A stretch of 64,000 nucleotides of DNA from Pseudarthrobacter siccitolerans (GTDB taxonomy: Bacteria; Actinomycetota; Actinomycetes; Actinomycetales; Micrococcaceae), in NCBI RefSeq assembly GCF_001046895.1, contig NZ_CAQI01000027.1:62001-126000 (forward strand). The letters run 5' to 3'. Under the pieces are notes generated by a model that ran no database searches, was not told the origin of the DNA, and was given only the letters and a program-made list of their open reading frames with translations. The position numbers were made by a program, and so were the translations under genes. Shown here one piece after another: positions 1 through 64,000 of the stretch (its first letter is position 1; every line of letters begins with the position of its first letter).

Positions 1-156
1 AACCTGCCCTACGCGATCTACCAGACGTTCTACTTCGCCAACGAATACGGCCTGGCATCCGCCGCCGGTGTCGTGGTGGTCATCGGCACCATCATCGTGG
101 CCACCTTCGCACTCCGCACCGTCTTTTCACTCTTCAAGAAGGAGGCAGCACGATGA
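1..156 (+). CDS. Sugar/polyol ABC transporter permease, C-terminal fragment
   Basis: Frame 1 is open from the first base and gives the last 51 residues of a membrane protein, ending in a hydrophobic helix (run VVVVIGTIIVATFAL) and a short basic tail. The stop TGA overlaps the ATG of the next permease by 4 bp (ATGA). That is the usual arrangement of the first (MalF/SmoF-like) and second (MalG/SmoG-like) permeases of a CUT1 importer. The 5' end lies outside the window, so substrate and full domain structure cannot be read; the polyol assignment is inferred from the downstream dehydrogenases. Confidence 0.75.
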   Translation, partial: NLPYAIYQTFYFANEYGLASAAGVVVVIGTIIVATFALRTVFSLFKKEAAR

Positions 157-1070
157 GCACCCTCACCCCCGCCGCACCGCAGAACACACCTGCCGGCCCC
201 ACAGCCCTGAACACCGGCAGCCGCAAACGCGGCAAAGCGCGGATGGACCCCACCCGCAACAACACCGCCGCCGGCATCGCCGCCTGGCTGCTCGCGCTGC
301 TCTTCGCAGTCCCGGTCCTGTGGATGGTCCTTACCTCGTTCCACTCCGAGACCGACGCGGCAACGAACCCGCCGTCGGTCGCCGCGAACCTCACCCTGGA
401 CGCCTACCGGGAGTTCTTCGGGGAAACCTCCGGCGTCAGCCCCTGGCCGTCACTGATCAACTCCGCCACCGCTTCGATCCTGTCCACGGTCCTCGTGCTG
501 CTCCTGGCCTTCCCGGCGGCCTACGCACTGTCCATCCGGCCGGTGAAGAAGTGGACGGACGTGATGTTCTTCTTCCTCTCCACCAAAATGATGCCCGTCG
601 TGGCCGCGATCCTGCCGCTCTACCTCTTCGCCCGAACAGTGGGGGCCTTGGACAACATCTGGTTCCTGATCCTGATGTACACCTCCATGAACCTGCCCAT
701 CGCCGTCTGGATGATGCGCTCGTTCCTGGCTGAGGTGCCGGAGGAAATGCTGGAAGCGGCACAGATCGACGGTGCGAACCTCCTGCTCATCCTGCGCAAG
801 GTCATCGCCCCCGTCGCCATGCCCGGCATCGCCGCCACCGCGCTGATCTGCTTCATCTTCAGCTGGAACGAACTGCTCCTGGCCCGGGTCCTCACCGGCG
901 TCGTGGCAGGCACCGCCCCGGTCTTCCTGACCGGCTTCGTCTCCGGCCAGGGCCTCTTCCTCGCCAAAGTCTGCGCAGCCGCCGTCGTGATCTCACTCCC
1001 GGTACTGTTCGCAGGCTTCGCCGCCCAGGACAAGCTCGTCCAGGGCCTCTCCCTCGGCGCCGTCAAATAG
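153..1070 (+). CDS. Carbohydrate ABC transporter permease (MalG/SmoG type), polyol importer
   Basis: 305-residue inner-membrane subunit of a CUT1 ABC importer. A hydrophilic N-terminus of about 40 residues precedes six predicted membrane segments. The cytoplasmic EAA loop that contacts the ATPase is visible around residues 200-215 (EAAQIDGANLLLILRK). The start overlaps the previous permease stop by 4 bp, so the two are probably translationally coupled. The genes that follow (zinc polyol dehydrogenase, PfkB kinase, mannitol dehydrogenase) suggest uptake of mannitol, sorbitol or arabitol. No ATPase is seen in the window; many such importers share an ATPase encoded upstream or elsewhere. The family call is firm and the substrate is inferred. 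Confidence 0.85.
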   Translation: MSTLTPAAPQNTPAGPTALNTGSRKRGKARMDPTRNNTAAGIAAWLLALLFAVPVLWMVLTSFHSETDAATNPPSVAANLTLDAYREFFGETSGVSPWPSLINSATASILSTVLVLLLAFPAAYALSIRPVKKWTDVMFFFLSTKMMPVVAAILPLYLFARTVGALDNIWFLILMYTSMNLPIAVWMMRSFLAEVPEEMLEAAQIDGANLLLILRKVIAPVAMPGIAATALICFIFSWNELLLARVLTGVVAGTAPVFLTGFVSGQGLFLAKVCAAAVVISLPVLFAGFAAQDKLVQGLSLGAVK

Positions 1071-1111
1071 CGCGCCGACGTCCCACCAGACTTATTTCAA
1101 GGACTACTTCG

Positions 1112-2170
1112 ATGACAACAACCACCACCCAGGCGCAGGCCACCGGCTCGGGACTGCCCGCCACCATGCGCGCCAACATCCTCAAAAGCCAGGGCGACAT
1201 GGCCATGGAAACCCTGCCCCTCCCGCAGCTCGACGCCGACCAGGTCCTGGTCCAGGTCGCCGCCGTCGGCGTCTGCGGCAGCGACGTCCACTACTACGAA
1301 CACGGCCGGATCGGCCCCTACGTCGTGGACCACCCGCTCATCCTGGGCCACGAACTCTCCGGCCGCATCGCCGCCGTCGGAAGCGCCGTCGACCCCTCAC
1401 GGGTCGGCCAGCGCGTCGCCGTCGAACCCCAACGCCCCTGCCGCAAATGCAAGCAGTGCAAAGCCGGACGCTACAACCTCTGCCCCGACATCGAGTTCTA
1501 CGCCACCCCGCCCATCGACGGCGCCTTCGCCGAATACGTGACCATCCAGTCCGACTTCGCCTACGACATCCCGGACAGCGTCAGCGACGAAGCCGCCGCC
1601 CTCATCGAACCGCTCTCCGTAGGCCTCTGGGCCTGCGAACGCGCCGAAATCAAACCCGGCAGCAGGGTCCTGATCGCCGGCGCCGGCCCCATCGGCATCA
1701 TCGCCGCCCAAGCCGCCCGCGCCTTCGGCGCCACCGAAATCTACATCTCCGACATCGCCGAAGACCGGCTCGCGTTCGCCCTCAAACACGGCGCCACCCA
1801 CGCGCTCAACGCCAAAACCGACAGCGTGGAAGGGCTCGACGTCGACGCTTTCATCGATGCATCCGGCGCACCCCAGGCCGTCCGCGCGGGCATCAAGGCC
1901 GTAGCCCCTGCCGGGCGCGTGATCCTCGTGGGACTCGGTGCCGACGACGTCGAACTGCCCGTCTCCTACATCCAGAACCGGGAGATCTGGCTCTCCGGCG
2001 TCTTCCGCTACACCAACACCTGGCCGCTGGCCATCCAGCTCATCGCCGACGGAAAAGTTGACCTGGACATCCTGGTCACCGGCAAGTTCAGCCTGTCCGA
2101 GTCCGAGGAGGCACTGAAGGCCGGCAAGCAGCCCGGCCAGCTGAAAGCCGTCGTTTATCCGGGTCGCTGA
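1112..2170 (+). CDS. Zinc-dependent polyol (sorbitol/xylitol-type) dehydrogenase
   Basis: 352-residue medium-chain dehydrogenase that should oxidise a polyol to the ketose with NAD+. The catalytic-zinc region CGSDVHYYEHG and the following GHE are present near residues 50-80. A structural-zinc cluster follows (CRKCKQCKAGRYNLC, about residues 110-125). The nucleotide-binding turn GAGPIGI is near residue 190, with an acidic residue after the second strand typical of NAD preference. It lies 41 bp after the permease and 59 bp before the kinase, within one operon. Length and motifs fit sorbitol/xylitol dehydrogenases; the exact polyol cannot be read. Confidence 0.85.
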   Translation: MTTTTTQAQATGSGLPATMRANILKSQGDMAMETLPLPQLDADQVLVQVAAVGVCGSDVHYYEHGRIGPYVVDHPLILGHELSGRIAAVGSAVDPSRVGQRVAVEPQRPCRKCKQCKAGRYNLCPDIEFYATPPIDGAFAEYVTIQSDFAYDIPDSVSDEAAALIEPLSVGLWACERAEIKPGSRVLIAGAGPIGIIAAQAARAFGATEIYISDIAEDRLAFALKHGATHALNAKTDSVEGLDVDAFIDASGAPQAVRAGIKAVAPAGRVILVGLGADDVELPVSYIQNREIWLSGVFRYTNTWPLAIQLIADGKVDLDILVTGKFSLSESEEALKAGKQPGQLKAVVYPGR

Positions 2171-2229
2171 TACGGCAGCCCCAAAATAGTACCCAGCCAC
2201 ATCAAGCACCGACCTGCGAGGAAGCAGCC

Positions 2230-3234
2230 ATGTCATCACAAGGGACCGGCACGGAACCGAATCTCTCCGAGGGCAAAGCCCTGGTCACTGTCATCGGGGA
2301 AGCACTCGTCGACATCATAGAAGACCCCCGACGGGGGAGCACAGCACCGGAGACGCATCCGGGCGGCAGCCCCCTGAATGTGGCCGTCGGCTGCGCCCGG
2401 CTGGGCCTTTACACCAAACTCGTCACCCACTTCGCTGAGGATCCGTACGGTCAGTTGATCGCGAAGCACCTCGAGAACAACGGTGTCGAGACCATCGTCG
2501 GGGGATCCCAACCCACCTCAACAGCTGTGGCGACTTTAGATGACGCTGGAGCCGCCCGGTACACCTTCGCCATCAGCTGGGATATCAACGGGGCCTCCAT
2601 CCCGGCCCTGGCAGCGGCGGAAAGCTCCCTGCACGTCCACACCGGATCCATCTCCACGGTTCTGTCTCCGGGCAGCAAATCAGTGATGGGCCTGCTCGAC
2701 GGTGCCCGCCATCACGCCACCATCAGCTTCGACCCCAACTGCAGGCCGGCTATCAGCCCGGACAAAGCAGCAGCCAGGAAACAGGCAGAGGACTTTGTTG
2801 CCGCCAGCGACATCGTCAAGGCCAGCGACGAGGACCTGCTCTGGCTTTATCCCGACAGAACCCTGGAGGAATCAATGAACGCATGGCTGGCCCTGGGGCC
2901 GGCCCTGGTGGCATTGACCCGCGGCGCCAACGGACCCGTCCTCCTCAGCCGGTCCGGGAGGGTGGATATCCCTGGCGAAACGGTCACGGTAGCAGACACC
3001 GTCGGAGCAGGAGACTCCTTCATGGCCGCACTGATCTCCGGGCTGGCGCAGCTGGGCGCACTCGGCGCAGCAGGCCGGGAGCGACTGCAGAGGATTAGCC
3101 AGGACGAACTCCAGGCCCTGGCCCGCTACGCGAACAAAGCAGCCGGCATCACCTGCTCCCGGGCGGGCGCCAACCCGCCGGGACCGGCCGAGCTGGGGCC
3201 GCTGGCAATCCCGTCGTACTTCCTCGAAGCGTAG
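2230..3234 (+). CDS. PfkB-family carbohydrate kinase, probable fructokinase
   Basis: 334-residue ribokinase-fold sugar kinase. The N-terminal PfkB signature is seen as VIGEALVDI followed by HPGGSPLNVAVG. The C-terminal anion-hole and catalytic-base signature is VADTVGAGDSFMAAL (about residues 255-270). It would phosphorylate the ketose made by the flanking dehydrogenases. The ATG follows a GAGGAAG ribosome-binding site and the stop is 8 bp before the mannitol dehydrogenase gene. A second PfkB kinase at 53487-54446 shares the same motifs and is tied to the levan regulon, so the window has two ketose kinases with separate duties. Confidence 0.85.
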   Translation: MSSQGTGTEPNLSEGKALVTVIGEALVDIIEDPRRGSTAPETHPGGSPLNVAVGCARLGLYTKLVTHFAEDPYGQLIAKHLENNGVETIVGGSQPTSTAVATLDDAGAARYTFAISWDINGASIPALAAAESSLHVHTGSISTVLSPGSKSVMGLLDGARHHATISFDPNCRPAISPDKAAARKQAEDFVAASDIVKASDEDLLWLYPDRTLEESMNAWLALGPALVALTRGANGPVLLSRSGRVDIPGETVTVADTVGAGDSFMAALISGLAQLGALGAAGRERLQRISQDELQALARYANKAAGITCSRAGANPPGPAELGPLAIPSYFLEA

Positions 3235-3242
3235 GCGCACAC

Positions 3243-4721
3243 ATGCAACCCCTGAATAACTACACCCTGCCCGATGTTCCCGGTCCGGTCAGCCAACCTG
3301 CATACAGCAGGTCACAACTGACCGAGGGCATTGTCCACTTCGGAGTCGGCGGTTTCCACCGCGCGCATCAGGCCATGTACCTGGACCGGCTCATGAATGC
3401 CGGAAAAGCTCTGGACTGGGCTATCTGTGGAGTAGGGGTCCTTCCCGGCGATGTTCACATGAAGAAGGTCATGGACAGCCAGGACTGCCTTTACACCCTC
3501 ACCGTGAAGCACTCCGACGGCATCAGACATGGCGTGATCATTGGTTCCATCATCAACTACCTCTTCGCCCCGGACGAACCGGAAGCAGTGATTGAGAAGA
3601 TGGCCTCGCCCGCCATCCGCATCGTTTCGCTGACCGTGACCGAAGGCGGCTACAACTTCCACCACGTCACCGGAGAACTCGACGCGGACAACCCCGACGT
3701 GGTCCATGACCTTCAACCAGGAGCCGTGCCTCGGACGACCTTCGGTCTGATCACAGCAGCTCTTGCCCGCCGAAGGCAGCGCGGACTTGCCCCCTTCACC
3801 GTAATGTCCTGCGACAACATCCAGGGCAACGGCAACGTTGCCCGCGAGATGTTTACCGCCTTTGCTGCCCTCAAAGACCCGGAACTTGGCGGGTGGGTAC
3901 GGCAAAACGTCCCTTTCCCCAACAGCATGGTCGACCGCATCACCCCCGCCACCACCGACGAGGACCGCTTGACCGCCGTTAGGGAATACGGTGTCGAGGA
4001 CGCCTGGCCCGTCGTCTGCGAACCATTCGAGCAATGGGTCCTCGAGGACCATTTCAGCCTCGGCCGACCCCCGTTGGAGGACGCCGGCGTCCAACTCGTC
4101 GCCGACGTAGAACCCTACGAGCTCATGAAACTCCGCCTGCTCAACGCCAGCCATCAAGGCATGTGCTACTTCGGCCACCTCGCCGGCTACACCTACGCCC
4201 ACGAAGCCGCCCAGGATCCCTTGTTTTCCCGGTTCCTGCTGGACTATATGGACAAGGAAGCAACCCCAACCCTGGAACCGGTGCCGGGAATAGACCTCGA
4301 CAGCTACAAGCAAACGCTGATTGACCGTTTCTCCAACGAACACATTCGGGACACCCTCGCCCGTCTGTGCGCCGAAAGTTCCGACCGCATCCCCAAATGG
4401 CTGCTGCCTGTCATCAACGCCAACCTGGAACGGGGCGGAGAGATACACCGCTCGGCCGCGATCGTGGCCAGCTGGGCACGCTACGCCGAAGGCGTTGATG
4501 AGCAGGGAAACATCATCGAAGTCGTCGACCGGCTCAAACAACCGCTGATGGCAGCCGCTGCCCGCCAGCGCGAGGAACCCTTGGCCTTCATCTCCAACCG
4601 ACAAATCTTCGGAGACCTGATCGACAACGAGCTGTTCGTCCAGGCCTACACCGAAGCGCTGAACAAACTCCACGAGGGCGGGGCACGGGCCACGCTTGAA
4701 TCTCTTACCTCCCAGCCCTGA
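3243..4721 (+). CDS. Mannitol 2-dehydrogenase family (long-chain polyol dehydrogenase)
   Basis: 492-residue polyol-specific long-chain dehydrogenase, the usual length of the family. It interconverts mannitol and fructose (or arabitol and xylulose) with NAD. The Rossmann part has VHFGVGGFHRAHQAMY near residues 31-46. The family's catalytic block KLRLLNASH places Lys296, Asn301 and His304 within one residue of the catalytic Lys295/Asn300/His303 described for the Pseudomonas fluorescens enzyme. It is zinc-independent. It lies 8 bp behind the kinase and closes the polyol operon. Confidence 0.9.
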   Translation: MQPLNNYTLPDVPGPVSQPAYSRSQLTEGIVHFGVGGFHRAHQAMYLDRLMNAGKALDWAICGVGVLPGDVHMKKVMDSQDCLYTLTVKHSDGIRHGVIIGSIINYLFAPDEPEAVIEKMASPAIRIVSLTVTEGGYNFHHVTGELDADNPDVVHDLQPGAVPRTTFGLITAALARRRQRGLAPFTVMSCDNIQGNGNVAREMFTAFAALKDPELGGWVRQNVPFPNSMVDRITPATTDEDRLTAVREYGVEDAWPVVCEPFEQWVLEDHFSLGRPPLEDAGVQLVADVEPYELMKLRLLNASHQGMCYFGHLAGYTYAHEAAQDPLFSRFLLDYMDKEATPTLEPVPGIDLDSYKQTLIDRFSNEHIRDTLARLCAESSDRIPKWLLPVINANLERGGEIHRSAAIVASWARYAEGVDEQGNIIEVVDRLKQPLMAAAARQREEPLAFISNRQIFGDLIDNELFVQAYTEALNKLHEGGARATLESLTSQP

Positions 4722-4768
4722 CCGGAAGACACCAAGCGTTCCTGCCGGCCGACGAGGAAGTGGGCGCA

Positions 4769-5026
4769 ATGAGCCACACGAGAAGCAGTCAGTCCCATCT
4801 TCAGACGCAGTATGCCACCCAAAATTGGTTGGAATTTCGCGTCGGAGACGACGTGGAGGTCCAGTACCCCGACGGGCACGTCGAAAAAGCAAAAATTGAC
4901 GCTAAGTCGCCCGACTCAAGAATTGTCTGGTTACGCTCGTATGCCGGGCACGGTCGCAGAATGTACGGCGACTGGGAAGGCGTGTGCCTTAGTTCAGCGC
5001 CGCAAGACCATGCTGGTGACGATTGA
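4769..5026 (+). CDS. Small unknown protein, β-rich, related to the protein at 21078-21347
   Basis: 85 residues from an ATG preceded by GAGGAAG eight bases upstream; a GTG nine bases earlier is possible but less well placed. No family is recognised. The core reads like a small SH3-like β-barrel: a GDDVEVQYPDG turn, an acidic linker, then IVWL and G-x-G-RR. The same order of elements (GEQVLLVKDN, then SILWL, then GVGRRLF) occurs in the protein at 21078-21347, so the two look like members of one small family. The end overlaps the next start by 4 bp. Confidence 0.5.
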   Translation: MSHTRSSQSHLQTQYATQNWLEFRVGDDVEVQYPDGHVEKAKIDAKSPDSRIVWLRSYAGHGRRMYGDWEGVCLSSAPQDHAGDD

Positions 5027-5586
5027 CAGCCGGTATGCGGCTGGAGTCCCGACGCCGGTTGTTGCCGGCTCTCGTCTTCCTCATCGTCTTCCTGATTCCC
5101 CTGGGACCGGCGTGGCAGGCAGATGCGCGGCCCGGAACTGCGTACTGGGACCTACTCCGGGGGAACCTGCCAGTCTCCTGCGGACTGTTCCTTTTCGTTC
5201 TGATTCCCTCGCCGATTCTGAAGCCTGCCTCTGCACTGCCGGAAGACCAAATGCGCTGTTTCCAGTACGCCGTCAGGACAGGGATTCTTCCCCTTGCCAG
5301 CCTCTTCAGGGACTGGACAACGGAACTGGCTGAGTGTCGGCGGGGCCTGGAAAGAGTACTCCGGGCGCTTCCAGCGACCATCCTGGTTTCCTTTGGGAGC
5401 ACTGTTTACGCGGCTGCGGTGCTGCCCGGGAGCTACGGATACTTCCTAATGAACGCTGCGATGTCCGTATTCCTCGGCCTGGTCCTCATAGAACTGACCA
5501 GAGCTCGCCTCAGGAACGTCGGTTCATTGGAGGAACAGCTCCAACTCCAAAACCACTACCTGAGGACCTCCATCACCAAGCTGTAG
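5023..5586 (+). CDS. Unknown integral membrane protein
   Basis: 187 residues if the TTG overlapping the previous stop (TTGA) is used; an ATG at 5035 is an alternative. There are about four hydrophobic stretches: LLPALVFLIVFLIPLG, GLFLFVLIPSPIL, the region around ATILVSFGSTVYAAAVL, and AAMSVFLGLVLIELT. A short polar, possibly coiled C-terminus follows (SLEEQLQLQNHYL). No family is recognised. It is followed by a stem-loop terminator, consistent with a real transcription unit ending here. Confidence 0.45.
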   Translation: MTAGMRLESRRRLLPALVFLIVFLIPLGPAWQADARPGTAYWDLLRGNLPVSCGLFLFVLIPSPILKPASALPEDQMRCFQYAVRTGILPLASLFRDWTTELAECRRGLERVLRALPATILVSFGSTVYAAAVLPGSYGYFLMNAAMSVFLGLVLIELTRARLRNVGSLEEQLQLQNHYLRTSITKL

Positions 5587-5622
5587 CCTGGATCTTCCTC
5601 TTGCAAGAACCGAAGCAAGCAA

Positions 5623-5654
5623 AAGGACGCGCCCCGTTCGCTGGACGCGTCCTT
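5623..5654. terminator. Stem-loop terminator after the membrane protein
   Basis: A perfect 9-bp stem AAGGACGCG / CGCGTCCTT (5623-5631 with 5646-5654) sits 36 bp after the stop of the membrane protein, with A-rich sequence before and T-rich sequence after. It could act in both directions. Confidence 0.6.
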
Positions 5655-5667
5655 CTCTGTGGTGTCG

Positions 5668-5745
5668 TCAGTCTTTCTTGAAAGCGTCCTTGACCTTCTC
5701 GCCAGCCTGCTTCAGATCCCGGGCGATGAGAGCCTGCGGACTGAG
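5668..5745 (-). pseudogene. Possible C-terminal remnant of a CsbD-like stress protein
   Basis: On the minus strand the frame ending at the stop at 5668 reads DLKQAGEKVKDAFKKD, the lysine-rich amphipathic ending typical of CsbD-family small stress proteins. Upstream of about residue 20 the frame loses resemblance and no start is visible. It is reported as a possible remnant only; the match is short and compositionally biased. Confidence 0.25.
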
Positions 5746-5841
5746 GGCCAGGCGGACCGGCCAAAGGTCAGATACGCACAGATTCCGGCGGAAAAACCCC
5801 GGATTTCCCTTGAAAACTCGAGCTTCCATAAACCCCTTCCG

Positions 5842-5865
5842 CTATCGGCTTTAAAGAGCCGATAG
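5842..5865. terminator. Stem-loop CTATCGGCT / AGCCGATAG
   Basis: A perfect 9-bp inverted repeat (5842-5850 with 5857-5865, 6-base loop) followed by an AT-rich stretch looks like a factor-independent terminator. Half of the same word (TTTAAAGAGCCGATA) recurs alone near 8158, beside the IS21 remnant. Confidence 0.45.
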
Positions 5866-6385
5866 CTTATATTCCGTCAACCTGCCTCGGCCGGGCAGAC
5901 CCGTGCTTGCTGATCACACGGCCGGAACTGGTGGCGACTCTAGTCCGTCCATGGCTGGGGTCAATTCAGGTTATCCACGGCTGGGAATTGGGAGCCGCTG
6001 GGGTAGCTACCTGGCAGCAGTAGCGGTGGATAACCTATGAGAATTGTCCCCGGCTGTGGGCGGGCGGACCTGACTTCTCGTTCAAATGCCGATCTGTTCC
6101 GAGGACCAGGCAAGCAGCCTGTGTCAGCTTTGGGGCGTGCCCAATCGGGCGATTGAGTGTGTCAACTTCATTTAGGACCACTAGGACGGCTTGATTCAGG
6201 ACCACTAGGGAGTGGATTGGCTTCCGAGTTCAGCTACCGTTGGGCGGGCCAGCGCACACCCACTTCGACTGAAGGCATGGGTCCTGAGGGAAGTTCCCGA
6301 GCCTCGTAGTGATTGCCAACGACCGAGGCGGCCGGGACCGACGCTGGAGAAACCCGATATCTAGTTGCCTTCGTCGGCGACGGCT
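5866..6385. other. Gene-free stretch with an inverted repeat and IS21-like end repeats
   Basis: No convincing gene is seen here. It holds an 11-bp inverted repeat (AGGTTATCCAC at 5968-5978, GTGGATAACCT at 6026-6036). It also holds two direct copies of AGGACCACTAGG at 6174-6185 and 6198-6209 that resemble the repeated ends of IS21-family elements. Confidence 0.5.
6160..6212. repeat. Direct repeats resembling an IS21-family terminus
   Basis: AGGACCACTAGG occurs twice with starts 24 bp apart, each preceded by a T-rich triplet, immediately after TGTGTCAACTTCA. Multiple short internal repeats near the tips are characteristic of IS21-family insertion sequences, and an istB remnant lies at 7777-8064. 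No matching opposite end was found, so the element boundaries are unknown. Confidence 0.4.
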
Positions 6386-6637
6386 TTAGGTCGCGGTGTC
6401 ATAGGACGTGCCGGCTCTCGGGCGCTGCGGAAGGTCATCGATAAGCTCGTTGAGGGCCATGGCCATCAGGTCTCGTTCGGCTGGGGGCAACGGATAGAGG
6501 CCGTGCAGGTACGCGTCGACTTCGAAGAATTTGATGTTCCCTCCGATGCTGAAGTACTGCAACCACACGTCGTACGTGGTCAGTTCCGCATCGCGGGCTG
6601 CGTGCCAAGAGCTTCGTTGCTGGGTCTCTTGATCCAT
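6386..6637 (-). CDS. Hypothetical small acidic protein
   Basis: 83 residues, with normal high-GC codon use and a plausible globular composition (WLQYFSIGGN, then a Leu-rich helix ERDLMAMALNELIDDL). There is no signal peptide, no membrane segment and no recognised domain. It converges on nothing and diverges from the PAS-ANTAR gene about 310 bp away. The ribosome-binding site is weak, so the start is uncertain. Confidence 0.4.
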   Translation of the reverse strand: MDQETQQRSSWHAARDAELTTYDVWLQYFSIGGNIKFFEVDAYLHGLYPLPPAERDLMAMALNELIDDLPQRPRAGTSYDTAT

Positions 6638-6950
6638 GAGACGGCCTGCCTAGGCGTCTATAACCGGGGAATGGTTAATGCCCATGTCCCTACGAGAACA
6701 CCCCTGGGGAACGGAATAGCCCCAGCAGACACTGCTTACCATCAGGGTAGCTTCTGATCCTCATGGTAAGCCGAAAAAGATCTGTCTCAATGAGAGGATT
6801 GTGGGCGTGAGGTTCCCCGCGGCAACCCGATCCTTTTGACACCGTCGATAAGAGGTCAATTCGGACCCCACCGTTGACATGATGATCACGCTTCCGTTTC
6901 CAAGCCGGACGAAGGATGCTGAGGTACCGGGTAGGGAGAGGACGGCGACC

Positions 6951-7058
6951 ATGGAACAGTACAACAGTGCAGGCGTGGGCGGGTCGGGGAAATCAGTTGA
7001 TCGGATCAACGATTATGCTCGAGGCCTCTTTGAGGCAACGTCCTCCGCGTACTCCTGA
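6951..7058 (+). pseudogene. N-terminal piece of the PAS-ANTAR regulator, cut off by a frameshift
   Basis: An ATG with a good GGGAGAGG site opens a 35-codon frame ending RGLFEATSSAYS, then TGA at 7056-7058. Adding one base before TCCTGATGG would give SSAY-LL-MDPEYV and run directly into the PAS domain of the next frame. This piece therefore looks like the true N-terminus separated by a single-base deletion, or the upstream half of a stop-start (TGATG) coupled pair. Confidence 0.6.
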
Positions 7059-7732
7059 TGGATCCCGAGTACGTGATCCTCGCCGTGAATCCCGCGTTCG
7101 TCGACCTCGTGGGAATCCCCTCCATTGATCTTGTTGGGCACCAGGCTTTCGAGGTGTTCGGCGAGAACCCGTCCCAGGCAGAGCAGGAACCGGCCAGGGT
7201 GATGCGCGAGTCGCTTGAGCGTGTGAAGAGAACCGGGAAGAGGGACAGCATGTTCCTTCATCGGTTCGACATCCCTGATCCTGGGCGCCCCGGCGCGTTC
7301 CTGGAGCGGCACTGGAGCCCGGTCAATAATCCTGTTTTGGATGAGGAGGGTCATGTGGTCGCTTTCCTGCAAGAGATACGCGACGTGACCGAGCACCGCG
7401 AGGATCTCGTCCGCCTCCTGGCTTACCTCAGTGCTGATCCAGATGTGTCTGACGCCGACCTGAAACAGCGCTTCACCGAGTACTCGGCAGCGACCATGGT
7501 GACATCGAGCCTTTATCACTCCGCGCGCAAAGAGGTGGAGCAACTGCAGGAAGCCATGAGGTCCCGGGCCGGCATCGAGCAGGCCAAGGGCATTCTCATG
7601 GCTCAGCACCGTTGCACCAGCGAAGAGGCCTTTAACCGACTGCAGGTGATGTCCAGCAACAACAACGTCAAGCTGAAGGACGTTGCCGCCGCCATCGTCT
7701 ACCAAGCGGCAGCACCGCGCAGAGGCAGATAG
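7058..7732 (+). CDS. PAS domain and ANTAR RNA-binding domain regulator (N-terminus split off)
   Basis: 224 residues from the ATG embedded in TGATG. Residues 1-110 form a PAS fold (VILAVNPAFVDLVG near the start, a terminal strand around VVAFLQEIRDVTEH). Residues about 160-220 form an ANTAR domain (SRAGIEQAKGILMAQHRCTSEEAFNRL...), which in this family binds twin-hexaloop RNA to prevent termination. PAS-ANTAR proteins in actinobacteria are thought to couple small-molecule sensing to antitermination. The PAS N-cap helix is missing in this frame and is found in the +1-shifted ORF just upstream, so the gene is probably frameshifted or translationally coupled. Its target RNA is unknown. Confidence 0.75.
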   Translation: MDPEYVILAVNPAFVDLVGIPSIDLVGHQAFEVFGENPSQAEQEPARVMRESLERVKRTGKRDSMFLHRFDIPDPGRPGAFLERHWSPVNNPVLDEEGHVVAFLQEIRDVTEHREDLVRLLAYLSADPDVSDADLKQRFTEYSAATMVTSSLYHSARKEVEQLQEAMRSRAGIEQAKGILMAQHRCTSEEAFNRLQVMSSNNNVKLKDVAAAIVYQAAAPRRGR

Positions 7733-7776
7733 CCACCACGCATTTGTCGCGGCGCTGGTCTATAGCCGAGTCCTGG

Positions 7777-8064
7777 CTGAGCAAGAGTATGAGCGAGGCG
7801 GTAGGAGTCGGTGCCTGTTTCGATGATGGCCCCGTTGAAGGTGAGCCGGTCGACGATCGCTGCGCAGAGGCGGGGGTCGGTGAAGGTTTTCGTCCACCCA
7901 GAGAAGGACTCGTTACTGGCGATCGTGATGGAGTTCTTCTCTTCGCGTTCGGTGAGGACCTGGAAGAGGAGTTCGGCGCCGCGCCGGTCGAGTTCCATAT
8001 AGCCGAGCTCGTCGATGCAGAGCAGGTCCACCCGCCCGTACCGGGTGATGGTTTTGGCGGCGCC
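7777..8064 (-). pseudogene. istB: IstB ATPase fragment (IS21 family)
   Basis: About 95 residues are recognisable as the C-terminal half of the IS21 transposition helper ATPase. The Walker B region DLLCIDELGYMELDRRGAE is followed by the sensor region IASNESFSGWTKTF and DPRLCAAIVDRL. The Walker A half is absent. The frame runs past the true C-terminus into the end of the PAS-ANTAR gene, so both ends are truncated, and no IstA gene is nearby. It is a dead remnant. Confidence 0.8.
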
Positions 8065-8273
8065 TAGGCTGCCCGGTTTGATCCCGGCACTTGGGGCAAA
8101 GAAACGACCCGGCTTGAGGCCACGAGCGCCCCATTTTCGGCCCCTCCCCCACCCAATTTAAAGAGCCGATAACCGACGTTCTGTAAAGCTGGTGGACAGC
8201 TCATTTCCAAGAACCGAACTGCGTCCAGCGGTTCGGACACTCTCTTGTTTTCCAGCGTCGATACATTCAGCAC

Positions 8274-8966
8274 ATGGGGATGTGGGAGAGAGTAGAGGCA
8301 GCTTTCAGCAGGCAGTCAAAATTAGCGACGGGCCCGGGGCCGCAGCTGTCGGCGGCTCCGCCGGAACCTGCACATGGACAGACCGTTGCTGTGACGCCAG
8401 GTCCAGTGGCGCAGCCCGGGCGGCCGCCGGCAGGGCGCAACTATGATGCGGAGAAGGCCAGAGCCGCGGCCGGAGGCCAGAGCGTCAAGAGCCTTCGTGC
8501 GGGCTACGTTCCGCGGGCAGCCGCGAAGAACCAGCTGGTGGCCGGTCCCGACGGTATGCCGCCGCTGAGCTTGGTACCCTCCAACAACGGCCTCGACTTG
8601 GCTCTGCCCAACGGGGATTTGATTGATTACAACATTCTTGCCCTGCGGCACTTCAAAATTTTCGCGTTCCGCGTGGTTGGCATGGGCTTTTATGAAGACC
8701 CGGAGAAGCCGTTCAAATTCCGGAACGGCCAGCGCGTCCAAGCCGTCCGCGAACCAGCCAATGAACACGACAACAACGCCGTCGCCATCCACGCCGGTCG
8801 CCCTGCCAAGAAGATCGGCTACGTGAACAAGCAACGGGCCCCGTGGGTCGCAAAGCTACTGGATGCCAGCCAGAAGCTGGACGGCATCATTATCCAGAGC
8901 AAGGCTTCCTCGCCACGCGTCCTGCTCACTACTCCAGAGATGCTGGCATATCTCCAGCGTGACTGA
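8274..8966 (+). CDS. HIRAN-domain protein
   Basis: 230 residues. The first 110 are low-complexity and Pro/Ala-rich. The C-terminal 100 form a HIRAN domain: FRVVGMGFYEDPE, then VQAVREPANEHDNNAVAIH and KKIGYVNKQRAPWVA. HIRAN domains are DNA-end-binding modules known from HLTF/Rad5 helicases and as stand-alone bacterial proteins linked to repair or mobile elements. There is no helicase domain here. It sits alone between an IS21 remnant and a serine recombinase, so it may be mobile-element cargo. The start follows a GGGGATG context without a strong site. Confidence 0.7.
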   Translation: MGMWERVEAAFSRQSKLATGPGPQLSAAPPEPAHGQTVAVTPGPVAQPGRPPAGRNYDAEKARAAAGGQSVKSLRAGYVPRAAAKNQLVAGPDGMPPLSLVPSNNGLDLALPNGDLIDYNILALRHFKIFAFRVVGMGFYEDPEKPFKFRNGQRVQAVREPANEHDNNAVAIHAGRPAKKIGYVNKQRAPWVAKLLDASQKLDGIIIQSKASSPRVLLTTPEMLAYLQRD

Positions 8967-8998
8967 CACGCGTCGCCGGATAGTGGAGATTCCGTAAG

Positions 8999-9598
8999 CT
9001 ACAGCAAGGGTGGCTCGGCGGGGGAGTGGGTTCCCGCTGGGCTGGCATGGCGCAGGTACTGGTAGACCGTCTCCCTGCTGATGCCGTAATCGCGGGCAAG
9101 AACAACTTTTGGAATGCCACTGACAGCGCGCTGGACCAGCTCGTCTGCCAGTTCCGGTGTGAGGGTCTTTTTTCGCCCTTTGTACGCGCCGCGCTGCTTG
9201 GCCAGGGCGATACCTTCCCGCTGGCGTTCCCGGATGAGGGAACGTTCGAATTCGGCAAATGCGCCCATGACTGAGAGCATCAGGTTGGCCATGGGGGAGT
9301 CCTCACCTGTGAAGACCAGGCTCTCCTTGACGAACTCCACCCGCACTCCCTTCCGGGTGAAGCCCTGGACGATGGCGCGCAAGTCATCGAGGTTGCGCGC
9401 GAGCCGGTCCATGCTGTGCACCACTACGGTGTCCCCGTCGCGGGCGAACCGCAACAGCTCGGTCAGTTCCGGCCTGGAAGTGTCCCTGCCCGAAGCCTTG
9501 TCCTTGAAGACCCGGTCCAAAACCTGGCCTTCAAGCTGGCGTTTCTCGTTCTGGTCCAGCGTGCTGACCCGCACGTACCCGATCCGCTGTCCGGCCAC
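8999..9598 (-). CDS. Serine recombinase/resolvase (Tn3 resolvase/PinR type)
   Basis: 199 residues. An N-terminal resolvase domain carries the catalytic serine in YVRVSTLDQN (Ser12). The conserved arginines lie in VVHSMDRLARNLDDL and ERSLIRERQREGIA. A C-terminal helix-turn-helix is VVLARDYGISRETVYQYL. Length is normal and the frame is intact. It lies convergent with the HIRAN gene, 32 bp apart. No transposase or res site is recognised next to it, so it may be an orphan recombinase or what remains of a transposon. Confidence 0.88.
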   Translation of the reverse strand: MAGQRIGYVRVSTLDQNEKRQLEGQVLDRVFKDKASGRDTSRPELTELLRFARDGDTVVVHSMDRLARNLDDLRAIVQGFTRKGVRVEFVKESLVFTGEDSPMANLMLSVMGAFAEFERSLIRERQREGIALAKQRGAYKGRKKTLTPELADELVQRAVSGIPKVVLARDYGISRETVYQYLRHASPAGTHSPAEPPLL

Positions 9599-9757
9599 TT
9601 ATTGCCTCCAACCCTGCGCCCGTCAGGTTGAGTTCTAGGCCTGTCTCAATAAGAAGTCAAGACGAGCATGGAAGTTTGTCAGGTTGAGGTGTAGCCAGGC
9701 TGACGGTTGTCTCCCTAATGGGGTTCTTTCTTTATGAACTCCATACGGCTTTCGTGA

Positions 9758-10185
9758 TCAGGACCCCGCAGCTAGCACGCGAGTTAGCGGTAGGGCTGCG
9801 GCGTCCAGGTCTAAGAGTCCGAGGCTGAGGGGCATGCCGATAAAGTGCGGATGAAGGACTGCGATGGACCGGGAGTCCGTCACGGCGCAGTAGTTGCCAG
9901 TCAATTCGGCAGACGTCGCCGCACGGGCATCAAGCCATTCCCGGAGCACCTGCCCGGATGCAGCACAGCATCTTCGTTGTCCTCGACGATATTGTCCATC
10001 ACCGCGATCCTGACATCGAGGCGGAAATCGGCCAGTACCTCGAGTAGGCCCGCCCTCATGCTGCCGGCGTACACAGTCCGAAGTTTCCGTGCAAGTCGTC
10101 CCACCGTCCGGGGAACCTGCCGTCGGTGGCCCATTCCCGGCGCTTCACGCTCAGGGTTTGAAGTGCAAACCAATCCGTCAGACAC
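9758..10185 (-). pseudogene. Frameshifted unknown gene fragment
   Basis: Two overlapping minus-strand frames (10185-9901 and 9949-9758) read as one sensible protein if joined near 9950. The first ends in MDNIVEDNEDAVLHPG and the second continues as VLREWLDARAATSAELTG, then SIAVLHPHFIGMPLSLGLLDLD. Composition is that of a coding region but the family is not recognised. The surrounding 9599-10450 holds no other supportable gene. Confidence 0.3.
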
Positions 10186-10281
10186 GCGCGTCGGCAGCAG
10201 CTATGGCAAGTTGTTGTTCAGAACCCACCCGTCAGCCTGCCGCCGAAGACCCGGGCGGCGGCGAGGACAGCCCGTGCCGCA

Positions 10282-10311
10282 TTGGCGCCTTATCTAAGAG
10301 CGTTGGCGCCT
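10282..10311. repeat. Paired TTGGCGCCT motifs upstream of the MFS operon
   Basis: TTGGCGCCT occurs at 10282-10290 and 10303-10311. The copies are 21 bp apart, two helical turns, and each contains the palindrome GGCGCC. The pair lies about 145 bp before the MFS start codon and could be a regulator-binding pair. Confidence 0.3.
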
Positions 10312-10454
10312 CTTCCTATGAATGCTTACTGGGATTCGTTGATACAAAAAGGTGAAGCCCATCACACTCAACGATGCCGTTGAAGTGTGACACCGCTGAC
10401 AAGTGTTTTGCCGTCGCCGTTGACGGCCCTGGAAAGCAACGAGAAAGCGATCAC

Positions 10455-11930
10455 ATGTCCCCCACTTCAACCAATACATCGGTCTCACCGGCCAAGGCCC
10501 GTTCACGGGGGGTTCCCACCGTTGTCGCGCTGCTTATGCTGAGCGGTATCGCCCTTGACGTCCAGTACGGAATCCTCTACCCGCTGGTGGGCACTATCGC
10601 GGCAGAATCGCAGTTGACCGCATCTGAGATCGGCTGGGTCCTGAACGGCATGATGCTAGGCACCGCCGTCTCCATCGGCCTGACAACCCGTCTCGGGGAC
10701 ACGTATGGGCACCGCAAAGTACTCATTGCTGTCACTATCCTGGCGATGCTGGGGTCACTCCTGGCAGCTACCGTCGTAGGCTTCTGGCCGCTGGTCATCG
10801 GTCGCTTCTTGGGAGGTACAGCGGCGTCCATACCCCTGAGTTGGGGGTTGCTGCGCCCGCGGGCTACTGCCGACCGGATTAGACTCTCCGCGCTAGCTTT
10901 ATCACTCGTCATGGCGATCTTCACGCCTCTCGCAATCGTCATCGGCGGGTTCTTTCACAGCCTCGGGCTGCCTTGGCAGAGCGTCTTTTGGGTGATCTTC
11001 GCGGCTTACGCCACGCTGTTGCTCCTCGCACTCGCTGCACCCGAGACGTCCGAAGCCGCGCTGGCGGGCTCGGCCGTCGACTGGTTCGGGGCAATCGGGC
11101 TCGGTCTCTGGGTCACCGCGCTGTTGATCGGCATCAGCGAGGGTCCAACCCGCGGATGGTCATCGCCGATCGTTCTGGGTGGATTCATCGTAGGCGGTTT
11201 GGTACTCGTCGCCTGGGTCTTCCAACAGCGGAATGCGAAGGCGCCAATCATGTCGTTCCGCGACATGGATGTGCGCCAAGCAGTAGTCGGGTATATGACC
11301 CTCCTCGCGGCTACCATCCCGGCCCAAGGGCTTTTCGTCGTGCTTCCGCTGCTGCTGCAGACGCCGCCCGAGTCTGGCTTCGGGCACGGCATGTCCGCCC
11401 TCGAGTCCGCCTATGTCCTGCTCGCAATGCTCCCCGGGTCATGCCTAGGTTATGTTTGGACCCGTTGGGGCCTCCATCGTCTTGGCCCGAAGTGGGTGCT
11501 GGTCATCTCCGGCATCGCAGGTTTCGTCCTCTACCTCGGATTCGCCTTTGTGCAGACCCCGTCATGGATCTTTTACATGTGGGTGTTCTTCTATGGGCTC
11601 ACCGTGCTGAGCTTCCTGACTGTCGGCTACACGCTCGTCGCCGCGTCCGGTCGCCAGGACAACATGGCCGTCACCGTTGGGATGCAGACCATCGTGCAGT
11701 TCGTGAGCTCGATGATCGTTTTGGCGGTCATCCTGAACGTGCTAAATGCTGGACCCCAGGGATTCATTCCGCAGGAGACGTTCGTGGCGGTATATCTGGG
11801 AATGGGCGCCTCCATCCTTGTCTTCATCGTGCTGTGGCTGGTCTTCGCACCGCGACGCATCACGGACCTGCACGCGATCGACACCGAGACCGATCCTCAG
11901 CGGATTACCGCCGATGACGTTGTCCTGTAG
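10455..11930 (+). CDS. MFS transporter, DHA2/EmrB-like
   Basis: 491 residues with about 14 hydrophobic segments. The MFS signature after helix 2 is seen in TRLGDTYGHRKVL, and the helix-5 region is in the stretch ending ALAIVIGGFFHSLG. The ATG at 10455 follows GAGAAAG; an in-frame upstream extension to 10374 is less likely. It lies 43 bp before a mycofactocin-type SDR and is probably co-transcribed with it. Family members export hydrophobic compounds or drugs; here it may move the alcohol or ketone substrate of the SDRs. The substrate is unknown. Confidence 0.8.
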   Translation: MSPTSTNTSVSPAKARSRGVPTVVALLMLSGIALDVQYGILYPLVGTIAAESQLTASEIGWVLNGMMLGTAVSIGLTTRLGDTYGHRKVLIAVTILAMLGSLLAATVVGFWPLVIGRFLGGTAASIPLSWGLLRPRATADRIRLSALALSLVMAIFTPLAIVIGGFFHSLGLPWQSVFWVIFAAYATLLLLALAAPETSEAALAGSAVDWFGAIGLGLWVTALLIGISEGPTRGWSSPIVLGGFIVGGLVLVAWVFQQRNAKAPIMSFRDMDVRQAVVGYMTLLAATIPAQGLFVVLPLLLQTPPESGFGHGMSALESAYVLLAMLPGSCLGYVWTRWGLHRLGPKWVLVISGIAGFVLYLGFAFVQTPSWIFYMWVFFYGLTVLSFLTVGYTLVAASGRQDNMAVTVGMQTIVQFVSSMIVLAVILNVLNAGPQGFIPQETFVAVYLGMGASILVFIVLWLVFAPRRITDLHAIDTETDPQRITADDVVL

Positions 11931-11973
11931 TGGCAGTAGATCGATGGTCCTAGGAAGTTCACAAAGGAGAGAC

Positions 11974-12819
11974 ATGGGATTGCTCGAGAACAAGGTTGCC
12001 TTCATAACGGGGGCTGCTCGCGGCCAGGGCCGCTCGCACGCCATCCGCCTGGCTAAAGAGGGGGCCGACATCATTGCCCTTGACATCTGTTCACAAGATG
12101 TCACAACAATCAAGTACGACCTGGCGACCCGGGCCGACCTCGACGAGACGGTGCGGCTCGTCGAAGGCCTCGGCGGCCGGATCGTGGCCGGAGTAGGCGA
12201 CGTGCGCGAGCTCGCCCAGGTGCAGAAGGTCGTGGACGAGGGCCTCGAGGCATTCGGTCACATCGACATCGTGTGTGCGAACGCTGGAGTCGGCTCTGGG
12301 GCGGTCTCCTGGGAGGTGACCGAGGAGAACTGGCGCGAGGTAATTGATATCAACCTCACGGGCGTCTTCAACACCACGCGGGCGACGTTGCCGTCGATGA
12401 TTGAGCGGGGTCAAGGCGGATCTATCATCATGACCAGCTCCACGGCCGGTATCATCGCCTACCCGAACACCGCCGCTTATTCGGCGTCGAAGCACGGCGT
12501 GATCGGGCTCATGAAGGTGCTCGCGCAGGACCTTGGCCCGCACAACATCCGGGTGAACGCCGTGTGCCCGACCAACGTCAACACACGCATGATCAGGAAC
12601 CAAGCCCTGTTTGACATGTTCGCTCCGCACATCGAGAATCCCGGGGTCGACGACGTACGGGGTGCGTTCGCCTCCCTTAACGCGCTGCCGGACCTGCCCT
12701 GGATCGAATCGAGCGACGTCTCCGAGGCGGTCCTTTGGCTGTCTTCCGATCACGCCAAGTTCATCACAGGCATCTCCCTGCCGGTCGATGCCGGCAACAC
12801 CGTCAAGAAGGGCTACTGA
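11974..12819 (+). CDS. Mycofactocin-coupled SDR family oxidoreductase
   Basis: 281 residues. The cofactor turn TGAARGQGRSHAIRLAKEGADII is the subfamily signature of SDRs whose tightly held nicotinamide is thought to be recycled by mycofactocin. The NAG motif (CANAGVGSG) and the catalytic YSASKHG are intact. It starts after AAGGAGAGAC, and its stop overlaps the next ATG (TGATG). The substrate is probably a secondary alcohol, by analogy with carveol-dehydrogenase-like relatives. No mycofactocin biosynthesis gene is in the window, so the mft locus must be elsewhere if the enzyme works. Confidence 0.85.
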   Translation: MGLLENKVAFITGAARGQGRSHAIRLAKEGADIIALDICSQDVTTIKYDLATRADLDETVRLVEGLGGRIVAGVGDVRELAQVQKVVDEGLEAFGHIDIVCANAGVGSGAVSWEVTEENWREVIDINLTGVFNTTRATLPSMIERGQGGSIIMTSSTAGIIAYPNTAAYSASKHGVIGLMKVLAQDLGPHNIRVNAVCPTNVNTRMIRNQALFDMFAPHIENPGVDDVRGAFASLNALPDLPWIESSDVSEAVLWLSSDHAKFITGISLPVDAGNTVKKGY

Positions 12820-13193
12820 TGCAGACGATTGAGCGCGACTCCTTCTTCATCGACGGTACCTGGCGAGCCGCCGAGTCCGACCGATCCTATGACGTGATCT
12901 CCCCACGGTCGGAAGAGCGGGCTGGATGTTTCCCCGTCGCATCGCGGGAAGACATCGACGGCCCGGTCGCCGCTGCCCGCAAGGCTTTCGACGAGGGCCC
13001 TTGGCCCCGGCTGAGCCCTGCCGAACGGGCGGAATACTCAGTCGCATCGCGACAGGAAGCGAGAAGCGTTCGCACGAACTGGCGCCGAACATCTCCGAGT
13101 GTGGATGAGTACCTCCAGAGCCGCACGATCTCTATGGATCCGGGCGCCGTAATGCCGGAAGAGGTCACTCGCGGAGTACGCCGCGGTGGCTGA
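12819..13193 (+). pseudogene. Aldehyde dehydrogenase, truncated and frameshifted
   Basis: The first 65 residues are the N-terminus of a normal aldehyde dehydrogenase (FFIDGTWRAAESDRSYDVISP, then AARKAFDEGPWPRLSPAERAEY). After that the frame is lost. The expected continuation (LSRIATGSEKRSHELAPNISECG) appears in another frame around 13030-13100. The Rossmann, Glu and catalytic Cys regions are absent, leaving about 370 of roughly 1450 bases. It is coupled to the SDR stop (TGATG), so an intact alcohol-to-acid pathway probably existed here before decay. Confidence 0.8.
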
Positions 13194-13303
13194 CCGGGAA
13201 CCGACATCCCAGCAGTGGAACCGGGCTTGTAACCAACGTGCACACTCACGCGTGGTCGGTCCGCGTGCTCAACCCAAAAGACGAATGAGAGCAGGGCTAC
13301 AAC

Positions 13304-14065
13304 ATGCAATTGATGGAGAAAAAGGCCGGTCTCGTGACCGGCGCGGGTTCTGGTATTGGGCGCGCAGGTGCGATCGCCTTCGCGAATCACGGTGGCAAGG
13401 TGATTGTTTCGGACTACAACGAAGATTCTGGCAAGGAGACTGTTGCCCTCATTAAGGAGGCCGGTGGGCAAGCCGAATTCTTCAGGTGCGACGTGAGCGA
13501 AGAGGAGCAGGTAAAGGCGCTAGTCGATTTCGCAGTAGGTGCATACGGCACGCTGGACTTCGCCTTTAATAACGCAGGCATTGACGGGGGTTGCTTCGCC
13601 CCTGTCGGTGAGATGGATAGCGCAGTCTTCGATCGCGTTATGAAGATCAACCTGTACGGCGTCTTCTATTGCATGAAGTATGAGGTCCTCGCGATGGAGG
13701 CCAACGGTGGCGGCGCGATCGTCAACACATCCTCGAGTAACGGTCTGATCGGCATCCCCCGCAACCCCCCGTACAACGCTTCGAAGTTCGGCGTCATAGG
13801 CCTAACCAGGAACGGCGCGATCGACTACGGGCAAAAGGGTGTCCGTGTGAATGCCCTTGCCCCGGGTCCCACGGCGACCACCATGCTCACAGGCGCACTT
13901 GAACACCAACCGCCGGAGGTGAAGGAGGCCATGTATGCGTCTCTCCCGATGCGCGATTTACTGGAGCCCGAGGACCAGGCCAACGCCGCCGTATGGCTTT
14001 GCTCTGACCAGGCGCGGATGATTACGGGCGTGACCCTCCCAGTGGACGGCGGGTTCACAGCTTGA
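13304..14065 (+). CDS. SDR family NAD(P)-dependent oxidoreductase
   Basis: 253 residues, classical SDR. The cofactor motif is TGAGSGIGRAG, with FAFNNAGIDGG following. The catalytic Ser is in NTSSSNG and YNASKFG gives Tyr and Lys. The C-terminal WLCSDQARMITGVTLPVDGG is canonical. It starts 110 bp after the broken aldehyde dehydrogenase and is followed at 14191-14224 by a very stable hairpin. The substrate is not deducible; association with the mycofactocin SDR suggests terpene or cyclic alcohol catabolism. Confidence 0.85.
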   Translation: MQLMEKKAGLVTGAGSGIGRAGAIAFANHGGKVIVSDYNEDSGKETVALIKEAGGQAEFFRCDVSEEEQVKALVDFAVGAYGTLDFAFNNAGIDGGCFAPVGEMDSAVFDRVMKINLYGVFYCMKYEVLAMEANGGGAIVNTSSSNGLIGIPRNPPYNASKFGVIGLTRNGAIDYGQKGVRVNALAPGPTATTMLTGALEHQPPEVKEAMYASLPMRDLLEPEDQANAAVWLCSDQARMITGVTLPVDGGFTA

Positions 14066-14190
14066 TCCCAGAAATTACTAATCGGGCAGGGGTCGCTGTC
14101 CGGGGCTCGAGCCAGTTTCTCCCGAGATGGGAGTCTTGCTCCGCCACAGACATGAGACCACAACATCTCAAACAGTGACATCTGCTTTCG

Positions 14191-14224
14191 CGCCGACGCC
14201 GCTGGCCCTCCAGCGGCGTCGGCG
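14191..14224. terminator. 15-bp perfect hairpin after the SDR gene
   Basis: CGCCGACGCCGCTGG at 14191-14205 pairs perfectly with 14210-14224 across a 4-base loop, 125 bp after the SDR stop. There is no T-run, so termination would be of the high-GC type common in actinobacteria. Confidence 0.5.
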
Positions 14225-14457
14225 AGACGTGCGTACTCCCTGTGAACTAAGTACGCCACATCGTCGGTGACGCACATGAGCATTCCGATTCCCCGCTGGC
14301 CGCTCATGAGCGCAAACAACCTGCCATGAGACGCCGACCACTGCTTCTCCCCATCTTCCGGTGACGCAGCCTCAGGTGCTGACGAACTGATGACGGCGCC
14401 AGGCACCATGGACCTTATGCCACCCCTGTAGCGGCCGATAAGTACCATCTTTGCGCT

Positions 14458-14640
14458 GTGGTTATGAAGCTGGTTCCATCCACCGGGTTCGACGCATTCG
14501 CCGCGGGTCTCCTTGCCGAGTCCTGGCGGCTGAAACCGAGGACGCCTGTGTGCTGCACGGACCTCATCCGAGCAGAGATGCTCGCTGCAGTCGGATCAGC
14601 GCAGAAGGAACCGGCCACCACTGCGCATGGGCGGTCATCG
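14458..14640 (+). pseudogene. Fragment of an NAD(P)-binding oxidoreductase like 18121-18867
   Basis: About 45 residues (STGFDAFAAGLLAESWRL, then TP-x-CCTDL) align with QTGFDAIDAGKLADSWRL, then TP-x-YSTDL, near the C-terminus of the intact protein at 18121-18867. No Rossmann N-terminus is nearby and the frame decays downstream. It is a partial, inactive paralogue, in the opposite orientation to the intact gene. Confidence 0.6.
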
Positions 14641-15195
14641 CCGAACGAACCCAGGGTGCCATGGACCGTCGGCGCAGGCTTCGGCGACTACCGGCATAGG
14701 CCGACGGAACAACTGCCCACCGCAGCGCTGGCTGCCAGAGTACTTGCAAACCAAATCGTACAAGGCCAACCTTGGGATCAGGAGGGCAAGGCGTGGTGGA
14801 GCGCACCAAGCAGTTCTTGGAAAAGTCCGTCCTGCCGTGCCGGGTTTCACGCCGGAGGCGGGCTTCTGGCGCCCTGGCCCGGGGACCTTCTCCCTGCGGG
14901 GACATGCTGCACTTCCACCAGCTCCACTGCCCCTTGGCACCGGGCTCCTCGGGACCATACCTCCGGAAAGGACTGGTCCACTGCTCCGTCCCACGGAGGA
15001 CACCCACCGGTTTATCGACGTCGTCGAGTAGAACCGTGAGAATCAGCTGGGACGGCAGATCCCTCGGAAAAAACTCACGGCCTTGGGTCTTTTACCGCAT
15101 AGTCATCGAACCTAACCATGAGGAGCTGGCACCGGCGCTGCGGAAGGCCTTCCAGACCCAGACGCTCACCAGTCGAGGTAAGCAACCCGGCAACA
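14641..15195. other. Stretch without a supportable gene
   Basis: Several overlapping frames are open because of base composition, but none shows a recognisable motif, a good start site or consistent codon bias. It is probably decayed coding DNA between the oxidoreductase fragment and the AraC regulator. Nothing regulatory stands out. Confidence 0.4.
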
Positions 15196-15198
15196 GGA

Positions 15199-16266
15199 TC
15201 AAGCTGGACGCTTGGGGAAGTATTCATCTGGAGTGTGGGCTTTTTTGTACTGGGCAGCCTCTCTGTACGCCTTCGGCGGCACCCCCTTCCACCGCTTGAA
15301 GGCGATGGTGAAACTAGCTGGGTCTGTGTATCCCAGCTCGCGGGATATTTGACCTACAGAGTGCCCTGTCTTCGAGAGCATCTCCGAGGCGAGGTCGGTC
15401 AGGCTCTGGTCCCTTATCTGGGCGAAGTTACTGCCTATGAGTGCGAGCTTGCGTTGGAGAGTTCTAGGGGAGGTGTGTAGCGCTGCCGCGACATTTTCCA
15501 GATTGCGGTTGTACTGGGGCGCGTCCCTTATAGCCTTCGCGACGGTGGCGGACCAATCCCCGCTTGCTCTGAGAGCGTCAATAATCCGGCTCTCCGATTT
15601 GATCCATGTTTCATGCTGAAAGGCGTTTCCGAAGGGAAGCTCGCGTGTTGATGCTGCAGGGTCCCACCAAATACGCAAATTCTCGGAGCCGCAGCTGACG
15701 CTGGAGGGCAGGTATGTCGAAATTTCAGCAGAGATTTCTGCCAGAGGGAATTCTGCCCGCGTGCACGGAAAAGGCTCGCCGTACTGCCACGAAAGGGTTC
15801 GGACGATCCAACAGAAGTCGCGGTAGACGGCCCACGGCACCAATTCCGCCGGCACACTGCGGTAGCTGAGCTCAATCCCCGTTAGCGTGCCCTCCGGCGT
15901 CCGGAGAGGCTCAATGTCGTGAAGGCCATAGCCTACGTCTGTTGTGCACACGAGCATTACCCATGCCTCAACGGTCGGTGCCGTTAGTAGGGCCATTCCG
16001 CGATCACCCATTGAAGACAGCGTGTAAGCTCGTGCGGCTTGGATCCAGAGATCTACCCGGTCTCTCGTGCGGGCAACGAATTGGAGTTGGAAGGCAAGTT
16101 CCTTCCTTGCAGGAATGGTCCCTCCGGGACGGTTCACAGCATCGATGTCAATGTCCGCTTCCGCGAGTGCACCGCGCCAGTCGAGGCCTGCGTCCTCGAG
16201 CAGCCCGCGCAATGCGTGAACGCTGAAGTTCGGTACCCGCAAGTTTTGGTACGACGTTAATTTCAC
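15199..16266 (-). CDS. AraC-family transcriptional regulator with arabinose-binding-like N-terminal domain
   Basis: 355 residues. The N-terminal 200 resemble the PF12625-type sensor of OruR/ArgR-like AraC proteins (VHALRGLLEDAGLDW near the start). The C-terminal double helix-turn-helix is complete: NLENVAAALHTSPRTLQRKL and VGQISRELGYTDPASFTIAFKRW, ending in the AraC signature GVPPKAYR. It is transcribed away from the decayed LLM monooxygenase at 16640, with a 373-bp divergent intergenic space, so it may once have activated that gene. The effector is unknown. Confidence 0.88.
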   Translation of the reverse strand: MKLTSYQNLRVPNFSVHALRGLLEDAGLDWRGALAEADIDIDAVNRPGGTIPARKELAFQLQFVARTRDRVDLWIQAARAYTLSSMGDRGMALLTAPTVEAWVMLVCTTDVGYGLHDIEPLRTPEGTLTGIELSYRSVPAELVPWAVYRDFCWIVRTLSWQYGEPFPCTRAEFPLAEISAEISTYLPSSVSCGSENLRIWWDPAASTRELPFGNAFQHETWIKSESRIIDALRASGDWSATVAKAIRDAPQYNRNLENVAAALHTSPRTLQRKLALIGSNFAQIRDQSLTDLASEMLSKTGHSVGQISRELGYTDPASFTIAFKRWKGVPPKAYREAAQYKKAHTPDEYFPKRPA

Positions 16267-16639
16267 CGCAGCCTACTTTCGCCATCAATCATTGCGAATC
16301 TTTCACTCGCCTATAGGAACCCTGGGAAATTGCCCGCACACCAGTTGGGAGTGGCAGATGACCGATCCAAATGAGCTCGGCATCTTGGCGCAACATTCCT
16401 TAATGGCCTCTCTCTTCCTCTCCTTCATCGAAGAAGCTGGATTCGGTTCAAAGTCCTCGTCGGGTCGTCAGTAGCAAAGTACGCCAAACGGCCAGCAGAT
16501 ACTGTCAGCCAAAGGCTAGGGGGTCTACTAAGACGTACTTCCGTGTATTCCCCTGCCGGTCGACCGTGGCCCACTCATAACTCAATTCTGTACGAGAGCC
16601 GGCAGGACAAGCTGACACGAAGATTTCAAAGGAGAAATT

Positions 16640-17773
16640 GTGAACACTCTCAACCTTAGGGATGCCTCTACGGTTCGTCCCCTTCCCTCAGGTCCCTGTC
16701 CTCTTGTCACGTTCGCCCCGAAGAGCGCCACCTTGAAATTGGTGGGGTTGGCGATCATAGGCCGAGTTGATCGCGTTCCACCGTGTGATCGGCGACGAGG
16801 CAGATCGGTATGGCGTTGAGGGGTTATCCCAAATGCCCGCTGGCAGAGCCTTTCGGGCCCGGATCGCCCTTGGGGGCGGCAGTACGAGACCTTCACCCGG
16901 GCTTGGCAGCAGCAACACAGAGTATCCAGATTTTCGCGACGTGCCTCATCCCATTTATCCACCCCGTGATGGCAGCGAAGATGGTTGCAACGGTCGACCA
17001 CATCAGCGGAGGCCGGATGGAGCTCAACGCTACAGCAGGCTATTTCAAACCAGAATTCAATATGTTTGGCATGGAGATCGCTGAACACGGTCGGCGTTCG
17101 ATCTCGCCCATGAGTGGATGACTAGCGTCGCGCGGCTCTGGGCTGACGAAGGCGAGAACTACGCGTTTGACTTCGTGGGTGAGTTCTTCCACCTCGAGGG
17201 CGTTCAGTCATATCCCAATCCCGTGCAGTCGCCTGGCCCGATGGTTATGAGTGTGGATGCAAGCCCCGCTGGCCAGAAGTTTGCTTTCGACCACGCAAAT
17301 ATTCTCTTCGCTGCGATCAATGTTGAGCGCAGCGCAGAGGCAGTGTCGAAATTGCGCAGAAACGCCGACGGGGCAGGCAGGCGCGATCTCGCCCTCTGGT
17401 CGGGTGTACACATCATCTGCAAGGACACCGAAAAGTAGCAAACGACTACGTCAAGTACATCGAGGCGAAGGGCGACTGGGAGAGCGCCCTTCGATACCAG
17501 CACATTATCCGGGACGGAGGTAGCCGCAGCTTCGACTGGGATGATTACAATCAGTCCGACGACTACAAGCAGGACAAATCCATCAAGACCTTCTTCCGCG
17601 CCAGCCTCGTTCCCCTGGTGGGCACGACCGAGACGATCGTCGATGGGCTTCAGAAACTGCAAGACACGGGAATCAGCGGAACCTGCGTCGGACTCGTTGA
17701 CTACGATGAGGGCCTTGACCGCATGAACGAACGGATCTTCCCGTTGATGCGCAGAGCCGGACTCCGCGACTGA
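16640..17773 (+). pseudogene. LLM-class flavin-dependent monooxygenase, decayed by frameshifts
   Basis: A GTG after AAAGGAGAAATT opens the gene. Recognisable luciferase-like blocks lie in three frames. The first is 16810-17100 (AATQSIQIFATCLIPFIHP, then ISGGRMELNATAGYFKPEF). The second is 17105-17438 (FDLAHEWMTSVARLWADEG, then MSVDASPAGQKFAF). The third is 17447-17773 (ANDYVKYIEAKGDWESAL, ending LDRMNERIFPLMRRAGL). Single-base shifts near 17096 and 17435 break the frame, and the N-terminus is also disturbed. The blocks resemble RutA-like long-chain flavin monooxygenases, which cleave or oxidise ring compounds with FMNH2. No active protein is expected. Confidence 0.8.
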
Positions 17774-18120
17774 CGAGCACCCATAACAGTGACCACGTGC
17801 GGAGGCCCACTTCAATCATCAGCGCGAGCCGAACAAGTGGGGCGGGATAGCAGATATCGAAGTGGCCTCCGCGGCCGTTGACGAATCTGGCCGCCCAACC
17901 TAGGACTTCGTGATCTTGGCGTCCCAGCTCGGCTGAGCGGCGACCCGGTACTCGGGAAAGAAACTAGCGATGGTTGGGTCGAACACTGAGACAGCAGCTG
18001 TGTCCGTTGGTGGTGCCGTGACCCTCGTAGAAGGAAGGAACTTCTCTATCTCAGATATGACTTGGTGACATGTCCGGCCGAGTGGGGTCTTCTTTGAGGA
18101 TACGTCGGTTTGAGCTCGGG
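17774..18120. other. Intergenic stretch, convergent spacer
   Basis: No gene, repeat or clear terminator is seen between the decayed monooxygenase and the end of the minus-strand oxidoreductase gene. Confidence 0.4.
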
Positions 18121-18867
18121 TTATTGGAAGAGCAGACGAGTGAGTGCGACTATGAAATCGGCGTCGGGCCGATTTCCAGTTGCTTCAGTTCGTTCGTCGA
18201 TGACGGCGAGCATGAGGTCTCGGCGCAAGGACGCGCGACGTGCGTCGGCGTTGCGGAGAGCGGCTGGCAGTTGGTTCGCGGTGAGGTCGGTCGAATACGC
18301 CGGAGTGCCTGCTTGCAGACGCCAGGAGTCGGCCAACTTCCCTGCATCGATCGCGTCAAACCCTGTCTGCTCGACCAGGGTCATGGCGATCATCCGGTGT
18401 CCGTCATCGTCGGCGGCCACCGGGAGCGCGATGCGTCCGATGGTCCCCGCTTCACTGGCCTTGTCTGCAAGCGACTCTGCCATGATGGTGCTCCATGCCT
18501 TGACGAGCGGGCGCCGGTATTGAGTCTGCGCCCAGAGGCTCTCGGTCTGACCGCTGCCCAGCCCGTTGATGACGCCATCGATTGTCGGGAAGTAGTTCGT
18601 TACATCGATGAGCACAGCTTCTGCTGGAGCTTGACGAACGAAATCGACCACTGAGGGAATTCTTCCGAAGTTGACTGCCACGATGATGACATCGGTATCT
18701 GTTGCGACCTCGGCTGCCCACACCGGCCTGGTGCCCGTGTGGAGGGTGCGCGGATTGATGGTCTCGGGGGCCCTCGAATTGGCGATCTTGACTTGGTTGC
18801 CAGCTCGACTCAGTCGCTGGGCCAAGGTCAGGCCGAACGGTCCTGCTCCGATGATTCCGATGTGCAT
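18121..18867 (-). CDS. NAD(P)-binding oxidoreductase, F420-dependent NADP reductase-like
   Basis: 248 residues from the ATG at 18867, which starts the Rossmann strand MHIGIIGAGPFGLTLAQRL; the longer open frame upstream has no such support. GxGxxG is intact. The middle contains VIIVAVNFGRIPSVV and VLIDVTNYFP, as in coenzyme F420H2:NADP oxidoreductases and related imine- or keto-reductase-like proteins. The C-terminal SWRL/TDL block is duplicated as a fragment at 14458-14640. It lies 214 bp downstream of the LLM monooxygenase on the same strand and may process its product or supply reductant. Function is inferred at family level only. Confidence 0.75.
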   Translation of the reverse strand: MHIGIIGAGPFGLTLAQRLSRAGNQVKIANSRAPETINPRTLHTGTRPVWAAEVATDTDVIIVAVNFGRIPSVVDFVRQAPAEAVLIDVTNYFPTIDGVINGLGSGQTESLWAQTQYRRPLVKAWSTIMAESLADKASEAGTIGRIALPVAADDDGHRMIAMTLVEQTGFDAIDAGKLADSWRLQAGTPAYSTDLTANQLPAALRNADARRASLRRDLMLAVIDERTEATGNRPDADFIVALTRLLFQ

Positions 18868-19081
18868 GGAAGACCTTTCGTGAGAGCGCATTTGTGTAAT
18901 GGAGGGGGGAGTTGCGATGACGAGGGGGACTTGCGATGACGTTGTCCAGTGCACTGTCGACGCCCGTGCAAGGGAATGCCGACTGAGTGTTGGAAGCACC
19001 GTTGAGGAAAGGCCCGCGTTTGAGGTCCGGGTTGCGCAGAGGGCGCCTGTTGAGGCGTCCTCGCATCGGAGCTGAGCCTGA

Positions 19082-20419
19082 TCAGGACGTGCCGCCTGCG
19101 ACACGGGTGTCGAGGCCGTACTGTGCGGGCACACCGAGATTCTCTCGCAGGGTCGAGCCTGCGTACTCTTCGGGGAAGATCCCGCGTCTGCGCAGTTCTG
19201 GAACGACCTCATCGACGAACGCGTCAACACCGTCCTCGTAGATGTCCGGGGAAACCCAGAACCCGTCGGCGGCTCCCGCTTCGAGCCATTCCTGCAAGTG
19301 ATCTGCGTGTACTTCTGCAGGGCCGACCGTGGTCGGATGAAAGTCGATCACGCCATGGGCGAGGATGTCTCGCGGAGACCAACCTTCGCGCGCAACTTTT
19401 AGAACAATCCCGGACCGCGGGTCCATTGGGGAAGCGTGTGCTGCCGCCAGCTGGGTTTGTGTGAGGGGCTCATCGTAACGACTCGGGTCGATCTGCAGTC
19501 CCAGCAGCGCGCCGACATGGGGCAGACGGGCTTCGATGACGTCGCCTGAGAGCGCGAGCCGGCGGTCAAGGCCCGCGCGTATCGTGGGGGCGACCGTGGT
19601 CATGAGTCCCGCGATGTACTTGATTTCGTCCGGGTTGCGCCCTGCTCGTTCGGCGGCATCCCGCACCATCTGACGCTGGGCACGGGCTTCCTCGATCGTC
19701 CACACTTCAGCGATGAACCCGCTGGCGTAGCGGCCGGCGAGTGCGAGAAGGTGCGGGCTCGGGCCTCCGGAGGCGAAGATGACGGGCTGGCCTTGCTCTG
19801 ACGGTGGGATGGGTAGAGGTCCGCGCGAGGCGACGTGTTCGCCTTGGAGATTGATTGGTCGAACTTTCGATGCGTCCAGGAAGCGGCCGGATGTCTGGTC
19901 TTTGATCCAGGCGTCCTTCTCCCAACTGCCCCACAGTGCCTGCACGATCTGAATCGCCTCGTCGGCACGCTGGTAACGTTCGCTGCGGTCGGCAACAGGC
20001 CGGCCGTAGTTGGCAGAGACCATCGGGTCGCTGGTGGTGACTGCGTTCCAACCGGCGCGACCATGACTCATCACGTCGAGAGCTTTGAACTGGCGCGCAG
20101 TGTTGAACGGCTCCTGGAAGGTCGTCGACCCTGTCGCGATGAGGCCGATGCGGCTGGTGGCCTGTGAGATGGCGGCCAGGGCCAGCATCGGTTCCATGAT
20201 GTTCTGGATGCCCGAGAACTCGACGCCCCCGCCGACCGCGGCGAAGTCCGGGGTGAACAGGAACGCGAATCCTCCTCGCTCGGCGGCCTGCGCGTAGCGG
20301 ATATTCGATTCGATGTTCGTGTAATTGTCTTCGTCGACTTGGGGCGCCCGCCACGCACCCGAGATATTTCCATAACCGGAGTTCAGCGTCATTCCGAGGA
20401 TCATTTTCTTGTCTGCCAC
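19082..20419 (-). CDS. LLM-class flavin monooxygenase (NtaA/SnaA/DszA family)
   Basis: 445 residues from a GTG with GAAAGGAAA upstream. It is an FMNH2-dependent monooxygenase of the nitrilotriacetate/alkanesulfonate/sulfone type. Visible blocks are MILGMTLNSGYGNISGAWR at the start, ANYGRPVADRSERYQRADEA, and a C-terminal substrate-lid part (ASGGPSPHLLALAGRYASGF). The gene begins 14 bp after a flavin reductase gene, the classic two-component pair in which the reductase supplies FMNH2. The substrate is unknown; family members attack C-N or C-S bonds or dimethyl sulfide. The same family class appears decayed at 16640-17773. Confidence 0.85.
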   Translation of the reverse strand: MADKKMILGMTLNSGYGNISGAWRAPQVDEDNYTNIESNIRYAQAAERGGFAFLFTPDFAAVGGGVEFSGIQNIMEPMLALAAISQATSRIGLIATGSTTFQEPFNTARQFKALDVMSHGRAGWNAVTTSDPMVSANYGRPVADRSERYQRADEAIQIVQALWGSWEKDAWIKDQTSGRFLDASKVRPINLQGEHVASRGPLPIPPSEQGQPVIFASGGPSPHLLALAGRYASGFIAEVWTIEEARAQRQMVRDAAERAGRNPDEIKYIAGLMTTVAPTIRAGLDRRLALSGDVIEARLPHVGALLGLQIDPSRYDEPLTQTQLAAAHASPMDPRSGIVLKVAREGWSPRDILAHGVIDFHPTTVGPAEVHADHLQEWLEAGAADGFWVSPDIYEDGVDAFVDEVVPELRRRGIFPEEYAGSTLRENLGVPAQYGLDTRVAGGTS

Positions 20420-20433
20420 GTGGGCGTTTCCTT

Positions 20434-20925
20434 TCAATGGGACAGCTGGTGTGTCGTGCTGTCGAAGAAGACGAGCGGCCGTCGGGCCGCGTGTCTGAAC
20501 AGATCGGTCACCTCCAGGAGCGCGAGGTCGTGGTCTCCCGCTTCAAGAACGGTATGAGGCCTGACGGTCAGCGTCGCGAGAGCATCCCGGACGTGCACCG
20601 CGCCGTCATCGATGCTCACATCAATCCCCTGAAAGCGTTCACCGGCAGGGCGACGAAGGGCGCTAAGGAGCGCTGCCTGCTTCTCAGTGAGGACGCTGAT
20701 GCCCCAGCGCGGGGCGTTGCGGAGCGCGGGCCACGTCGTCGATGTCCGCGCGAACGCAAGGGACACAAGCGGCGGATCCAGGGAGAGCGAGCTGAGCGAA
20801 TTGGCTGGCATCCCGACGATACGGCCGTCGACTTCGGCGGCGACGACAGAAAGGCCCGTCGCAAATCCTGCGAGGGTGCGCCTCATCGTCACCGGTGTAA
20901 GGGTCTGCGAAGACATGTGCGTCAT
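20434..20925 (-). CDS. Flavin reductase family protein
   Basis: 163 residues from the ATG at 20925; a TTG at 20964 is possible. It has the split-barrel flavin reductase fold of HpaC/NtaB type. TLAGFATGLSVVAAEVDG leads into GMPANSLSSLSLDPPLVSLAF, the flavin-phosphate-binding region, and ALLEVTDLFRHAARRPLVFF lies near the end. It reduces FMN or FAD with NAD(P)H and releases it to the monooxygenase encoded immediately downstream. It is the first gene of the minus-strand module. Confidence 0.88.
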   Translation of the reverse strand: MTHMSSQTLTPVTMRRTLAGFATGLSVVAAEVDGRIVGMPANSLSSLSLDPPLVSLAFARTSTTWPALRNAPRWGISVLTEKQAALLSALRRPAGERFQGIDVSIDDGAVHVRDALATLTVRPHTVLEAGDHDLALLEVTDLFRHAARRPLVFFDSTTHQLSH

Positions 20926-20941
20926 GCATCCATTCTGGAAC

Positions 20942-20953
20942 ATTAACACTAAT
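20942..20953. promoter_or_regulatory. Possible operator upstream of the flavin reductase
   Basis: An AT-rich imperfect dyad, ATTAACACTAAT, lies just upstream of the flavin reductase start in an otherwise GC-rich region. A TetR- or MarR-type regulator could bind here. No cognate regulator is adjacent. Confidence 0.25.
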
Positions 20954-21077
20954 GGCAATGTCAAGCTGGAGTCATTCCCGCCTCCGATGCCCTAGGCAAC
21001 TGAGAAGAACGATGGCAATTACAGAAGCCGGGCGCGGACCAGTAAACGGGCATCCTGCTCGTAGTCCAATCGGCCTG

Positions 21078-21347
21078 CTAAACCCGCCAGATTGGTACAG
21101 AGTCCGTATGGATAAATAGTCGGCGTCCCACCCCATCAAGGTGAAGCCAGAGGATTGAACCGTCTTCGGTCACGGTATCAACTCGGCCAGTTAGTTCAGT
21201 CGCGTTGTCCTTAACGAGTAGAACCTGTTCTCCTGGGGCCAGTATTGTCCAGTCCCGAATGTACTCAGCATTACTGGGGGGCAAGAACGTTCCACCATGA
21301 CTCTCTGGTTTGCGGCCTGCGCGCAGCAGGGGCCGGCCTCGCGCCAT
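21078..21347 (-). CDS. Small unknown protein, β-rich, related to the protein at 4769-5026
   Basis: 89 residues. The start is chosen because an excellent GGAGGAAAC site precedes the ATG. The N-terminus is basic (MARGRPLLRAGRKPE). The C-terminal half alternates hydrophobic strands: GEQVLLVKDN, GRVDTV, SILWLHLDGVGRRLF, SVPIW. It resembles the core of the 4769-5026 protein (GDDVEV, IVWLRSYAGHGRRMY). The fold looks like a small barrel that could bind nucleic acid or ligand. No family is recognised. Confidence 0.55.
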   Translation of the reverse strand: MARGRPLLRAGRKPESHGGTFLPPSNAEYIRDWTILAPGEQVLLVKDNATELTGRVDTVTEDGSILWLHLDGVGRRLFIHTDSVPIWRV

Positions 21348-21432
21348 GTTTCCTCCATGTGGTGTCTTATAAGGCATTCCGGCGACTACCGAGCTTTCGT
21401 CTCGATCTCGGGTTGGGCAGGCAGGTCTCGGT

Positions 21433-22941
21433 CTAGCTCGTGTAGGGGTCGCTGATGCCGATGTATTGGGTGGTGGTGTATTCGGCGATGCCTTCGGTAC
21501 CGCCTTCGCGGCCGAGGCCTGATTGCTTGACTCCGCCGAAGGGTGCGGCTGCGTTGGAGATGACGCCGGCGTTGAACCCGACCATGCCGAACTCGATCTG
21601 TTCCGCCACGCGCAGGAGGCGGTTGAAGTCGCGGCTGTAGAGGTAGGAGGCGAGCCCGTATTCGGAGGCGTTGGCCAGTTTGATGGCGTCCTCTTCGGTG
21701 CTGAAGGTGGTGACGGGGGCGACGGGTCCGAAGATTTCCTGGCCCAGGATTGCCGCGTTGTTGGGGACGTTGCCGAGGACTGTGGGCTGGTAGAAGTAGC
21801 CGGGCCCGTCCACGGGTGCGCCGCCGGTGACGGCCACTGCGCCGGCGTCGACGGCGGCGCTGACCAGGGCGTGGACGTCGTCACGGGCTCCAGCGTCGAT
21901 GAGCGGGCCTACCTGGGTGGCGGGGTCGGTGCCGCGGCCGGTGGTTAGGGCGGACATGGCGGCGGCGAACTTCCGGGTGAACTCCTCGGCTACGGATTCG
22001 TGGACGAGGAAGCGGTTGGCGGCCGTGCAGGCTTCGCCCATGTTCCGCATCTTCGCCGCCATGGCCCCTTCGACAGCTTTGTCCAGGTCTGCGTCCTCAA
22101 AGACGATGAACGGGGCGTTGCCGCCGAGCTCCATGGAGGTCCGGAGGACGTTCTGGGCGGCGTCGGCCATCAGGCGCTTGCCGACCGGGGTGGAGCCGGT
22201 GAAGCTAACCTTCCGGAGCCGGGAGTCCTTCAGGAGCGGGCCGGAAATCCCGGAGGCGGAGGAGGAGGCGACGACGTTCAGGACGCCTGCGGGCAGGCCG
22301 GCGTCGAGCATGGTCTGGGCGAAGTACTGGGCCGTGAGGGGGGTGAGTTTGGCGGGTTTGAGGACCATGGTGCACCCTGCGGCCACAGCGGGGGCTACTT
22401 TGCGGGTGGCCATCGCCAGGGGAAAGTTCCACGGCGTGATCAGCAGGCAGGGTCCCACAGGTTTGTGCTGGACCAGGATCTTGTTTTTGCCTTCCGGAGA
22501 AGTCAGGTAGCGGCCGTAGTCGCGGACTGTTTCTTCGGAGAACCAGCGCAGGAACTCGGCCCCGTAGGCGACCTCACCGCGGGCCTCGGCCAGCGGCTTG
22601 CCCATTTCCAGGGTCATCAACAGGGCGAAGTCCTCGGCGCGTTCGGTGACCAGGTCAAAGGCCCGGCGAAGGATCTCGGCGCGAACGCGGGGCGCTGTCC
22701 GCGCCCAGGACGCCTGCGCGCCGTCGGCCGCATCCAGGGCGGCAACAGCGTCCTCGCTGGTCGCGGAGGCGAGGGTAGCGAGGACCTCCCCGGTGGCGGG
22801 GTCGTGGACGTCGAACGTGCCACCGTCGGATGCCTCCCGCCACTCACCGTTGATGAGCAGGCCGGTCGGCACGGAAGCGAGCAGGGACGCCTCGCGCTTA
22901 GGGGAGACGGCAGCAGTCATCGCCGCAGATGTAGCAGTCAT
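21433..22941 (-). CDS. gabD: NAD(P)-dependent succinate-semialdehyde dehydrogenase
   Basis: 502 residues. It oxidises the succinic semialdehyde released by HpaI to succinate, completing homoprotocatechuate degradation. The aldehyde dehydrogenase motifs are complete: FTGSTPVGKRL for cofactor, MELGGNAPFIVFEDAD with the base Glu, and GEACTAANRF with the nucleophilic Cys. It is the last gene of the seven-gene minus-strand hpa operon, starting 23 bp after hpaI. Length is normal for SSADH. An alternative start (MTAAVSP) lies a few codons in. Confidence 0.88.
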   Translation of the reverse strand: MTATSAAMTAAVSPKREASLLASVPTGLLINGEWREASDGGTFDVHDPATGEVLATLASATSEDAVAALDAADGAQASWARTAPRVRAEILRRAFDLVTERAEDFALLMTLEMGKPLAEARGEVAYGAEFLRWFSEETVRDYGRYLTSPEGKNKILVQHKPVGPCLLITPWNFPLAMATRKVAPAVAAGCTMVLKPAKLTPLTAQYFAQTMLDAGLPAGVLNVVASSSASGISGPLLKDSRLRKVSFTGSTPVGKRLMADAAQNVLRTSMELGGNAPFIVFEDADLDKAVEGAMAAKMRNMGEACTAANRFLVHESVAEEFTRKFAAAMSALTTGRGTDPATQVGPLIDAGARDDVHALVSAAVDAGAVAVTGGAPVDGPGYFYQPTVLGNVPNNAAILGQEIFGPVAPVTTFSTEEDAIKLANASEYGLASYLYSRDFNRLLRVAEQIEFGMVGFNAGVISNAAAPFGGVKQSGLGREGGTEGIAEYTTTQYIGISDPYTS

Positions 22942-22964
22942 AAAAAGTCCTAACTAAGGCGAAA

Positions 22965-23768
22965 TCAGTAGCTGGCGGGCGAGTCGCCGTCAGCGGGATG
23001 GATGTACTGGTTGGCGAGGGCTTCGGAGCCTCTGGCGAGGAGGGCGACGTCGGCGCCGACGAGGATGAAGCTGGCGCCGTTGGCCAGGTAATGCTTAGCC
23101 GTGTCAGGGTTGAAGGCGTTGACGCCGGCTGGTTTTGCGGCTGCTTTGGCGGCTGCGAGGCAGTGTTCGACGGCGGTGCGCACCTCGGGGTGTTCCTGCT
23201 GTCCGAGCAGGCCCATGGATGCGGCGAGGTCGGAGGGGCCGATGAAGATGGCGTCCACGCCGTCGACCTTCAGGATGTCCGCCGCGGAGTCCACGGCCGC
23301 CGTCGACTCAATCTGGACGGTGACGCTGATCGTCTCCGATGCCCCGGCGAGGTAGTCCGGGACCCGGTTCCACCGGGCGGCACGGGCCAGGGCCGACCCG
23401 ACACCGCGGACACCTTGGGGCGGGTAGCGGGTGGCCGCCACGGCGGCTTCGGCTTCGGATACGGAGTTGACCATGGGGATGAGCAGGTTCTGCACGCCCA
23501 GGTCCAGGTATTGCTTGATGAGCACGGTGTCGTTGACCGGCGGCCTGACCATCACCTGGACGGGGTAGCCGTGGGTGGCCTGGAGTTGGGCGAGGATGGA
23601 TTCGAGGCCGTTGGGGCTGTGTTCGGCGTCGATCAGGAGCCAGTCAAGGCCGGATCCGGCGCAGAGCTCGGCGATCAGCGGGCTGCCGGAGCAGACCCAC
23701 ATCCCGGCCAGCGGCTGGTTCGCCGAAGCGAGGGCGGACCGGAAGGTGTTTTCTAGTGGAATCGGCAT
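22965..23768 (-). CDS. hpaI: 4-hydroxy-2-oxoheptane-1,7-dioate aldolase (HpaI)
   Basis: 267 residues, class II metal-dependent pyruvate aldolase. It cleaves 4-hydroxy-2-oxoheptanedioate to pyruvate and succinic semialdehyde. The active-site strands are present: LIDAEHSPN with the base His, MVRPP with the substrate Arg, VQIES with a metal Glu, and FIGPSDLAASMG with a metal Asp. The ATG at 23768 overlaps the end of hpaH by 16 bp, indicating tight coupling. The longer open frame upstream is a shadow of hpaH. Confidence 0.92.
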   Translation of the reverse strand: MPIPLENTFRSALASANQPLAGMWVCSGSPLIAELCAGSGLDWLLIDAEHSPNGLESILAQLQATHGYPVQVMVRPPVNDTVLIKQYLDLGVQNLLIPMVNSVSEAEAAVAATRYPPQGVRGVGSALARAARWNRVPDYLAGASETISVTVQIESTAAVDSAADILKVDGVDAIFIGPSDLAASMGLLGQQEHPEVRTAVEHCLAAAKAAAKPAGVNAFNPDTAKHYLANGASFILVGADVALLARGSEALANQYIHPADGDSPASY

Positions 23769-24538
23769 GTGACACTCCCGAGGGGTCCGTAGTCGGCGTG
23801 GACGGTATCGCCCTTGTAGACCCAGAGCGGGCGGGTGAAGGATCCGGCGAGGATGATGTCGCCGGCCTTGAGCGAGTCGCCGTGGGCGGCGATTTTGTTG
23901 GCCAGCCAGTGGACGCCGTTGGCGGGGTGGTCCAGGACGCCGGCGGCCACGCCGGTTTCCTCCACGGTCTGGTTCTTGTACAGGATCGCCGAAACCCAGC
24001 GGAGGTCCACGGCGTCGGGCTTCACGGGGCGGCCGCCGATCACCATGGCGCCCATGGCGGCGTTGTCGGAGATGGTGTCCACGATGGTCCGGCCCTCCAT
24101 CTCGATCCTGGAATCGAGGATTTCGAGGGCCGGGACCACGTAGTCGGTGGCTTTGAGGACGTCGAAGATGGTGACGCCGGGTCCCTTGAGCCCGTCCTTC
24201 AAGACAAACGCCAGTTCCACTTCCACCCGCGGATGGGTGTAGCGGTCCCACTCGACCGAGCAGCCGGTCTCGAGGACCATGTCATCAAAGATGGCGCCGT
24301 AGTCCGGTTCGGTGATGCCGGTGGCGTCCTGCATGGCCTTGGACGTGAGGCCGATCTTGCGCCCCACCAGGGTCCGCCCGGATTCCTCATTCCGGCGCCG
24401 CCACAACTGCTGCACCGCGTAGGAATCCTCCACCGTCATGTGCGGGTAGCGCGCAGTCAGCCGCGGCACCGGCGTTCTGGAACGCCCCGCCTCCAGAAGT
24501 TCGTCCGCGATGGCTTCGATCGTCTTGGCATCCAGCAT
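23753..24538 (-). CDS. hpaH: 2-oxo-hept-4-ene-1,7-dioate hydratase (HpaH)
   Basis: 261 residues from the ATG at 24538, which has GAGGAGCC upstream; a start five codons earlier is less likely. It adds water to 2-oxo-heptenedioate to give the HpaI substrate. It is an FAH-fold hydratase with the E-x-E metal site in HPRVEVELAFVL, GRKIGLTSKAMQ and the final GSFTRPLWVYKGD. It lies between hpaD and hpaI in the operon. Confidence 0.9.
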   Translation of the reverse strand: MLDAKTIEAIADELLEAGRSRTPVPRLTARYPHMTVEDSYAVQQLWRRRNEESGRTLVGRKIGLTSKAMQDATGITEPDYGAIFDDMVLETGCSVEWDRYTHPRVEVELAFVLKDGLKGPGVTIFDVLKATDYVVPALEILDSRIEMEGRTIVDTISDNAAMGAMVIGGRPVKPDAVDLRWVSAILYKNQTVEETGVAAGVLDHPANGVHWLANKIAAHGDSLKAGDIILAGSFTRPLWVYKGDTVHADYGPLGSVTCRFH

Positions 24539-24626
24539 GCATGGGCTCCTCAATGGTGGGATACGTCAGTTTTTGGAAGGGCGGCCGGCCCCGGCGTTGC
24601 GCTACGGAACCGGCCGCCCGGTCTTG

Positions 24627-25712
24627 TTAGACCTGGACGCCGAGTTTGAAACCGGTCCGGTCACCTTCGGGGGAGCCTTCCTTGCGGGTGTAGGAGAAGC
24701 CGTCGGCGCCGACGGTGACGGCCATTTCGGACTTTTCCTCGCGTTCGATGACGGGCTGGGGGTTGCCGTCGAGGTCCAGGACGAGGGAGGCTTCGGTGTA
24801 CCAGGACGGGACCACGGGGTTGCCCCACCAGTCGCGGCGCTGGTTGTCGTGGACGTCCCAGGTGATGGTGGGGTTGTCGGGGTCGCCGGTGTAGTAGTCC
24901 TGGGTGTAGATCTCGATGCGGTGGCCGTCCGGGTCCAGGATGTAGAGGTAGAACGCGTTGGATACGCCGTGCCGGCCGGGGCCGCGTTCGATCCGGTCGC
25001 TGATGCGCAGGGCGCCCATTTTGTCGCAGATCTGGATGATGTTGTGCTTCTCGTGGGTGGCGAACGCGACGTGGTGCATGCGCGGTCCGTTGCCGCCGGT
25101 CAGGGCGGTGTCGTGGACGGTCTGTTTGCGGTGCATCCAGGCGGCGTAGGTGACGCCGTCGGAGTCCTTGATGTCTTCGGAGACGCGGAAGCCGAGGTCT
25201 TCGAGGTAGGCGCGGCCGCGGGGGACGTCGGGGGTGACCTGGTTGAAGTGGTCCAGCCGGACCAGTTCCCCGGCGGAGTAGAGGTCGTAGCGCTGGGTGA
25301 GGCGCTCCACGTGCTCCACGTCGTAGAAGAACTCGTACGGGAAGCCCAGCGGGTCCTCGACGCGGACGGAGTCGCCGATGCCCTTGGTGAAGCCGTCCTT
25401 GCGGCGCTCCACCCGGCAGCCGAGCTCGCGGTAGTAGGCCTCGGCGGCGTCCACCTCGGCGGGGGACTTCACCCGGTAGGCGAACGCTGCGACGGCGGCG
25501 ATGGGTCCCTTGCGGAGCACCAGGTTGTGGTGGATGAACTCCTCCAGCGAACGCAGGTAGATCGCGTTTTCGTCTTCCTCGGTGACGTGCAGGCCCAGGA
25601 CGTCCACGTAGAACGCGCGGGATTTGGCGAGGTCGGTGACCACGATGTCCATGTAGGCGCAGCGGACGATGTCCGGTGCCGGGACGGTGGGGGTGGGGAC
25701 GAAGTTGGTCAT
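24627..25712 (-). CDS. hpaD: 3,4-dihydroxyphenylacetate 2,3-dioxygenase (homoprotocatechuate, extradiol)
   Basis: 361 residues, type I extradiol dioxygenase with two vicinal-oxygen-chelate modules. It opens the ring of homoprotocatechuate to 5-carboxymethyl-2-hydroxymuconate semialdehyde. Counting from the start, the metal ligands fall at His155 (RLDHFN), His214 (MHHVAF) and Glu267 (GHRIEIY). The second-sphere His200 and Tyr257 are also present. These positions equal those published for MndD of Arthrobacter globiformis, the Mn(II) form of the enzyme, so manganese use is likely here. The start has AGAAGAGAGA upstream. It precedes hpaH by 89 bp. Confidence 0.95.
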   Translation of the reverse strand: MTNFVPTPTVPAPDIVRCAYMDIVVTDLAKSRAFYVDVLGLHVTEEDENAIYLRSLEEFIHHNLVLRKGPIAAVAAFAYRVKSPAEVDAAEAYYRELGCRVERRKDGFTKGIGDSVRVEDPLGFPYEFFYDVEHVERLTQRYDLYSAGELVRLDHFNQVTPDVPRGRAYLEDLGFRVSEDIKDSDGVTYAAWMHRKQTVHDTALTGGNGPRMHHVAFATHEKHNIIQICDKMGALRISDRIERGPGRHGVSNAFYLYILDPDGHRIEIYTQDYYTGDPDNPTITWDVHDNQRRDWWGNPVVPSWYTEASLVLDLDGNPQPVIEREEKSEMAVTVGADGFSYTRKEGSPEGDRTGFKLGVQV

Positions 25713-25748
25713 GATGGTCTCTCTTCTTTGAGCAGGTAAGGGGGAGGG

Positions 25749-27290
25749 TTAGCTGTCGCTGGTTGCGGCAGCGTCTTCGACGTTGCCGAACTTGGGTGAG
25801 TGGGCCTCGTTGAGGGTGATCTGCACCGACTGCTGGGTGGTGTAGAAGTCGACTGAGCGGTAGCCGCCCTCGCGTCCGAGGCCGGAGGCCTTCACGCCGC
25901 CGAACGGGGTGCGCAGGTCGCGGACGTTGTTTGAGTTCAGCCACACCATGCCGGATTCGATGGCGTGTGCGAAGTTGTGCGCGCGCTTCAGATTAGTGGT
26001 CCAGACGTAGGCGGCGAGGCCGTACTTGGTGTTGTTCGCGAGCTCGAGGGCCTCTTCGTCGGTATCGAACGGGGTGATGGCCACGACGGGTCCGAAGATT
26101 TCCTCCTGGAAGATCCGGGCATCGGGGGCGACGTCGGCGAACACCGTGGGTGCAACGTAGTTGCCCGTGGGGAAGCCTTCGGCGCGGCCGCCGCCGGCCA
26201 GGAGCCGGCCCTCGGTCTTGCCGATTTCGATGTAGCTCATGACCTTGTCGAAGTGGTTCGGGTGCACGAGCGAGCCGACCTCGGTGGCGGGATCGCTCGG
26301 CAGGCCCACCTTGATGTTCTTCGCACGCTCGGCGAACCGGGCTACGAAGTCGTCGTAGATGTCGCGCTGCACGAGCACCCGGGACCCGGCGGTGCAACGT
26401 TCGCCGTTGAGGCTGAAGACGCCGAAGACTGTGGCGTCGAGGGCGGCCTCGATGTCGGCGTCGGCGAAAACGACGGCGGGGCTCTTGCCGCCGAGCTCGA
26501 GCGAGAGGCTCTTGAACTGGGGGGCGGCTGCGGTTGAAATGGTGGCACCGGTGGAGCTGTCGCCGGTGAAGGAGACGATCGGCACGTCGGGGTGCTTCAC
26601 GAGGTAGTCGCCGGCCACGCCGCCGGAGCCGAAGATCAGGTTGAAGACACCGTCCGGCAGGCCGGCCTCGCGGAAGATTTCAGGCCACAGCACGGCGGAG
26701 AGAGGGGTGTAGCTGGCCGGCTTCATAACCACGGTGTTGCCCGTTGCGATGGCCGGGGCGAGCTTCCACGATTCCTGCATAAAGGGGACGTTCCACGGCG
26801 TGATGAGCGCGGCAACGCCGATCGGTTTGCGGTTCACGTAGTTGATCTGGCGGCCGGGGACCTTGAATGCGTTGTCCTCCTGCCCGACGATGAGGTCGGC
26901 GAAGAACCGGAAGTTCTCCGCGGCTCGGCGCGCCTGGCCCTTGGCCTGGGTGATGGGAAGGCCGGAGTCGTAACTCTCCAGAAGGGCGAGTTCGTCGTCG
27001 CGCGATTCGACGATGTCGGCGATCTTGTGCAGCACACGCGAGCGTTCGCGGGGCAGCATCTTCGGCCACGGGCCTTCCTTAAAGGCGCGCTTAGCGGCGG
27101 CGACGGCGAGGTCGACGTCTTCCGGCTGGGCTGAGGCGACAGTGGCGTAGTTCTCGTTGAAGACCGGCTCCTGCACGTCAAAGGTCTTGCCACCTACGGA
27201 GTCAACAAACTTGCCATCGATAAAGTGCTGGAGATGTGTGGGCAGATTTTCCGGGATGTGGTGCTTCGTGGTTTCGACTGAGGTCGTCAT
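25749..27290 (-). CDS. hpaE: 5-carboxymethyl-2-hydroxymuconate semialdehyde dehydrogenase (HpaE)
   Basis: 513 residues, NAD-dependent aldehyde dehydrogenase oxidising the HpaD product. Motifs are intact: SFTGDSSTGATI, SLELGGKSPAVVFADAD with the base Glu, and NGERCTAGSRVL with the nucleophilic Cys. The C-terminus ends RSVDFYTTQQSVQI. The assignment as HpaE rather than a generic aldehyde dehydrogenase rests on its place 36 bp upstream of hpaD and on the HpaE-like VDSVGGKTFDVQEP region. Confidence 0.9.
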   Translation of the reverse strand: MTTSVETTKHHIPENLPTHLQHFIDGKFVDSVGGKTFDVQEPVFNENYATVASAQPEDVDLAVAAAKRAFKEGPWPKMLPRERSRVLHKIADIVESRDDELALLESYDSGLPITQAKGQARRAAENFRFFADLIVGQEDNAFKVPGRQINYVNRKPIGVAALITPWNVPFMQESWKLAPAIATGNTVVMKPASYTPLSAVLWPEIFREAGLPDGVFNLIFGSGGVAGDYLVKHPDVPIVSFTGDSSTGATISTAAAPQFKSLSLELGGKSPAVVFADADIEAALDATVFGVFSLNGERCTAGSRVLVQRDIYDDFVARFAERAKNIKVGLPSDPATEVGSLVHPNHFDKVMSYIEIGKTEGRLLAGGGRAEGFPTGNYVAPTVFADVAPDARIFQEEIFGPVVAITPFDTDEEALELANNTKYGLAAYVWTTNLKRAHNFAHAIESGMVWLNSNNVRDLRTPFGGVKASGLGREGGYRSVDFYTTQQSVQITLNEAHSPKFGNVEDAAATSDS

Positions 27291-27317
27291 CGTTGAGGTC
27301 CTAACTGTGATTTGGTG

Positions 27318-27998
27318 CTAGTTGCTTTGGGCGAGGTACGCGTCGAGGGTGGCGGAACGGTGCAGGCGGGCTGCTTTTTCGATCGAGTCGGCGTCTGCTC
27401 CCGTTTCGATGAGCTGGAGCAGTGCTTCGTGTTCGTCCACGGAATCGCGGGCGCGTCCGGGGACGAAGCGGAAGGTGGAGGACCGCAGTGCTGCCAGCCG
27501 GTTCCAGCCGCGGTGCACGAGGTCCAGGATGTGGGGGTTGGGGCAGTGCTCGAAGAGGACGCTGTGGAAGTCCTGGTTGAGCTGCGTGAAGCGGACCGGG
27601 TCAAAGTGCTGCAGGCATTCGCGCATCTCCTCGTTCACGGCGCGCGCGCGGGCAATGGCCACCGCATCAATCAGCGGAGCGGACAGCGCGGTGGCGGCGC
27701 CTTCGACGATGCTGAGGGTCTGCATGGTGTAGAGGTATTCGGTGGGGTCGATCCCGGCCACGGTGGCGCCGACGTTGCGTTCGAACGTCACCAGGCCTTC
27801 GGCCTCAAGCCTGCGGATGGCTTCCCGGACCGGGACCACGCTGAAGCCGAGGTCCTTGGCGATGCTGCCCAGGACCAGCCGGTACCCGGGAGTGTAGGTG
27901 CCCTCGATGATCCGCGCTTTCACGGCCTGGTAGGCCTGCTCTGACTTGCTGCCGGTGACGGTTGAACCTGGCAGGTCGGTAACCGCTGTTTCAATCAT
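27318..27998 (-). CDS. GntR-family regulator with FCD domain, probable hpa operon repressor
   Basis: 226 residues. The N-terminal winged helix (YRLVLGSIAKDLGFSVVPVREAIRRLEAEGLV) is of the FadR subgroup. The C-terminal helical FCD domain probably senses a carboxylated pathway intermediate through metal-liganding residues. Its start overlaps the end of the FAH-RraA gene by 8 bp, so the regulator is made from inside the operon it probably controls. A likely operator, TACGAAATCGTA, lies at 29498-29509 at the head of the operon. Confidence 0.85.
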   Translation of the reverse strand: MIETAVTDLPGSTVTGSKSEQAYQAVKARIIEGTYTPGYRLVLGSIAKDLGFSVVPVREAIRRLEAEGLVTFERNVGATVAGIDPTEYLYTMQTLSIVEGAATALSAPLIDAVAIARARAVNEEMRECLQHFDPVRFTQLNQDFHSVLFEHCPNPHILDLVHRGWNRLAALRSSTFRFVPGRARDSVDEHEALLQLIETGADADSIEKAARLHRSATLDAYLAQSN

Positions 27999-29493
27999 TG
28001 GCCTGGCCTGCTTCCCATGCCTTGTACCGGGCCTGCCATTCAGCGTTCATGGGGTAGAGGCCGTCCACGCTGTTGCCCTGCTTGACCATTTCGAAGATGA
28101 AGGTTTCTTCCTGCTCCTGGGTGATGCAGTCCTCCACGAGTTCTTCGGCGATGGCCGGCGGGATCACCAGGATGCCGTCGGAGTCGGCCACGATGATGTC
28201 GCCGGGCTGGACGGTGGCGCCGCCGCAGGCGATGGTGATGTCCGTGTCCCAGGGGATGTGGCGGCGGCCCAGCACCGCGGGGTGGGGGTTGGCGAAGTAG
28301 GTGGGCATGTCCAGGCCGGCGACGGCGGTGTAGTCGCGGACGCCGCCGTCGGTGATGATGGCCGCGGCGCCGCGGACCTGGGCGCGCAGGGCCAGGATGT
28401 CGCCCACGGTGCCGGTGCCCTTTTCGCCGCGGGCTTCCATGACCAGGATTTCGCCCTCGTTCACGGAGTCGATGGCGCGTTTTTGGGCGTTGAACCCGCC
28501 GCCGTGGGTCTTGAACAGGTCTTCGCGGTTGGGAACATAGCGCAGGGTCCGGGCCAGGCCCACCACGCGGCGGTCCGGGCGGGTGGACTGCAGCCCGTCG
28601 ATGCTGACGTTATTCAGGCCGCGCTTGCGCAGCTGGGAGGAGAGGGTTGCCGTGGCCACGGACTCCAGCTTGGTCTTCAGCCCGGGGGAGAGGGAAGGCG
28701 CGACGGCGGCGCCTGACTCAGTCTCTTGGAGGGCGGGCAGCCCGGCGGCTTCGCGTGAACCGTACGCTTCCTCCCGTTGCAGGTCATCAACCTTCGGTCC
28801 GGCACCAAAGTCCGCGAACGGCGTTGTGCCTTCCTCCACCCGGGTGACCAGCCGGCCGGTGGTGAGCCCGCCGGCGGAGACCTCCACCTCGAGGACGTCG
28901 CCGGGTTTGGCGACGGAGGCGCCGGCGGGGGTGCCGGTGAGGATGATGTCCCCCTCTTCGAGCGTCAGCAGCTGGGACAGGTCGGCCACCAGGCGGGCGA
29001 ACGGGAAGAGCAGGTCTTCGGTGGTGTCGTCCTGGACCAGTTGGCCGTTGTGCCAGGTGCGGATGCGCAGGCGGGCGGGGTCGACGGCGTCTGCCGGGAT
29101 CAGTGCCGGCCCCACCGGGGTGAAGCCGTCGCCGCCCTTGGAGCGGAGGTTGGAGCCCTTGTCCGCCCAGCGCAGGTCGTATACGCCCAGGTCGTTGCTG
29201 GCCGTAACTGCGGCGACATGGCTCCACGCGTCATCGATCCCGATACGGCGGGCGGCCTTGCCGATGATGAGCGCGATCTCGCCCTCGTAGCCCAGCAGTT
29301 CACAGCCCGCGGGACGCTCCACCGCGTTCCCGGACAGGGAAAGCGACGACGACGGCTTGAGGAAGTAGGAAGGCTGCGCTGGCGTGCGTCCCCGCTGGGC
29401 AGCACGGCTGGGGTAGTTGATGTGCACCGCGACCACCTTGCGTGCCGCGGCGAGGGTGTCCCCGTTGACCTGCTCCAAAACCAATCTCCTCAT
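27991..29493 (-). CDS. hpaG: Fusion of fumarylacetoacetate-hydrolase-fold domain and RraA/HMG-aldolase-like domain (HpaG-type role)
   Basis: About 500 residues. The N-terminal 250 form an FAH domain of the OPET decarboxylase/HHDD isomerase type: GYEGEIALIIGK with a metal Glu, RWADKGSNLRSKGGDGFTPVGP, and LTGTPAGAS. The C-terminal 210 match the RraA/HMG-CHA aldolase family: GDILALRAQVRGAAAIITDG followed by GVRDY, and VQPGDIIVADSDGILVIP. The family includes oxaloacetate decarboxylases, so the second domain may carry the decarboxylation step. The ATG at 29493 is preferred over the one at 29520 because a dyad lies between them; a TTG at 29478 after AGGAG is also possible. It is first in the operon. 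Confidence 0.8.
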   Translation of the reverse strand: MRRLVLEQVNGDTLAAARKVVAVHINYPSRAAQRGRTPAQPSYFLKPSSSLSLSGNAVERPAGCELLGYEGEIALIIGKAARRIGIDDAWSHVAAVTASNDLGVYDLRWADKGSNLRSKGGDGFTPVGPALIPADAVDPARLRIRTWHNGQLVQDDTTEDLLFPFARLVADLSQLLTLEEGDIILTGTPAGASVAKPGDVLEVEVSAGGLTTGRLVTRVEEGTTPFADFGAGPKVDDLQREEAYGSREAAGLPALQETESGAAVAPSLSPGLKTKLESVATATLSSQLRKRGLNNVSIDGLQSTRPDRRVVGLARTLRYVPNREDLFKTHGGGFNAQKRAIDSVNEGEILVMEARGEKGTGTVGDILALRAQVRGAAAIITDGGVRDYTAVAGLDMPTYFANPHPAVLGRRHIPWDTDITIACGGATVQPGDIIVADSDGILVIPPAIAEELVEDCITQEQEETFIFEMVKQGNSVDGLYPMNAEWQARYKAWEAGQAND

Positions 29494-29497
29494 CAGG

Positions 29498-29509
29498 TAC
29501 GAAATCGTA
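29498..29509. promoter_or_regulatory. Palindrome TACGAAATCGTA, probable GntR operator
   Basis: A 12-bp dyad (TACGA-AA-TCGTA) lies at the head of the hpa operon, embedded in an AT-rich stretch with a second related half (TATATGAAATCAT). Its size and form fit FCD-type GntR operators. It sits in the 29494-29693 region shared by the hpa operon and the divergent hydroxylase gene, so it could control both. Confidence 0.5.
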
Positions 29510-29693
29510 TATGAAATCATGGGGGATGTTGGCTGATTTCGTCAACCCACCCTTGGCGCCACAAATTGACCCCTTGTTATCGACATCACCGTCGCGTACA
29601 GTTTCCACCTAAATCCAAGGTTTCGCATATAGAAGCATGAATTCGATTATCGAACACGCTTTGCCAAGGCCCACAGTGAAGTGAGGAAAGCCC

Positions 29694-31667
29694 GTGCAGT
29701 TTCACCACCACGGTTACGTATCCGGGGATCCCCGGCTCCAGCCTGCCGCCGGCGTCGGCATGAACCGGCCCGATGAACTTCCGGACGAGGTTGACGTCCT
29801 GATCGTCGGCACCGGCCCCGCCGGCATGCTCGCAGCGGCGCAACTGTCCCAGTTCCCTGGCGTCACCACCCGGATCGTCGAACGCCGCCCCGGACGGCTC
29901 GCGATCGGCCAGGCCGACGGTATCCAGGCGCGCAGCGTCGAAACTTTCCAGGCCTTCGGCTTCGCCGACCGGATCGTTGCCGAGGCTTACGCGATCACCG
30001 AAATGGCGTTCTGGAAGCCCGATATCAACGATTCGACGCGCATCGTCCGCACTGCCCGGACTCCGGATGATCCCGCCGGTATCAGCGAGTTCCCGCACCT
30101 GATCGTCAATCAGGCCCGGGTGCTGGACTACTTTGCTGAATTTATGGCCAACTCACCGGCACGCATGGCTCCGGACTACGGCTACGAGTTCCAGGGGTTG
30201 GAGGTTGTCCAGGGCGAGGAGTACCCCGTCACCGTGACGTTGATCCATACGTCGGGCCCTAATGACGGACAGGAGAAGATTGTCCGGGCCAAGTATGTGG
30301 TGGGTGCTGACGGTGCACGCAGCAAGGTGCGCCAGGCAATTGGCTGCAAACTCTCCGGCGATGCCGCCAACCATGCGTGGGGCGTCATGGATGCTCTCGC
30401 TGTTACCGACTTCCCCGACATCCGCACCAAGTGCGCCATCCAGTCAGGTTCTGGCGGCAGCATCCTGCTGATTCCGCGTGAAGGCGGCCACCTGTTCCGC
30501 ATGTACGTCGATCTGGGTGAAGTGGATCCCGATGACAAGGGAGCGGTGCGGAACACCAGCATCGAGCAGATCATTGAGAAGGCCAACGAGATCCTCCACC
30601 CCTACACTCTGGACGTGCGGAACGTGGCGTGGCACAGCGTTTACGAGGTGGGGCACCGGCTCACGGACCGGTTCGACGACGTCCTGCCGGATGAGCGCGG
30701 CACGCGCACTCCGCGGGTGTTCATCACCGGCGACGCCTGCCACACGCACAGCGCCAAAGCCGGCCAAGGCATGAACGTCTCCATGCAGGACGGGTTCAAC
30801 ATCGCCTGGAAACTCGGGCATGTCCTTGAGGGCCGCAGCCCGGAGAGCCTGCTGTCCACCTACTCCGCCGAGCGGCAGGTGGTGGCGAAGAACCTCATCG
30901 ACTTCGACAAGGAATGGTCCACCATGATGGCCAAGAAGCCCGAGGAGTTCGAAAACCCCTCGGACCTTGAGGATTTCTACGTGCGCACCGCCGAGTTCCC
31001 GGCCGGATTCATGACCGAATACGCGCCATCCATGCTGGTGGCCCCCGCCAAGCACCAGGCCCTGGCCACGGGCTTCCCGGTGGGCAAGCGCTTCAAATCG
31101 GCACCCGTGGTGCGTGTGGGCGACACCAACCCGATCCACCTCGGCCACCACGCCACGGCCGACGGGCGCTGGCGCATCTACGTCTTCGCCGACGCCGCGA
31201 CCGCAGGAGCGCACTCAGGGGTGGCGGACTTCGCCGAGTGGATCGCGAACTCGCCGGACTCGCCGCTAACCGCTACGCCGTCGGGCGCTGATCCTGACGC
31301 CTGGTTCGACGTGAAGGTGATTTACCAGCAGCCGCACACGGCCGTGGACATCGGGAAGGTTCCCGCCGTCTTCAAGCCGCAGGTGGGCCCGTTCAAGCTG
31401 ACCGACTACGAGAAGGTCTACGCCACCGATCCCACCGCGGACATTTTTGACCAGCGCGGCCTGGACCGCGGCGGCGTGGTGGTGGTGGTCCGCCCGGACC
31501 AATACGTGGCAAACGTCCTGCCGCTCACCGCGACGGCCGAGCTGGGCGGGTTCTTCGCACCCCTCCTGCAGCCGCTGCGGCCGGAGCCCACCCCGGCGCT
31601 GTCGGACCCAGCCACCGCGCATTCAGCCGCCGCATCATCAGTCCCGGTAGAGATCGCACACAACTGA
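29694..31667 (+). CDS. Single-component FAD-dependent aromatic hydroxylase (MobA/phenol hydroxylase type)
   Basis: 657 residues from a GTG preceded by GTGAGGAAAG. The three flavoprotein hydroxylase motifs are present: GTGPAGMLAAAQL for FAD, YVVGADGARSKVR as the DG motif, and VFITGDACHTHSAKAGQGMN as the GD motif. The C-terminal 180 residues form the thioredoxin-like domain of phenol hydroxylase and 3-hydroxybenzoate 4-monooxygenase (DQRGLDRGGVVVVVRPDQYV). It diverges from the hpa operon. The window has no two-component HpaBC hydroxylase, so this enzyme probably makes homoprotocatechuate from a hydroxyphenylacetate, or a related catechol; that is inference. Confidence 0.85.
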   Translation: MQFHHHGYVSGDPRLQPAAGVGMNRPDELPDEVDVLIVGTGPAGMLAAAQLSQFPGVTTRIVERRPGRLAIGQADGIQARSVETFQAFGFADRIVAEAYAITEMAFWKPDINDSTRIVRTARTPDDPAGISEFPHLIVNQARVLDYFAEFMANSPARMAPDYGYEFQGLEVVQGEEYPVTVTLIHTSGPNDGQEKIVRAKYVVGADGARSKVRQAIGCKLSGDAANHAWGVMDALAVTDFPDIRTKCAIQSGSGGSILLIPREGGHLFRMYVDLGEVDPDDKGAVRNTSIEQIIEKANEILHPYTLDVRNVAWHSVYEVGHRLTDRFDDVLPDERGTRTPRVFITGDACHTHSAKAGQGMNVSMQDGFNIAWKLGHVLEGRSPESLLSTYSAERQVVAKNLIDFDKEWSTMMAKKPEEFENPSDLEDFYVRTAEFPAGFMTEYAPSMLVAPAKHQALATGFPVGKRFKSAPVVRVGDTNPIHLGHHATADGRWRIYVFADAATAGAHSGVADFAEWIANSPDSPLTATPSGADPDAWFDVKVIYQQPHTAVDIGKVPAVFKPQVGPFKLTDYEKVYATDPTADIFDQRGLDRGGVVVVVRPDQYVANVLPLTATAELGGFFAPLLQPLRPEPTPALSDPATAHSAAASSVPVEIAHN

Positions 31668-31691
31668 CTTTGAACTGAGCCCCGAAACGCG

Positions 31692-31717
31692 GGTGTGCCG
31701 GCGAACACCGGCACACC
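31692..31717. terminator. 10-bp hairpin after the hydroxylase gene
   Basis: GGTGTGCCGG (31692-31701) pairs perfectly with 31708-31717 around a 6-base loop, 24 bp after the hydroxylase stop. It is probably a terminator or attenuator before the transporter gene. Confidence 0.5.
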
Positions 31718-31727
31718 GCTACCAGCC

Positions 31728-31801
31728 CATCATCCCGTCCCAGGCTCACAAGGCCTACGGACTCATCATCCCGGTCGCAGCCTCACAAGGCCTTACGAAC
31801 T
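31728..31801. repeat. Two tandem imperfect repeats of about 37 bp
   Basis: CATCATCCCG followed by CTCACAAGGC and ACG-x-ACTC occurs twice in tandem (units of 36 and 38 bp). A third hairpin, CCCCAAGG/CCTTGGGG at 31813-31832, follows directly. The function is unknown; a role in the leader of the transporter mRNA is possible. Confidence 0.5.
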
Positions 31802-31859
31802 CAAGACTCGATCCCCAAGGTTCCCCTTGGGGCTATATCGCTTACATCACTGGAGAATC

Positions 31860-33245
31860 ATGAGCATGTCCACCCACAGTTCGAAGGCGAACCAACGTCG
31901 TGTCGCCTTCGCTACCGTCATCGGCACGACCGTTGAATGGTACGACTTCTTCATCTATGCCACAGCCGCCGGCCTGGTGTTCGCCCAGCTGTTCTTCCAA
32001 CCAGCCGGCGAATCCATCGGCCTGCTGCTGTCGTTCGCCTCCGTCGGCATCAGCTTCCTCTTCCGCCCTCTCGGTGCCTTCCTCGCCGGTCACTACGGCG
32101 ATAAAATCGGCCGCCGCGCCATGCTCGTACTGACCCTGGTGCTCATGGGCGCCGCAACCACGCTGATCGGATTCCTTCCAACGTACGCGACCGCAGGTGT
32201 TATTGCCCCAGTCATGCTCCTGCTCCTGAGGATTCTGCAGGGCATCTCTGCCGGCGGTGAGTGGGGAGGGGCAGTCCTGATGGCAGTTGAGCACGCCCCC
32301 AATGACCGCCGCGGACGGGCAGGGGCCTTCCCCCAAATCGGCGTCCCGCTGGGACTGCTGCTGGCCACCGGCGTCACAGCGCTCATGACCGGTGTCATCT
32401 CCCCGGGCGCAGCCTTCCTCGAATGGGGATGGCGCGTACCCTTCCTGCTGAGCATCGTCCTCATCGTCGTCGGCTACTTCGTACGCCGCGCGGTGGACGA
32501 ATCCCCCGTCTTCCAGGAGATCGCCGCAGCAAAAAAGCAGCCCAAAACACCGATCGTGGAACTGTTCCGCCGTCACGGATTGCTCGTGATCGTCGCCGCT
32601 TTGATCTTCGCGGGCAACAACGCCGCAGGCTACATGGCAACCGGCGGCTTCATCCCCAGCTACGCCTCCGGCCCCGCTGTCGGCCACGAACGCACCGACG
32701 TGCTCCTCGCCGTCACCTACGGGGCCGTCATCTGGCTTGTCTTCACCTACCTCGCCGGGTACCTCGCGGACAAGATCGGCCGCAAAAACACCTACCTCAT
32801 AGGCTTCGGCGCCCAGCTCCTGGCCTGCTTCCCGCTCTTCTGGCTGATCAACACAGGGTCACTGCCGATGCTCTACCTGGCCATGACCATCTTCACGGTA
32901 GGTCTGGGACTGTCATACGGCCAGCAGGCAGCCCTGTACTCAGAAATGTTCCCAGCCTCCGTACGCTTCTCCGGCGTCTCCATCTCCTACGCCCTGGGTG
33001 CGATCCTCGGCGGCGCCTTTGCCCCCACCATCGCCACGGCCCTGGTACAGGCAACCGGTGGAACCGACGCCGTTTCCTGGTATCTCGTAGGGATGACGCT
33101 CGTCTCGCTTGTGGCCGTCTCACTCGTGAAGGACCGCTCCGGCATCGACCTTTCCATCCACAACCAGGCCGAACAGGAAATCGGTGCGTTAGTCTTTGAC
33201 AAACGTACCCCCGCCACCGCTAATGAGGCCCTGCGGACCCACTAA
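31860..33245 (+). CDS. MFS transporter of the metabolite:H+ symporter (MHS) family
   Basis: 461 residues from the ATG at 31860 (TGGAGAATC upstream), which gives the family's typical N-terminus ending TVEWYDFFIYATAAGLVF. There are twelve membrane segments. The signature GDKIGRRAMLVLTLVLMG lies between helices 2 and 3, and LADKIGRKNTYL between helices 8 and 9. MHS transporters import organic acids such as shikimate, citrate or aromatic acids. Its location between the hydroxylase and the hpa pathway suggests import of the hydroxyphenylacetate or hydroxybenzoate substrate. Confidence 0.88.
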   Translation: MSMSTHSSKANQRRVAFATVIGTTVEWYDFFIYATAAGLVFAQLFFQPAGESIGLLLSFASVGISFLFRPLGAFLAGHYGDKIGRRAMLVLTLVLMGAATTLIGFLPTYATAGVIAPVMLLLLRILQGISAGGEWGGAVLMAVEHAPNDRRGRAGAFPQIGVPLGLLLATGVTALMTGVISPGAAFLEWGWRVPFLLSIVLIVVGYFVRRAVDESPVFQEIAAAKKQPKTPIVELFRRHGLLVIVAALIFAGNNAAGYMATGGFIPSYASGPAVGHERTDVLLAVTYGAVIWLVFTYLAGYLADKIGRKNTYLIGFGAQLLACFPLFWLINTGSLPMLYLAMTIFTVGLGLSYGQQAALYSEMFPASVRFSGVSISYALGAILGGAFAPTIATALVQATGGTDAVSWYLVGMTLVSLVAVSLVKDRSGIDLSIHNQAEQEIGALVFDKRTPATANEALRTH

Positions 33246-33352
33246 TAACGCTGGGTGTTCAACGGAAGCGGAGCTCCTACGGGTCGGCTCGCTGGCGGCA
33301 TTTCGTCAGACACCTAGCCTTGCAAGTTGCAGAGATCAGAGAGGATCAGGCA

Positions 33353-34948
33353 ATGAAAATATCAACCAGAAAAACGCGCCGGCCGAGGGCGCTAACGAGG
33401 ACAGTCACCGCTGTCTCACTCGCCACGGTAATGGTGGCGGGTGGAGCCGCCTTGGCAACGGCGGCCGAGTCCGGCGTCCGCGCGGCAGGCGCAGCACTCA
33501 CTCCGGCCGCAGACTGTGCCGCACTTGGTGCACTCACTCTCGCCGACGTTCAGGTTACTGCAGCCACAGAGGTTGCGGCGACCGCCAGCGTGCCGGGCTA
33601 CTGCCGGATCCTTGGCACCGAAGTGGGAACCGAGCACGACCTTGAGGTCAGGCTTCCGGACGAGTGGCTGAATCGATATGTTCAGAACGGGGGCGGCGGA
33701 TTCGACGGCAGAATCCCGAGTATCCCGGATTCACAGCTGAGTCTGGGCGCCGTGGCCGCTGCGAATAATGGCGGCCACCGCGACCCGTCAGGGGCTGCCC
33801 TCCTCGGCAATCCCGAAGCGCAAGCCCGGTACGCCCACACCGCGATCGAGACGACTGCGCGCTTCAGCAAGGAACTCGCCGCACGGTACTACGGGGCCGT
33901 GCCGGTCAAAGCGCGCGCCTACGGGCACGCGTTCGGGCACGCGAACGGCACCGTCAACCAGGGGCGCGGCGCAGCACCCTTCAATGCCCGGACCGCCGAG
34001 CCGTCATACTCCTACTACGTGGGATGCTCCAACGGCGGCCGCGGAGCACTGAACGCTGCGGCAAAGTACTCTGACGAGTTCGACGGAGTTATCGCCGGCG
34101 CACCCACGCAGAATCTCGACGGTCAGATCGCCGCGTGGACCCGGATGGCAAAACTTGCGCTTCCTTCGGCCGAGGAGGTCGCTGCGATCGAGGCCGTGAT
34201 CGTGGCCAAGTACGACGCGCTCGATGGCCTGAAGGACGGCATCGTGTCAAACATGGAGGCTGTCGATTTCGACCCGTCCACCGATATCCCCGGCGAGATC
34301 GGCCTCACGGCCGCCGAGACGGAAGCCGTGGCAGCCGTGATGAGCGATGTCGTCGCATTCGGGGAAACCATCTATTCGCGCTACAGCGTCCCCGGTGCAG
34401 GTGACCGCTACGGGCTTGGTGTCGGCCACATGCGGAATCTCGTCCTCAACGATCCAACATGGGATCCGTCGACGTTCGATATCCAGACATACTTGCCAAC
34501 GATCCAGGAGGCCATCGGGACTCTGGGATCCAACGCGTCAGCGCAGGGACTTGCCGATTTCATGGATGAGGGAAAGAAGGTGATGGTCTGGCACGGGACC
34601 GCGGACCCTCTACTCTCGGAGAACGACACCGTGCGCGAGTGGTACGAAGTTCGAGAGGCCGCCGGAGACTCCGTCGCTGACGACAACTCACGCCTCTACC
34701 TGGCACCTGGCGTCGCCCACTGCCGTGGAGGCGAAGGGGCGGACAACTTCGATCTCCTGCCCGCGATGATCGATTGGGTTGAAGGGGACCTCGCGCCTGG
34801 AACGGTTATCGCGAGCAAGCTCGATCCGGCGACTGGCGGCGCCCTCTTCACCCGGCCGCTGTGCGAGTACCCCACATACCCGCGGTACTCAGGCGTAGGC
34901 GACACGAATGATGCCGCCAGCTTCGATTGCGTCGAGAACACACCCTGA
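33353..34948 (+). CDS. Secreted tannase/feruloyl esterase family hydrolase
   Basis: 531 residues from the ATG at 33353 with a GAGAGGAT site. A Sec or Tat-like signal peptide (KTRRPRALTRTVTAVSLATVM, then AGGAALATAA) covers residues 1-36. The tannase-family nucleophile is in YVGCSNGGRGALNAA, the acid in VWHGTADPLLS and the His in GVAHCRGGEG. It hydrolyses esters of hydroxy-aromatic acids outside the cell, which would feed free phenolic acids to the transporter and hydroxylase encoded before it. Two strong hairpins follow. A second family activity, MHET-type ester cleavage, cannot be excluded. Confidence 0.85.
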   Translation: MKISTRKTRRPRALTRTVTAVSLATVMVAGGAALATAAESGVRAAGAALTPAADCAALGALTLADVQVTAATEVAATASVPGYCRILGTEVGTEHDLEVRLPDEWLNRYVQNGGGGFDGRIPSIPDSQLSLGAVAAANNGGHRDPSGAALLGNPEAQARYAHTAIETTARFSKELAARYYGAVPVKARAYGHAFGHANGTVNQGRGAAPFNARTAEPSYSYYVGCSNGGRGALNAAAKYSDEFDGVIAGAPTQNLDGQIAAWTRMAKLALPSAEEVAAIEAVIVAKYDALDGLKDGIVSNMEAVDFDPSTDIPGEIGLTAAETEAVAAVMSDVVAFGETIYSRYSVPGAGDRYGLGVGHMRNLVLNDPTWDPSTFDIQTYLPTIQEAIGTLGSNASAQGLADFMDEGKKVMVWHGTADPLLSENDTVREWYEVREAAGDSVADDNSRLYLAPGVAHCRGGEGADNFDLLPAMIDWVEGDLAPGTVIASKLDPATGGALFTRPLCEYPTYPRYSGVGDTNDAASFDCVENTP

Positions 34949-34959
34949 CACCGTAAACC

Positions 34960-35024
34960 TGTCGCCAGACTTCCTGGCGACAAGAATGCAACAGGGGCCG
35001 GGGCCATCCGCTTCGGCCCCTGTT
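34960..35024. terminator. Tandem hairpins after the tannase gene
   Basis: TGTCGCCAG/CTGGCGACA (34960-34968 with 34974-34982) is followed by AACAGGGGCC/GGCCCCTGTT (34990-34999 with 35015-35024) and a T-rich run. This is a typical strong terminator closing the hydroxylase-transporter-esterase unit. Confidence 0.75.
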
Positions 35025-35154
35025 GTCTTCGCATGCAAAACTCAAAAACCTGCGCACACCCTGTTGGCGGCAAGACCGCCGATCGGCTTGCGTCCGGCGT
35101 GCTGGAACACGACGCGGCTACAACGCTGATGCAAATAAGCCCAAGTTCGACCCC

Positions 35155-35960
35155 TTAGGCCGTGTTGCTAAACCCGCTGGTGAGCCAGTGGAGGGTGGCG
35201 GCGAGGCAGAGTCCGCGTCGTAGTTCCGTGCGGTTTTGTGTGATCGCATCACGATGCCTCGCCATTGCTTGAGCTTGAAGGCCGTTCGACGACGTTCCGG
35301 CCCCGTTAACGTTGGCGCTGCTGCTCACCGAAGTCGATCGGTCGGCCGCGCTTCTTACGGCGGTGGGCGATCTGGTCATCACGCTCGGGAATAGTTGAGG
35401 CAGTCCCGCGCTCACGTAGCCAGGTCCGGTTCGCCCTCGACGGGTAGCCTTTGTCTGCCATTACCCGCTCGGGTTTGGTGCATGGGCGGCCAACAGCCTC
35501 GGGTACACGGATTTGTGCAAGCGTGGCTTGGAGCATGATCGTGTCGGACGTCTGCCCGGGGGTGAGGACGAAGGCCAGCGCACGACCTTTCCCATCGCAG
35601 ACCAAGTGATTCTTTGTCGCCAACCCGCCGCGCGAACGGCCGATCGCGTGATCAGGCGGCTCTACCCCGAATTTCTTGTAATACTGTTGAGCCCCCTGTG
35701 GTGCGGGGAAGGGTCGCGCCGTGCTGATGCACGTGCACGATCGTTGAATCGATCGACCCGACGCAATCCAGGTCACCAGCCTACTGGCTGAGGGATTGAA
35801 TTTTCTCGAGCACCCGCGCCCAGACGCCAGTTTTTGACCATCGGTTGAAGTTCTTATAGATGGTGTTCAAGTTTTCGAACCGTTCGGGCATCTCCCGCCA
35901 CGGGGCACCCGTGCGAAAACGCCAGGCCGTCGCCCCGACCACAACCCGTCGGCCAACCGG
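35155..35960 (-). pseudogene. IS5-family transposase, frameshifted (copy 1)
   Basis: The DDE transposase is readable in several frames. N-terminal: FRTGAPWREMPERF, then NTIYKNFNRWSKTGVWARVL. First Asp: GSIDSTIVHVHQHGA. Middle: GRSRGGLATKNHLVCDGKGR, then VMADKGYPSRANRTWLRERG. C-terminal: GRPIDFGEQQRQR, then an in-frame TAA and a shift before NVVER and LCLAATLHWL. At least three disruptions are present, so it is inactive. Confidence 0.8.
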
Positions 35961-35990
35961 CGGGAAATCACATCACGCGACACATATCAA
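35155..35990 (-). mobile_element. IS5-family insertion sequence, decayed copy 1
   Basis: The left boundary is TTAG followed by GCCGTGTTGCTAAAC, shared with copy 2 at 41840; a (C/T)TAG target fits the IS5 family. Inside is a broken transposase. The far terminus could not be placed because no matching inverted end is visible near 36000. It lies in the same orientation as copy 2, with the ABC importer between them. Confidence 0.75.
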
Positions 35991-36046
35991 TCGCAAAGAC
36001 AGCAGTCAGAAAGCGACCACGCACAGGACATTCGGCTGAAGGAGCG

Positions 36047-36199
36047 TCATAAGTCGACGGGTTCACGCGGATGGCTAACACCATGTTGTGAGGGTGCGTT
36101 CAGCGATGCCAGACGTTCTTCATCGTCCGCACTCAGACCTTGCTGTCCCGGCCCGTACGCGCGAGCCAACAACGCTTCAACGTCCCTCGACGTGGCCAT
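36047..36199 (-). CDS. Possible 50-residue small protein
   Basis: ATG at 36199 to stop at 36047. It begins with a helical acidic stretch (VEALLARAYGPGQQGLSADDEERLASL) and ends PREPVDL. The upstream site is weak. The composition is protein-like, but there is no homology known to me. It lies in the otherwise gene-free 35990-36734 region beside the IS5 copy and may be a remnant. Confidence 0.25.
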   Translation of the reverse strand: MATSRDVEALLARAYGPGQQGLSADDEERLASLNAPSQHGVSHPREPVDL

Positions 36200-36734
36200 C
36201 GGCTCTCACAACCCCGTGGCACACACAATAAGGCAGCCGACGGAAAGACCTCTGCCTAACCTGCGCTGTTCAATGCAGTACAGAGCTTCTGTCATCTTGA
36301 ATACCTATCTAGGAATGTATTGACATCGAATTCAACGCTCGATAGCGTTGAGCCGGCTCACTGTGGACCGCTTCGAGCCATTCGGATTCACAAGGCCGGA
36401 TGCATGTTCTAGTCAATGGGGATGGAAGAACTGATGAGAAGCAGAGTAGGTCTGATGAAGTCGGAGCTGACGCTCAAGCCTGTGGATGCGGCCATTCTTT
36501 CGCCACGGAGCGAAGCCCCGGTGGCGCGGAATGCGTTCACGGATTGGACGCGGCAAGGGGGAAAGAAAGCATGACGATTCGAGGCCGGGCTCCCCGAATG
36601 GTAGAAGCCTTCCCACTACTGGCGGCGTAGGTCGTTGCGTTGACCCTGTGTTGACGCTGTCCGCTTGCGAAACCCATCGCGCGCTATCTAAGAGGCGCTT
36701 CTCGCGTCTTAGCGCATTCTCAAAGAGGAGAAGT
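36200..36734. other. Promoter-proximal region of the ABC importer, no gene seen
   Basis: A lower-GC stretch at 36280-36330 (ATCTAGGAATGTATTGACA and following) could hold promoters. A short dyad-rich segment near 36680-36715 (TATCTAAGAGGCGC, TCTTAGCGC) precedes the binding-protein gene. Short open frames here have no support. Confidence 0.3.
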
Positions 36735-37976
36735 ATGAAAATCAGATCCGATCAGCCAAGGTTCGGGCTTCGGAGCGGCCGCGTGATGCCAGGCATTGCA
36801 CTTGCAGCAACGGTGGCTCTGCTGCTAGCGGGCTGTGCTGGAGGCAGCAATAGCGGTGGCTCTTCGGGCGGTAAAGAACCCATCAAGATTGGGGCGACCG
36901 CACCTCTGAGCGGAGCCCTCAGCCCAGGATGTCTCAAAACGATCGGGGGGGCCCGGGGATGGATCGACAAGGTCAACGCGGAAGGTGGGATCAATGGACG
37001 TCAAATCGAGTTCACTGTTCTGGATGATGAGGGCGACCCACAGCGTGGCGTCAGCAATGCTCGCCGCTTGATTGGCGATGGCGTTGCCGCGTTCGTTGAC
37101 AACTGCGGGAGTCCCGGCACGGTCGCGGCTATCCCTGTGATCGATGCAGCCGGCATCCCCAACCTGTTTCCCAACAGTGCGAGTGACGCGATCGTGCACC
37201 CAGGTGCGCCGACATTGTTCACCCTGCTCCCACCGTTTGACCAGCAATTGGCAACGGTCCTTCCGTACGCGATGGACAAGAATGGCCCCGGCAAGGTTGC
37301 GCTCGTCTATATAGACGGTTTAAGCCCGAACATCGTGCCTGCCGCAGAATGGGCAGTCAAAAAATCCGGTGGAACTATGGTCGCAGAACTCGGCGTGCCG
37401 GGTGCGACCACCGACTGGGGTCCGACGGTCATCAAGCTCAAGGAAGCCAATCCCGATTACGTGGCGATTGCACACGCGACACCTGCCACCGGCTATCTCG
37501 TGGCGGAGATGGACCGCCAGGGTCTCAAGCCTCCTAAGGGTATTATCGCCGCGTATCAGGGTGCCGACACGATCTACAGTAAGAACGCAGGTGCGGCCGC
37601 CACGGGTACCATCACCACTTTCGCTACAGTGATGAACACAGATCCAAAGGCGAAAGAGTGCAACGAGACGCTCCCCGCCGACGTGGAGCAGGGTGGGTTT
37701 ACAGTTCTGGGTTGTGCCTTTATGAAGGCGGCGCTCGAAATTCTGAAGAAGGCTGAGGCCTCCGACAAAGGTCTGAGTTCTGAATCGATTCTCGAGGCTG
37801 TGAAGGGTTTCGATGGCGCTGGCTTGCCTGAGCTGCCCGGAGTCGGCAACGAAGGAGGCAGCCGCCAGTTGGCCAATGCCATGTGGATGCTCAAGGTGCT
37901 TCCCGACGGGACTCTGGCCCTCGATTCCGACAAACCAGTAGAAATTCCTGATGACAGCAACTGGGGAGTCAAGTAG
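36735..37976 (+). CDS. ABC transporter substrate-binding lipoprotein (branched-chain amino acid/aromatic acid type)
   Basis: 413 residues from the ATG at 36735 with AAAGAGGAGAAGT upstream. The signal peptide ends in the lipobox LLLAGC. The body is a type I periplasmic-binding fold of the LivJ class: KIGATAPLSGALSPG, then INGRQIEFTVLDDEGDPQRGV. These proteins capture amino acids, amides or aromatic acids for the adjacent HAAT importer. A large dyad (38022-38084) separates it from the downstream components. The substrate is unknown. Confidence 0.88.
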   Translation: MKIRSDQPRFGLRSGRVMPGIALAATVALLLAGCAGGSNSGGSSGGKEPIKIGATAPLSGALSPGCLKTIGGARGWIDKVNAEGGINGRQIEFTVLDDEGDPQRGVSNARRLIGDGVAAFVDNCGSPGTVAAIPVIDAAGIPNLFPNSASDAIVHPGAPTLFTLLPPFDQQLATVLPYAMDKNGPGKVALVYIDGLSPNIVPAAEWAVKKSGGTMVAELGVPGATTDWGPTVIKLKEANPDYVAIAHATPATGYLVAEMDRQGLKPPKGIIAAYQGADTIYSKNAGAAATGTITTFATVMNTDPKAKECNETLPADVEQGGFTVLGCAFMKAALEILKKAEASDKGLSSESILEAVKGFDGAGLPELPGVGNEGGSRQLANAMWMLKVLPDGTLALDSDKPVEIPDDSNWGVK

Positions 37977-38021
37977 TGGTGATGCCCGCGGAATCCACTG
38001 AGGGCGTCGCGTGAGCTAGAG

Positions 38022-38084
38022 GAGCGAGGGCTTCCGGGTACCGACTCGGGTTTTGTACCCGTAAGTCTCCCGGAGGCCTCGCTC
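38022..38084. terminator. Large imperfect cruciform between binding protein and ATPase genes
   Basis: GAGCGAGGGCTTCCGGG pairs with CCCGGAGGCCTCGCTC with one bulge, and an inner GGGTAC/GTACCC extends the stem. It probably acts as a partial terminator that keeps the binding protein in excess over the membrane components, as is common in ABC operons. Confidence 0.5.
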
Positions 38085-38354
38085 GCGATGGAATCCACAC
38101 TCGCGCGGGCCCTAACGATAAGAGTTGTTTCCCGAACCTCCAGGGAGAAGGGAACCGCCGAGAGTGGCGTTCATCAAGATCTTGCCAAGGTCTATGCCGG
38201 GGAGGATTCGCGGTTCGATCGAAAGAATGATCAACTCGCCCGCCGTGGGTAGGTGCATTTGAGCCGTAGTCGGCTGGTAAACCCGTAACTTCGCGACCGA
38301 TGGCTGACGGCCCAGGTGGACGAGCCGCGTACCAATGAACGAGGAGAACATGAC

Positions 38355-38426
38355 ATGAAAGAAGTTGCAGCCACGGAATTCGCGTTCAACTTTCCGCGTC
38401 GACCGACCGACATGCGAGATAAGTAG
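38355..38426 (+). CDS. Possible 23-residue leader peptide before the LivF-type gene
   Basis: The ATG at 38355 has a strong GAGGAG site 8 bases upstream and runs 23 codons (MKEVAATEFAFNFPRRPTD and four more) to a TAG two bases before the next ATG. No homology is known. It could be a translational coupler or leader for the ATPase gene, which lacks its own good site, or the end of a deleted gene. Confidence 0.35.
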   Translation: MKEVAATEFAFNFPRRPTDMRDK

Positions 38427-38428
38427 GA

Positions 38429-39169
38429 ATGGTGAACTCCGAGTCGAAAACCCCTACAGCAGTGCCTCTTATCCAGCTCGATCATATCGGGGTCCGTTAC
38501 GGCTCGGCCTTGGCGCTGAGGGAGATCAACCTGTCGATAGCGCCTGGCAGCATTGTCGGGGTTGTCGGGCCGAATGGTGTGGGCAAAACTACGCTTTTGC
38601 GGGTGATGTCCGGACTGTTGCGCCCCTCGCAAGGGCGGATCCTCTGGAAGGGCGAAGATCTGGGACGGTTCTCTCCGCATTCAGCTGTGAGGAAAGGAAT
38701 CGCCCACGTGCCGGAAGGTCGCCGTCTGATCGCCGAACTCGAGGTGATCGATAACCTTCACCTGGGTGCTGTCGCTGCGGGCCTGTCACCGAAGCACGGG
38801 GTTGACAAGGTCATCGAGATGTTCCCAGCCGTGGAGCGGTTGCTGAATCGCAAGGCCGGACAGCTGAGCGGCGGTGAGCAGCAAATGGTGGCGGTGGGCC
38901 GCGGCCTGATGTCGAAACCGGAGCTCTTGCTCATCGATGAACTCTCTCTCGGACTGGCGCCAAAGATAACCGTCGAACTCTTCGAAGCGTTGAGGACCCT
39001 TGCACGCACCACTGGCCTTACGCTGCTCCTGGTTGACCAGAGCGTACGTCTGCTCAACAAATATGTCGATGACCTCTGGGCGCTAAGCCACGGCCAGTTG
39101 GTTCCCGTGGACCGGACCGCCGGTATCACCTCACTCGATTCCTACATCGCGGAAGGAACCACTGAATGA
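38429..39169 (+). CDS. ABC transporter ATP-binding protein, LivF type
   Basis: 246 residues. Walker A is GPNGVGKTT near residue 47, the signature is LSGGEQQMVAVGRGL, and Walker B is LLLIDELSLGLAP, the LivF-specific form (ELSLGL). An energising subunit of the HAAT importer. It ends in a 4-bp overlap (ATGA) with the permease gene. The gene order here (J, F, H, M, G) puts F before the permeases, less usual than J-H-M-G-F. Confidence 0.9.
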   Translation: MVNSESKTPTAVPLIQLDHIGVRYGSALALREINLSIAPGSIVGVVGPNGVGKTTLLRVMSGLLRPSQGRILWKGEDLGRFSPHSAVRKGIAHVPEGRRLIAELEVIDNLHLGAVAAGLSPKHGVDKVIEMFPAVERLLNRKAGQLSGGEQQMVAVGRGLMSKPELLLIDELSLGLAPKITVELFEALRTLARTTGLTLLLVDQSVRLLNKYVDDLWALSHGQLVPVDRTAGITSLDSYIAEGTTE

Positions 39170-40044
39170 ACGTGGCTGTCCAGGCTGCTGTTTCAGGCCT
39201 CACACTGGGTGCGCTTTACGGCTTGTTCGCACTCACAGTCGTTGTGCTGTGGCGCACGGCTGGTTTAGTGAACTTCGCGCAGGGAAGCATGGCGACGCTG
39301 AGCGCGTTCATCGCCTATTTCTTGCTCATACCGCTGGGTTTACCGCTGTGGGTCATGTTCCTCTTGTCGTTGCTCATTGGGGCGGTTCTTGGTGCAGTTA
39401 TCTACACCGTCGTTTTGCTTCCTCGCTCGACCGGCGATCACTACAACGAACTGTTCAGAACGATGGGACTTTCGCTATTTATCGTCGCCTTCGTCCAGCG
39501 CTCTTGGGGATCCGGCGAACCGTACCCGTTCCCCAGCTTGATCGGATCGGGAAGCGTTGACGTGCTGGGATTCCGGGTGCAGTGGCTTCAGTTGCTCACC
39601 CTGGTGATTGCGCTCGTTCTGACCTTCGCCTTCGCGGCGTTCCTGCGAACACCGCGAATCGGATTGACGATGCGTGCCGTCGCATCAGACCGAGAGGTCT
39701 CCACCATCCTGGGTGTCCGAGTCCGCTTTGTGATCATGATTGCGTGGCTCATCGTGGGGGCTATCGGCGCTGCCATCGCGCTGTTGTTTACTCCGCTGTA
39801 TTCGCTCTCCTCGGACTTGATGGAGCCTTTCCTTCTCAAGGGATTCGCTGCGGCGCTTCTGGGTGGGCTCTCGAGCTTCCGGGGCGCGATCGTTGCCGGG
39901 CTCATTGTCGGGGTGATGGATGCGGAGGTTGCCGTGTTCCTCGGTCCTGAGTGGCGCGATGTCGCAAGCTTCATCCTCCTGCTCGGAGTCCTTCTTATCC
40001 GTCCGTCCGGAATCTTCGGACAGGCCAATACGGTTAGGGTGTAA
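39166..40044 (+). CDS. Branched-chain-type ABC transporter permease, LivH type
   Basis: 292 residues with about eight membrane segments. The N-terminal helix LTLGALYGLFALTVVVLWRTAGLVNFAQGSM carries the LivH hallmark NFAQG. The cytoplasmic loop (RTPRIGLTMRAVASDREVST) contacts the ATPase. It overlaps livF by 4 bp and lies 5-8 bp before the LivM-type gene. Confidence 0.9.
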   Translation: MNVAVQAAVSGLTLGALYGLFALTVVVLWRTAGLVNFAQGSMATLSAFIAYFLLIPLGLPLWVMFLLSLLIGAVLGAVIYTVVLLPRSTGDHYNELFRTMGLSLFIVAFVQRSWGSGEPYPFPSLIGSGSVDVLGFRVQWLQLLTLVIALVLTFAFAAFLRTPRIGLTMRAVASDREVSTILGVRVRFVIMIAWLIVGAIGAAIALLFTPLYSLSSDLMEPFLLKGFAAALLGGLSSFRGAIVAGLIVGVMDAEVAVFLGPEWRDVASFILLLGVLLIRPSGIFGQANTVRV

Positions 40045-40052
40045 CCGCTGTG

Positions 40053-41072
40053 ATGCTACGTCGTCAAATTCCTGCCACCGTGGCGTGCCTGGTGCTCGCC
40101 ATCATTGCGCCTTTTTTCTCGGGGTATGCAGTGGGGGTACTCGTTCATTTGGTTGCTCTGGCAATCGCCGCGGTGGGGCTCGACCTCATCATTTCCAGGG
40201 CTAACATGCTGTCCTTCAGTCACGCGGCCTTCATGGCGATAGGCGCGTACGTTTCCGTCATTTTGATGCGGAACGGTTGGGAGTTTATTTTCGCGGCACT
40301 CGTTGGTATCGCGAGCGCGGCTATCGCAGGTTTCCTGTTGGCGATCCCGGCGAGCAGGCTCTCCGGCTTCAGTTTCGCCCTCGTGACGTTTGCCTTCAGT
40401 GCAGTTGTCACAGGGCTGGCTGCCGGTTCGCAGCTCATCAGCATTGCAGGCGGCGAGAGCGGTCTGTCCGTGCCTCCCGGCAAGTTGTTCGGCCTCAATC
40501 TGTTCAATCCGCACACCCTCTTCTACGTGGCTCTTGTCTTATTGCTTGCGACAATGCTCGTGTGCACAACGCTGATCTACTCGCGCACGGGACGCGCCTT
40601 CCGCACGATGAAAGAGAGTGAGGCGGTTGCCGTTGCACTGGGGGTGAACGTCGCGGGGATGAAGATTGGCGTGTTCGCGCTCTCGGCGGGTATTGCCGGT
40701 GTCGGTGGCGTCGTCCTCTCGCAAGCATTGGGGGCCATCAGTGCTCCAACATTCAGCTTGGAACAATCCACTATTCTCGTGGCGGCAGTGACGGTAGGGG
40801 GCTTGGGTCGCTCACTGGGCCCCCTCGTCGGGATCACGATCTTTGTTCTTCTCCCCGAGATTTTTCAGGGCTTGCAAGACTACTCAGCCCTAGTTTTTGC
40901 CGCTGTCTTTGTCGTGACGCTGATCCTCGCGCCCAACGGTGTAGTCGGATTAGTCACATCCTTTCCCTCGTGGGTCCGTCGAATACTCGCGCGAAAGGGA
41001 GACGGTCCGGGCGGCTTTGGAACGCAGACGCCTTCCCTATCCTCTGACAACTCAAGCAAGGTGGCGTCGTGA
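40053..41072 (+). CDS. Branched-chain-type ABC transporter permease, LivM type
   Basis: 339 residues from the ATG, with a GTG one codon earlier. There are about ten membrane segments. Hallmarks are GLDLIISRANMLSFSHAAFMAIGAY and the loop SRTGRAFRTMKESEAVAVALG. A hydrophilic C-terminal tail of about 35 residues follows the last helix. Its stop overlaps the next start (GTGA). Confidence 0.9.
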   Translation: MLRRQIPATVACLVLAIIAPFFSGYAVGVLVHLVALAIAAVGLDLIISRANMLSFSHAAFMAIGAYVSVILMRNGWEFIFAALVGIASAAIAGFLLAIPASRLSGFSFALVTFAFSAVVTGLAAGSQLISIAGGESGLSVPPGKLFGLNLFNPHTLFYVALVLLLATMLVCTTLIYSRTGRAFRTMKESEAVAVALGVNVAGMKIGVFALSAGIAGVGGVVLSQALGAISAPTFSLEQSTILVAAVTVGGLGRSLGPLVGITIFVLLPEIFQGLQDYSALVFAAVFVVTLILAPNGVVGLVTSFPSWVRRILARKGDGPGGFGTQTPSLSSDNSSKVAS

Positions 41073-41839
41073 CTGGATCCATCCTGGATGTTCGCCAGGC
41101 GAGTGTACATTTCGGCGGCGTGGTGGCTGTTGACGAAGTCAATCTTGCGGTTGGAGCCGGGAGCACGCACGCGATCATCGGCCCGAATGGGGCGGGCAAG
41201 ACAACGTTGCTGAACGCGATAAGCGGACTGGTGCCGCTCTCCGGCGGGGAGGTTCTGTTCGATGGCGCTCCACTGAATAAGCTCCGCGCACGTCAGCGGG
41301 CGCGGCTCGGTGTGGTTCGAACCTTCCAAAACCCCGCCCTGATAGACGCCCTCACCGTGCGAGAGAACATTCAGGTCGGGCTTTACACGCAGACGAAGTC
41401 CAGCAGCTTCGAAGAGGCGCTCGGGCTTCCGCGCGCGCTTCGCCGCGAACGGGAGGCTCGAGCGCGGGCCGACGCGGTGCTCGAGGAACTGCGGATACCC
41501 GTGGAAGGGTCTACACCCGTTGGAGCGCTCCCTCTCGGGCTGCGGAAGGCCGTCGACATTGCGCGGGCTTGGGTGGCGAAACCCAAGTTGTTGCTGCTCG
41601 ACGAGCCGACCGCGGGACTCGATGAAAGTGAGATCGGCGAGATTGAGTCGGCTCTAGCGCGGGTTAAGGGTGAAATCTCGGTCGTGGTCATCGCCCACCA
41701 CCTCGACTTCGTCATGCGCCTTGCTGACGAAGTCACTGTGCTTGAGTTTGGCCGAGTGATCGCGAACGGGCCGCCGACCGAGGTCCGTTCGGATCCCGCA
41801 GTGATCGCTGCTTACATCGGTACAGCAGATGACGACTAG
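41069..41839 (+). CDS. ABC transporter ATP-binding protein, LivG type
   Basis: 256 residues from a GTG. Walker A is GPNGAGKTT, Walker B is LLLLDEPTAGLDESE, and the degenerate signature LPLGLRKAVDIARA is typical of LivG. The stop codon TAG is part of the insertion-sequence junction (GACGAC-TAG-GCCGTG), so the last residues (ADDD) may be set by the insertion rather than being native. Length is normal, so little can be missing. Confidence 0.88.
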   Translation: MTGSILDVRQASVHFGGVVAVDEVNLAVGAGSTHAIIGPNGAGKTTLLNAISGLVPLSGGEVLFDGAPLNKLRARQRARLGVVRTFQNPALIDALTVRENIQVGLYTQTKSSSFEEALGLPRALRREREARARADAVLEELRIPVEGSTPVGALPLGLRKAVDIARAWVAKPKLLLLDEPTAGLDESEIGEIESALARVKGEISVVVIAHHLDFVMRLADEVTVLEFGRVIANGPPTEVRSDPAVIAAYIGTADDD

Positions 41840-42330
41840 GCCGTGTTGCTAAACCTGCTGGTGAGCAGTGAAGGGTGGCGGCGAGGCAGAGTCCTGCGTG
41901 GTAGTTCCGTGCGGTTTTGTCTGATCCCATCGCGACGCCTCGCGATTGCTTGAGCTTGTTGGAGCACCGTTCGACGACGTTCCGGCCTCGATAACGCTGG
42001 CGCTGCTGCTCACCGAAGTCGATCGGTCGGCCCCGTTTCTTCCTACGGTGGGCGATCTTGGTCATCTCGCTCGGGAATCGTTGAGGCGATTCCGCGCTCA
42101 CGCAGCCACGCCCGGTTCGCTCTGGACGGGTAACCTTTGTCCGCCATCACCCGTTTGCTCTCTGAGAGAGACTGAACCCTCTCAAGCACCCGCGCCCAGA
42201 CACCAGCCTGGGACCACCGGTTGAAGTTCTTGTAGACCGTATTCCAGTTCCCGAACCGCTCCCGGCACATCCCGCCAGTGTTGGCTGGAATGCTTTTTGG
42301 CATTTCCCCAACTCGGATCGCGGAGTAGGT
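41840..42330 (-). mobile_element. IS5-family insertion sequence, decayed copy 2 with internal deletion
   Basis: It begins with GCCGTGTTGCTAAAC right after a TAG, as in copy 1. The transposase C-terminus (IAHRRKKRGRPIDFGEQQ, then GRNVVERCSNKLKQSRG) and N-terminus (MCRERFGNWNTVYKNFNRWS) are present. The central third, including the first catalytic Asp, is deleted, because SLSES is joined directly to KRVMADKGYPS. It has the same orientation as copy 1. Confidence 0.8.
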
Positions 42331-42564
42331 TGAGAGGCACCACACGGAAATGGAGTGAGCTTCGGCATCGATCCGGCATGTGTATGTCTGGGTCGGCCAC
42401 ATCACTGCTACTGCAGAGGCCACGAGAGCGGGAGGCATGCCAATATCCGGACACCAACGGACCTAGCACTCTGAAGACCCGTCATTCCTGGAGGGTTTCT
42501 TCCTATGCATCAGGGGCGGGAATTCAACCAAGCATTCTTTACAAATCAAAAGAAGGAGATTCTC

Positions 42565-42711
42565 GTGTTGCTTTGGATAGCCATCATTATCGCAGTTCTC
42601 TGGCTTCTAGGCCTGCTCACCAATATCGGCGGCGGCCTCATACACATACTTCTGGTTATTGCCGTCGTGGTCCTGGTCTTCCACTTCATTCAAGGCAGAA
42701 CCCGGGCCTAA
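42565..42711 (+). CDS. Lmo0937-family small membrane protein
   Basis: 48 residues from a GTG with AAGAAGGAGATTCTC upstream. Two hydrophobic helices (LLWIAIIIAVLWLLGLL and IHILLVIAVVVLVFHFIQG) separated by a NIGGG turn are diagnostic of this widespread family of unknown function, often found among stress or sporulation genes. It is monocistronic here. Confidence 0.75.
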   Translation: MLLWIAIIIAVLWLLGLLTNIGGGLIHILLVIAVVVLVFHFIQGRTRA

Positions 42712-42811
42712 ACCACGTAATCATTTCGAGCCCAATGCGTGCGTAAGCGGCGACCCGCTCCGGGGCTGTCCCGGCCTTAGAGCTGATGCCGGATGGCCGG
42801 TGCAGCCACTG

Positions 42812-43000
42812 TCAGCGGACGCCGAGGTCGCTGTCAATATACGAACCCGGGCGGTTTTCCTTGCCATGCTGGCAATTGCAGCCTCCATCCAGCTGCAGCC
42901 GAACGATCACCGGACTCGATGCTTCGAGCCGGATGTCAATATGCTCCTTCCCGTTGCTGCTAAGGCGGAGAATTGATTCTTGGTCGGTGAGATGGGTCAT
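42812..43000 (-). CDS. Hypothetical small protein
   Basis: 62 residues from an ATG with AAAAGGTAATTCC upstream. A β-like stretch (HIDIRLEASSPVIVRLQLDGG) is followed by a CNCQHG cysteine-histidine motif that could bind metal. It lies just before fdhA on the same strand but 150 bp downstream of its end. No family is recognised. Confidence 0.45.
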   Translation of the reverse strand: MTHLTDQESILRLSSNGKEHIDIRLEASSPVIVRLQLDGGCNCQHGKENRPGSYIDSDLGVR

Positions 43001-43150
43001 GGAATTACCTTTTGCTGTTGCAGGGAGAGTGGAGCGCCCCGGCGGCATGGGCCAGGAAGGCCCGTGCCGCCGGGGCGGATTGCTAGATGCGGTGAGCGGC
43101 TAGCTAGTGCCGGATCTACATGCCCGGGTGTGACCCCACGAGCTGCGGTT

Positions 43151-44368
43151 CTACGCCTTGACGTATCCGTTCGGATTCAGCACGAATTTCGTTGCCGAAC
43201 CGGCGTCGAATTCGGCGTAACCGCGCGGTGCATCCTCAAGCGGGATTGCCGTGGCGTTTACTGCCTTGGCAATCTGGACCTTGTCGTGCAGGATCGCCAT
43301 CATCAGCTGGCGGTTGTACGACATGACGGGGCACTGTCCGGTGGTAAACGACAAGGACTTTGCCCATCCGGTTCCCAAGGACAGCGACAGGGAGCCGTGC
43401 TTTGCCGCCTCGTCAATTCCACCAGGGTCGCCGGTGACGTACAGGCCGGGAATGCCAAGGGCCCCGCCTGCAGCGGTGATGTCCATGAGCGAGTTCAGCA
43501 CGGTGGCGGGAGCCTCGTGGGAGGCGTCCTTGCCGTGACCGCGGGCTTCGAACCCTACCGCGTCGACGCCGCAATCCACCTCGGGGACGCCCAGGATTTG
43601 CTCGATCTGGTCCTTCGGATCGCCCTTGGTGACGTTCACCGTTTCGCAGCCGAAGGAGCGGGCCTGGGCCAGGCGGTCTTCGTTCATGTCACCGACAATC
43701 ACGACGGCGGCACCGAGCAGCTGTGCGCCGACGGCGGCTGCGAGGCCCACCGGGCCGGCGCCGGCAATGTAGACGGTGGATCCGACGCCCACTCCGGCCG
43801 TGACGGCGCCGTGAAAGCCTGTGGGGAAGATGTCGGAAAGCATGGTCAGGTCCATGATCTTTTCCAGGGCCTGGTCGCGGTCCGGGAACCTGAGCAGGTT
43901 CCAGTCAGCATAGGGGACCAGCACGTATTCGGCCTGGCCGCCCACCCAGCCGCCCATATCGACGTAACCATAGGCGCTGCCCGGGCGGTCAGGGTTGACG
44001 TTCAGGCAGATGCCCGTCTTGCGCTCCTTGCAGTTCCGGCAACGGCCGCAGGAGATGTTGAAAGGTACAGAGACAATGTCTCCCACCTTGATGAACTCCA
44101 CGTCCGGACCGACCTCCACCACCTCGCCGGTGATTTCATGGCCAAGGACGAGGTCCTTAGGGGCCGTGGTCCGGCCCCTGACCATATGCTGGTCCGAGCC
44201 GCAGATATTGGTGGTTACCGTGCGCAGGATCGCGCCGTGCGGTACTTTCCGGCCCACGTTGGCTGGATTGACGCCGGGCCCATCCTTGAGTTCGAACGTC
44301 GGGTAGTCGGTGTTGATGATTTCGACGACACCGGGTTCTTTGTATGCGACGGCTTTGTTTCCTGACAT
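43151..44368 (-). CDS. fdhA: Glutathione-independent formaldehyde dehydrogenase (zinc, NAD)
   Basis: 405 residues from the ATG at 44368 with a strong AAAGGAGTGTCC site. It is a medium-chain zinc dehydrogenase of the Pseudomonas FDH/dismutase type. Catalytic zinc: NICGSDQHMV and GHEITGEV. Structural zinc: CGRCRNCKERKTGIC. The subfamily-specific insert is GSAYGYVDMGGWVGGQAEYV. The cofactor turn is AGAGPVGLAAA. It oxidises formaldehyde to formate, or dismutates it, with retained NAD. A structured leader candidate lies upstream at 44462-44521, and a MarR gene diverges 460 bp away. Confidence 0.9.
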   Translation of the reverse strand: MSGNKAVAYKEPGVVEIINTDYPTFELKDGPGVNPANVGRKVPHGAILRTVTTNICGSDQHMVRGRTTAPKDLVLGHEITGEVVEVGPDVEFIKVGDIVSVPFNISCGRCRNCKERKTGICLNVNPDRPGSAYGYVDMGGWVGGQAEYVLVPYADWNLLRFPDRDQALEKIMDLTMLSDIFPTGFHGAVTAGVGVGSTVYIAGAGPVGLAAAVGAQLLGAAVVIVGDMNEDRLAQARSFGCETVNVTKGDPKDQIEQILGVPEVDCGVDAVGFEARGHGKDASHEAPATVLNSLMDITAAGGALGIPGLYVTGDPGGIDEAAKHGSLSLSLGTGWAKSLSFTTGQCPVMSYNRQLMMAILHDKVQIAKAVNATAIPLEDAPRGYAEFDAGSATKFVLNPNGYVKA

Positions 44369-44461
44369 GGACACTCCTTTGTGTAAGTATTTGGTGCCAG
44401 GCCTTCCTTTCGGATGGCCTGGCACTGGTCCGGCAAAGTTGCAGGCGTTGCCCCAGGGCCC

Positions 44462-44521
44462 GTGAAGGATGCTTCGATGAGGATACCTCCCCAGGTTTCA
44501 GGCCACCGAAGCACCCTTCAC
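44462..44521 (-). ncRNA. Candidate structured leader of the fdhA mRNA
   Basis: On the minus strand a 15-bp stem (GTGAAGGGTGCTTCG with CGAAGCATCCTTCAC, one mismatch) encloses about 30 nt that contain a second small stem (GAGG/CCTC). It lies about 95 nt upstream of the fdhA start. It is not a class I can name; it could be a cis-regulatory RNA or simply a hairpin. Confidence 0.3.
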
Positions 44522-44827
44522 AGGCACGGGACAGCTCTTCCTTCGCAGGGCGAAGGCCGTCAGTGGGATGCCGTGCCCAGTGGAACAGCATCCCAACGCT
44601 GCCTGCCCGGCGCTGGATCGGACAAGCATGACTCTGATGGTCAAAGAGCTTGTATTGATGAGACTAGGGTCACAGGAGCTGCAATAAAAGCGCAAGATTT
44701 TGAAGATAACCATGCGGAATGAATGGATGGTGTATCCGGGGCTCCTAACAGTCCTTTTCGCAATTGGCCCACCCTTTACATTCCTTAGAATTAGATTCCA
44801 TGGAAACAATCCGCTAGGCTCTCTTGT

Positions 44828-45295
44828 ATGAGCAAGGGCCTCGAAACCTCGTCCCTCTACCCTCTTTTCAGCGAACTCACTCGATTGGAAACTGAGCTGT
44901 GGGACGCAGTCGATAACCGTCTGCGCAAGGAGCATGGCCTCCCGATGAGCAGGTTTGAACCGATGGCCGTCGTAGATCGCCTGGGTGCGTGCCGGGTTTT
45001 CGATGTGGCCACGGCTCTTGCGATTACCGTCGGAGGCACAAGCAAGCTCATTGACCGGATTGAAAAAGCCGGACACTGCCGCCGCAGAAATAACCCGCTC
45101 GATCGCAGGTCCTCCCTCATCGAGCTAACGGCCGACGGTCGAATGCTGCTGGAACGGGCCAGGAAGACCGTTGACGCCGAGCTGGACCTCCGGCTGAATC
45201 CGGTACTTAGCCGGCAGCAAACAGATGACCTCATGGAACTGCTGGGCGTGCTGCGAAATGCCAGTCGCTTGGCGGCGGCAGGGAGACCGGACTGA
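44828..45295 (+). CDS. MarR-family transcriptional regulator
   Basis: 155 residues. The winged-helix core runs from FDVATALAITVGGTSKLIDRIEKAG (recognition helix) through the wing RRRNNPLDRRSSLIELTADG. The helical ends form the dimer interface. It has an unusually His/Cys-containing region (HCRRRNN). It diverges from fdhA and precedes a SnoaL-like gene by 84 bp, so either could be its target. Confidence 0.88.
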   Translation: MSKGLETSSLYPLFSELTRLETELWDAVDNRLRKEHGLPMSRFEPMAVVDRLGACRVFDVATALAITVGGTSKLIDRIEKAGHCRRRNNPLDRRSSLIELTADGRMLLERARKTVDAELDLRLNPVLSRQQTDDLMELLGVLRNASRLAAAGRPD

Positions 45296-45379
45296 CACGC
45301 TTGCAGGAACCCGAGGTCATCGTCTACCCGCCGCTAGCCAGCGGTGTATCGCCCACCAAAACGTGAAGGAAGCAAGCAA

Positions 45380-45793
45380 ATGACTGAAGAACTGCGGGAA
45401 CGCATGGACCGTTTCGTCGAATTCATCAATTCGGCCGACGGAAGGATTGGTGATGAGATCATCTCACCGTCGGCAACGTTCCATGTGCCCTTCCTGCCAG
45501 AGCCGGTGCAGGGTCCAGGCGGCTACCTCAAAATCATCGGGATCATGCGGCAGGCGTTTCCAGACGTCCAGTGGTCGCTGGAAGAAACCGTTATTGAAGG
45601 AAACACAGTAGCCGCTCGATTCATCCTTCGCGGCACACACCAAGGGGACTTCCTCGGCGTCCCTGCAACAGGCAAACAGATCCAAACGCAGGCAATGAAC
45701 ATCTATCGGTTCACAAACGGTCAAATCAGTGAAGAGCACGGACTCCCAGACCTCTTCGGGCTGATGATGCAAATCCGGCCGATCGACGCCTAA
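45380..45793 (+). CDS. SnoaL-like/ester cyclase family protein
   Basis: 137 residues from the ATG at 45380 (GAAGGAAGC upstream). An NTF2-like cone fold is readable: IISPSATFHVPFLPEPVQG, then MRQAFPDVQWSLEETVIEGNTVAARFILRGTHQG and YRFTNGQISEEHG. This matches the SnoaL-like polyketide cyclase/ester cyclase group, which in most bacteria binds or isomerises small organic molecules. A strong bidirectional terminator follows. Confidence 0.85.
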   Translation: MTEELRERMDRFVEFINSADGRIGDEIISPSATFHVPFLPEPVQGPGGYLKIIGIMRQAFPDVQWSLEETVIEGNTVAARFILRGTHQGDFLGVPATGKQIQTQAMNIYRFTNGQISEEHGLPDLFGLMMQIRPIDA

Positions 45794-45842
45794 ATATCCG
45801 GGCTGCGGCCGGCCAAACCTCACTTCTCATTTTGAACGTTAA

Positions 45843-45890
45843 AGCTGAAGGGACCGGGCCCGTGTATTACCGAACCCAGTCCCTTCAGCT
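45843..45890. terminator. Bidirectional terminator between convergent genes
   Basis: AGCTGAAGGGAC (45843-45854) pairs perfectly with GTCCCTTCAGCT (45879-45890). It lies between the SnoaL-like gene and the end of the minus-strand GH32 gene. Confidence 0.75.
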
Positions 45891-45924
45891 CCAGCTCGCA
45901 GGTGAGCTGGTCGAAGCGTAGGTG

Positions 45925-48546
45925 TTATTTCTTTTCGGGAAGGAACATTGCCTGTTCCAGCGGTGTCACGGTGAGTGATTTGAGCTGGGCGGTACCGCCT
46001 TCGGCGAAGAGGGCCATCTTGTCGGCTCCCGGGTTCGGGAATACCTGGTCGGTGATGGTCTTCAGGCCGTTCTGGGCGAACACCTCCACTGAGGAGCGGT
46101 CCACGTAGATCCGCATGGTCACGTTGCCGTTCTTGTCCAGCGTGACGGCGGCGTCCTCGATGGATGCAAAGGCCGGGTGGAATGTGGTGTTGCCGGATTT
46201 GGTGCGGTCAACGAACATCTTGCCGGTCGTGGCATCGTAGCCGATGACGGTGGACGACTCTCCGTCGCCAAGGACAGTGATACCGGATTTTGTTGCGGTA
46301 CCGGGGGCGAAGCTGAGGTCCACCCGCTCTACCTGGCCCGAAGACTGTGAAGGCAACGGGTGTGTGCCTTCGAAAATCGGGCCGCCCTTCTTGTTTTGGT
46401 AGGAGACTTTCCCTCCCAGTGCGTCCACTTGCTGCACGGCGCTTTGGGTAAGGCGGGGGCCGTCAGGGGTTTGGGTGAGTTTCACTTCGCGGGGGAGGGC
46501 CATGGCACTGCGCCAGGGGTTGGTTGGGATGTTGTTGGCGTAATCCCAGTTACTCATCCAGCCCAACATGATCCGCTTGTCCTCGGGCATGTTGCCGAAG
46601 GATACAGCGGCGTAGTAGTCCCGCCCGTAATCCAGCCAGTCATAGGACTCCAGCCGGGACGCCGCCGGCGCGGGGCTTGCGGTAAATTCGTCCGCGAGTA
46701 TGTGCCCCCAGCCGAACCGGTTGTTGTCGACAACCTTAATCTGTGCCTGCTGGCCAACAAATTCCTTGACATCCCAGGACGCCCAGTCCAGGCTTTCACT
46801 GTCGTTGCCGGTGGCCGTACGGACCACCTTGCCGTTGACCACCAGGTTCACCGTTTCTTCATCCGACCTGGGAACAGCAGCAGTGTCAGTAAGCATGACG
46901 TGGTCAAGGGTCAGGTGCCCCCACCCGCCGGTGGCCTGGTCAACGATCCGCAGCTGGGCGGTTTGCCCGGCGAATTCGGAGACGTCCCAGCCTTTCCAGT
47001 TCAGCAACCCGCCGTTCTCGCCGGCCAGGGAGCGGACCACGTTGCCATTGATGAGCAGCTGGACGGCGAGGGTCTGTCCGGAGTCGGCGGAGCGGTTGCC
47101 GCCTCCCACCAACATGCTCATGAAACCCTTCGTGATGGGGAACTCGGGTGATGTCAGGGTGCCTTGGCGGTCATCACCGGGAACGGTGCCGGTTTCGAAC
47201 GTGTTGATCCGTTTGGCGCCAATGTAATAGTCCCCGCCGCTCGTGGCCGGCTGGAAATTGGGGGTCAGGTCTCCTGTGCCGGTCCAGCCGGAATCGGCCA
47301 GCGTCTTCCCGTCGGGGACTTCGAAGCCGTCAAACTTGAGCTCGCCCTCAGGCGGGTTATTGTCCAGCTTGTCCGAGACGTGGGGGTGCTTGCCTCCGCC
47401 TATGAGGAAGTTCAAGTAGTCGTCGGTGACGGTGAAGGTGGGTGACTGCATGGAACCGAGGGGCCAGTCGCCGTCGTTGAAGGAGTTGATCAGTCCGCTG
47501 CCGCCGAATCCGGTTACCGGGCTCTGACCGGGCAGGGAACCGGTGGCCGGGGCGTCAGCGAAGGGACCATTCTTCCAGTTGCCCGGTTCGTTGTTCACCG
47601 TCCAGCCGCTGTAGGTTCCGTCGTTGAACCCGGCCAGCACTGTTCCGGCCGGGGCGGCAGCGGCTGGTTTGGTGGTTTCGGAGGTGAACGTGGTGCCGTC
47701 GAAGTTGCCCACGAAGTACTGCACGGCAGAGCCTCCGGCGACGCCGCCGGGGTTGATGCTGACGATCATGACCCATTTGACGTTGTTCGGGTCGCCGTCA
47801 ACAGCCAATGGAAACAGGTCGGGGCACTCCCACTGCCCGCCGGTGGCGTTGGCGGGCCCGAAGTCGCTCAGGGCGGTCCAGTCCTTAAGGTTGTCGGACT
47901 TGTAGAGGACAACCTTGTGCTCCTGCGATTCCACGGCGGTCATGACCCAGTAGCCGCCGCCGGCCGGGTTGTCGTACCAGAACACCTTTGGGTCGCGGAA
48001 GTTGGCTGAGTTCCGGTTCAGGACGGGATTGCCGTCGTACTTGGTCCACGTCTGGCCGTCGTCCAGGCTGTAAGCCAGGGACTGTGCCTGCAGGCCGCGG
48101 TGCGGGGACGCTTCCTTGTAGGCACTGGTGTAGATCGCGATCAGGGGCGGGTCTTCCGCGGTGCCCAGTCCGGACGTGTTGTTTTTGTCGACGACGATGC
48201 TGCCGGAGAAGACATCCTCCTGGGCGTCGGTGGAGATGGCCAGCGGCTGCTCTTCCCAGTGGACGAGGTCCTTGGACGTGGCGTGGCCCCAGGACATGTT
48301 CCCCCAGGTGTTCCCGGAGGGGTTGTGCTGGTAGTACAGGTGGTAGACGCCCTTGTGGAATACGAGCCCGTTGGGATCGTTCATCCAGTTCTTTTCCGGC
48401 GTGTAATGGATGGCCGGCCGGTGCAGCTCATCCCCGAGTTCGACGGCGGACGCGGGCATGGCACCAGCCAGTGCAGTGGCGAGCGAAAGGCTGGCCAGTG
48501 TCAGTGCGGAGACGCAGCGCGCGCCCCGCAGTGTGGATTGTTTCAT
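45925..48546 (-). CDS. Secreted GH32 fructan hydrolase (levanase/inulinase type) with internal β-sandwich insertion
   Basis: 873 residues from the ATG at 48546; an ATG at 48567 has no site. The signal peptide covers residues 1-34. Catalytic motifs: WMNDPNG with the nucleophile at about Asp57, NFRDPKVFW with the transition-state Asp, and WECPDLF with the acid Glu near 240. Between residues about 293 and 633 the propeller is interrupted by about 340 residues made of repeated lectin-like units (LLINGNVVRSLAGENGGLLNW, then IVDQATGGWGHL; LVVNGKVVRTATGNDS, then VVDNNRFGWGHI). The propeller then resumes (YYAAVSFGNMPEDKRIMLGW) and ends in the GH32 C-terminal module. It releases fructose from levan or inulin for the importer at 50317-53383. 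Confidence 0.88.
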   Translation of the reverse strand: MKQSTLRGARCVSALTLASLSLATALAGAMPASAVELGDELHRPAIHYTPEKNWMNDPNGLVFHKGVYHLYYQHNPSGNTWGNMSWGHATSKDLVHWEEQPLAISTDAQEDVFSGSIVVDKNNTSGLGTAEDPPLIAIYTSAYKEASPHRGLQAQSLAYSLDDGQTWTKYDGNPVLNRNSANFRDPKVFWYDNPAGGGYWVMTAVESQEHKVVLYKSDNLKDWTALSDFGPANATGGQWECPDLFPLAVDGDPNNVKWVMIVSINPGGVAGGSAVQYFVGNFDGTTFTSETTKPAAAAPAGTVLAGFNDGTYSGWTVNNEPGNWKNGPFADAPATGSLPGQSPVTGFGGSGLINSFNDGDWPLGSMQSPTFTVTDDYLNFLIGGGKHPHVSDKLDNNPPEGELKFDGFEVPDGKTLADSGWTGTGDLTPNFQPATSGGDYYIGAKRINTFETGTVPGDDRQGTLTSPEFPITKGFMSMLVGGGNRSADSGQTLAVQLLINGNVVRSLAGENGGLLNWKGWDVSEFAGQTAQLRIVDQATGGWGHLTLDHVMLTDTAAVPRSDEETVNLVVNGKVVRTATGNDSESLDWASWDVKEFVGQQAQIKVVDNNRFGWGHILADEFTASPAPAASRLESYDWLDYGRDYYAAVSFGNMPEDKRIMLGWMSNWDYANNIPTNPWRSAMALPREVKLTQTPDGPRLTQSAVQQVDALGGKVSYQNKKGGPIFEGTHPLPSQSSGQVERVDLSFAPGTATKSGITVLGDGESSTVIGYDATTGKMFVDRTKSGNTTFHPAFASIEDAAVTLDKNGNVTMRIYVDRSSVEVFAQNGLKTITDQVFPNPGADKMALFAEGGTAQLKSLTVTPLEQAMFLPEKK

Positions 48547-48586
48547 GTTGCTTGTGTCGCCCTTCATTGCGCGTGTCTAGCCAGTA

Positions 48587-48598
48587 GACAACGTTGTC
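48587..48598. promoter_or_regulatory. LacI-type operator GACAACGTTGTC in the GH32 promoter
   Basis: A perfect 12-bp palindrome 40 bp upstream of the GH32 start codon and just downstream of a promoter-like pair (TTGACT at 48637-48642, 17 bp, TTAGAG at 48614-48619, reading the minus strand). The same dyad with one change (GACATCGTTGTC) occurs at 50191 and 50270. Confidence 0.75.
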
Positions 48599-48613
48599 AG
48601 TCGGTGCGATGGA

Positions 48614-48642
48614 CTCTAAAAGATGTCTATCGGACAAGTCAA
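48614..48642 (-). promoter_or_regulatory. Probable GH32 promoter
   Basis: TTGACT and TTAGAG are separated by 17 bp on the minus strand, with the predicted start site falling beside the operator at 48587-48598. The importer promoter has the same layout. Confidence 0.5.
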
Positions 48643-48805
48643 CGGTCATTTTGTGGCCGATTTTTGCACCTGAAGTACGTTGCCGGGCGAGGGCACGACG
48701 ACGGGCCCCGCGTCCGCAGGAGGGGGGCTGAGCTGTGCGAAGGGGCGGCCCTTGAGGGCAAAGTCCTGGGGGACTCCTACCCTCTGGCCGCTGTGTGCAG
48801 CGGGG

Positions 48806-49099
48806 CTAGAGGACCGGGTTCAGCCAGGTCAGCTCCGAGGCGTCACCTTCGATGTGGCGGGCCAGCTCCTCGTTGAACCTGGCTCCGTAGTCGGCGGTGA
48901 TGTGCTCCTGGAACGCGGCTTCATCCCGGTAGACCTCGAAGACGAAGTATTCGCGGGGATTCTCTTCGCGGGTATAGGGAAGAAACAGTTCGTTGCCTGG
49001 TTCGTTCCGGACGTGCCGGGTCAATTCGACCATCATTTCGGCAACGCGGGCCTCACTGCCGGCTTTGACGGTGAATTCGGCATACAGGGTTTTGGTCAT
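48806..49099 (-). CDS. Antibiotic biosynthesis monooxygenase (ABM/YgiN-like) domain protein
   Basis: 97 residues from the ATG at 49099 (GAAGAGAGAGATC upstream). It is a single dimeric ferredoxin-like ABM domain: LYAEFTVKAGSEARVAEMM, then FLPYTREENPREYFVFEVY and FQEHITADYG. Relatives are quinol monooxygenases or heme-degrading-like enzymes, and many have no known substrate. It lies 52 bp after the LacI gene on the same strand, which would make it part of the levan locus; its role there is unclear. Confidence 0.82.
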   Translation of the reverse strand: MTKTLYAEFTVKAGSEARVAEMMVELTRHVRNEPGNELFLPYTREENPREYFVFEVYRDEAAFQEHITADYGARFNEELARHIEGDASELTWLNPVL

Positions 49100-49151
49100 G
49101 ATCTCTCTCTTCGGGTTGTTTGGCAGAGGTGTAGTCCGTTTGGGGAAGGGG

Positions 49152-50204
49152 TTATGCCGGCGGGCGGATTTCGCCGGAGCCTCTTGGAATGAGCTCGGAG
49201 GGGACAACGTAGGTCCGCGGAGTTTGATCGTCGCCGTCGATTCGGGCCAGAAGCCGTTCGGCTGACTTGACGCCAATCCGCTCCGGATGTTGAGCGATGA
49301 CAGTAACCCCGGGGTCCATCATGTCGGCGAGCGTGAAGTCGTCAAAGCCGACGAGTGCCACCCGCTTGTGTGCGCCGAGCTCCTTCAGCGCGCGCATCGT
49401 TCCGAAGGTGACGAGGTTCTGGCTGGAGAAGATTGCCGTCGGAGGATCCTCGGAATTCAACAGTTCAAGGGCCGCCCGCCTCGCTGCTTCCTCATCATGA
49501 AGCTCGTCGACGACGGGCAGTGCGGAGGTGGGAAGTCCTGCCCGGGCGACCTCCTCGAGGAAGCCCCGCCGGCGCTCCCGCGCGGTTTGGATGTCTGTGC
49601 GGTCGCCGAGGTAGGCCAGTTTGGTGTGTCCGTGCATCAGCAGATGTGCGGCCGCTTTACCTGCGCCCACTGCGTTGTCAGTGACCACGGCATCGGCCTC
49701 CACCCCTACCGGCTCCCGGTCAATAAAGACCATTGGCAGGTTCCTGGAGTGCTCCGGGATCATGTAGGCCTGGTTTTTTGCGATCGGCGTCAGGACAAGG
49801 CCGTCCACCCGCCTGCCCAGGAAAGCGGCGATGATGGCCTGCTCCCGTTTGGGGTCGTCGTCGAGGCTGGCGGCGAAAACGGCTATTCCCCGTGCGCCGA
49901 GCGCATCCTCCATGGCCCGGTGTATTTCACCGCTGAACGGGTTGGAGACGCTGGGCAGCAGGAGGCCGACCGAGAGGGTCCTCCTGCCCGCCCGGCGGAG
50001 GCTGCCGGCAGTGACGTCCAGCTGGTAGTTGAGCTGCGCGATGGCATCGAGCACCTTTTGCCGGGTGGCCTCGGATACCCCGGCCTCGTCGTTGATCACT
50101 CGTGAAACGGTTTTGATTCCGACACCCGCAAGCGCCGCCACGTGGCGCATGGTGGGCCGGGTGGGGGACAGGGGTGGCTGGTAACGATCAGACATCGTTG
50201 TCAA
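49152..50204 (-). CDS. LacI-family repressor of the levan/fructose locus
   Basis: 350 residues from a TTG eight bases after GGAG; the ATG three codons later has a poorer distance. The helix-turn-helix MRHVAALAGVGIKTVSRVINDEAGVSEATR and the hinge are canonical, followed by a periplasmic-binding-like effector domain (LSVGLLLPSVSNPFSGEIHRA). A copy of its probable operator (GACATCGTTGTC, 50191-50202) covers its own start, implying autoregulation. It diverges from the fructose importer. The inducer is probably fructose or a phosphorylated fructose. Confidence 0.88.
   Translation of the reverse strand: MTTMSDRYQPPLSPTRPTMRHVAALAGVGIKTVSRVINDEAGVSEATRQKVLDAIAQLNYQLDVTAGSLRRAGRRTLSVGLLLPSVSNPFSGEIHRAMEDALGARGIAVFAASLDDDPKREQAIIAAFLGRRVDGLVLTPIAKNQAYMIPEHSRNLPMVFIDREPVGVEADAVVTDNAVGAGKAAAHLLMHGHTKLAYLGDRTDIQTARERRRGFLEEVARAGLPTSALPVVDELHDEEAARRAALELLNSEDPPTAIFSSQNLVTFGTMRALKELGAHKRVALVGFDDFTLADMMDPGVTVIAQHPERIGVKSAERLLARIDGDDQTPRTYVVPSELIPRGSGEIRPPA
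50191..50202. promoter_or_regulatory. LacI-type operator GACATCGTTGTC at the repressor start
   Basis: An identical copy of the 50270 operator covers the LacI start codon. With the 50270 copy 79 bp away it could allow looping across the divergent intergenic region. Confidence 0.7.
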
Positions 50205-50233
50205 GAAAGTCGCTCCTTCTCGTTCTCTTCCTA

Positions 50234-50262
50234 TTGACTCTAGCGTGTGATCCTGCTTACCT
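50234..50262 (+). promoter_or_regulatory. Probable importer promoter
   Basis: TTGACT (50234-50239) and TTACCT (50257-50262) with a 17-bp spacer lie directly upstream of the operator at 50270-50281, mirroring the GH32 promoter. Confidence 0.5.
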
Positions 50263-50269
50263 CGTCTAT

Positions 50270-50281
50270 GACATCGTTGTC
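50270..50281. promoter_or_regulatory. LacI-type operator GACATCGTTGTC before the importer
   Basis: It sits eight bases past the predicted -10 element, so a bound repressor would cover the start of transcription. It is followed immediately by a small hairpin, GAGGCC/GGCCTC (50282-50299). Confidence 0.7.
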
Positions 50282-50316
50282 GAGGCCAGTAAAGGCCTCA
50301 AACACCAGGAGATTCA

Positions 50317-51435
50317 ATGTTGAGTTCCAAAGCATCCCGTTCAGTGGCCACCCGCCTGTTCGCGGCAGGAGCGGTCCTGACGTTGGGAGCGGTCAGTCTT
50401 TCTGCCTGCGGCGGCAGTTCCAGTGGTCCCTCAGCCAGCGGAGGCTCCGCTGACGAGAAGGTGGGCGTCTCCCTGATCGTGAAGACCACCACCAACCCGT
50501 TCTTTGTTTCCATGCAGGAGGGTGCAAAGAAGGCCGCCGAAACTGACGGGGTTGACCTGAAGCTGGCTGCCGGCAAGGCCGACGGCGATGAGGAAACGCA
50601 GATCCAGGCGATCGAAAACGCCATCTCCAAGGGGGACAAGGGAATCCTGATTACGCCCAACGGCCCCTCCGTGGTTGACGCCCTGAAGAAGGCGAAGGAC
50701 GCAGGCCTGTTCGTCATCGCCCTGGACACTCCGCCGGACCCCGCCGATGCCGCCGACATCACGTTCGCGACCGACAACTTCGCCGCCGGCGAGCTGATCG
50801 GTAAGTGGACCGCCGCGCAGCTGGACGGCAAGAAGGCCACCATCGCCCTGCTGGACCTCTTCGACGACAAGGTGGTCTCGGTGGACTACAACCGTGACCA
50901 GGGCTTCCTTACCGGGATGGGCATCGACACGGCTGACAAGAAGAAGAACGGTGATGAGGCCAAGACCGGCAAGTACACCGGCGGCAAGGGCGGGGAGTAC
51001 GAAATCGTCGGCAGCCAGGCCTCCCAGGGCGCCGAGGACGGCGGACGCACGGCGATGGAAACCCTCCTCGCCAAGAACCCGAACGTCAACGTCGTCTACA
51101 CCATCAACGAACCCGCCGCTGCCGGCGCCTTCGAGGCACTGAAGTCCGCGGGCAAGGAGAAGGACGTACTCGTGGTTTCGGTCGACGGCGGCTGCACCGG
51201 CGTGAACAACGTCAAGTCCGGCGTTATCGGCGCCACCGCCCAGCAGTACCCGGTCAAGATGGCCGAACTTGGCGTGAAGGCCATCGTGGATCTGGCCAAG
51301 ACCGGTAACAAGCCTGCCAACTCGCCGGGCCTGGACTTCTACAACACCGGCGTCGAACTCGTCACTGACAAGCCGGCCGACGGCATCAAGAGCATCACCA
51401 CCACCGAAGCTTCCGAGATCTGCTGGGGTAAGTAG
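50317..51435 (+). CDS. Sugar ABC transporter substrate-binding lipoprotein (ribose/fructose class)
   Basis: 372 residues. The signal peptide ends in the lipobox LGAVSLSAC. The body is a type I periplasmic-binding protein of the RbsB/FrcB class: VGVSLIVKTTTNPFFVSMQEG, then GILITPNGPSVVDALKKA, VSVDGGCTGV and GVIGATAQQYPVKMAELG. Together with the next two genes it makes a CUT2 importer. Fructose is the probable substrate, given the GH32 enzyme upstream and the fructokinase downstream. Confidence 0.9.
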   Translation: MLSSKASRSVATRLFAAGAVLTLGAVSLSACGGSSSGPSASGGSADEKVGVSLIVKTTTNPFFVSMQEGAKKAAETDGVDLKLAAGKADGDEETQIQAIENAISKGDKGILITPNGPSVVDALKKAKDAGLFVIALDTPPDPADAADITFATDNFAAGELIGKWTAAQLDGKKATIALLDLFDDKVVSVDYNRDQGFLTGMGIDTADKKKNGDEAKTGKYTGGKGGEYEIVGSQASQGAEDGGRTAMETLLAKNPNVNVVYTINEPAAAGAFEALKSAGKEKDVLVVSVDGGCTGVNNVKSGVIGATAQQYPVKMAELGVKAIVDLAKTGNKPANSPGLDFYNTGVELVTDKPADGIKSITTTEASEICWGK

Positions 51436-51545
51436 AACCCCACAGCCATGCGCCCGGGGAGGCCTCGCACCGCGCGGCCTCCCCGGAGCACCACTTCCGC
51501 GTTCGCTACGCGCCAGCAAACCATCATCGAAGATCAGGACCTATC

Positions 51546-52592
51546 GTGACCCAGCAACAGACCGCCGGCCCGCCCAGCGCCGGGCATGCAGACCTGGCGG
51601 AGGAATTCCTTGACCGCCAAACCCCGCTCAGCCGGATACGCAACATCCTCCACCGCTACCCAGCCCTCAGTCCGGCCCTCGTACTCCTCATCGCGGTGGT
51701 TGTGTTCGGCCTGCTCAATGACAGGTTCCTGCGGGTTGAAAACCTTTCGCTGATTACCCAGCAGGTTTCCGTCGTCGGCACCCTGGCCATCGCCCAGACA
51801 CTCATCATCCTCACGGCCGGGATTGACCTCTCCGTCGGAGCCGTGATGATCCTGTCCTCCATGGTGGTGGCCCAGCTCGCCGTCAACAACGGACTACCCG
51901 CGCCCGTTGCCCTGCTCGCAGGCCTGGTCGTGGGACTCGCCGCCGGAGCCGTGAACGGATTCCTGGTCACCAGGTTCCGGCTCCCTCCGTTCATCGTCAC
52001 CCTCGGCACCCTGAACATCTTCATCGCCCTGACGCTGCTTTACTCCAACGGAGCAACAGTGCGTGGCTCGGCAATGCCGGGCCTGCTGACCTGGACCGGA
52101 ACCACCTTCCCGGTGGGCGCCGTCAGGATCTCCACAGGCGTCGTCGTGATGCTCCTGCTCTACATCGCCATCGCCTTCATCCTCGGCAAGACAGCCTGGG
52201 GCCGGCACGTCTACGCCGTGGGCGATGACAAGGAAGCCGCCCGCCTGGCCGGCATCGCCGTGAACAAAGTCCTCATGAGCGTCTACCTGGCCGCCGGCGC
52301 CGTCCTGGCCATCGGTGCCTGGATCCAGATCGGCCGCACCAACGCAGCCAGCCCCAACGCCGGCGTGGACTTGAACCTCGACTCCATCACCGCCGTCGTC
52401 ATCGGCGGAACCAGCCTCTTCGGCGGCCGCGGCTCCGTCTGGGGAACACTCCTCGGCGCCCTGATCGTCGGCGTCTTCCGCAACGGACTCTCCCTCGCAG
52501 GCCTGGACGTTCTGTACCAGACCCTCGCGGTCGGCGTCCTGATCATCCTCGCTGTGTCCATCGACCAGTGGATCCGAAAGGTCAAGTCATGA
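51546..52592 (+). CDS. Sugar ABC transporter permease (CUT2, FrcC/RbsC type)
   Basis: 348 residues. A hydrophilic N-terminus of about 45 residues precedes eight to ten membrane helices. The CUT2 motifs GIDLSVGAVMILSSMVVA and AVGDDKEAARLAGI are present, as is the late GRGSVWGTLLGALIVGV. It forms the membrane channel of the fructose importer. It overlaps the ATPase start by 4 bp (ATGA). Confidence 0.9.
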   Translation: MTQQQTAGPPSAGHADLAEEFLDRQTPLSRIRNILHRYPALSPALVLLIAVVVFGLLNDRFLRVENLSLITQQVSVVGTLAIAQTLIILTAGIDLSVGAVMILSSMVVAQLAVNNGLPAPVALLAGLVVGLAAGAVNGFLVTRFRLPPFIVTLGTLNIFIALTLLYSNGATVRGSAMPGLLTWTGTTFPVGAVRISTGVVVMLLLYIAIAFILGKTAWGRHVYAVGDDKEAARLAGIAVNKVLMSVYLAAGAVLAIGAWIQIGRTNAASPNAGVDLNLDSITAVVIGGTSLFGGRGSVWGTLLGALIVGVFRNGLSLAGLDVLYQTLAVGVLIILAVSIDQWIRKVKS

Positions 52593-53383
52593 CCATGACA
52601 GAAGCAGCAGCATCCCACACCGCCACCCGCGAGCCCATCCTGTCAGCCAGGAACCTCGTCAAGACCTTCGGCCGCGTTGTTGGCCTGGACGGCGTCAGCC
52701 TCGACCTCTACCCGGGCGAAGTCCTGGCAGTCATCGGCGACAACGGCGCCGGCAAATCAACCCTGATCAAATGCCTCACCGGAGCAGAAGTCCCGGATTC
52801 CGGCGAACTCTTCGTCTCAGGACAGCCGGTACATTTCAAGCGGCCCCAGGACGCCCGGGCCCACGGAATCGAAACCGTGTACCAGAATCTTGCAGTGTCG
52901 CCGGCACTCGATGTCGCATCGAACCTGTTCCTCGGGCGGGAAGAGCGGGTCCCCGGCCCGCTGGGCAAGCTCTTCCGCGTCCTGGACACAAAGGGAATGC
53001 GCCGCAAAGCCAAGGATGAGCTCACCCGGCTCGGCATCTCCACCCTCCAGGACGTCACCGTCCCGGTCGAGAACCTCTCCGGCGGCCAGCGCCAGGCCGT
53101 TGCCGTGGCCCGTGCCGCGGCGTTCGGTTCCAAGGTTGTTGTGCTGGATGAGCCGACGGCGGCGCTGGGCGTGCGCGAATCCAACCAGGTCCTGCAGCTG
53201 GTCCGGGACCTCCGGGACCGCGGCCTGCCCGTCATCCTGATCAGCCACAACATGCCCCACGTGTTCGACGTGGCGGACCGGATCCACATCCAGCGCCTCG
53301 GCAAATGCGCGGCCACCATCACCCCGCAGTCCCACAATATGACCGATGCAGTGGCAATCATGACCGGCGCGGCCACCGCCTGA
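52589..53383 (+). CDS. Sugar ABC transporter ATP-binding protein (FrcA type)
   Basis: 264 residues from the ATG overlapping the permease stop. It is a single ATPase domain, as in FrcA rather than the double RbsA. Walker A: GDNGAGKST. Signature: LSGGQRQAVAVARA. Walker B: VVVLDEPTAALG. The H-loop is LISHNMPHVFDVADR. It energises fructose uptake. A perfect 16-bp hairpin follows before the kinase gene. Confidence 0.9.
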   Translation: MTMTEAAASHTATREPILSARNLVKTFGRVVGLDGVSLDLYPGEVLAVIGDNGAGKSTLIKCLTGAEVPDSGELFVSGQPVHFKRPQDARAHGIETVYQNLAVSPALDVASNLFLGREERVPGPLGKLFRVLDTKGMRRKAKDELTRLGISTLQDVTVPVENLSGGQRQAVAVARAAAFGSKVVVLDEPTAALGVRESNQVLQLVRDLRDRGLPVILISHNMPHVFDVADRIHIQRLGKCAATITPQSHNMTDAVAIMTGAATA

Positions 53384-53400
53384 TCAGCTGCTTGCCCCGA

Positions 53401-53440
53401 CGTCAGTCCGCGGACCAGGTCACCGGTCCGCGGACTGACG
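53401..53440. terminator. 16-bp perfect hairpin between importer and fructokinase
   Basis: CGTCAGTCCGCGGACC (53401-53416) pairs exactly with 53425-53440 across an 8-base loop. It probably lowers read-through into, or stabilises mRNA before, the kinase gene, which lies 46 bp further on. Confidence 0.65.
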
Positions 53441-53486
53441 CCGCTTGAACAGCCCCACCCCATCAGCTCCCCACGAGAGACAGACC

Positions 53487-54446
53487 ATGGATTACCTCAC
53501 AACAGCCCGGCAGGACACTCACCCGACACTTGACGTCACTGTCGTAGGCGAAGCGCTGATCGACGTGGTCACAACCTCAAATGGCCAGGTGGAACACCCG
53601 GGCGGCTCGCCGGCCAACGTCGCTTACGGACTCGGCCGCCTCGGCGTCAGCACAGGTCTGCTCACGGCCATCGCCCCCGACGCCCGGGGGACCGCCATCG
53701 AAAACCATCTCCTCAGCGCAGGAGTCACACTCCTGCCCGGCTCAAAATCCCTCACCCGGACACCGTCGGCAACAGCAACCCTCGCGGAGGACGGCTCGGC
53801 CACGTACGAGTTCGATATCTCCTGGGACCTGGCCCCCACGCCGCCGGCGTACTTCCCCAAAATCCTGCACACGGGATCCATCGCCACCTTCCTCAGCCCA
53901 GGCGCCAGCGCCGTAAAGGCCCTGCTCGAACAGGCCCACCGGCACTGCATGATCACCTACGACCCCAACATCCGGCCGGCCCTCCTCGGCAGCCACACGG
54001 AAGCGAAAGCGATCTTCGAAGAGCTCGCGGCCCTCACCGACGTGGTCAAACTCAGCGACGAGGACGCCCGGTGGCTGTACCCCCGGAAAAGCCTGGACGA
54101 AACCGCAGCGCACATCCTCGGACTGGGCACCCGGTTGACCGTCATTACGAAGGGCGCTGATGGTTCGCAATTCACCACAACCGCCGCCACCATCAGCATC
54201 CCCGCCGTGAAAACGACGGTTGCAGACACCATCGGCGCCGGCGACTCCTACATGTCCGCCCTGATCCTGGGCTTCCTCACCCGGGGAACCGAAGGCTTCG
54301 CCCCGGCGGTCCTGGAGCAGCTCGGACACACCGCAGCTGCCGCCGCGGCCATCACCGTCCAGCGCCCGGGAGCCAACCCACCGACCCTTGAGGAACTGAA
54401 CGCCGCACTCGAAGCCAACGCTCCGGCTCAGTACGCGGGGGCCTGA
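53487..54446 (+). CDS. PfkB-family fructokinase
   Basis: 319 residues from the ATG at 53487 (CGAGAGACAGACC upstream). Motifs: VVGEALIDVV, HPGGSPANVAYGLGRLG, and VADTIGAGDSYMSAL with the catalytic Asp. Phosphorylates the fructose brought in by the preceding importer, giving fructose-6-phosphate. It shares layout and many residues with the kinase at 2230-3234. It is the last gene of the levan/fructose locus. Confidence 0.9.
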   Translation: MDYLTTARQDTHPTLDVTVVGEALIDVVTTSNGQVEHPGGSPANVAYGLGRLGVSTGLLTAIAPDARGTAIENHLLSAGVTLLPGSKSLTRTPSATATLAEDGSATYEFDISWDLAPTPPAYFPKILHTGSIATFLSPGASAVKALLEQAHRHCMITYDPNIRPALLGSHTEAKAIFEELAALTDVVKLSDEDARWLYPRKSLDETAAHILGLGTRLTVITKGADGSQFTTTAATISIPAVKTTVADTIGAGDSYMSALILGFLTRGTEGFAPAVLEQLGHTAAAAAAITVQRPGANPPTLEELNAALEANAPAQYAGA

Positions 54447-54494
54447 GGCACCTCAACAGGGGGCTGGTCCTGCCACTATTTTTCGGCGCGGTCT

Positions 54495-57338
54495 TCAGGC
54501 CTTGAGTTGTAGCGGATCCTTCGCCTGGGCGGGCTGGGCTTTCCCGGCCTGCCCGCCCGCGCTGGAGACCGGCTTCACCCGCCGGAGGGCCGCGAGGATG
54601 GCACGGCCCACAACGGCAATACCGGTGATGGTGGTGATGGCGCGCAGGGTGTCCCAGCCCGCCGTCGACGTCACCAGCGAGTACAGCAGGAAGCTGCTGA
54701 GGTTGGTGCCCAACGGCGCCCCCGGCATGTAGGAGATGCCGGTGCCGGCGCCCACCGCGAAGGGCCAGAACCACAGGTTGGTCAGCAGGCCGAACAGGTA
54801 GGACGCCACCACGCCGTAGCCGGCCAGCATCCACAGTTCGGCCTTGCCCCGCACCCGGCGGGGGAGCAGGCCGGCGCCCGCGCCCACCCATGCGCAGGCG
54901 AAGATCTGGAACGGTGTCCACGGCCCGATGCCGCCCCACAAAGCACTCGAGACCGCGATGGTGGCGGCGCCGAGGAGCAGGCCGAAGCGGGCACCGAATG
55001 CCCGTCCGGCCAGGATCAGCAGGATAAAAACCGCCTCCACGCCCCCGACACCGGTACTCGCCACCCGCACCGCGGAACCCACCGCGGCCAGGACGCCGAG
55101 CAGCGCCACCGTGTGTGCCGAGCGGACGGATCCGTCGAGGGACACCACGATGGCCACGACGGCGATGGGCGCCATGGCCAAGGCCGCGTAGGGGAGTGCC
55201 GCGGCGGCATCCTGTGGAAGCGCGGCGGCGAGCAGCGGCCAGCAGAACGCGCCGAGAGCCAGGAGGTTAGCTGCGGCCAGGACGGCCAGCTCAACGGGCC
55301 GCGGCATCCGGAGGCGGGGCTTCTTCGCGCCAAAAGAGTCAGCTGGTCCGTCGCTGAACTTTGGTGCTGGGATCCGTGGGGTTGTTGCGGGTTGCGCGGA
55401 GAAGGCATCAGCCGGGGCGGCTTCCGTCTCGGAAGAAGGCGCGACGCCGTCACTCATCGGGAGGATCCGCGCACCAAGGCCGGGGGCAAAGTTTAGGTCA
55501 TGAGTGGCGATCAGGACGGCAGTGCCGGCGTCCGCTGCGGCCCGGAGTGCTGCCGAGACTGCTGTGCGTGCGGCCGGGTCGAGTCCGCGGGTGGGCTCAT
55601 CGATCAGGAGCACCTGCGGATCGTCCATGGTCTGCAGGGCGATGGCAAGGATCCTGCGCTCTCCTGCGGAAAGGTCGCGGGGATGCTCGTGCCCGATGGG
55701 AATGGCGTCTCCGCGGAGCCGGGCCAGATGCGAAGCTGCTGTGCCGGGCGCGGGCTGGATGCCGCCTTTTCGCCTGGCCTGGCGCCGCTCGGCGGCGCGA
55801 AGCTCTCCCGCGACAGTATCCCTGGTGAAGAGGTCGTCTGAGGTGTCCGGCACCAGGGCGACCCGACCGCCATCGGCCGTGCCGCCGTCGTACGTAGTTG
55901 ATCCGCCCGTACTTTCACCGAGAGCGAGCGCCACGAGAAGGGAGGACTTCCCAGCCCCGTTCGGCCCTACCAGGGCTACCACTTCACCGCGGTGCAGGGT
56001 CAGGGACGCGTCGCGCACCAGCGGTTTGCCCTTTCGGTGCACCGCGAGGTTGGTCGCGGTCAGCACGGGCGGAACGTCTGCTGTCTCATCCGGCGATTCG
56101 CGCACCTCAACAGGGCGGGAAGGGGAGGGGGCAGCGCTGGGGACGAGGGCGCCGTCGCTGATGGTCCACCAGGAATCGGCAACAGGCACAAGTGCTTCCG
56201 CCCGGTGCTCGGCCACGATGACACAGACACCGGCGTCGCGGGCGAGGGCATGAAGTACCGAGATGACGCGTGCGCGGGCTGCAGTATCAAGGTCGGCCAG
56301 GGGTTCATCCACCAGCAGCAGCGCCGGATAATCCACCACGGCGGCGGCGATGGCCACGAGGGTCGCCTCGCCCGCGGAGAGGGTGCTGAGGTTCCGGTCC
56401 AGCAGCGCCGTCACGCCAATCCGCTCGGCCACGTCCTGCACGCGGGCCTTCGTGGCAGCGGATGGCATGCCGCGCAGTTCAAGGGCGAGGGAGATTTCGT
56501 CCCGGACCCGGGTGCTGGCAAAGGCGGCGCGGGGGTTCTGCAGGACCACGCCGAGGTGGCGGGCGGTATCGCGCGGCGGAGTGGTGGCGCGGTTCGCCCC
56601 GGCGACGTGGACGGTGCCGGAAATGCCGCCGCCGTCGACGTGGGAGAGGAGACCGGCGATACCCCGGAGGATGGTGGACTTGCCGGAGCCGGTGGGTCCG
56701 GTAATGACGGTGATGGAGCCCCTGGCGGGGGTGAAGCCGGCGACGTGGACGGCTGCGTCACCAATGCGGAACTGGGCGTCCCGGACGAGAAGCGGAGCTT
56801 CGAAACCGCTGTCAGGCTGCTGGGCCGCCCGGCTTCCGAAGCCGCGCAGTTCCAGGGCAGCGGCAACCCTGCTGGCGTGTTCCAGGGTGCGCTCGAGTAC
56901 GGGCACCAGGGCGCGGGGGCCGAAGCGCTCGCCCCGTAAACGGAACGCCAGGCGTACGGAGGTGACGGCGTCGGCCAGGGCTGGGAGTGCGGCCCAGGCC
57001 ACCACAAGCATCCGGGCTATGCCCTGCATGGGGCCGCGGCGGGCCAGGAACACGAAGCCGCGGGCCACGTCCACCCAGGCGTTGAGCAGGCCGAAGCCGA
57101 CGAACAGTCCGGCAATGGGAAGGGCGGACAGGACCGCCGCCCACAACCCGGGCCCGGAGACCGGACCGAGGAAGACTACATGGGCGTACGGGGCCGGCAG
57201 CCGCATGGCCGGCAGGTCGAGCAGGATGGGCGAGCCAAGGCCCGCGCCATTGAAGAGAACGCGGTAGATGACCCGCGCCGCGATGAACACGACGGCCAGA
57301 GCAATGCCGGCGCGCAGCGGCGCGGGTCGGAAGGTCAT
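54495..57338 (-). CDS. One-polypeptide ECF transporter: T component, two ATPases and S component fused
   Basis: 947 residues from the ATG at 57338, which overlaps the previous stop by 4 bp. Residues 1-180 are a CbiQ/EcfT-like membrane domain ending in the coupling helix ALELRGFGSR. ATPase 1 has Walker A GPTGSGKST (214-222), LSAGE (320-324) and LLVDEP (341-346). ATPase 2 has GPNGAGKSS (458-466), DLSAGERRIL (about 555) and LLIDEP (577-582). Residues 680-930 are a six-helix ECF S-type domain. All four modules normally sit on three or four separate proteins. It is made with the DUF4430 lipoprotein, so a vitamin-like ligand, perhaps a corrinoid, is plausible but unproven. Confidence 0.85.
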   Translation of the reverse strand: MTFRPAPLRAGIALAVVFIAARVIYRVLFNGAGLGSPILLDLPAMRLPAPYAHVVFLGPVSGPGLWAAVLSALPIAGLFVGFGLLNAWVDVARGFVFLARRGPMQGIARMLVVAWAALPALADAVTSVRLAFRLRGERFGPRALVPVLERTLEHASRVAAALELRGFGSRAAQQPDSGFEAPLLVRDAQFRIGDAAVHVAGFTPARGSITVITGPTGSGKSTILRGIAGLLSHVDGGGISGTVHVAGANRATTPPRDTARHLGVVLQNPRAAFASTRVRDEISLALELRGMPSAATKARVQDVAERIGVTALLDRNLSTLSAGEATLVAIAAAVVDYPALLLVDEPLADLDTAARARVISVLHALARDAGVCVIVAEHRAEALVPVADSWWTISDGALVPSAAPSPSRPVEVRESPDETADVPPVLTATNLAVHRKGKPLVRDASLTLHRGEVVALVGPNGAGKSSLLVALALGESTGGSTTYDGGTADGGRVALVPDTSDDLFTRDTVAGELRAAERRQARRKGGIQPAPGTAASHLARLRGDAIPIGHEHPRDLSAGERRILAIALQTMDDPQVLLIDEPTRGLDPAARTAVSAALRAAADAGTAVLIATHDLNFAPGLGARILPMSDGVAPSSETEAAPADAFSAQPATTPRIPAPKFSDGPADSFGAKKPRLRMPRPVELAVLAAANLLALGAFCWPLLAAALPQDAAAALPYAALAMAPIAVVAIVVSLDGSVRSAHTVALLGVLAAVGSAVRVASTGVGGVEAVFILLILAGRAFGARFGLLLGAATIAVSSALWGGIGPWTPFQIFACAWVGAGAGLLPRRVRGKAELWMLAGYGVVASYLFGLLTNLWFWPFAVGAGTGISYMPGAPLGTNLSSFLLYSLVTSTAGWDTLRAITTITGIAVVGRAILAALRRVKPVSSAGGQAGKAQPAQAKDPLQLKA

Positions 57339-57886
57339 GCCTTGGGGGCGGCCGGTTCGCCGTCGACGGTGTAGAGCAGTTCCAGGCTCTCTCCGGGGCT
57401 TACCTTCAAGGTGGCGACGCCTTCCTGGGCGTAGCCCCACTCACCGGAGGCCGGCTTGACCCACAGCGACCAGTAGGCGAAGGCAGCGGACATGTCCTTG
57501 CATTCCTCGCGGTAGGTGCCGCCCTTGTGCTTGATGTCGAAGTCGGCGGCGGGGACGCCGTTCACGCGGCACACCGCGTCGGGGTACTTCGTGCTGCCCT
57601 CGGTCTTGATGTCGGCCTCTTCGAGAACCGTGGAAGCTACGGTTGGTCCGTCCACGGGCACGCATACGGACTTGTCGGCGGCGGCCTGCTTTAGCGAACC
57701 GGAATCGACGATTACTTTCACGCCGGTGCAGGGACCGTCGGAGGCGCTGGGGGAGGAGGCTGCCGAGGAAGCCGGGTCGGAGGCAGCAGGCTGGGTGGCC
57801 GGCGCGGAGCAGGCGGCGAGGGAAAACAGGAGACCGGCGGCGGCGAGGGAGCTCGCGGCGGCGGTACGCATCTTAGTCAAAGTCAC
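57335..57886 (-). CDS. DUF4430 (transcobalamin C-terminal-like) lipoprotein
   Basis: 183 residues from a GTG; an ATG five codons later is possible. The signal peptide ends in lipobox LFSLAAC, then comes a Ser/Ala-rich linker and one DUF4430 domain (VKVIVDSGSL, then CRVNGVPAADFDI, FAYWSLWVKPASGEWGYAQEG). That domain is related to the C-terminal β-domain of transcobalamin/intrinsic factor. It is translationally coupled to the ECF fusion and is probably its surface ligand-binding partner. No cobalamin riboswitch is visible in the 90 bp upstream. Confidence 0.8.
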   Translation of the reverse strand: MTLTKMRTAAASSLAAAGLLFSLAACSAPATQPAASDPASSAASSPSASDGPCTGVKVIVDSGSLKQAAADKSVCVPVDGPTVASTVLEEADIKTEGSTKYPDAVCRVNGVPAADFDIKHKGGTYREECKDMSAAFAYWSLWVKPASGEWGYAQEGVATLKVSPGESLELLYTVDGEPAAPKA

Positions 57887-57975
57887 TTGTCAAGGGTAGG
57901 ACGTTGCCTGGTCGAATCCGGATGCGATCGCGTTGTGTGACGTTAGTTCTCAAGCCGGATGAAGCGGGCCCTTTA

Positions 57976-58446
57976 TTACAGGGACAACTCCATAAAAACG
58001 CTGTTGGGATCCAGGGTGTAGCCGGCGAACGGCGGGCACTCGGTGAAGCCGTTCCGGGCGTACAGCCGCCTGGCAGGGGCGAAGTACTCCTCGGTTCCGG
58101 TCTCGAGGTAGACGCGCCTGAGTTCCCGGGCGCGGGCATCGTCGAGGATGTGCCGGAGCATCAGGGTGGCTACGCCCCGGCCGCGTGCGCCCGCTGTGGT
58201 GCGCATGGACTTGATCTCGCCAGCCAGCGCCCCGATTGGGGGATCCAGGAGCTTGAGTGCGCCGCACCCCAGCAGGCCGCCGTCCTCGCGGGCCGTCCAG
58301 AAGGTGATCGATGGCCCGGATAAGGCGGAGTGGTCCAGGGCATGGACGCTTTCGGCCGGGGAGGTGGCGTACATGTCCGCCAGGTGTTCGCTGAGGAGCT
58401 GACGGACGTCGGCCCGTGCGGGGTCGTCCCGGTTAATGGAAATCAT
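57976..58446 (-). CDS. GNAT-family N-acetyltransferase
   Basis: 156 residues. It has the GNAT fold with the acetyl-CoA pyrophosphate loop in GEIKSMRTTAGARGRGVATLML (the R-G-x-G/A motif) and the final strand YLETGTEEYFAPARRLYARNGF. Relatives acetylate amines or arginine-like substrates; the substrate is unknown. It is transcribed towards the ECF operon with an 89-bp gap. Confidence 0.88.
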   Translation of the reverse strand: MISINRDDPARADVRQLLSEHLADMYATSPAESVHALDHSALSGPSITFWTAREDGGLLGCGALKLLDPPIGALAGEIKSMRTTAGARGRGVATLMLRHILDDARARELRRVYLETGTEEYFAPARRLYARNGFTECPPFAGYTLDPNSVFMELSL

Positions 58447-58621
58447 CGGCTCAAATCTACCGGCTGACACTGCGGAATCCTCAAGCCGGGCGGGGGAATT
58501 CCGAGGGGCTGGACCCCGGCAGCGGCCGGATTTATGGTGAAAAGGTGGCGGCTGCCTGACTGGCAGGAGAGCCAGTGCTGCCGGTCCGCTGTTGCGGCCG
58601 TCCGTCACGAGGAGGAAGCAG

Positions 58622-59095
58622 ATGGAACACGTTGAAGAGACAGTTGACGTCGCAGTTCCGGTGCGGACCGCGTACAACCAGTGGACCCAGTTCGAGTCCT
58701 TTCCGCAGTTTATGTCCGGAGTGGAGTCCGTGACCCAGCTGACCGACACCACCAACCACTGGGTCACCAAGGTGGGTGGTGTCCGGCGGGAATTCGATAC
58801 CGAAATAGTCGACCAGGAACCGGACGACCGGATCGCCTGGCGCAGCACCGACGGCAAGTCCCACGCCGGAATCATCAGGTTCACGCCGCTGGATCCCAAC
58901 CACACGAAGGTCAAAGTCCATTTCGAATGGGCGCCGGAAACCCTGACTGAAAAGGCAGGCGCGGCGCTGAAGATCGACGAGATGCAGGTAAAGGCCGATA
59001 TGCGGAAGTTCAAGGCCTTCATCGAATCGCGCGGCACCGAAACCGGCGGCTGGCGCGGAGAAGTCCAGGACAGCGGCCCCACCGGGCAGTTCTAG
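58622..59095 (+). CDS. SRPBCC-family (polyketide cyclase/START-like) protein
   Basis: 157 residues from the ATG at 58622, which has a strong CGAGGAGGAAGC site. The START/Bet v1-like fold is readable: VDVAVPVRTAYNQWTQFESF, then FMSGVESVTQL, IAWRSTDGKSHAGIIRFTPL and TKVKVHFEW. Such stand-alone proteins bind hydrophobic ligands; the function is unknown. It is monocistronic, followed by a strong terminator, and diverges from the GNAT gene. Confidence 0.85.
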   Translation: MEHVEETVDVAVPVRTAYNQWTQFESFPQFMSGVESVTQLTDTTNHWVTKVGGVRREFDTEIVDQEPDDRIAWRSTDGKSHAGIIRFTPLDPNHTKVKVHFEWAPETLTEKAGAALKIDEMQVKADMRKFKAFIESRGTETGGWRGEVQDSGPTGQF

Positions 59096-59137
59096 CAGTG
59101 CCCCGGCGACGGGGAAGCGACCCATCACCAACAGACA

Positions 59138-59172
59138 GCGGACGACGGCGGGTGGCTCCCGCCGTCGTCCGC
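59138..59172. terminator. Bidirectional hairpin terminator
   Basis: GCGGACGACGGCGGG (59138-59152) pairs perfectly with 59158-59172 around a 5-base loop, between the convergent SRPBCC and aldo/keto reductase genes. Confidence 0.75.
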
Positions 59173-59198
59173 TCACCTCAATGTGGGGGCGTAAGGGG

Positions 59199-60278
<1,080 letters not shown>

Positions 60279-60393
60279 TTAAAACGGGTTCTGGCAGGAC
60301 CTCCCTTAAGCGAGCGGTAACATCATCAGCAAGCCACCATAGCGGTGTCCGCTGCCTGCCGGGTTGGCAATCGTGGGTCTTGAAAGGGGAGCA

Positions 60394-61395
60394 GTGCGCG
60401 CAACAGTCAAGGACGTCGCGCGCCGCGCCGGTGTGTCACCGAAAACGGTTTCGAATGTGATGAATGGCATCGTTCCGGTGAGTGAAGCCACCCGGCTGAA
60501 AGTGGAGCAGGCCATCCTCGATCTGGATTACGTGCCCAACCTCTCCGCCCGGGGGTTGCGCAATGGCCGGTCCGGTGTCATTGCGCTGGCCTTGCCTGAC
60601 CTGGCAACGCCCTACTCGGCAGAAATTGCCCACAACATCGTCGAAGTGGCGCACGAGCAGGGCTGGGTGGTGCAGATCGAGGAAACCGGCTCCGACCCCC
60701 ACCGCGAACACGAACTTATGGTGCGCGCCCGCACCAACCTCATCGACGGGCTGATCCTCAACCCTGTGGTGCTGGATGAGAGCGCCGTCCAGGTGGGCGT
60801 TGCCCTTCCGCCCGTGGTCCTGCTCGGCGAGGTCACACAGAAGCTCGCCGACCGGGTGTTCGTGGACAGCTTCGCGGCAGCGCGGGACATGACGTTGGCC
60901 CTGGCCAGGCCGGGGCGCCGCCGGATCGCCATCCTGGGAACCACCCAGGGCAGGGGATCGGCCGCGGCGATCCAGAGAACCCAAGGCTATGAAGAAGCGT
61001 TGCGGATCCTCGGCGTGGACCGGGACGAGTCGCTGCTGATTCCCTGCGAAAAATGGACGCCGGAAACTGCTGCCGAAGCACTGGCGGCCTACCTGGACTC
61101 GCATCCGCTTCCGGAGGCTTTGTTCTGTTTCACCGATTCCATGGCTATCGGCGCACTGAGCGTGCTCTGGAAGAAGGGCCTTCGGATTCCGGCGGACATT
61201 GGCGTGGCAGGCTTTGATGACATTGCCGACGGCCGCTATGCCGTCCCTTCGTTGACCACCGTTTCCTTTGACAAGCGCGCGGTTGCCACGGAAGCCCTGC
61301 GCCTCCTGACGGAGCGGATGGCGGACCGGGGCCATGAACAGCGCCTGGTTCCCATCGACTACAGCATTGTGGAGCGGGACAGCAGCCGGGGCTGA
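60394..61395 (+). CDS. LacI-family repressor of the downstream sugar importer
   Basis: 333 residues from a GTG preceded by AAAGGGGAGCA; the open frame extends 10 codons further to a TTG without better support. The helix-turn-helix ATVKDVARRAGVSPKTVSNVMNG and hinge are typical. The effector domain is complete (VIALALPDLATPYSAEIAHNI, then GVAGFDDIADG). It lies directly upstream of a CUT1 importer, with two strong dyads between it and the binding-protein gene. The sugar cannot be deduced. Confidence 0.88.
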   Translation: MRATVKDVARRAGVSPKTVSNVMNGIVPVSEATRLKVEQAILDLDYVPNLSARGLRNGRSGVIALALPDLATPYSAEIAHNIVEVAHEQGWVVQIEETGSDPHREHELMVRARTNLIDGLILNPVVLDESAVQVGVALPPVVLLGEVTQKLADRVFVDSFAAARDMTLALARPGRRRIAILGTTQGRGSAAAIQRTQGYEEALRILGVDRDESLLIPCEKWTPETAAEALAAYLDSHPLPEALFCFTDSMAIGALSVLWKKGLRIPADIGVAGFDDIADGRYAVPSLTTVSFDKRAVATEALRLLTERMADRGHEQRLVPIDYSIVERDSSRG

Positions 61396-61412
61396 AACGG
61401 GAGCCGGCGCTC

Positions 61413-61434
61413 AAATTGTTGGCGCTAACAATTT
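61413..61434. promoter_or_regulatory. LacI/GalR-type operator TTGTTGGC-GCTAACAA
   Basis: A 22-bp dyad with one mismatch and the central CG typical of LacI-family sites, 18 bp after the repressor stop and 145 bp before the binding-protein start. Confidence 0.75.
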
Positions 61435-61447
61435 TCCTTGCAGGCAC

Positions 61448-61465
61448 CATTACATCGATGTAATG
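61448..61465. promoter_or_regulatory. Second operator, perfect palindrome CATTACATCGATGTAATG
   Basis: An 18-bp perfect palindrome with a central CG, 13 bp after the first dyad. Its sequence differs from the first, so either two LacI-type regulators act here or one site belongs to another regulator. Confidence 0.75.
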
Positions 61466-61578
61466 TGAGACGCGCGTCACTCCCCCGAAGCCTCGGCTGC
61501 AGGAACGTGGTGCGCCGGAACCGGAATTTTGAGTAACAAGTACTGACCTTTCAGCGGACCCATCCAAAGGAGTGATTG

Positions 61579-62913
61579 GTGAAGCAGTTTGAATTTTTTC
61601 CCGGGAAACAGTTGTCCCGGAGGCAGCTACTGACAGGAACAGCGGCCCTCGGCAGCGTCCTGGCAGCAGGGGCACTGACGGGCTGCGGCGGAAACGCCCA
61701 GGCCGCGGGCGTGCGTGACATCGGATTCTGGCATCTGCTCTCCGGTGGCGACGGCATCAAGATGCAGGCCATGATCGACGGCGCCAACCAGGCCAATCCC
61801 GAGTTCAAGGTGAATCCCACCGTGCTGGCCTGGGGACCCCCGTATTACACGAAACTGGCCATGGCCTCGGCCGGGGGACGCCCGCCTGAGCTGGCGATCA
61901 TGCATGCCAGCCGGGTCCCCGGTTACGCTCCCGGCGGGCTGATCGACCCCTGGGATCTCTCGTTGTTGGCAGAGCACGGAGTTACGGGTGCCGACTTCGC
62001 CCCGCGCATCTGGGAGAAGAGCCAGCAGGACGGCAAGGTGTTCTCCCTCGCCCTGGATTCGCATCCCTTCGTGATGTTCTACAACACGGACGTGGCCAGC
62101 AAGGCCGGCGTCCTGGCCGGCAACGGACAACTGGAGGACGTGGCTTCCCCCCGGGAGTTCATGGACCTGGCCAGGGAGATGCAGAAGATCACCAAGGCTC
62201 ACGGACTGTCCTTCGGCTACCTTGGCAGCGGATCCCAGATGTGGCGGCTCTTCTACACCCTCTACAAACAGCACGGCGCTGACATGGAACTCACTCCGGG
62301 CCAGCCGATGAAGGTCGACCGGGACGCGGCTATTGAGTCGCTGGAATTCATGGCCTCACTTTTCGATGACACCATCGCGGCCAAGAGCGGCGACATCAGC
62401 ACGGGTATCGCGGAATTCGCCCGCGGCGACTCGGGGATGCTGTTCAGCGGGGTCTGGGAACTGCCCACCCTCAAGAAGGCAGGCCTGCCCGTGGATGCGG
62501 CAACAATTCCCACGCTCTACGGCACACCCGCCGCCTACGCAGACTCGCATTCCTTCGTCCTTCCACGGCAACTGAACGTGGACGAAGCCAGGCGCCGCGA
62601 TGTCTACAAGTTTGTCAGCGACGTCCTCAAGGGATCGCTCTCCTGGGCTGAGGCAGGCCATATTCCTGGATACCAGCCCGTAGTCCAGTCGCAGGCTTAC
62701 AAGGACCTCACCCCCCAGGCGCACTACGCCAACGCGGCTGATGTCATTGCCTACGATCCCGAGTCCTGGTTCAGCGGTTCAGGTTCTGACTGGCAGACCT
62801 ACTTTGCGGAGAACGTGCAGAACGTCCTCCTGGGCCGCGACAAGGCCGCCGCAGGCTGGGGCGCGTTCGAAGAGCGGACCAACCACCTTCTTTCCATGCC
62901 CAACCCGGTCTAA
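61579..62913 (+). CDS. Extracellular sugar-binding lipoprotein of a CUT1 ABC importer
   Basis: 444 residues from a GTG with AAAGGAGTGATTG upstream; a TTG one codon earlier is possible. The N-terminus has a twin-arginine-like signal (SRRQLLTGTAALGSVLA) and lipobox GALTGC. The body is a MalE-class binding protein (IGFWHLLSGGDGIKMQAMIDG, then PELAIMHASRVPGYA). It captures an oligosaccharide or sugar for the two permeases downstream. Substrate unknown. Confidence 0.88.
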   Translation: MKQFEFFPGKQLSRRQLLTGTAALGSVLAAGALTGCGGNAQAAGVRDIGFWHLLSGGDGIKMQAMIDGANQANPEFKVNPTVLAWGPPYYTKLAMASAGGRPPELAIMHASRVPGYAPGGLIDPWDLSLLAEHGVTGADFAPRIWEKSQQDGKVFSLALDSHPFVMFYNTDVASKAGVLAGNGQLEDVASPREFMDLAREMQKITKAHGLSFGYLGSGSQMWRLFYTLYKQHGADMELTPGQPMKVDRDAAIESLEFMASLFDDTIAAKSGDISTGIAEFARGDSGMLFSGVWELPTLKKAGLPVDAATIPTLYGTPAAYADSHSFVLPRQLNVDEARRRDVYKFVSDVLKGSLSWAEAGHIPGYQPVVQSQAYKDLTPQAHYANAADVIAYDPESWFSGSGSDWQTYFAENVQNVLLGRDKAAAGWGAFEERTNHLLSMPNPV

Positions 62914-62940
62914 CCGCACCGAGCGACAAAGGAGTCCTTC

Positions 62941-63843
62941 ATGAGTTCTTCACTAACAGCCCGGCGCAACCCCGGGAACCTCACCAGGAACAACCTGAGC
63001 GGCTGGGGGTTCGCCGCGCCCTTCCTGGTCTTCTTCCTCGTGTTCCTTGTGTGGCCCCTTCTGTATGGGCTCTACATGAGCCTCACCGGCAAGTCCCTGA
63101 CCGGCGCCAATGACAGCCTGATCGGCTTCGCGAACTACGCCGAGGCCCTGGCCGACGCCGGCATGTGGCGCTCACTTGGCAACACCCTCTACTTCACCGT
63201 CATCAGCACCGTCCCGCTGGTACTGGTGGCCCTGGTGATGGCGGCACTGCTCAACGTGGGGCTTCCGGCCCAATGGCTCTGGCGGCTCTCCTACTTCGCC
63301 CCCTACCTGCTCGCGTCCACTGTGGTTTCGCTGTTCTTCACCTGGATGTACAACCCGCAACTTGGCCTCATCAATGACACGCTGTCCAAGGTCGGCATTC
63401 CGAAAGTCGCCTGGCTCAACGATCCCAACGTGGCCATGTGGGCGATTGTGATTGCCACCCTGTGGTGGACCGTGGGTTTCAACTTCCTGCTGTACCTGGC
63501 CGCGATGCAGAACATTCCGCACCAGCACTATGAGACGGCCTCCCTGGACGGCGCCGGAGCCTGGCGGCAGTTCTTCTCCATCACCTTGCCGCAATTGACC
63601 CCCACCACCGTGATGATCGTCCTCCTGCAGATCCTGGCCTCGCTCAAGATCTTCGACCAGGTGTACCAGATGACAGCGGGCGGCCCCGCAGGATCAACCC
63701 GGCCCGTGGTGCAGTACATCTTCGAAACCGGGTTCACCGGCTACCGGCTGGGATACTCCGCAGCCATCTCCTACATCTTCTTCGGACTGATCGTGCTCGT
63801 CTCGGTCATGCAGTTCGCCATCACCCGCCGCAGGAGTGCATAA
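62941..63843 (+). CDS. Sugar ABC transporter permease (MalF type)
   Basis: 300 residues with six membrane segments. The EAA loop is visible as YETASLDGAGAWRQFFSITLPQLTP (about residues 198-222). The start has AAAGGAGTCCTTC upstream, 27 bp after the binding-protein stop. It pairs with the permease that begins 2 bp after its end. Confidence 0.9.
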   Translation: MSSSLTARRNPGNLTRNNLSGWGFAAPFLVFFLVFLVWPLLYGLYMSLTGKSLTGANDSLIGFANYAEALADAGMWRSLGNTLYFTVISTVPLVLVALVMAALLNVGLPAQWLWRLSYFAPYLLASTVVSLFFTWMYNPQLGLINDTLSKVGIPKVAWLNDPNVAMWAIVIATLWWTVGFNFLLYLAAMQNIPHQHYETASLDGAGAWRQFFSITLPQLTPTTVMIVLLQILASLKIFDQVYQMTAGGPAGSTRPVVQYIFETGFTGYRLGYSAAISYIFFGLIVLVSVMQFAITRRRSA

Positions 63844-63845
63844 CC

Positions 63846-64000
63846 ATGGCCATTCAGACCCTCGACCGCCCGAAGCCCCGCACCAGCGCCAGCCAGGAAA
63901 TACGGCAACCCAGGAAAAAGATGACCGCCGGCAAGATCGCCGCCGTCGTGGTGGCCGCGCTGATCGCAGTCCTCTGGCTGGTTCCCTTCGCCTGGGCAAC
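63846..64000 (+). CDS. Sugar ABC transporter permease (MalG type), N-terminal part
   Basis: Starts 2 bp after the previous stop and runs off the window. 51 residues are visible: a basic hydrophilic N-terminus (DRPKPRTSASQEIRQPRKK) and the first membrane helix (IAAVVVAALIAVLWLVPF), typical of the second permease of CUT1 systems. Confidence 0.8.
   Translation, partial: MAIQTLDRPKPRTSASQEIRQPRKKMTAGKIAAVVVAALIAVLWLVPFAWA

What the first reader, a model, noticed from the sequence alone, without database searches (positions are those of the whole stretch)
54495..57886. All-in-one ECF transporter (T-A-A-S) coupled to a DUF4430 lipoprotein
One 947-residue chain holds an EcfT-like domain, two complete ATPases and an S-like six-helix domain. 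ECF systems normally split these. The preceding lipoprotein carries the transcobalamin C-terminal-like domain and overlaps it by 4 bp. A dedicated actinobacterial extracytoplasmic binding protein feeding a fused ECF machine would be unusual, since ECF importers classically lack such proteins.
Basis: partly seen in the sequence, partly recalled or inferred. Interest (0 to 1): 0.7.

Follow-up and report, generated by a model that had tools for sequence, protein, structure and literature searches.

The report
One-chain vitamin B12 importer with lipoprotein
A soil bacterium appears to build its vitamin B12 importer as one long protein instead of three or four, and to feed it with a small surface protein shaped like part of the human blood carrier of B12; this could show whether such importers need to come apart to work.

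Summary
Window 54495-57338 (-) encodes 947 residues in the order T-A-A-S. A 183-residue lipoprotein gene (57335-57886, -) precedes it, overlapping by ATGA. In 54 of 54 Arthrobacter/Pseudarthrobacter loci the lipoprotein lies upstream, and 52 of 54 keep the fusion in one frame. T matches EcfT by family profile (E 4e-13). S has no Pfam hit alone, but 29 of 43 family members match ECF_trnsprt. The lipoprotein misses Pfam DUF4430, yet its predicted fold is the beta-domain of transcobalamin and intrinsic factor (Z 10-10.8; next fold 6.1).
Context points to cobalamin: in a sample of the order, 68 of 70 genomes with the S family have a B12-binding enzyme against 28 of 178 without, and 58 of 70 lack CbiC. 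Methionine synthase MetH sits near many fused relatives; cobalamin riboswitches precede some unfused ones. T-A-A fused once on the tree; S joined or left at least twice. The fused T has lost membrane segments.
Verdict: new variant of ECF B12 importers. Operons pairing such proteins with CbiO/CbiQ were predicted in 2007; the one-chain machine and its actinobacterial spread were not found in ten literature searches. Transport is untested.

The parts
57335..57886 (-). lipoprotein gene, 183 aa, transcobalamin beta-domain-like
   Evidence: upstream in 54 of 54 relatives
57809..57886 (-). signal peptide and lipobox LAAC (residues 1-26)
   Evidence: read from the translation; aligned in A2
57338..57736 (-). 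modelled beta-domain of the lipoprotein (residues 51-183); Cys 75, 106, 129 and YW..W invariant in 21 aligned relatives
   Evidence: best model pLDDT 79.7; transcobalamin/intrinsic factor/haptocorrin rows Z 10.1-10.8; alignment A8
57335..57338 (-). ATGA overlap of the two genes
54495..57338 (-). T-A-A-S fusion gene, 947 aa
   Evidence: 52 of 54 relatives hold it in one frame
56814..57338 (-). T domain (residues 1-175): shortened EcfT core with xRG motifs at 132 and 162
   Evidence: profile A7 against EcfT E 4e-13; hydropathy; motifs
56124..56783 (-). first ABC ATPase (about residues 186-405)
55419..56072 (-). second ABC ATPase (about residues 423-640)
55299..55418 (-). linker (about residues 641-680) between second ATPase and S
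   Evidence: inferred from domain limits
54558..55298 (-). S component (about residues 681-927), six hydrophobic segments, ANLLA (AxxxA) in the first
   Evidence: family A6: 29 of 43 match PF12822

Best explanation
It is a dedicated (group I-like) ECF importer for cobalamin or close corrinoids. The lipoprotein, anchored outside the membrane, catches B12 with a transcobalamin-type beta-grasp domain and passes it to the S domain. The S domain carries it across by the toppling movement known for ECF transporters, driven by the two ATPase domains through the T domain's coupling helices. Because S is tied to the second ATPase by a short linker, and the T domain has lost much of its membrane part, S probably reorients in place and is not released. 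The imported B12 serves mainly methionine synthase MetH, in bacteria that mostly lack a marker of B12 synthesis. Shown here: gene order, domains, conservation, genomic link to B12, predicted lipoprotein fold. Inferred: substrate, handover, tethered cycle.
For: Domains. Lipoprotein fold: the first 15 rows are transcobalamin, intrinsic factor, haptocorrin and one bacterial protein (3u7z), Z 10.1-10.8, then 6.1; Foldseek ranks them first too, best E 3.3e-3. B12 link: 68 of 70 S-bearing genomes have a B12-binding domain over the Pfam cut-off against 28 of 178 others; in family f1, 4 of 4 against 1 of 15. CbiC in only 12 of those 70. MetH within the fetched flanks in 33 of 54 Arthrobacter/Pseudarthrobacter loci and 12 of 12 distant fused-clade loci. 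Cobalamin-clan riboswitch in 11 of 27 scanned unfused loci, in 8 of them on the same strand just before the first gene by my reading of coordinates (with 37, 83). Cobalamin adenosyltransferase in 5 of 28 unfused loci (named by Pfam in L142, E 1.8e-45). The T-A-A-fused clade is one side of a branch at 100/100.
Against: No riboswitch in the window or in 18 fused-clade loci scanned; the window genome's MetH lies about 91 kb away. MetH is near only 1 of 28 unfused loci (L144; plus a 32% match in L155). S-domain model failed. The weak match to 6fnp chain A (entry of ECF-CbrT; E 0.025) vanished with the wider profile. The five lipoprotein models disagree in confidence (pLDDT 79.7 to 41.8) and no Foldseek match reaches E 0.001. 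28 genomes have B12 enzymes without this system and 2 (G182, G323) the reverse. The co-occurrence test ignores shared ancestry. I did not search the window genome for BtuCDF. No binding or transport data.
Confidence: 0.8

Rival explanations
1. The transporter imports B12 by itself and the lipoprotein is an accessory that is not needed for transport, for instance a surface store, a scavenger that raises local B12, or a partner of another protein.
For: CbrT imports B12 in liposomes without a soluble protein (PMC5997447, passages); the toroid domain that helps to bind B12 in transcobalamin is absent from the lipoprotein.
Against: Lipoprotein gene overlaps the transporter gene and is upstream in 54 of 54 loci; a relative is upstream in 37 of 40 distant loci.
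Confidence: 0.17
2. The system imports a corrinoid precursor such as cobinamide, or cobalt, and not cobalamin itself.
For: CbrT also takes cobinamide (PMC5997447, passages); the T part resembles CbiQ, a part of cobalt importers (below cut-off).
Against: 58 of 70 carrier genomes lack CbiC, so cobalt would be of little use for B12 synthesis; at E 0.01 the S family matches only two Pfam families, PF12822 and PF07155, neither a cobalt one.
Confidence: 0.1
3. The fusion is not a working transporter, or carries an unrelated substrate, and its link with MetH and riboswitches reflects shared ancestry of the genomes.
For: The co-occurrence statistic is not corrected for phylogeny; no riboswitch in the fused clade.
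Against: Two Walker A and two signature motifs in 48 of 54 sequences by my patterns; S domain mean column identity 82% (with its tail, 21 rows) and 94% (54 rows); presence and absence track B12 enzymes inside one genus, 4 of 4 and 0 of 4.
Confidence: 0.05

Closest known systems
ECF-CbrT of Lactobacillus delbrueckii (group II B12 importer, PDB 6FNP; PMC5997447)
   Same: ECF module plus S component for B12; there too pduO lies in the gene cluster
   Different: Separate subunits and a shared module in CbrT; here one chain with its own S; transport without a soluble binding protein in CbrT; no convincing sequence relation of the S parts
SLBB/transcobalamin-like proteins in CbiO-CbiQ operons (Burroughs et al. 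2007, PMC1796856)
   Same: Extracellular transcobalamin-type beta-grasp protein encoded with ECF parts; proposed role B12 scavenging
   Different: Reported for low-GC Gram-positives, planctomycetes and some euryarchaea; no actinobacterial branch and no fused T-A-A-S in the passages and section I read
YkoEDC thiamine importer (group I; PMC5037267, passages)
   Different: Three polypeptides; thiamine
Human transcobalamin / intrinsic factor
   Same: Beta-domain fold
   Different: The animal proteins carry an alpha/alpha toroid on the same chain; some unfused actinobacterial relatives encode secreted proteins with sub-threshold toroid-like matches
BtuCDF
   Same: Binding-protein-dependent B12 ABC importer
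   Different: Described as structurally and mechanistically unrelated to ECF-CbrT (PMC5997447, passages); not compared here by sequence

Membership tests
ECF transporter | two ABC ATPases with intact motifs | tested here: met
ECF transporter | EcfT-type T component with xRG coupling helices | tested here: met
   profile A7 against EcfT E 4e-13; FRLRG and LELRG; but shortened membrane part and CbiQ below its Pfam cut-off
ECF transporter | membrane-embedded S component (sequence family) | tested here: met
   by family: 29 of 43 members match PF12822, 13 of 43 PF07155, 11 of 43 an NCBIfam folate-family S model; the window's own row matches none
ECF transporter | S-component fold | tested here: inconclusive
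   AlphaFold2 model pLDDT 52, pTM 0.29; not searched
ECF transporter | ATP-driven micronutrient uptake | not testable with these tools
   needs an uptake assay
CbrT-type B12 S component | sequence relation to CbrT | tested here: inconclusive
   E 0.025 to 6fnp_A with the narrow profile, none with the wide one
Transcobalamin-like SLBB clade | beta-grasp fold with hairpin insert as in the transcobalamin C-terminal domain | tested here: met
   a predicted model from 55 close sequences
Pfam DUF4430 (PF14478) | score over the family cut-off | tested here: not met
   no match at E 10; none over cut-off in the genome; none at E 0.1 among 21 relatives
Transcobalamin / intrinsic factor | alpha/alpha toroid domain on the same chain | tested here: not met
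   183 aa with signal, linker and one beta-domain only
B12-riboswitch-regulated importer | cobalamin riboswitch before the operon | tested here: not met
   none in the window; present in 11 of 27 scanned unfused relatives

The most novel reading that the evidence does not exclude
A natural, covalently closed ECF transporter that never releases its S component, with an EcfT reduced to its coupling core, and that depends on a lipoprotein handing over B12: a hybrid between ECF transporters and binding-protein-dependent ABC importers.
Probability: 0.35. Interest if true: 0.78.

Novelty: new variant of a known kind. Interest (0 to 1): 0.6.

Why it matters
Whether the S component must leave the ECF module during transport is open: the single-molecule study of ECF-CbrT says its data do not formally show that expulsion is essential (PMC12075633, passages), and the expulsion paper supposes that group I S components may not separate far (PMC10368641, passages). 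A natural T-A-A-S chain makes this directly testable. It also offers a marker for corrinoid uptake in soil Actinobacteria; a soil corrinoid study could not predict uptake genes reliably because transporter annotations are limited (PMC11287211, passages). And it links a bacterial importer with the fold that animals use to carry B12.

Tried and rejected
DUF4430 by Pfam: no match for the lipoprotein, for 10 distant frames or for 21 aligned relatives. Profiles of the lipoprotein against PDB sequences: no transcobalamin; best E 0.2 and 0.039 to a lipoprotein over its N-terminal part. S-domain model: too poor to search. CbrT kinship of S: a weak match that vanished. Riboswitch in the window: none, also with relaxed filters over 57300-58700. 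Not scanned for riboswitches: L162 and 48 of the 54 Arthrobacter/Pseudarthrobacter loci. Neighbouring GNAT gene (57976-58446, -) as part of the unit: in 10 of 54 loci, close to the lipoprotein gene in two (L036, L059). PfkB gene downstream: 2 of 54. Promoter scan: nothing; terminator-like sites no more than in shuffles. The fusion frame stops after 183 residues in L052 and 124 in L058; not followed. The ATGA position is reported for 52 of 54 loci; for those two the script had started elsewhere in the gene. The 54 loci come from a search with this very protein, so they say nothing about lipoproteins away from the fusion. The 40 distant loci were picked by me from the high-scoring rows from each. 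Profile A8 contains sequences from 18 of the 37 loci in which one search finds an upstream relative; 19 are independent of it, 16 of them below E 1e-6. MetH and PduO searches used one sequence each, from L135 and L142. Plasmid collection: 5 records match the S domain, one place annotated 'ECF transporter S component', the others without annotation under the match. Literature: ten searches, seen as listings, with passages of PMC1796856 (also section 7, part 1), PMC5997447, PMC11109136, PMC12075633, PMC7755397, PMC10368641, PMC2667541, PMC11287211, PMC3246461, PMC5037267 and PMC6828968 opened; none of what I saw describes a T-A-A-S fusion or this actinobacterial lipoprotein. Only open-licence PMC papers are held, and Rodionov et al. 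2009, the founding survey, was not read.
Full report
WHAT IS THERE. On the minus strand a 183-residue lipoprotein gene (57335-57886) is followed, with an ATGA overlap, by a 947-residue gene (54495-57338). The long protein holds, in order, a T domain (about 1-175), two ABC ATPases (about 186-405 and 423-640) with all motifs, a linker, and a C-terminal membrane domain with six hydrophobic segments. An upstream GTG would give 981 residues but lies inside the lipoprotein gene, and 21 of 21 aligned relatives begin with MTFR.

CONSERVATION. One scan of genome contigs gave 65 loci; 55 are Arthrobacter or Pseudarthrobacter (L009-L062 and the contig-end fragment L063), and the other 10 match in the ATPase part. 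In 54 of 54 (L009-L062) the lipoprotein lies upstream; a start codon at the overlap position is seen in 52 of 54, and 52 of 54 hold the fusion in one frame. In a sample of 120 genomes of the family, 7 have the S domain, so the system is patchy.

WHAT THE DOMAINS ARE. T: Pfam CbiQ only below cut-off, but a profile of 42 sequences hits EcfT of solved ECF complexes at 4e-13. S: no Pfam family for the window's own sequence, but 29 of 43 members of its family match ECF_trnsprt and 13 match ECF-ribofla_trS, and 11 match an NCBIfam folate-family S model. The first helix carries ANLLA, the AxxxA pattern reported as the contact with EcfT (PMC11109136, passages); across the family that pair is A/G in 13, A/A in 11 and other residues in 19 of 43. 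The S domain's structure prediction failed. Lipoprotein: no DUF4430 match, but its best model (pLDDT 79.7; the five models range down to 41.8) matches transcobalamin, intrinsic factor and haptocorrin beta-domains at Z 10.1-10.8, rmsd 2.4-2.7 over 93-99 residues. One bacterial protein annotated 'putative metal binding' (3u7z, Z 10.3) stands among them, and the next row is at 6.1. Foldseek alone puts the same proteins first, without reaching E 0.001. The order of strands, helix and hairpin fits the transcobalamin-like SLBB description in PMC1796856.

WIDER FAMILY. The S profile finds relatives in 70 of 248 genomes of the order and 77 of 296 of the phylum; some genomes are in both samples. Of 40 distant loci (20 picked from each list), 6 have T-A-A-S in one frame, 6 have T-A-A plus S, 27 have T, A-A and S apart, and one (L162) lacks T nearby. 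A transcobalamin-like frame lies upstream in 37 of 40 (18 of the 37 had given sequences to the profile, 19 are independent); not in L162, L166, L169. A tree of 43 S sequences puts all 15 T-A-A-fused rows on one side of a branch (100/100), and the split between joined and separate S needs at least two changes within it. In the fused forms T is only the core: in each of the five stand-alone T proteins examined one more hydrophobic segment comes before it and four after it, while the T of the window, L135 and L136 starts at the core and runs into the first ATPase. By alignment the family's shared core lacks about the first 60 and the last 30 residues of EcfT. That two membrane helices remain is my inference.

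B12. (1) Co-occurrence: 68 of 70 genomes with the S family have a B12-binding domain over the Pfam cut-off, against 28 of 178 without it; Fisher p 2e-35, not corrected for ancestry (from 21 and 48; 17 genomes with best E of 9e-5 or weaker were not counted as having one, which leaves 96, the number over the cut-off). In the window's genus 4 of 4 carriers and 0 of 4 non-carriers have one; in its family 4 of 4 and 1 of 15. The two exceptions are G182, whose S frame holds a stop, and G323, a 67% complete genome. (2) CbiC, a marker of B12 synthesis, is present in 12 of the 70 and was not found in the window genome. (3) MetH lies within the fetched flanks in 33 of 54 Arthrobacter/Pseudarthrobacter loci and 12 of 12 distant fused-clade loci, mostly downstream on the opposite strand, but in 1 of 28 unfused loci (L144, plus a 32% match in L155). 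In the window genome it is on the same contig, about 91 kb away; the stop counted there is the gene's end. (4) Riboswitches of the cobalamin clan are in 11 of 27 scanned unfused loci. In 8 (L142, L145, L146, L147, L150, L154, L155, L158) one lies on the same strand just before the first gene; L147 is barely over threshold. In L152, L153 and L169 they lie before a neighbour or on the other strand. None in 12 distant fused-clade loci, 6 Arthrobacter loci or the window. (5) A cobalamin adenosyltransferase is in 5 of 28 unfused loci, all of one family, f13 (named by Pfam in L142). (6) Five frames in four unfused loci (L143, L150, L152, L154) give sub-threshold toroid-like matches; the toroid is the other half of the B12 site in transcobalamin (PMC1796856).

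HOW IT PROBABLY WORKS. The lipoprotein catches B12 outside; S takes it over and topples on the coupling helices; ATP binding and hydrolysis reset it. In the described expulsion cycle S is pushed out and the EcfT membrane domain takes its place (PMC10368641, passages). Here S is tied by a linker of some 40 residues and much of that EcfT domain is missing, so release is unlikely. This is inference.

AGAINST AND OPEN. The S fold, the substrate and the handover are untested; the B12 case rests on relatives and statistics, since the window itself has neither riboswitch nor adjacent MetH. 28 genomes have B12 enzymes without the system (9 of these have CbiC), so other importers must exist; in 2009 over 90% of B12-uptaking organisms were reported to have BtuFCD homologs (PMC2667541, passages), and I did not look for those here.

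KNOWN OR NEW. The pairing of such binding proteins with ECF parts was predicted in 2007 for other groups. A-A fusions are known (PMC6828968, passages; YkoD, PMC5037267, passages). The one-chain T-A-A-S machine with a reduced T, and its actinobacterial spread, were not found in ten literature searches over open-licence papers.

Noticed in passing
L152:6900-7661: A cobalamin riboswitch is followed by a second small secreted protein with the GVTVVVDF motif, on the strand opposite to the T, A-A, S operon.
   Followed up: partly
L092 (G182:C1:3215789-3216544): S-family frame with one in-frame TGA in a genome without a B12-binding domain over the cut-off: possibly a decaying copy.
   Followed up: no
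L052 near 6531-6546; L058 between 6309 and 6674: The fusion frame is interrupted at the end of, or inside, the T part in these two records, by assembly error or real decay.
   Followed up: no
L154:1108-3381: Secreted 758-aa protein with a weak toroid match and three CW_binding_2 stretches (E 4e-31) right behind a cobalamin riboswitch: possibly a wall-bound B12 carrier.
   Followed up: partly
L142:4667-7744, L145, L146: Frames that by recalled motifs look like 5-oxoprolinase (PxpABC) genes, and in L142 and L146 an unknown lipoprotein, lie downstream of S.
   Followed up: no
50317-54446: On the plus strand, a sugar-type ABC importer (binding lipoprotein, permease, ATPase) and a PfkB-like kinase, converging on the fusion; names by recall.
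   Followed up: no
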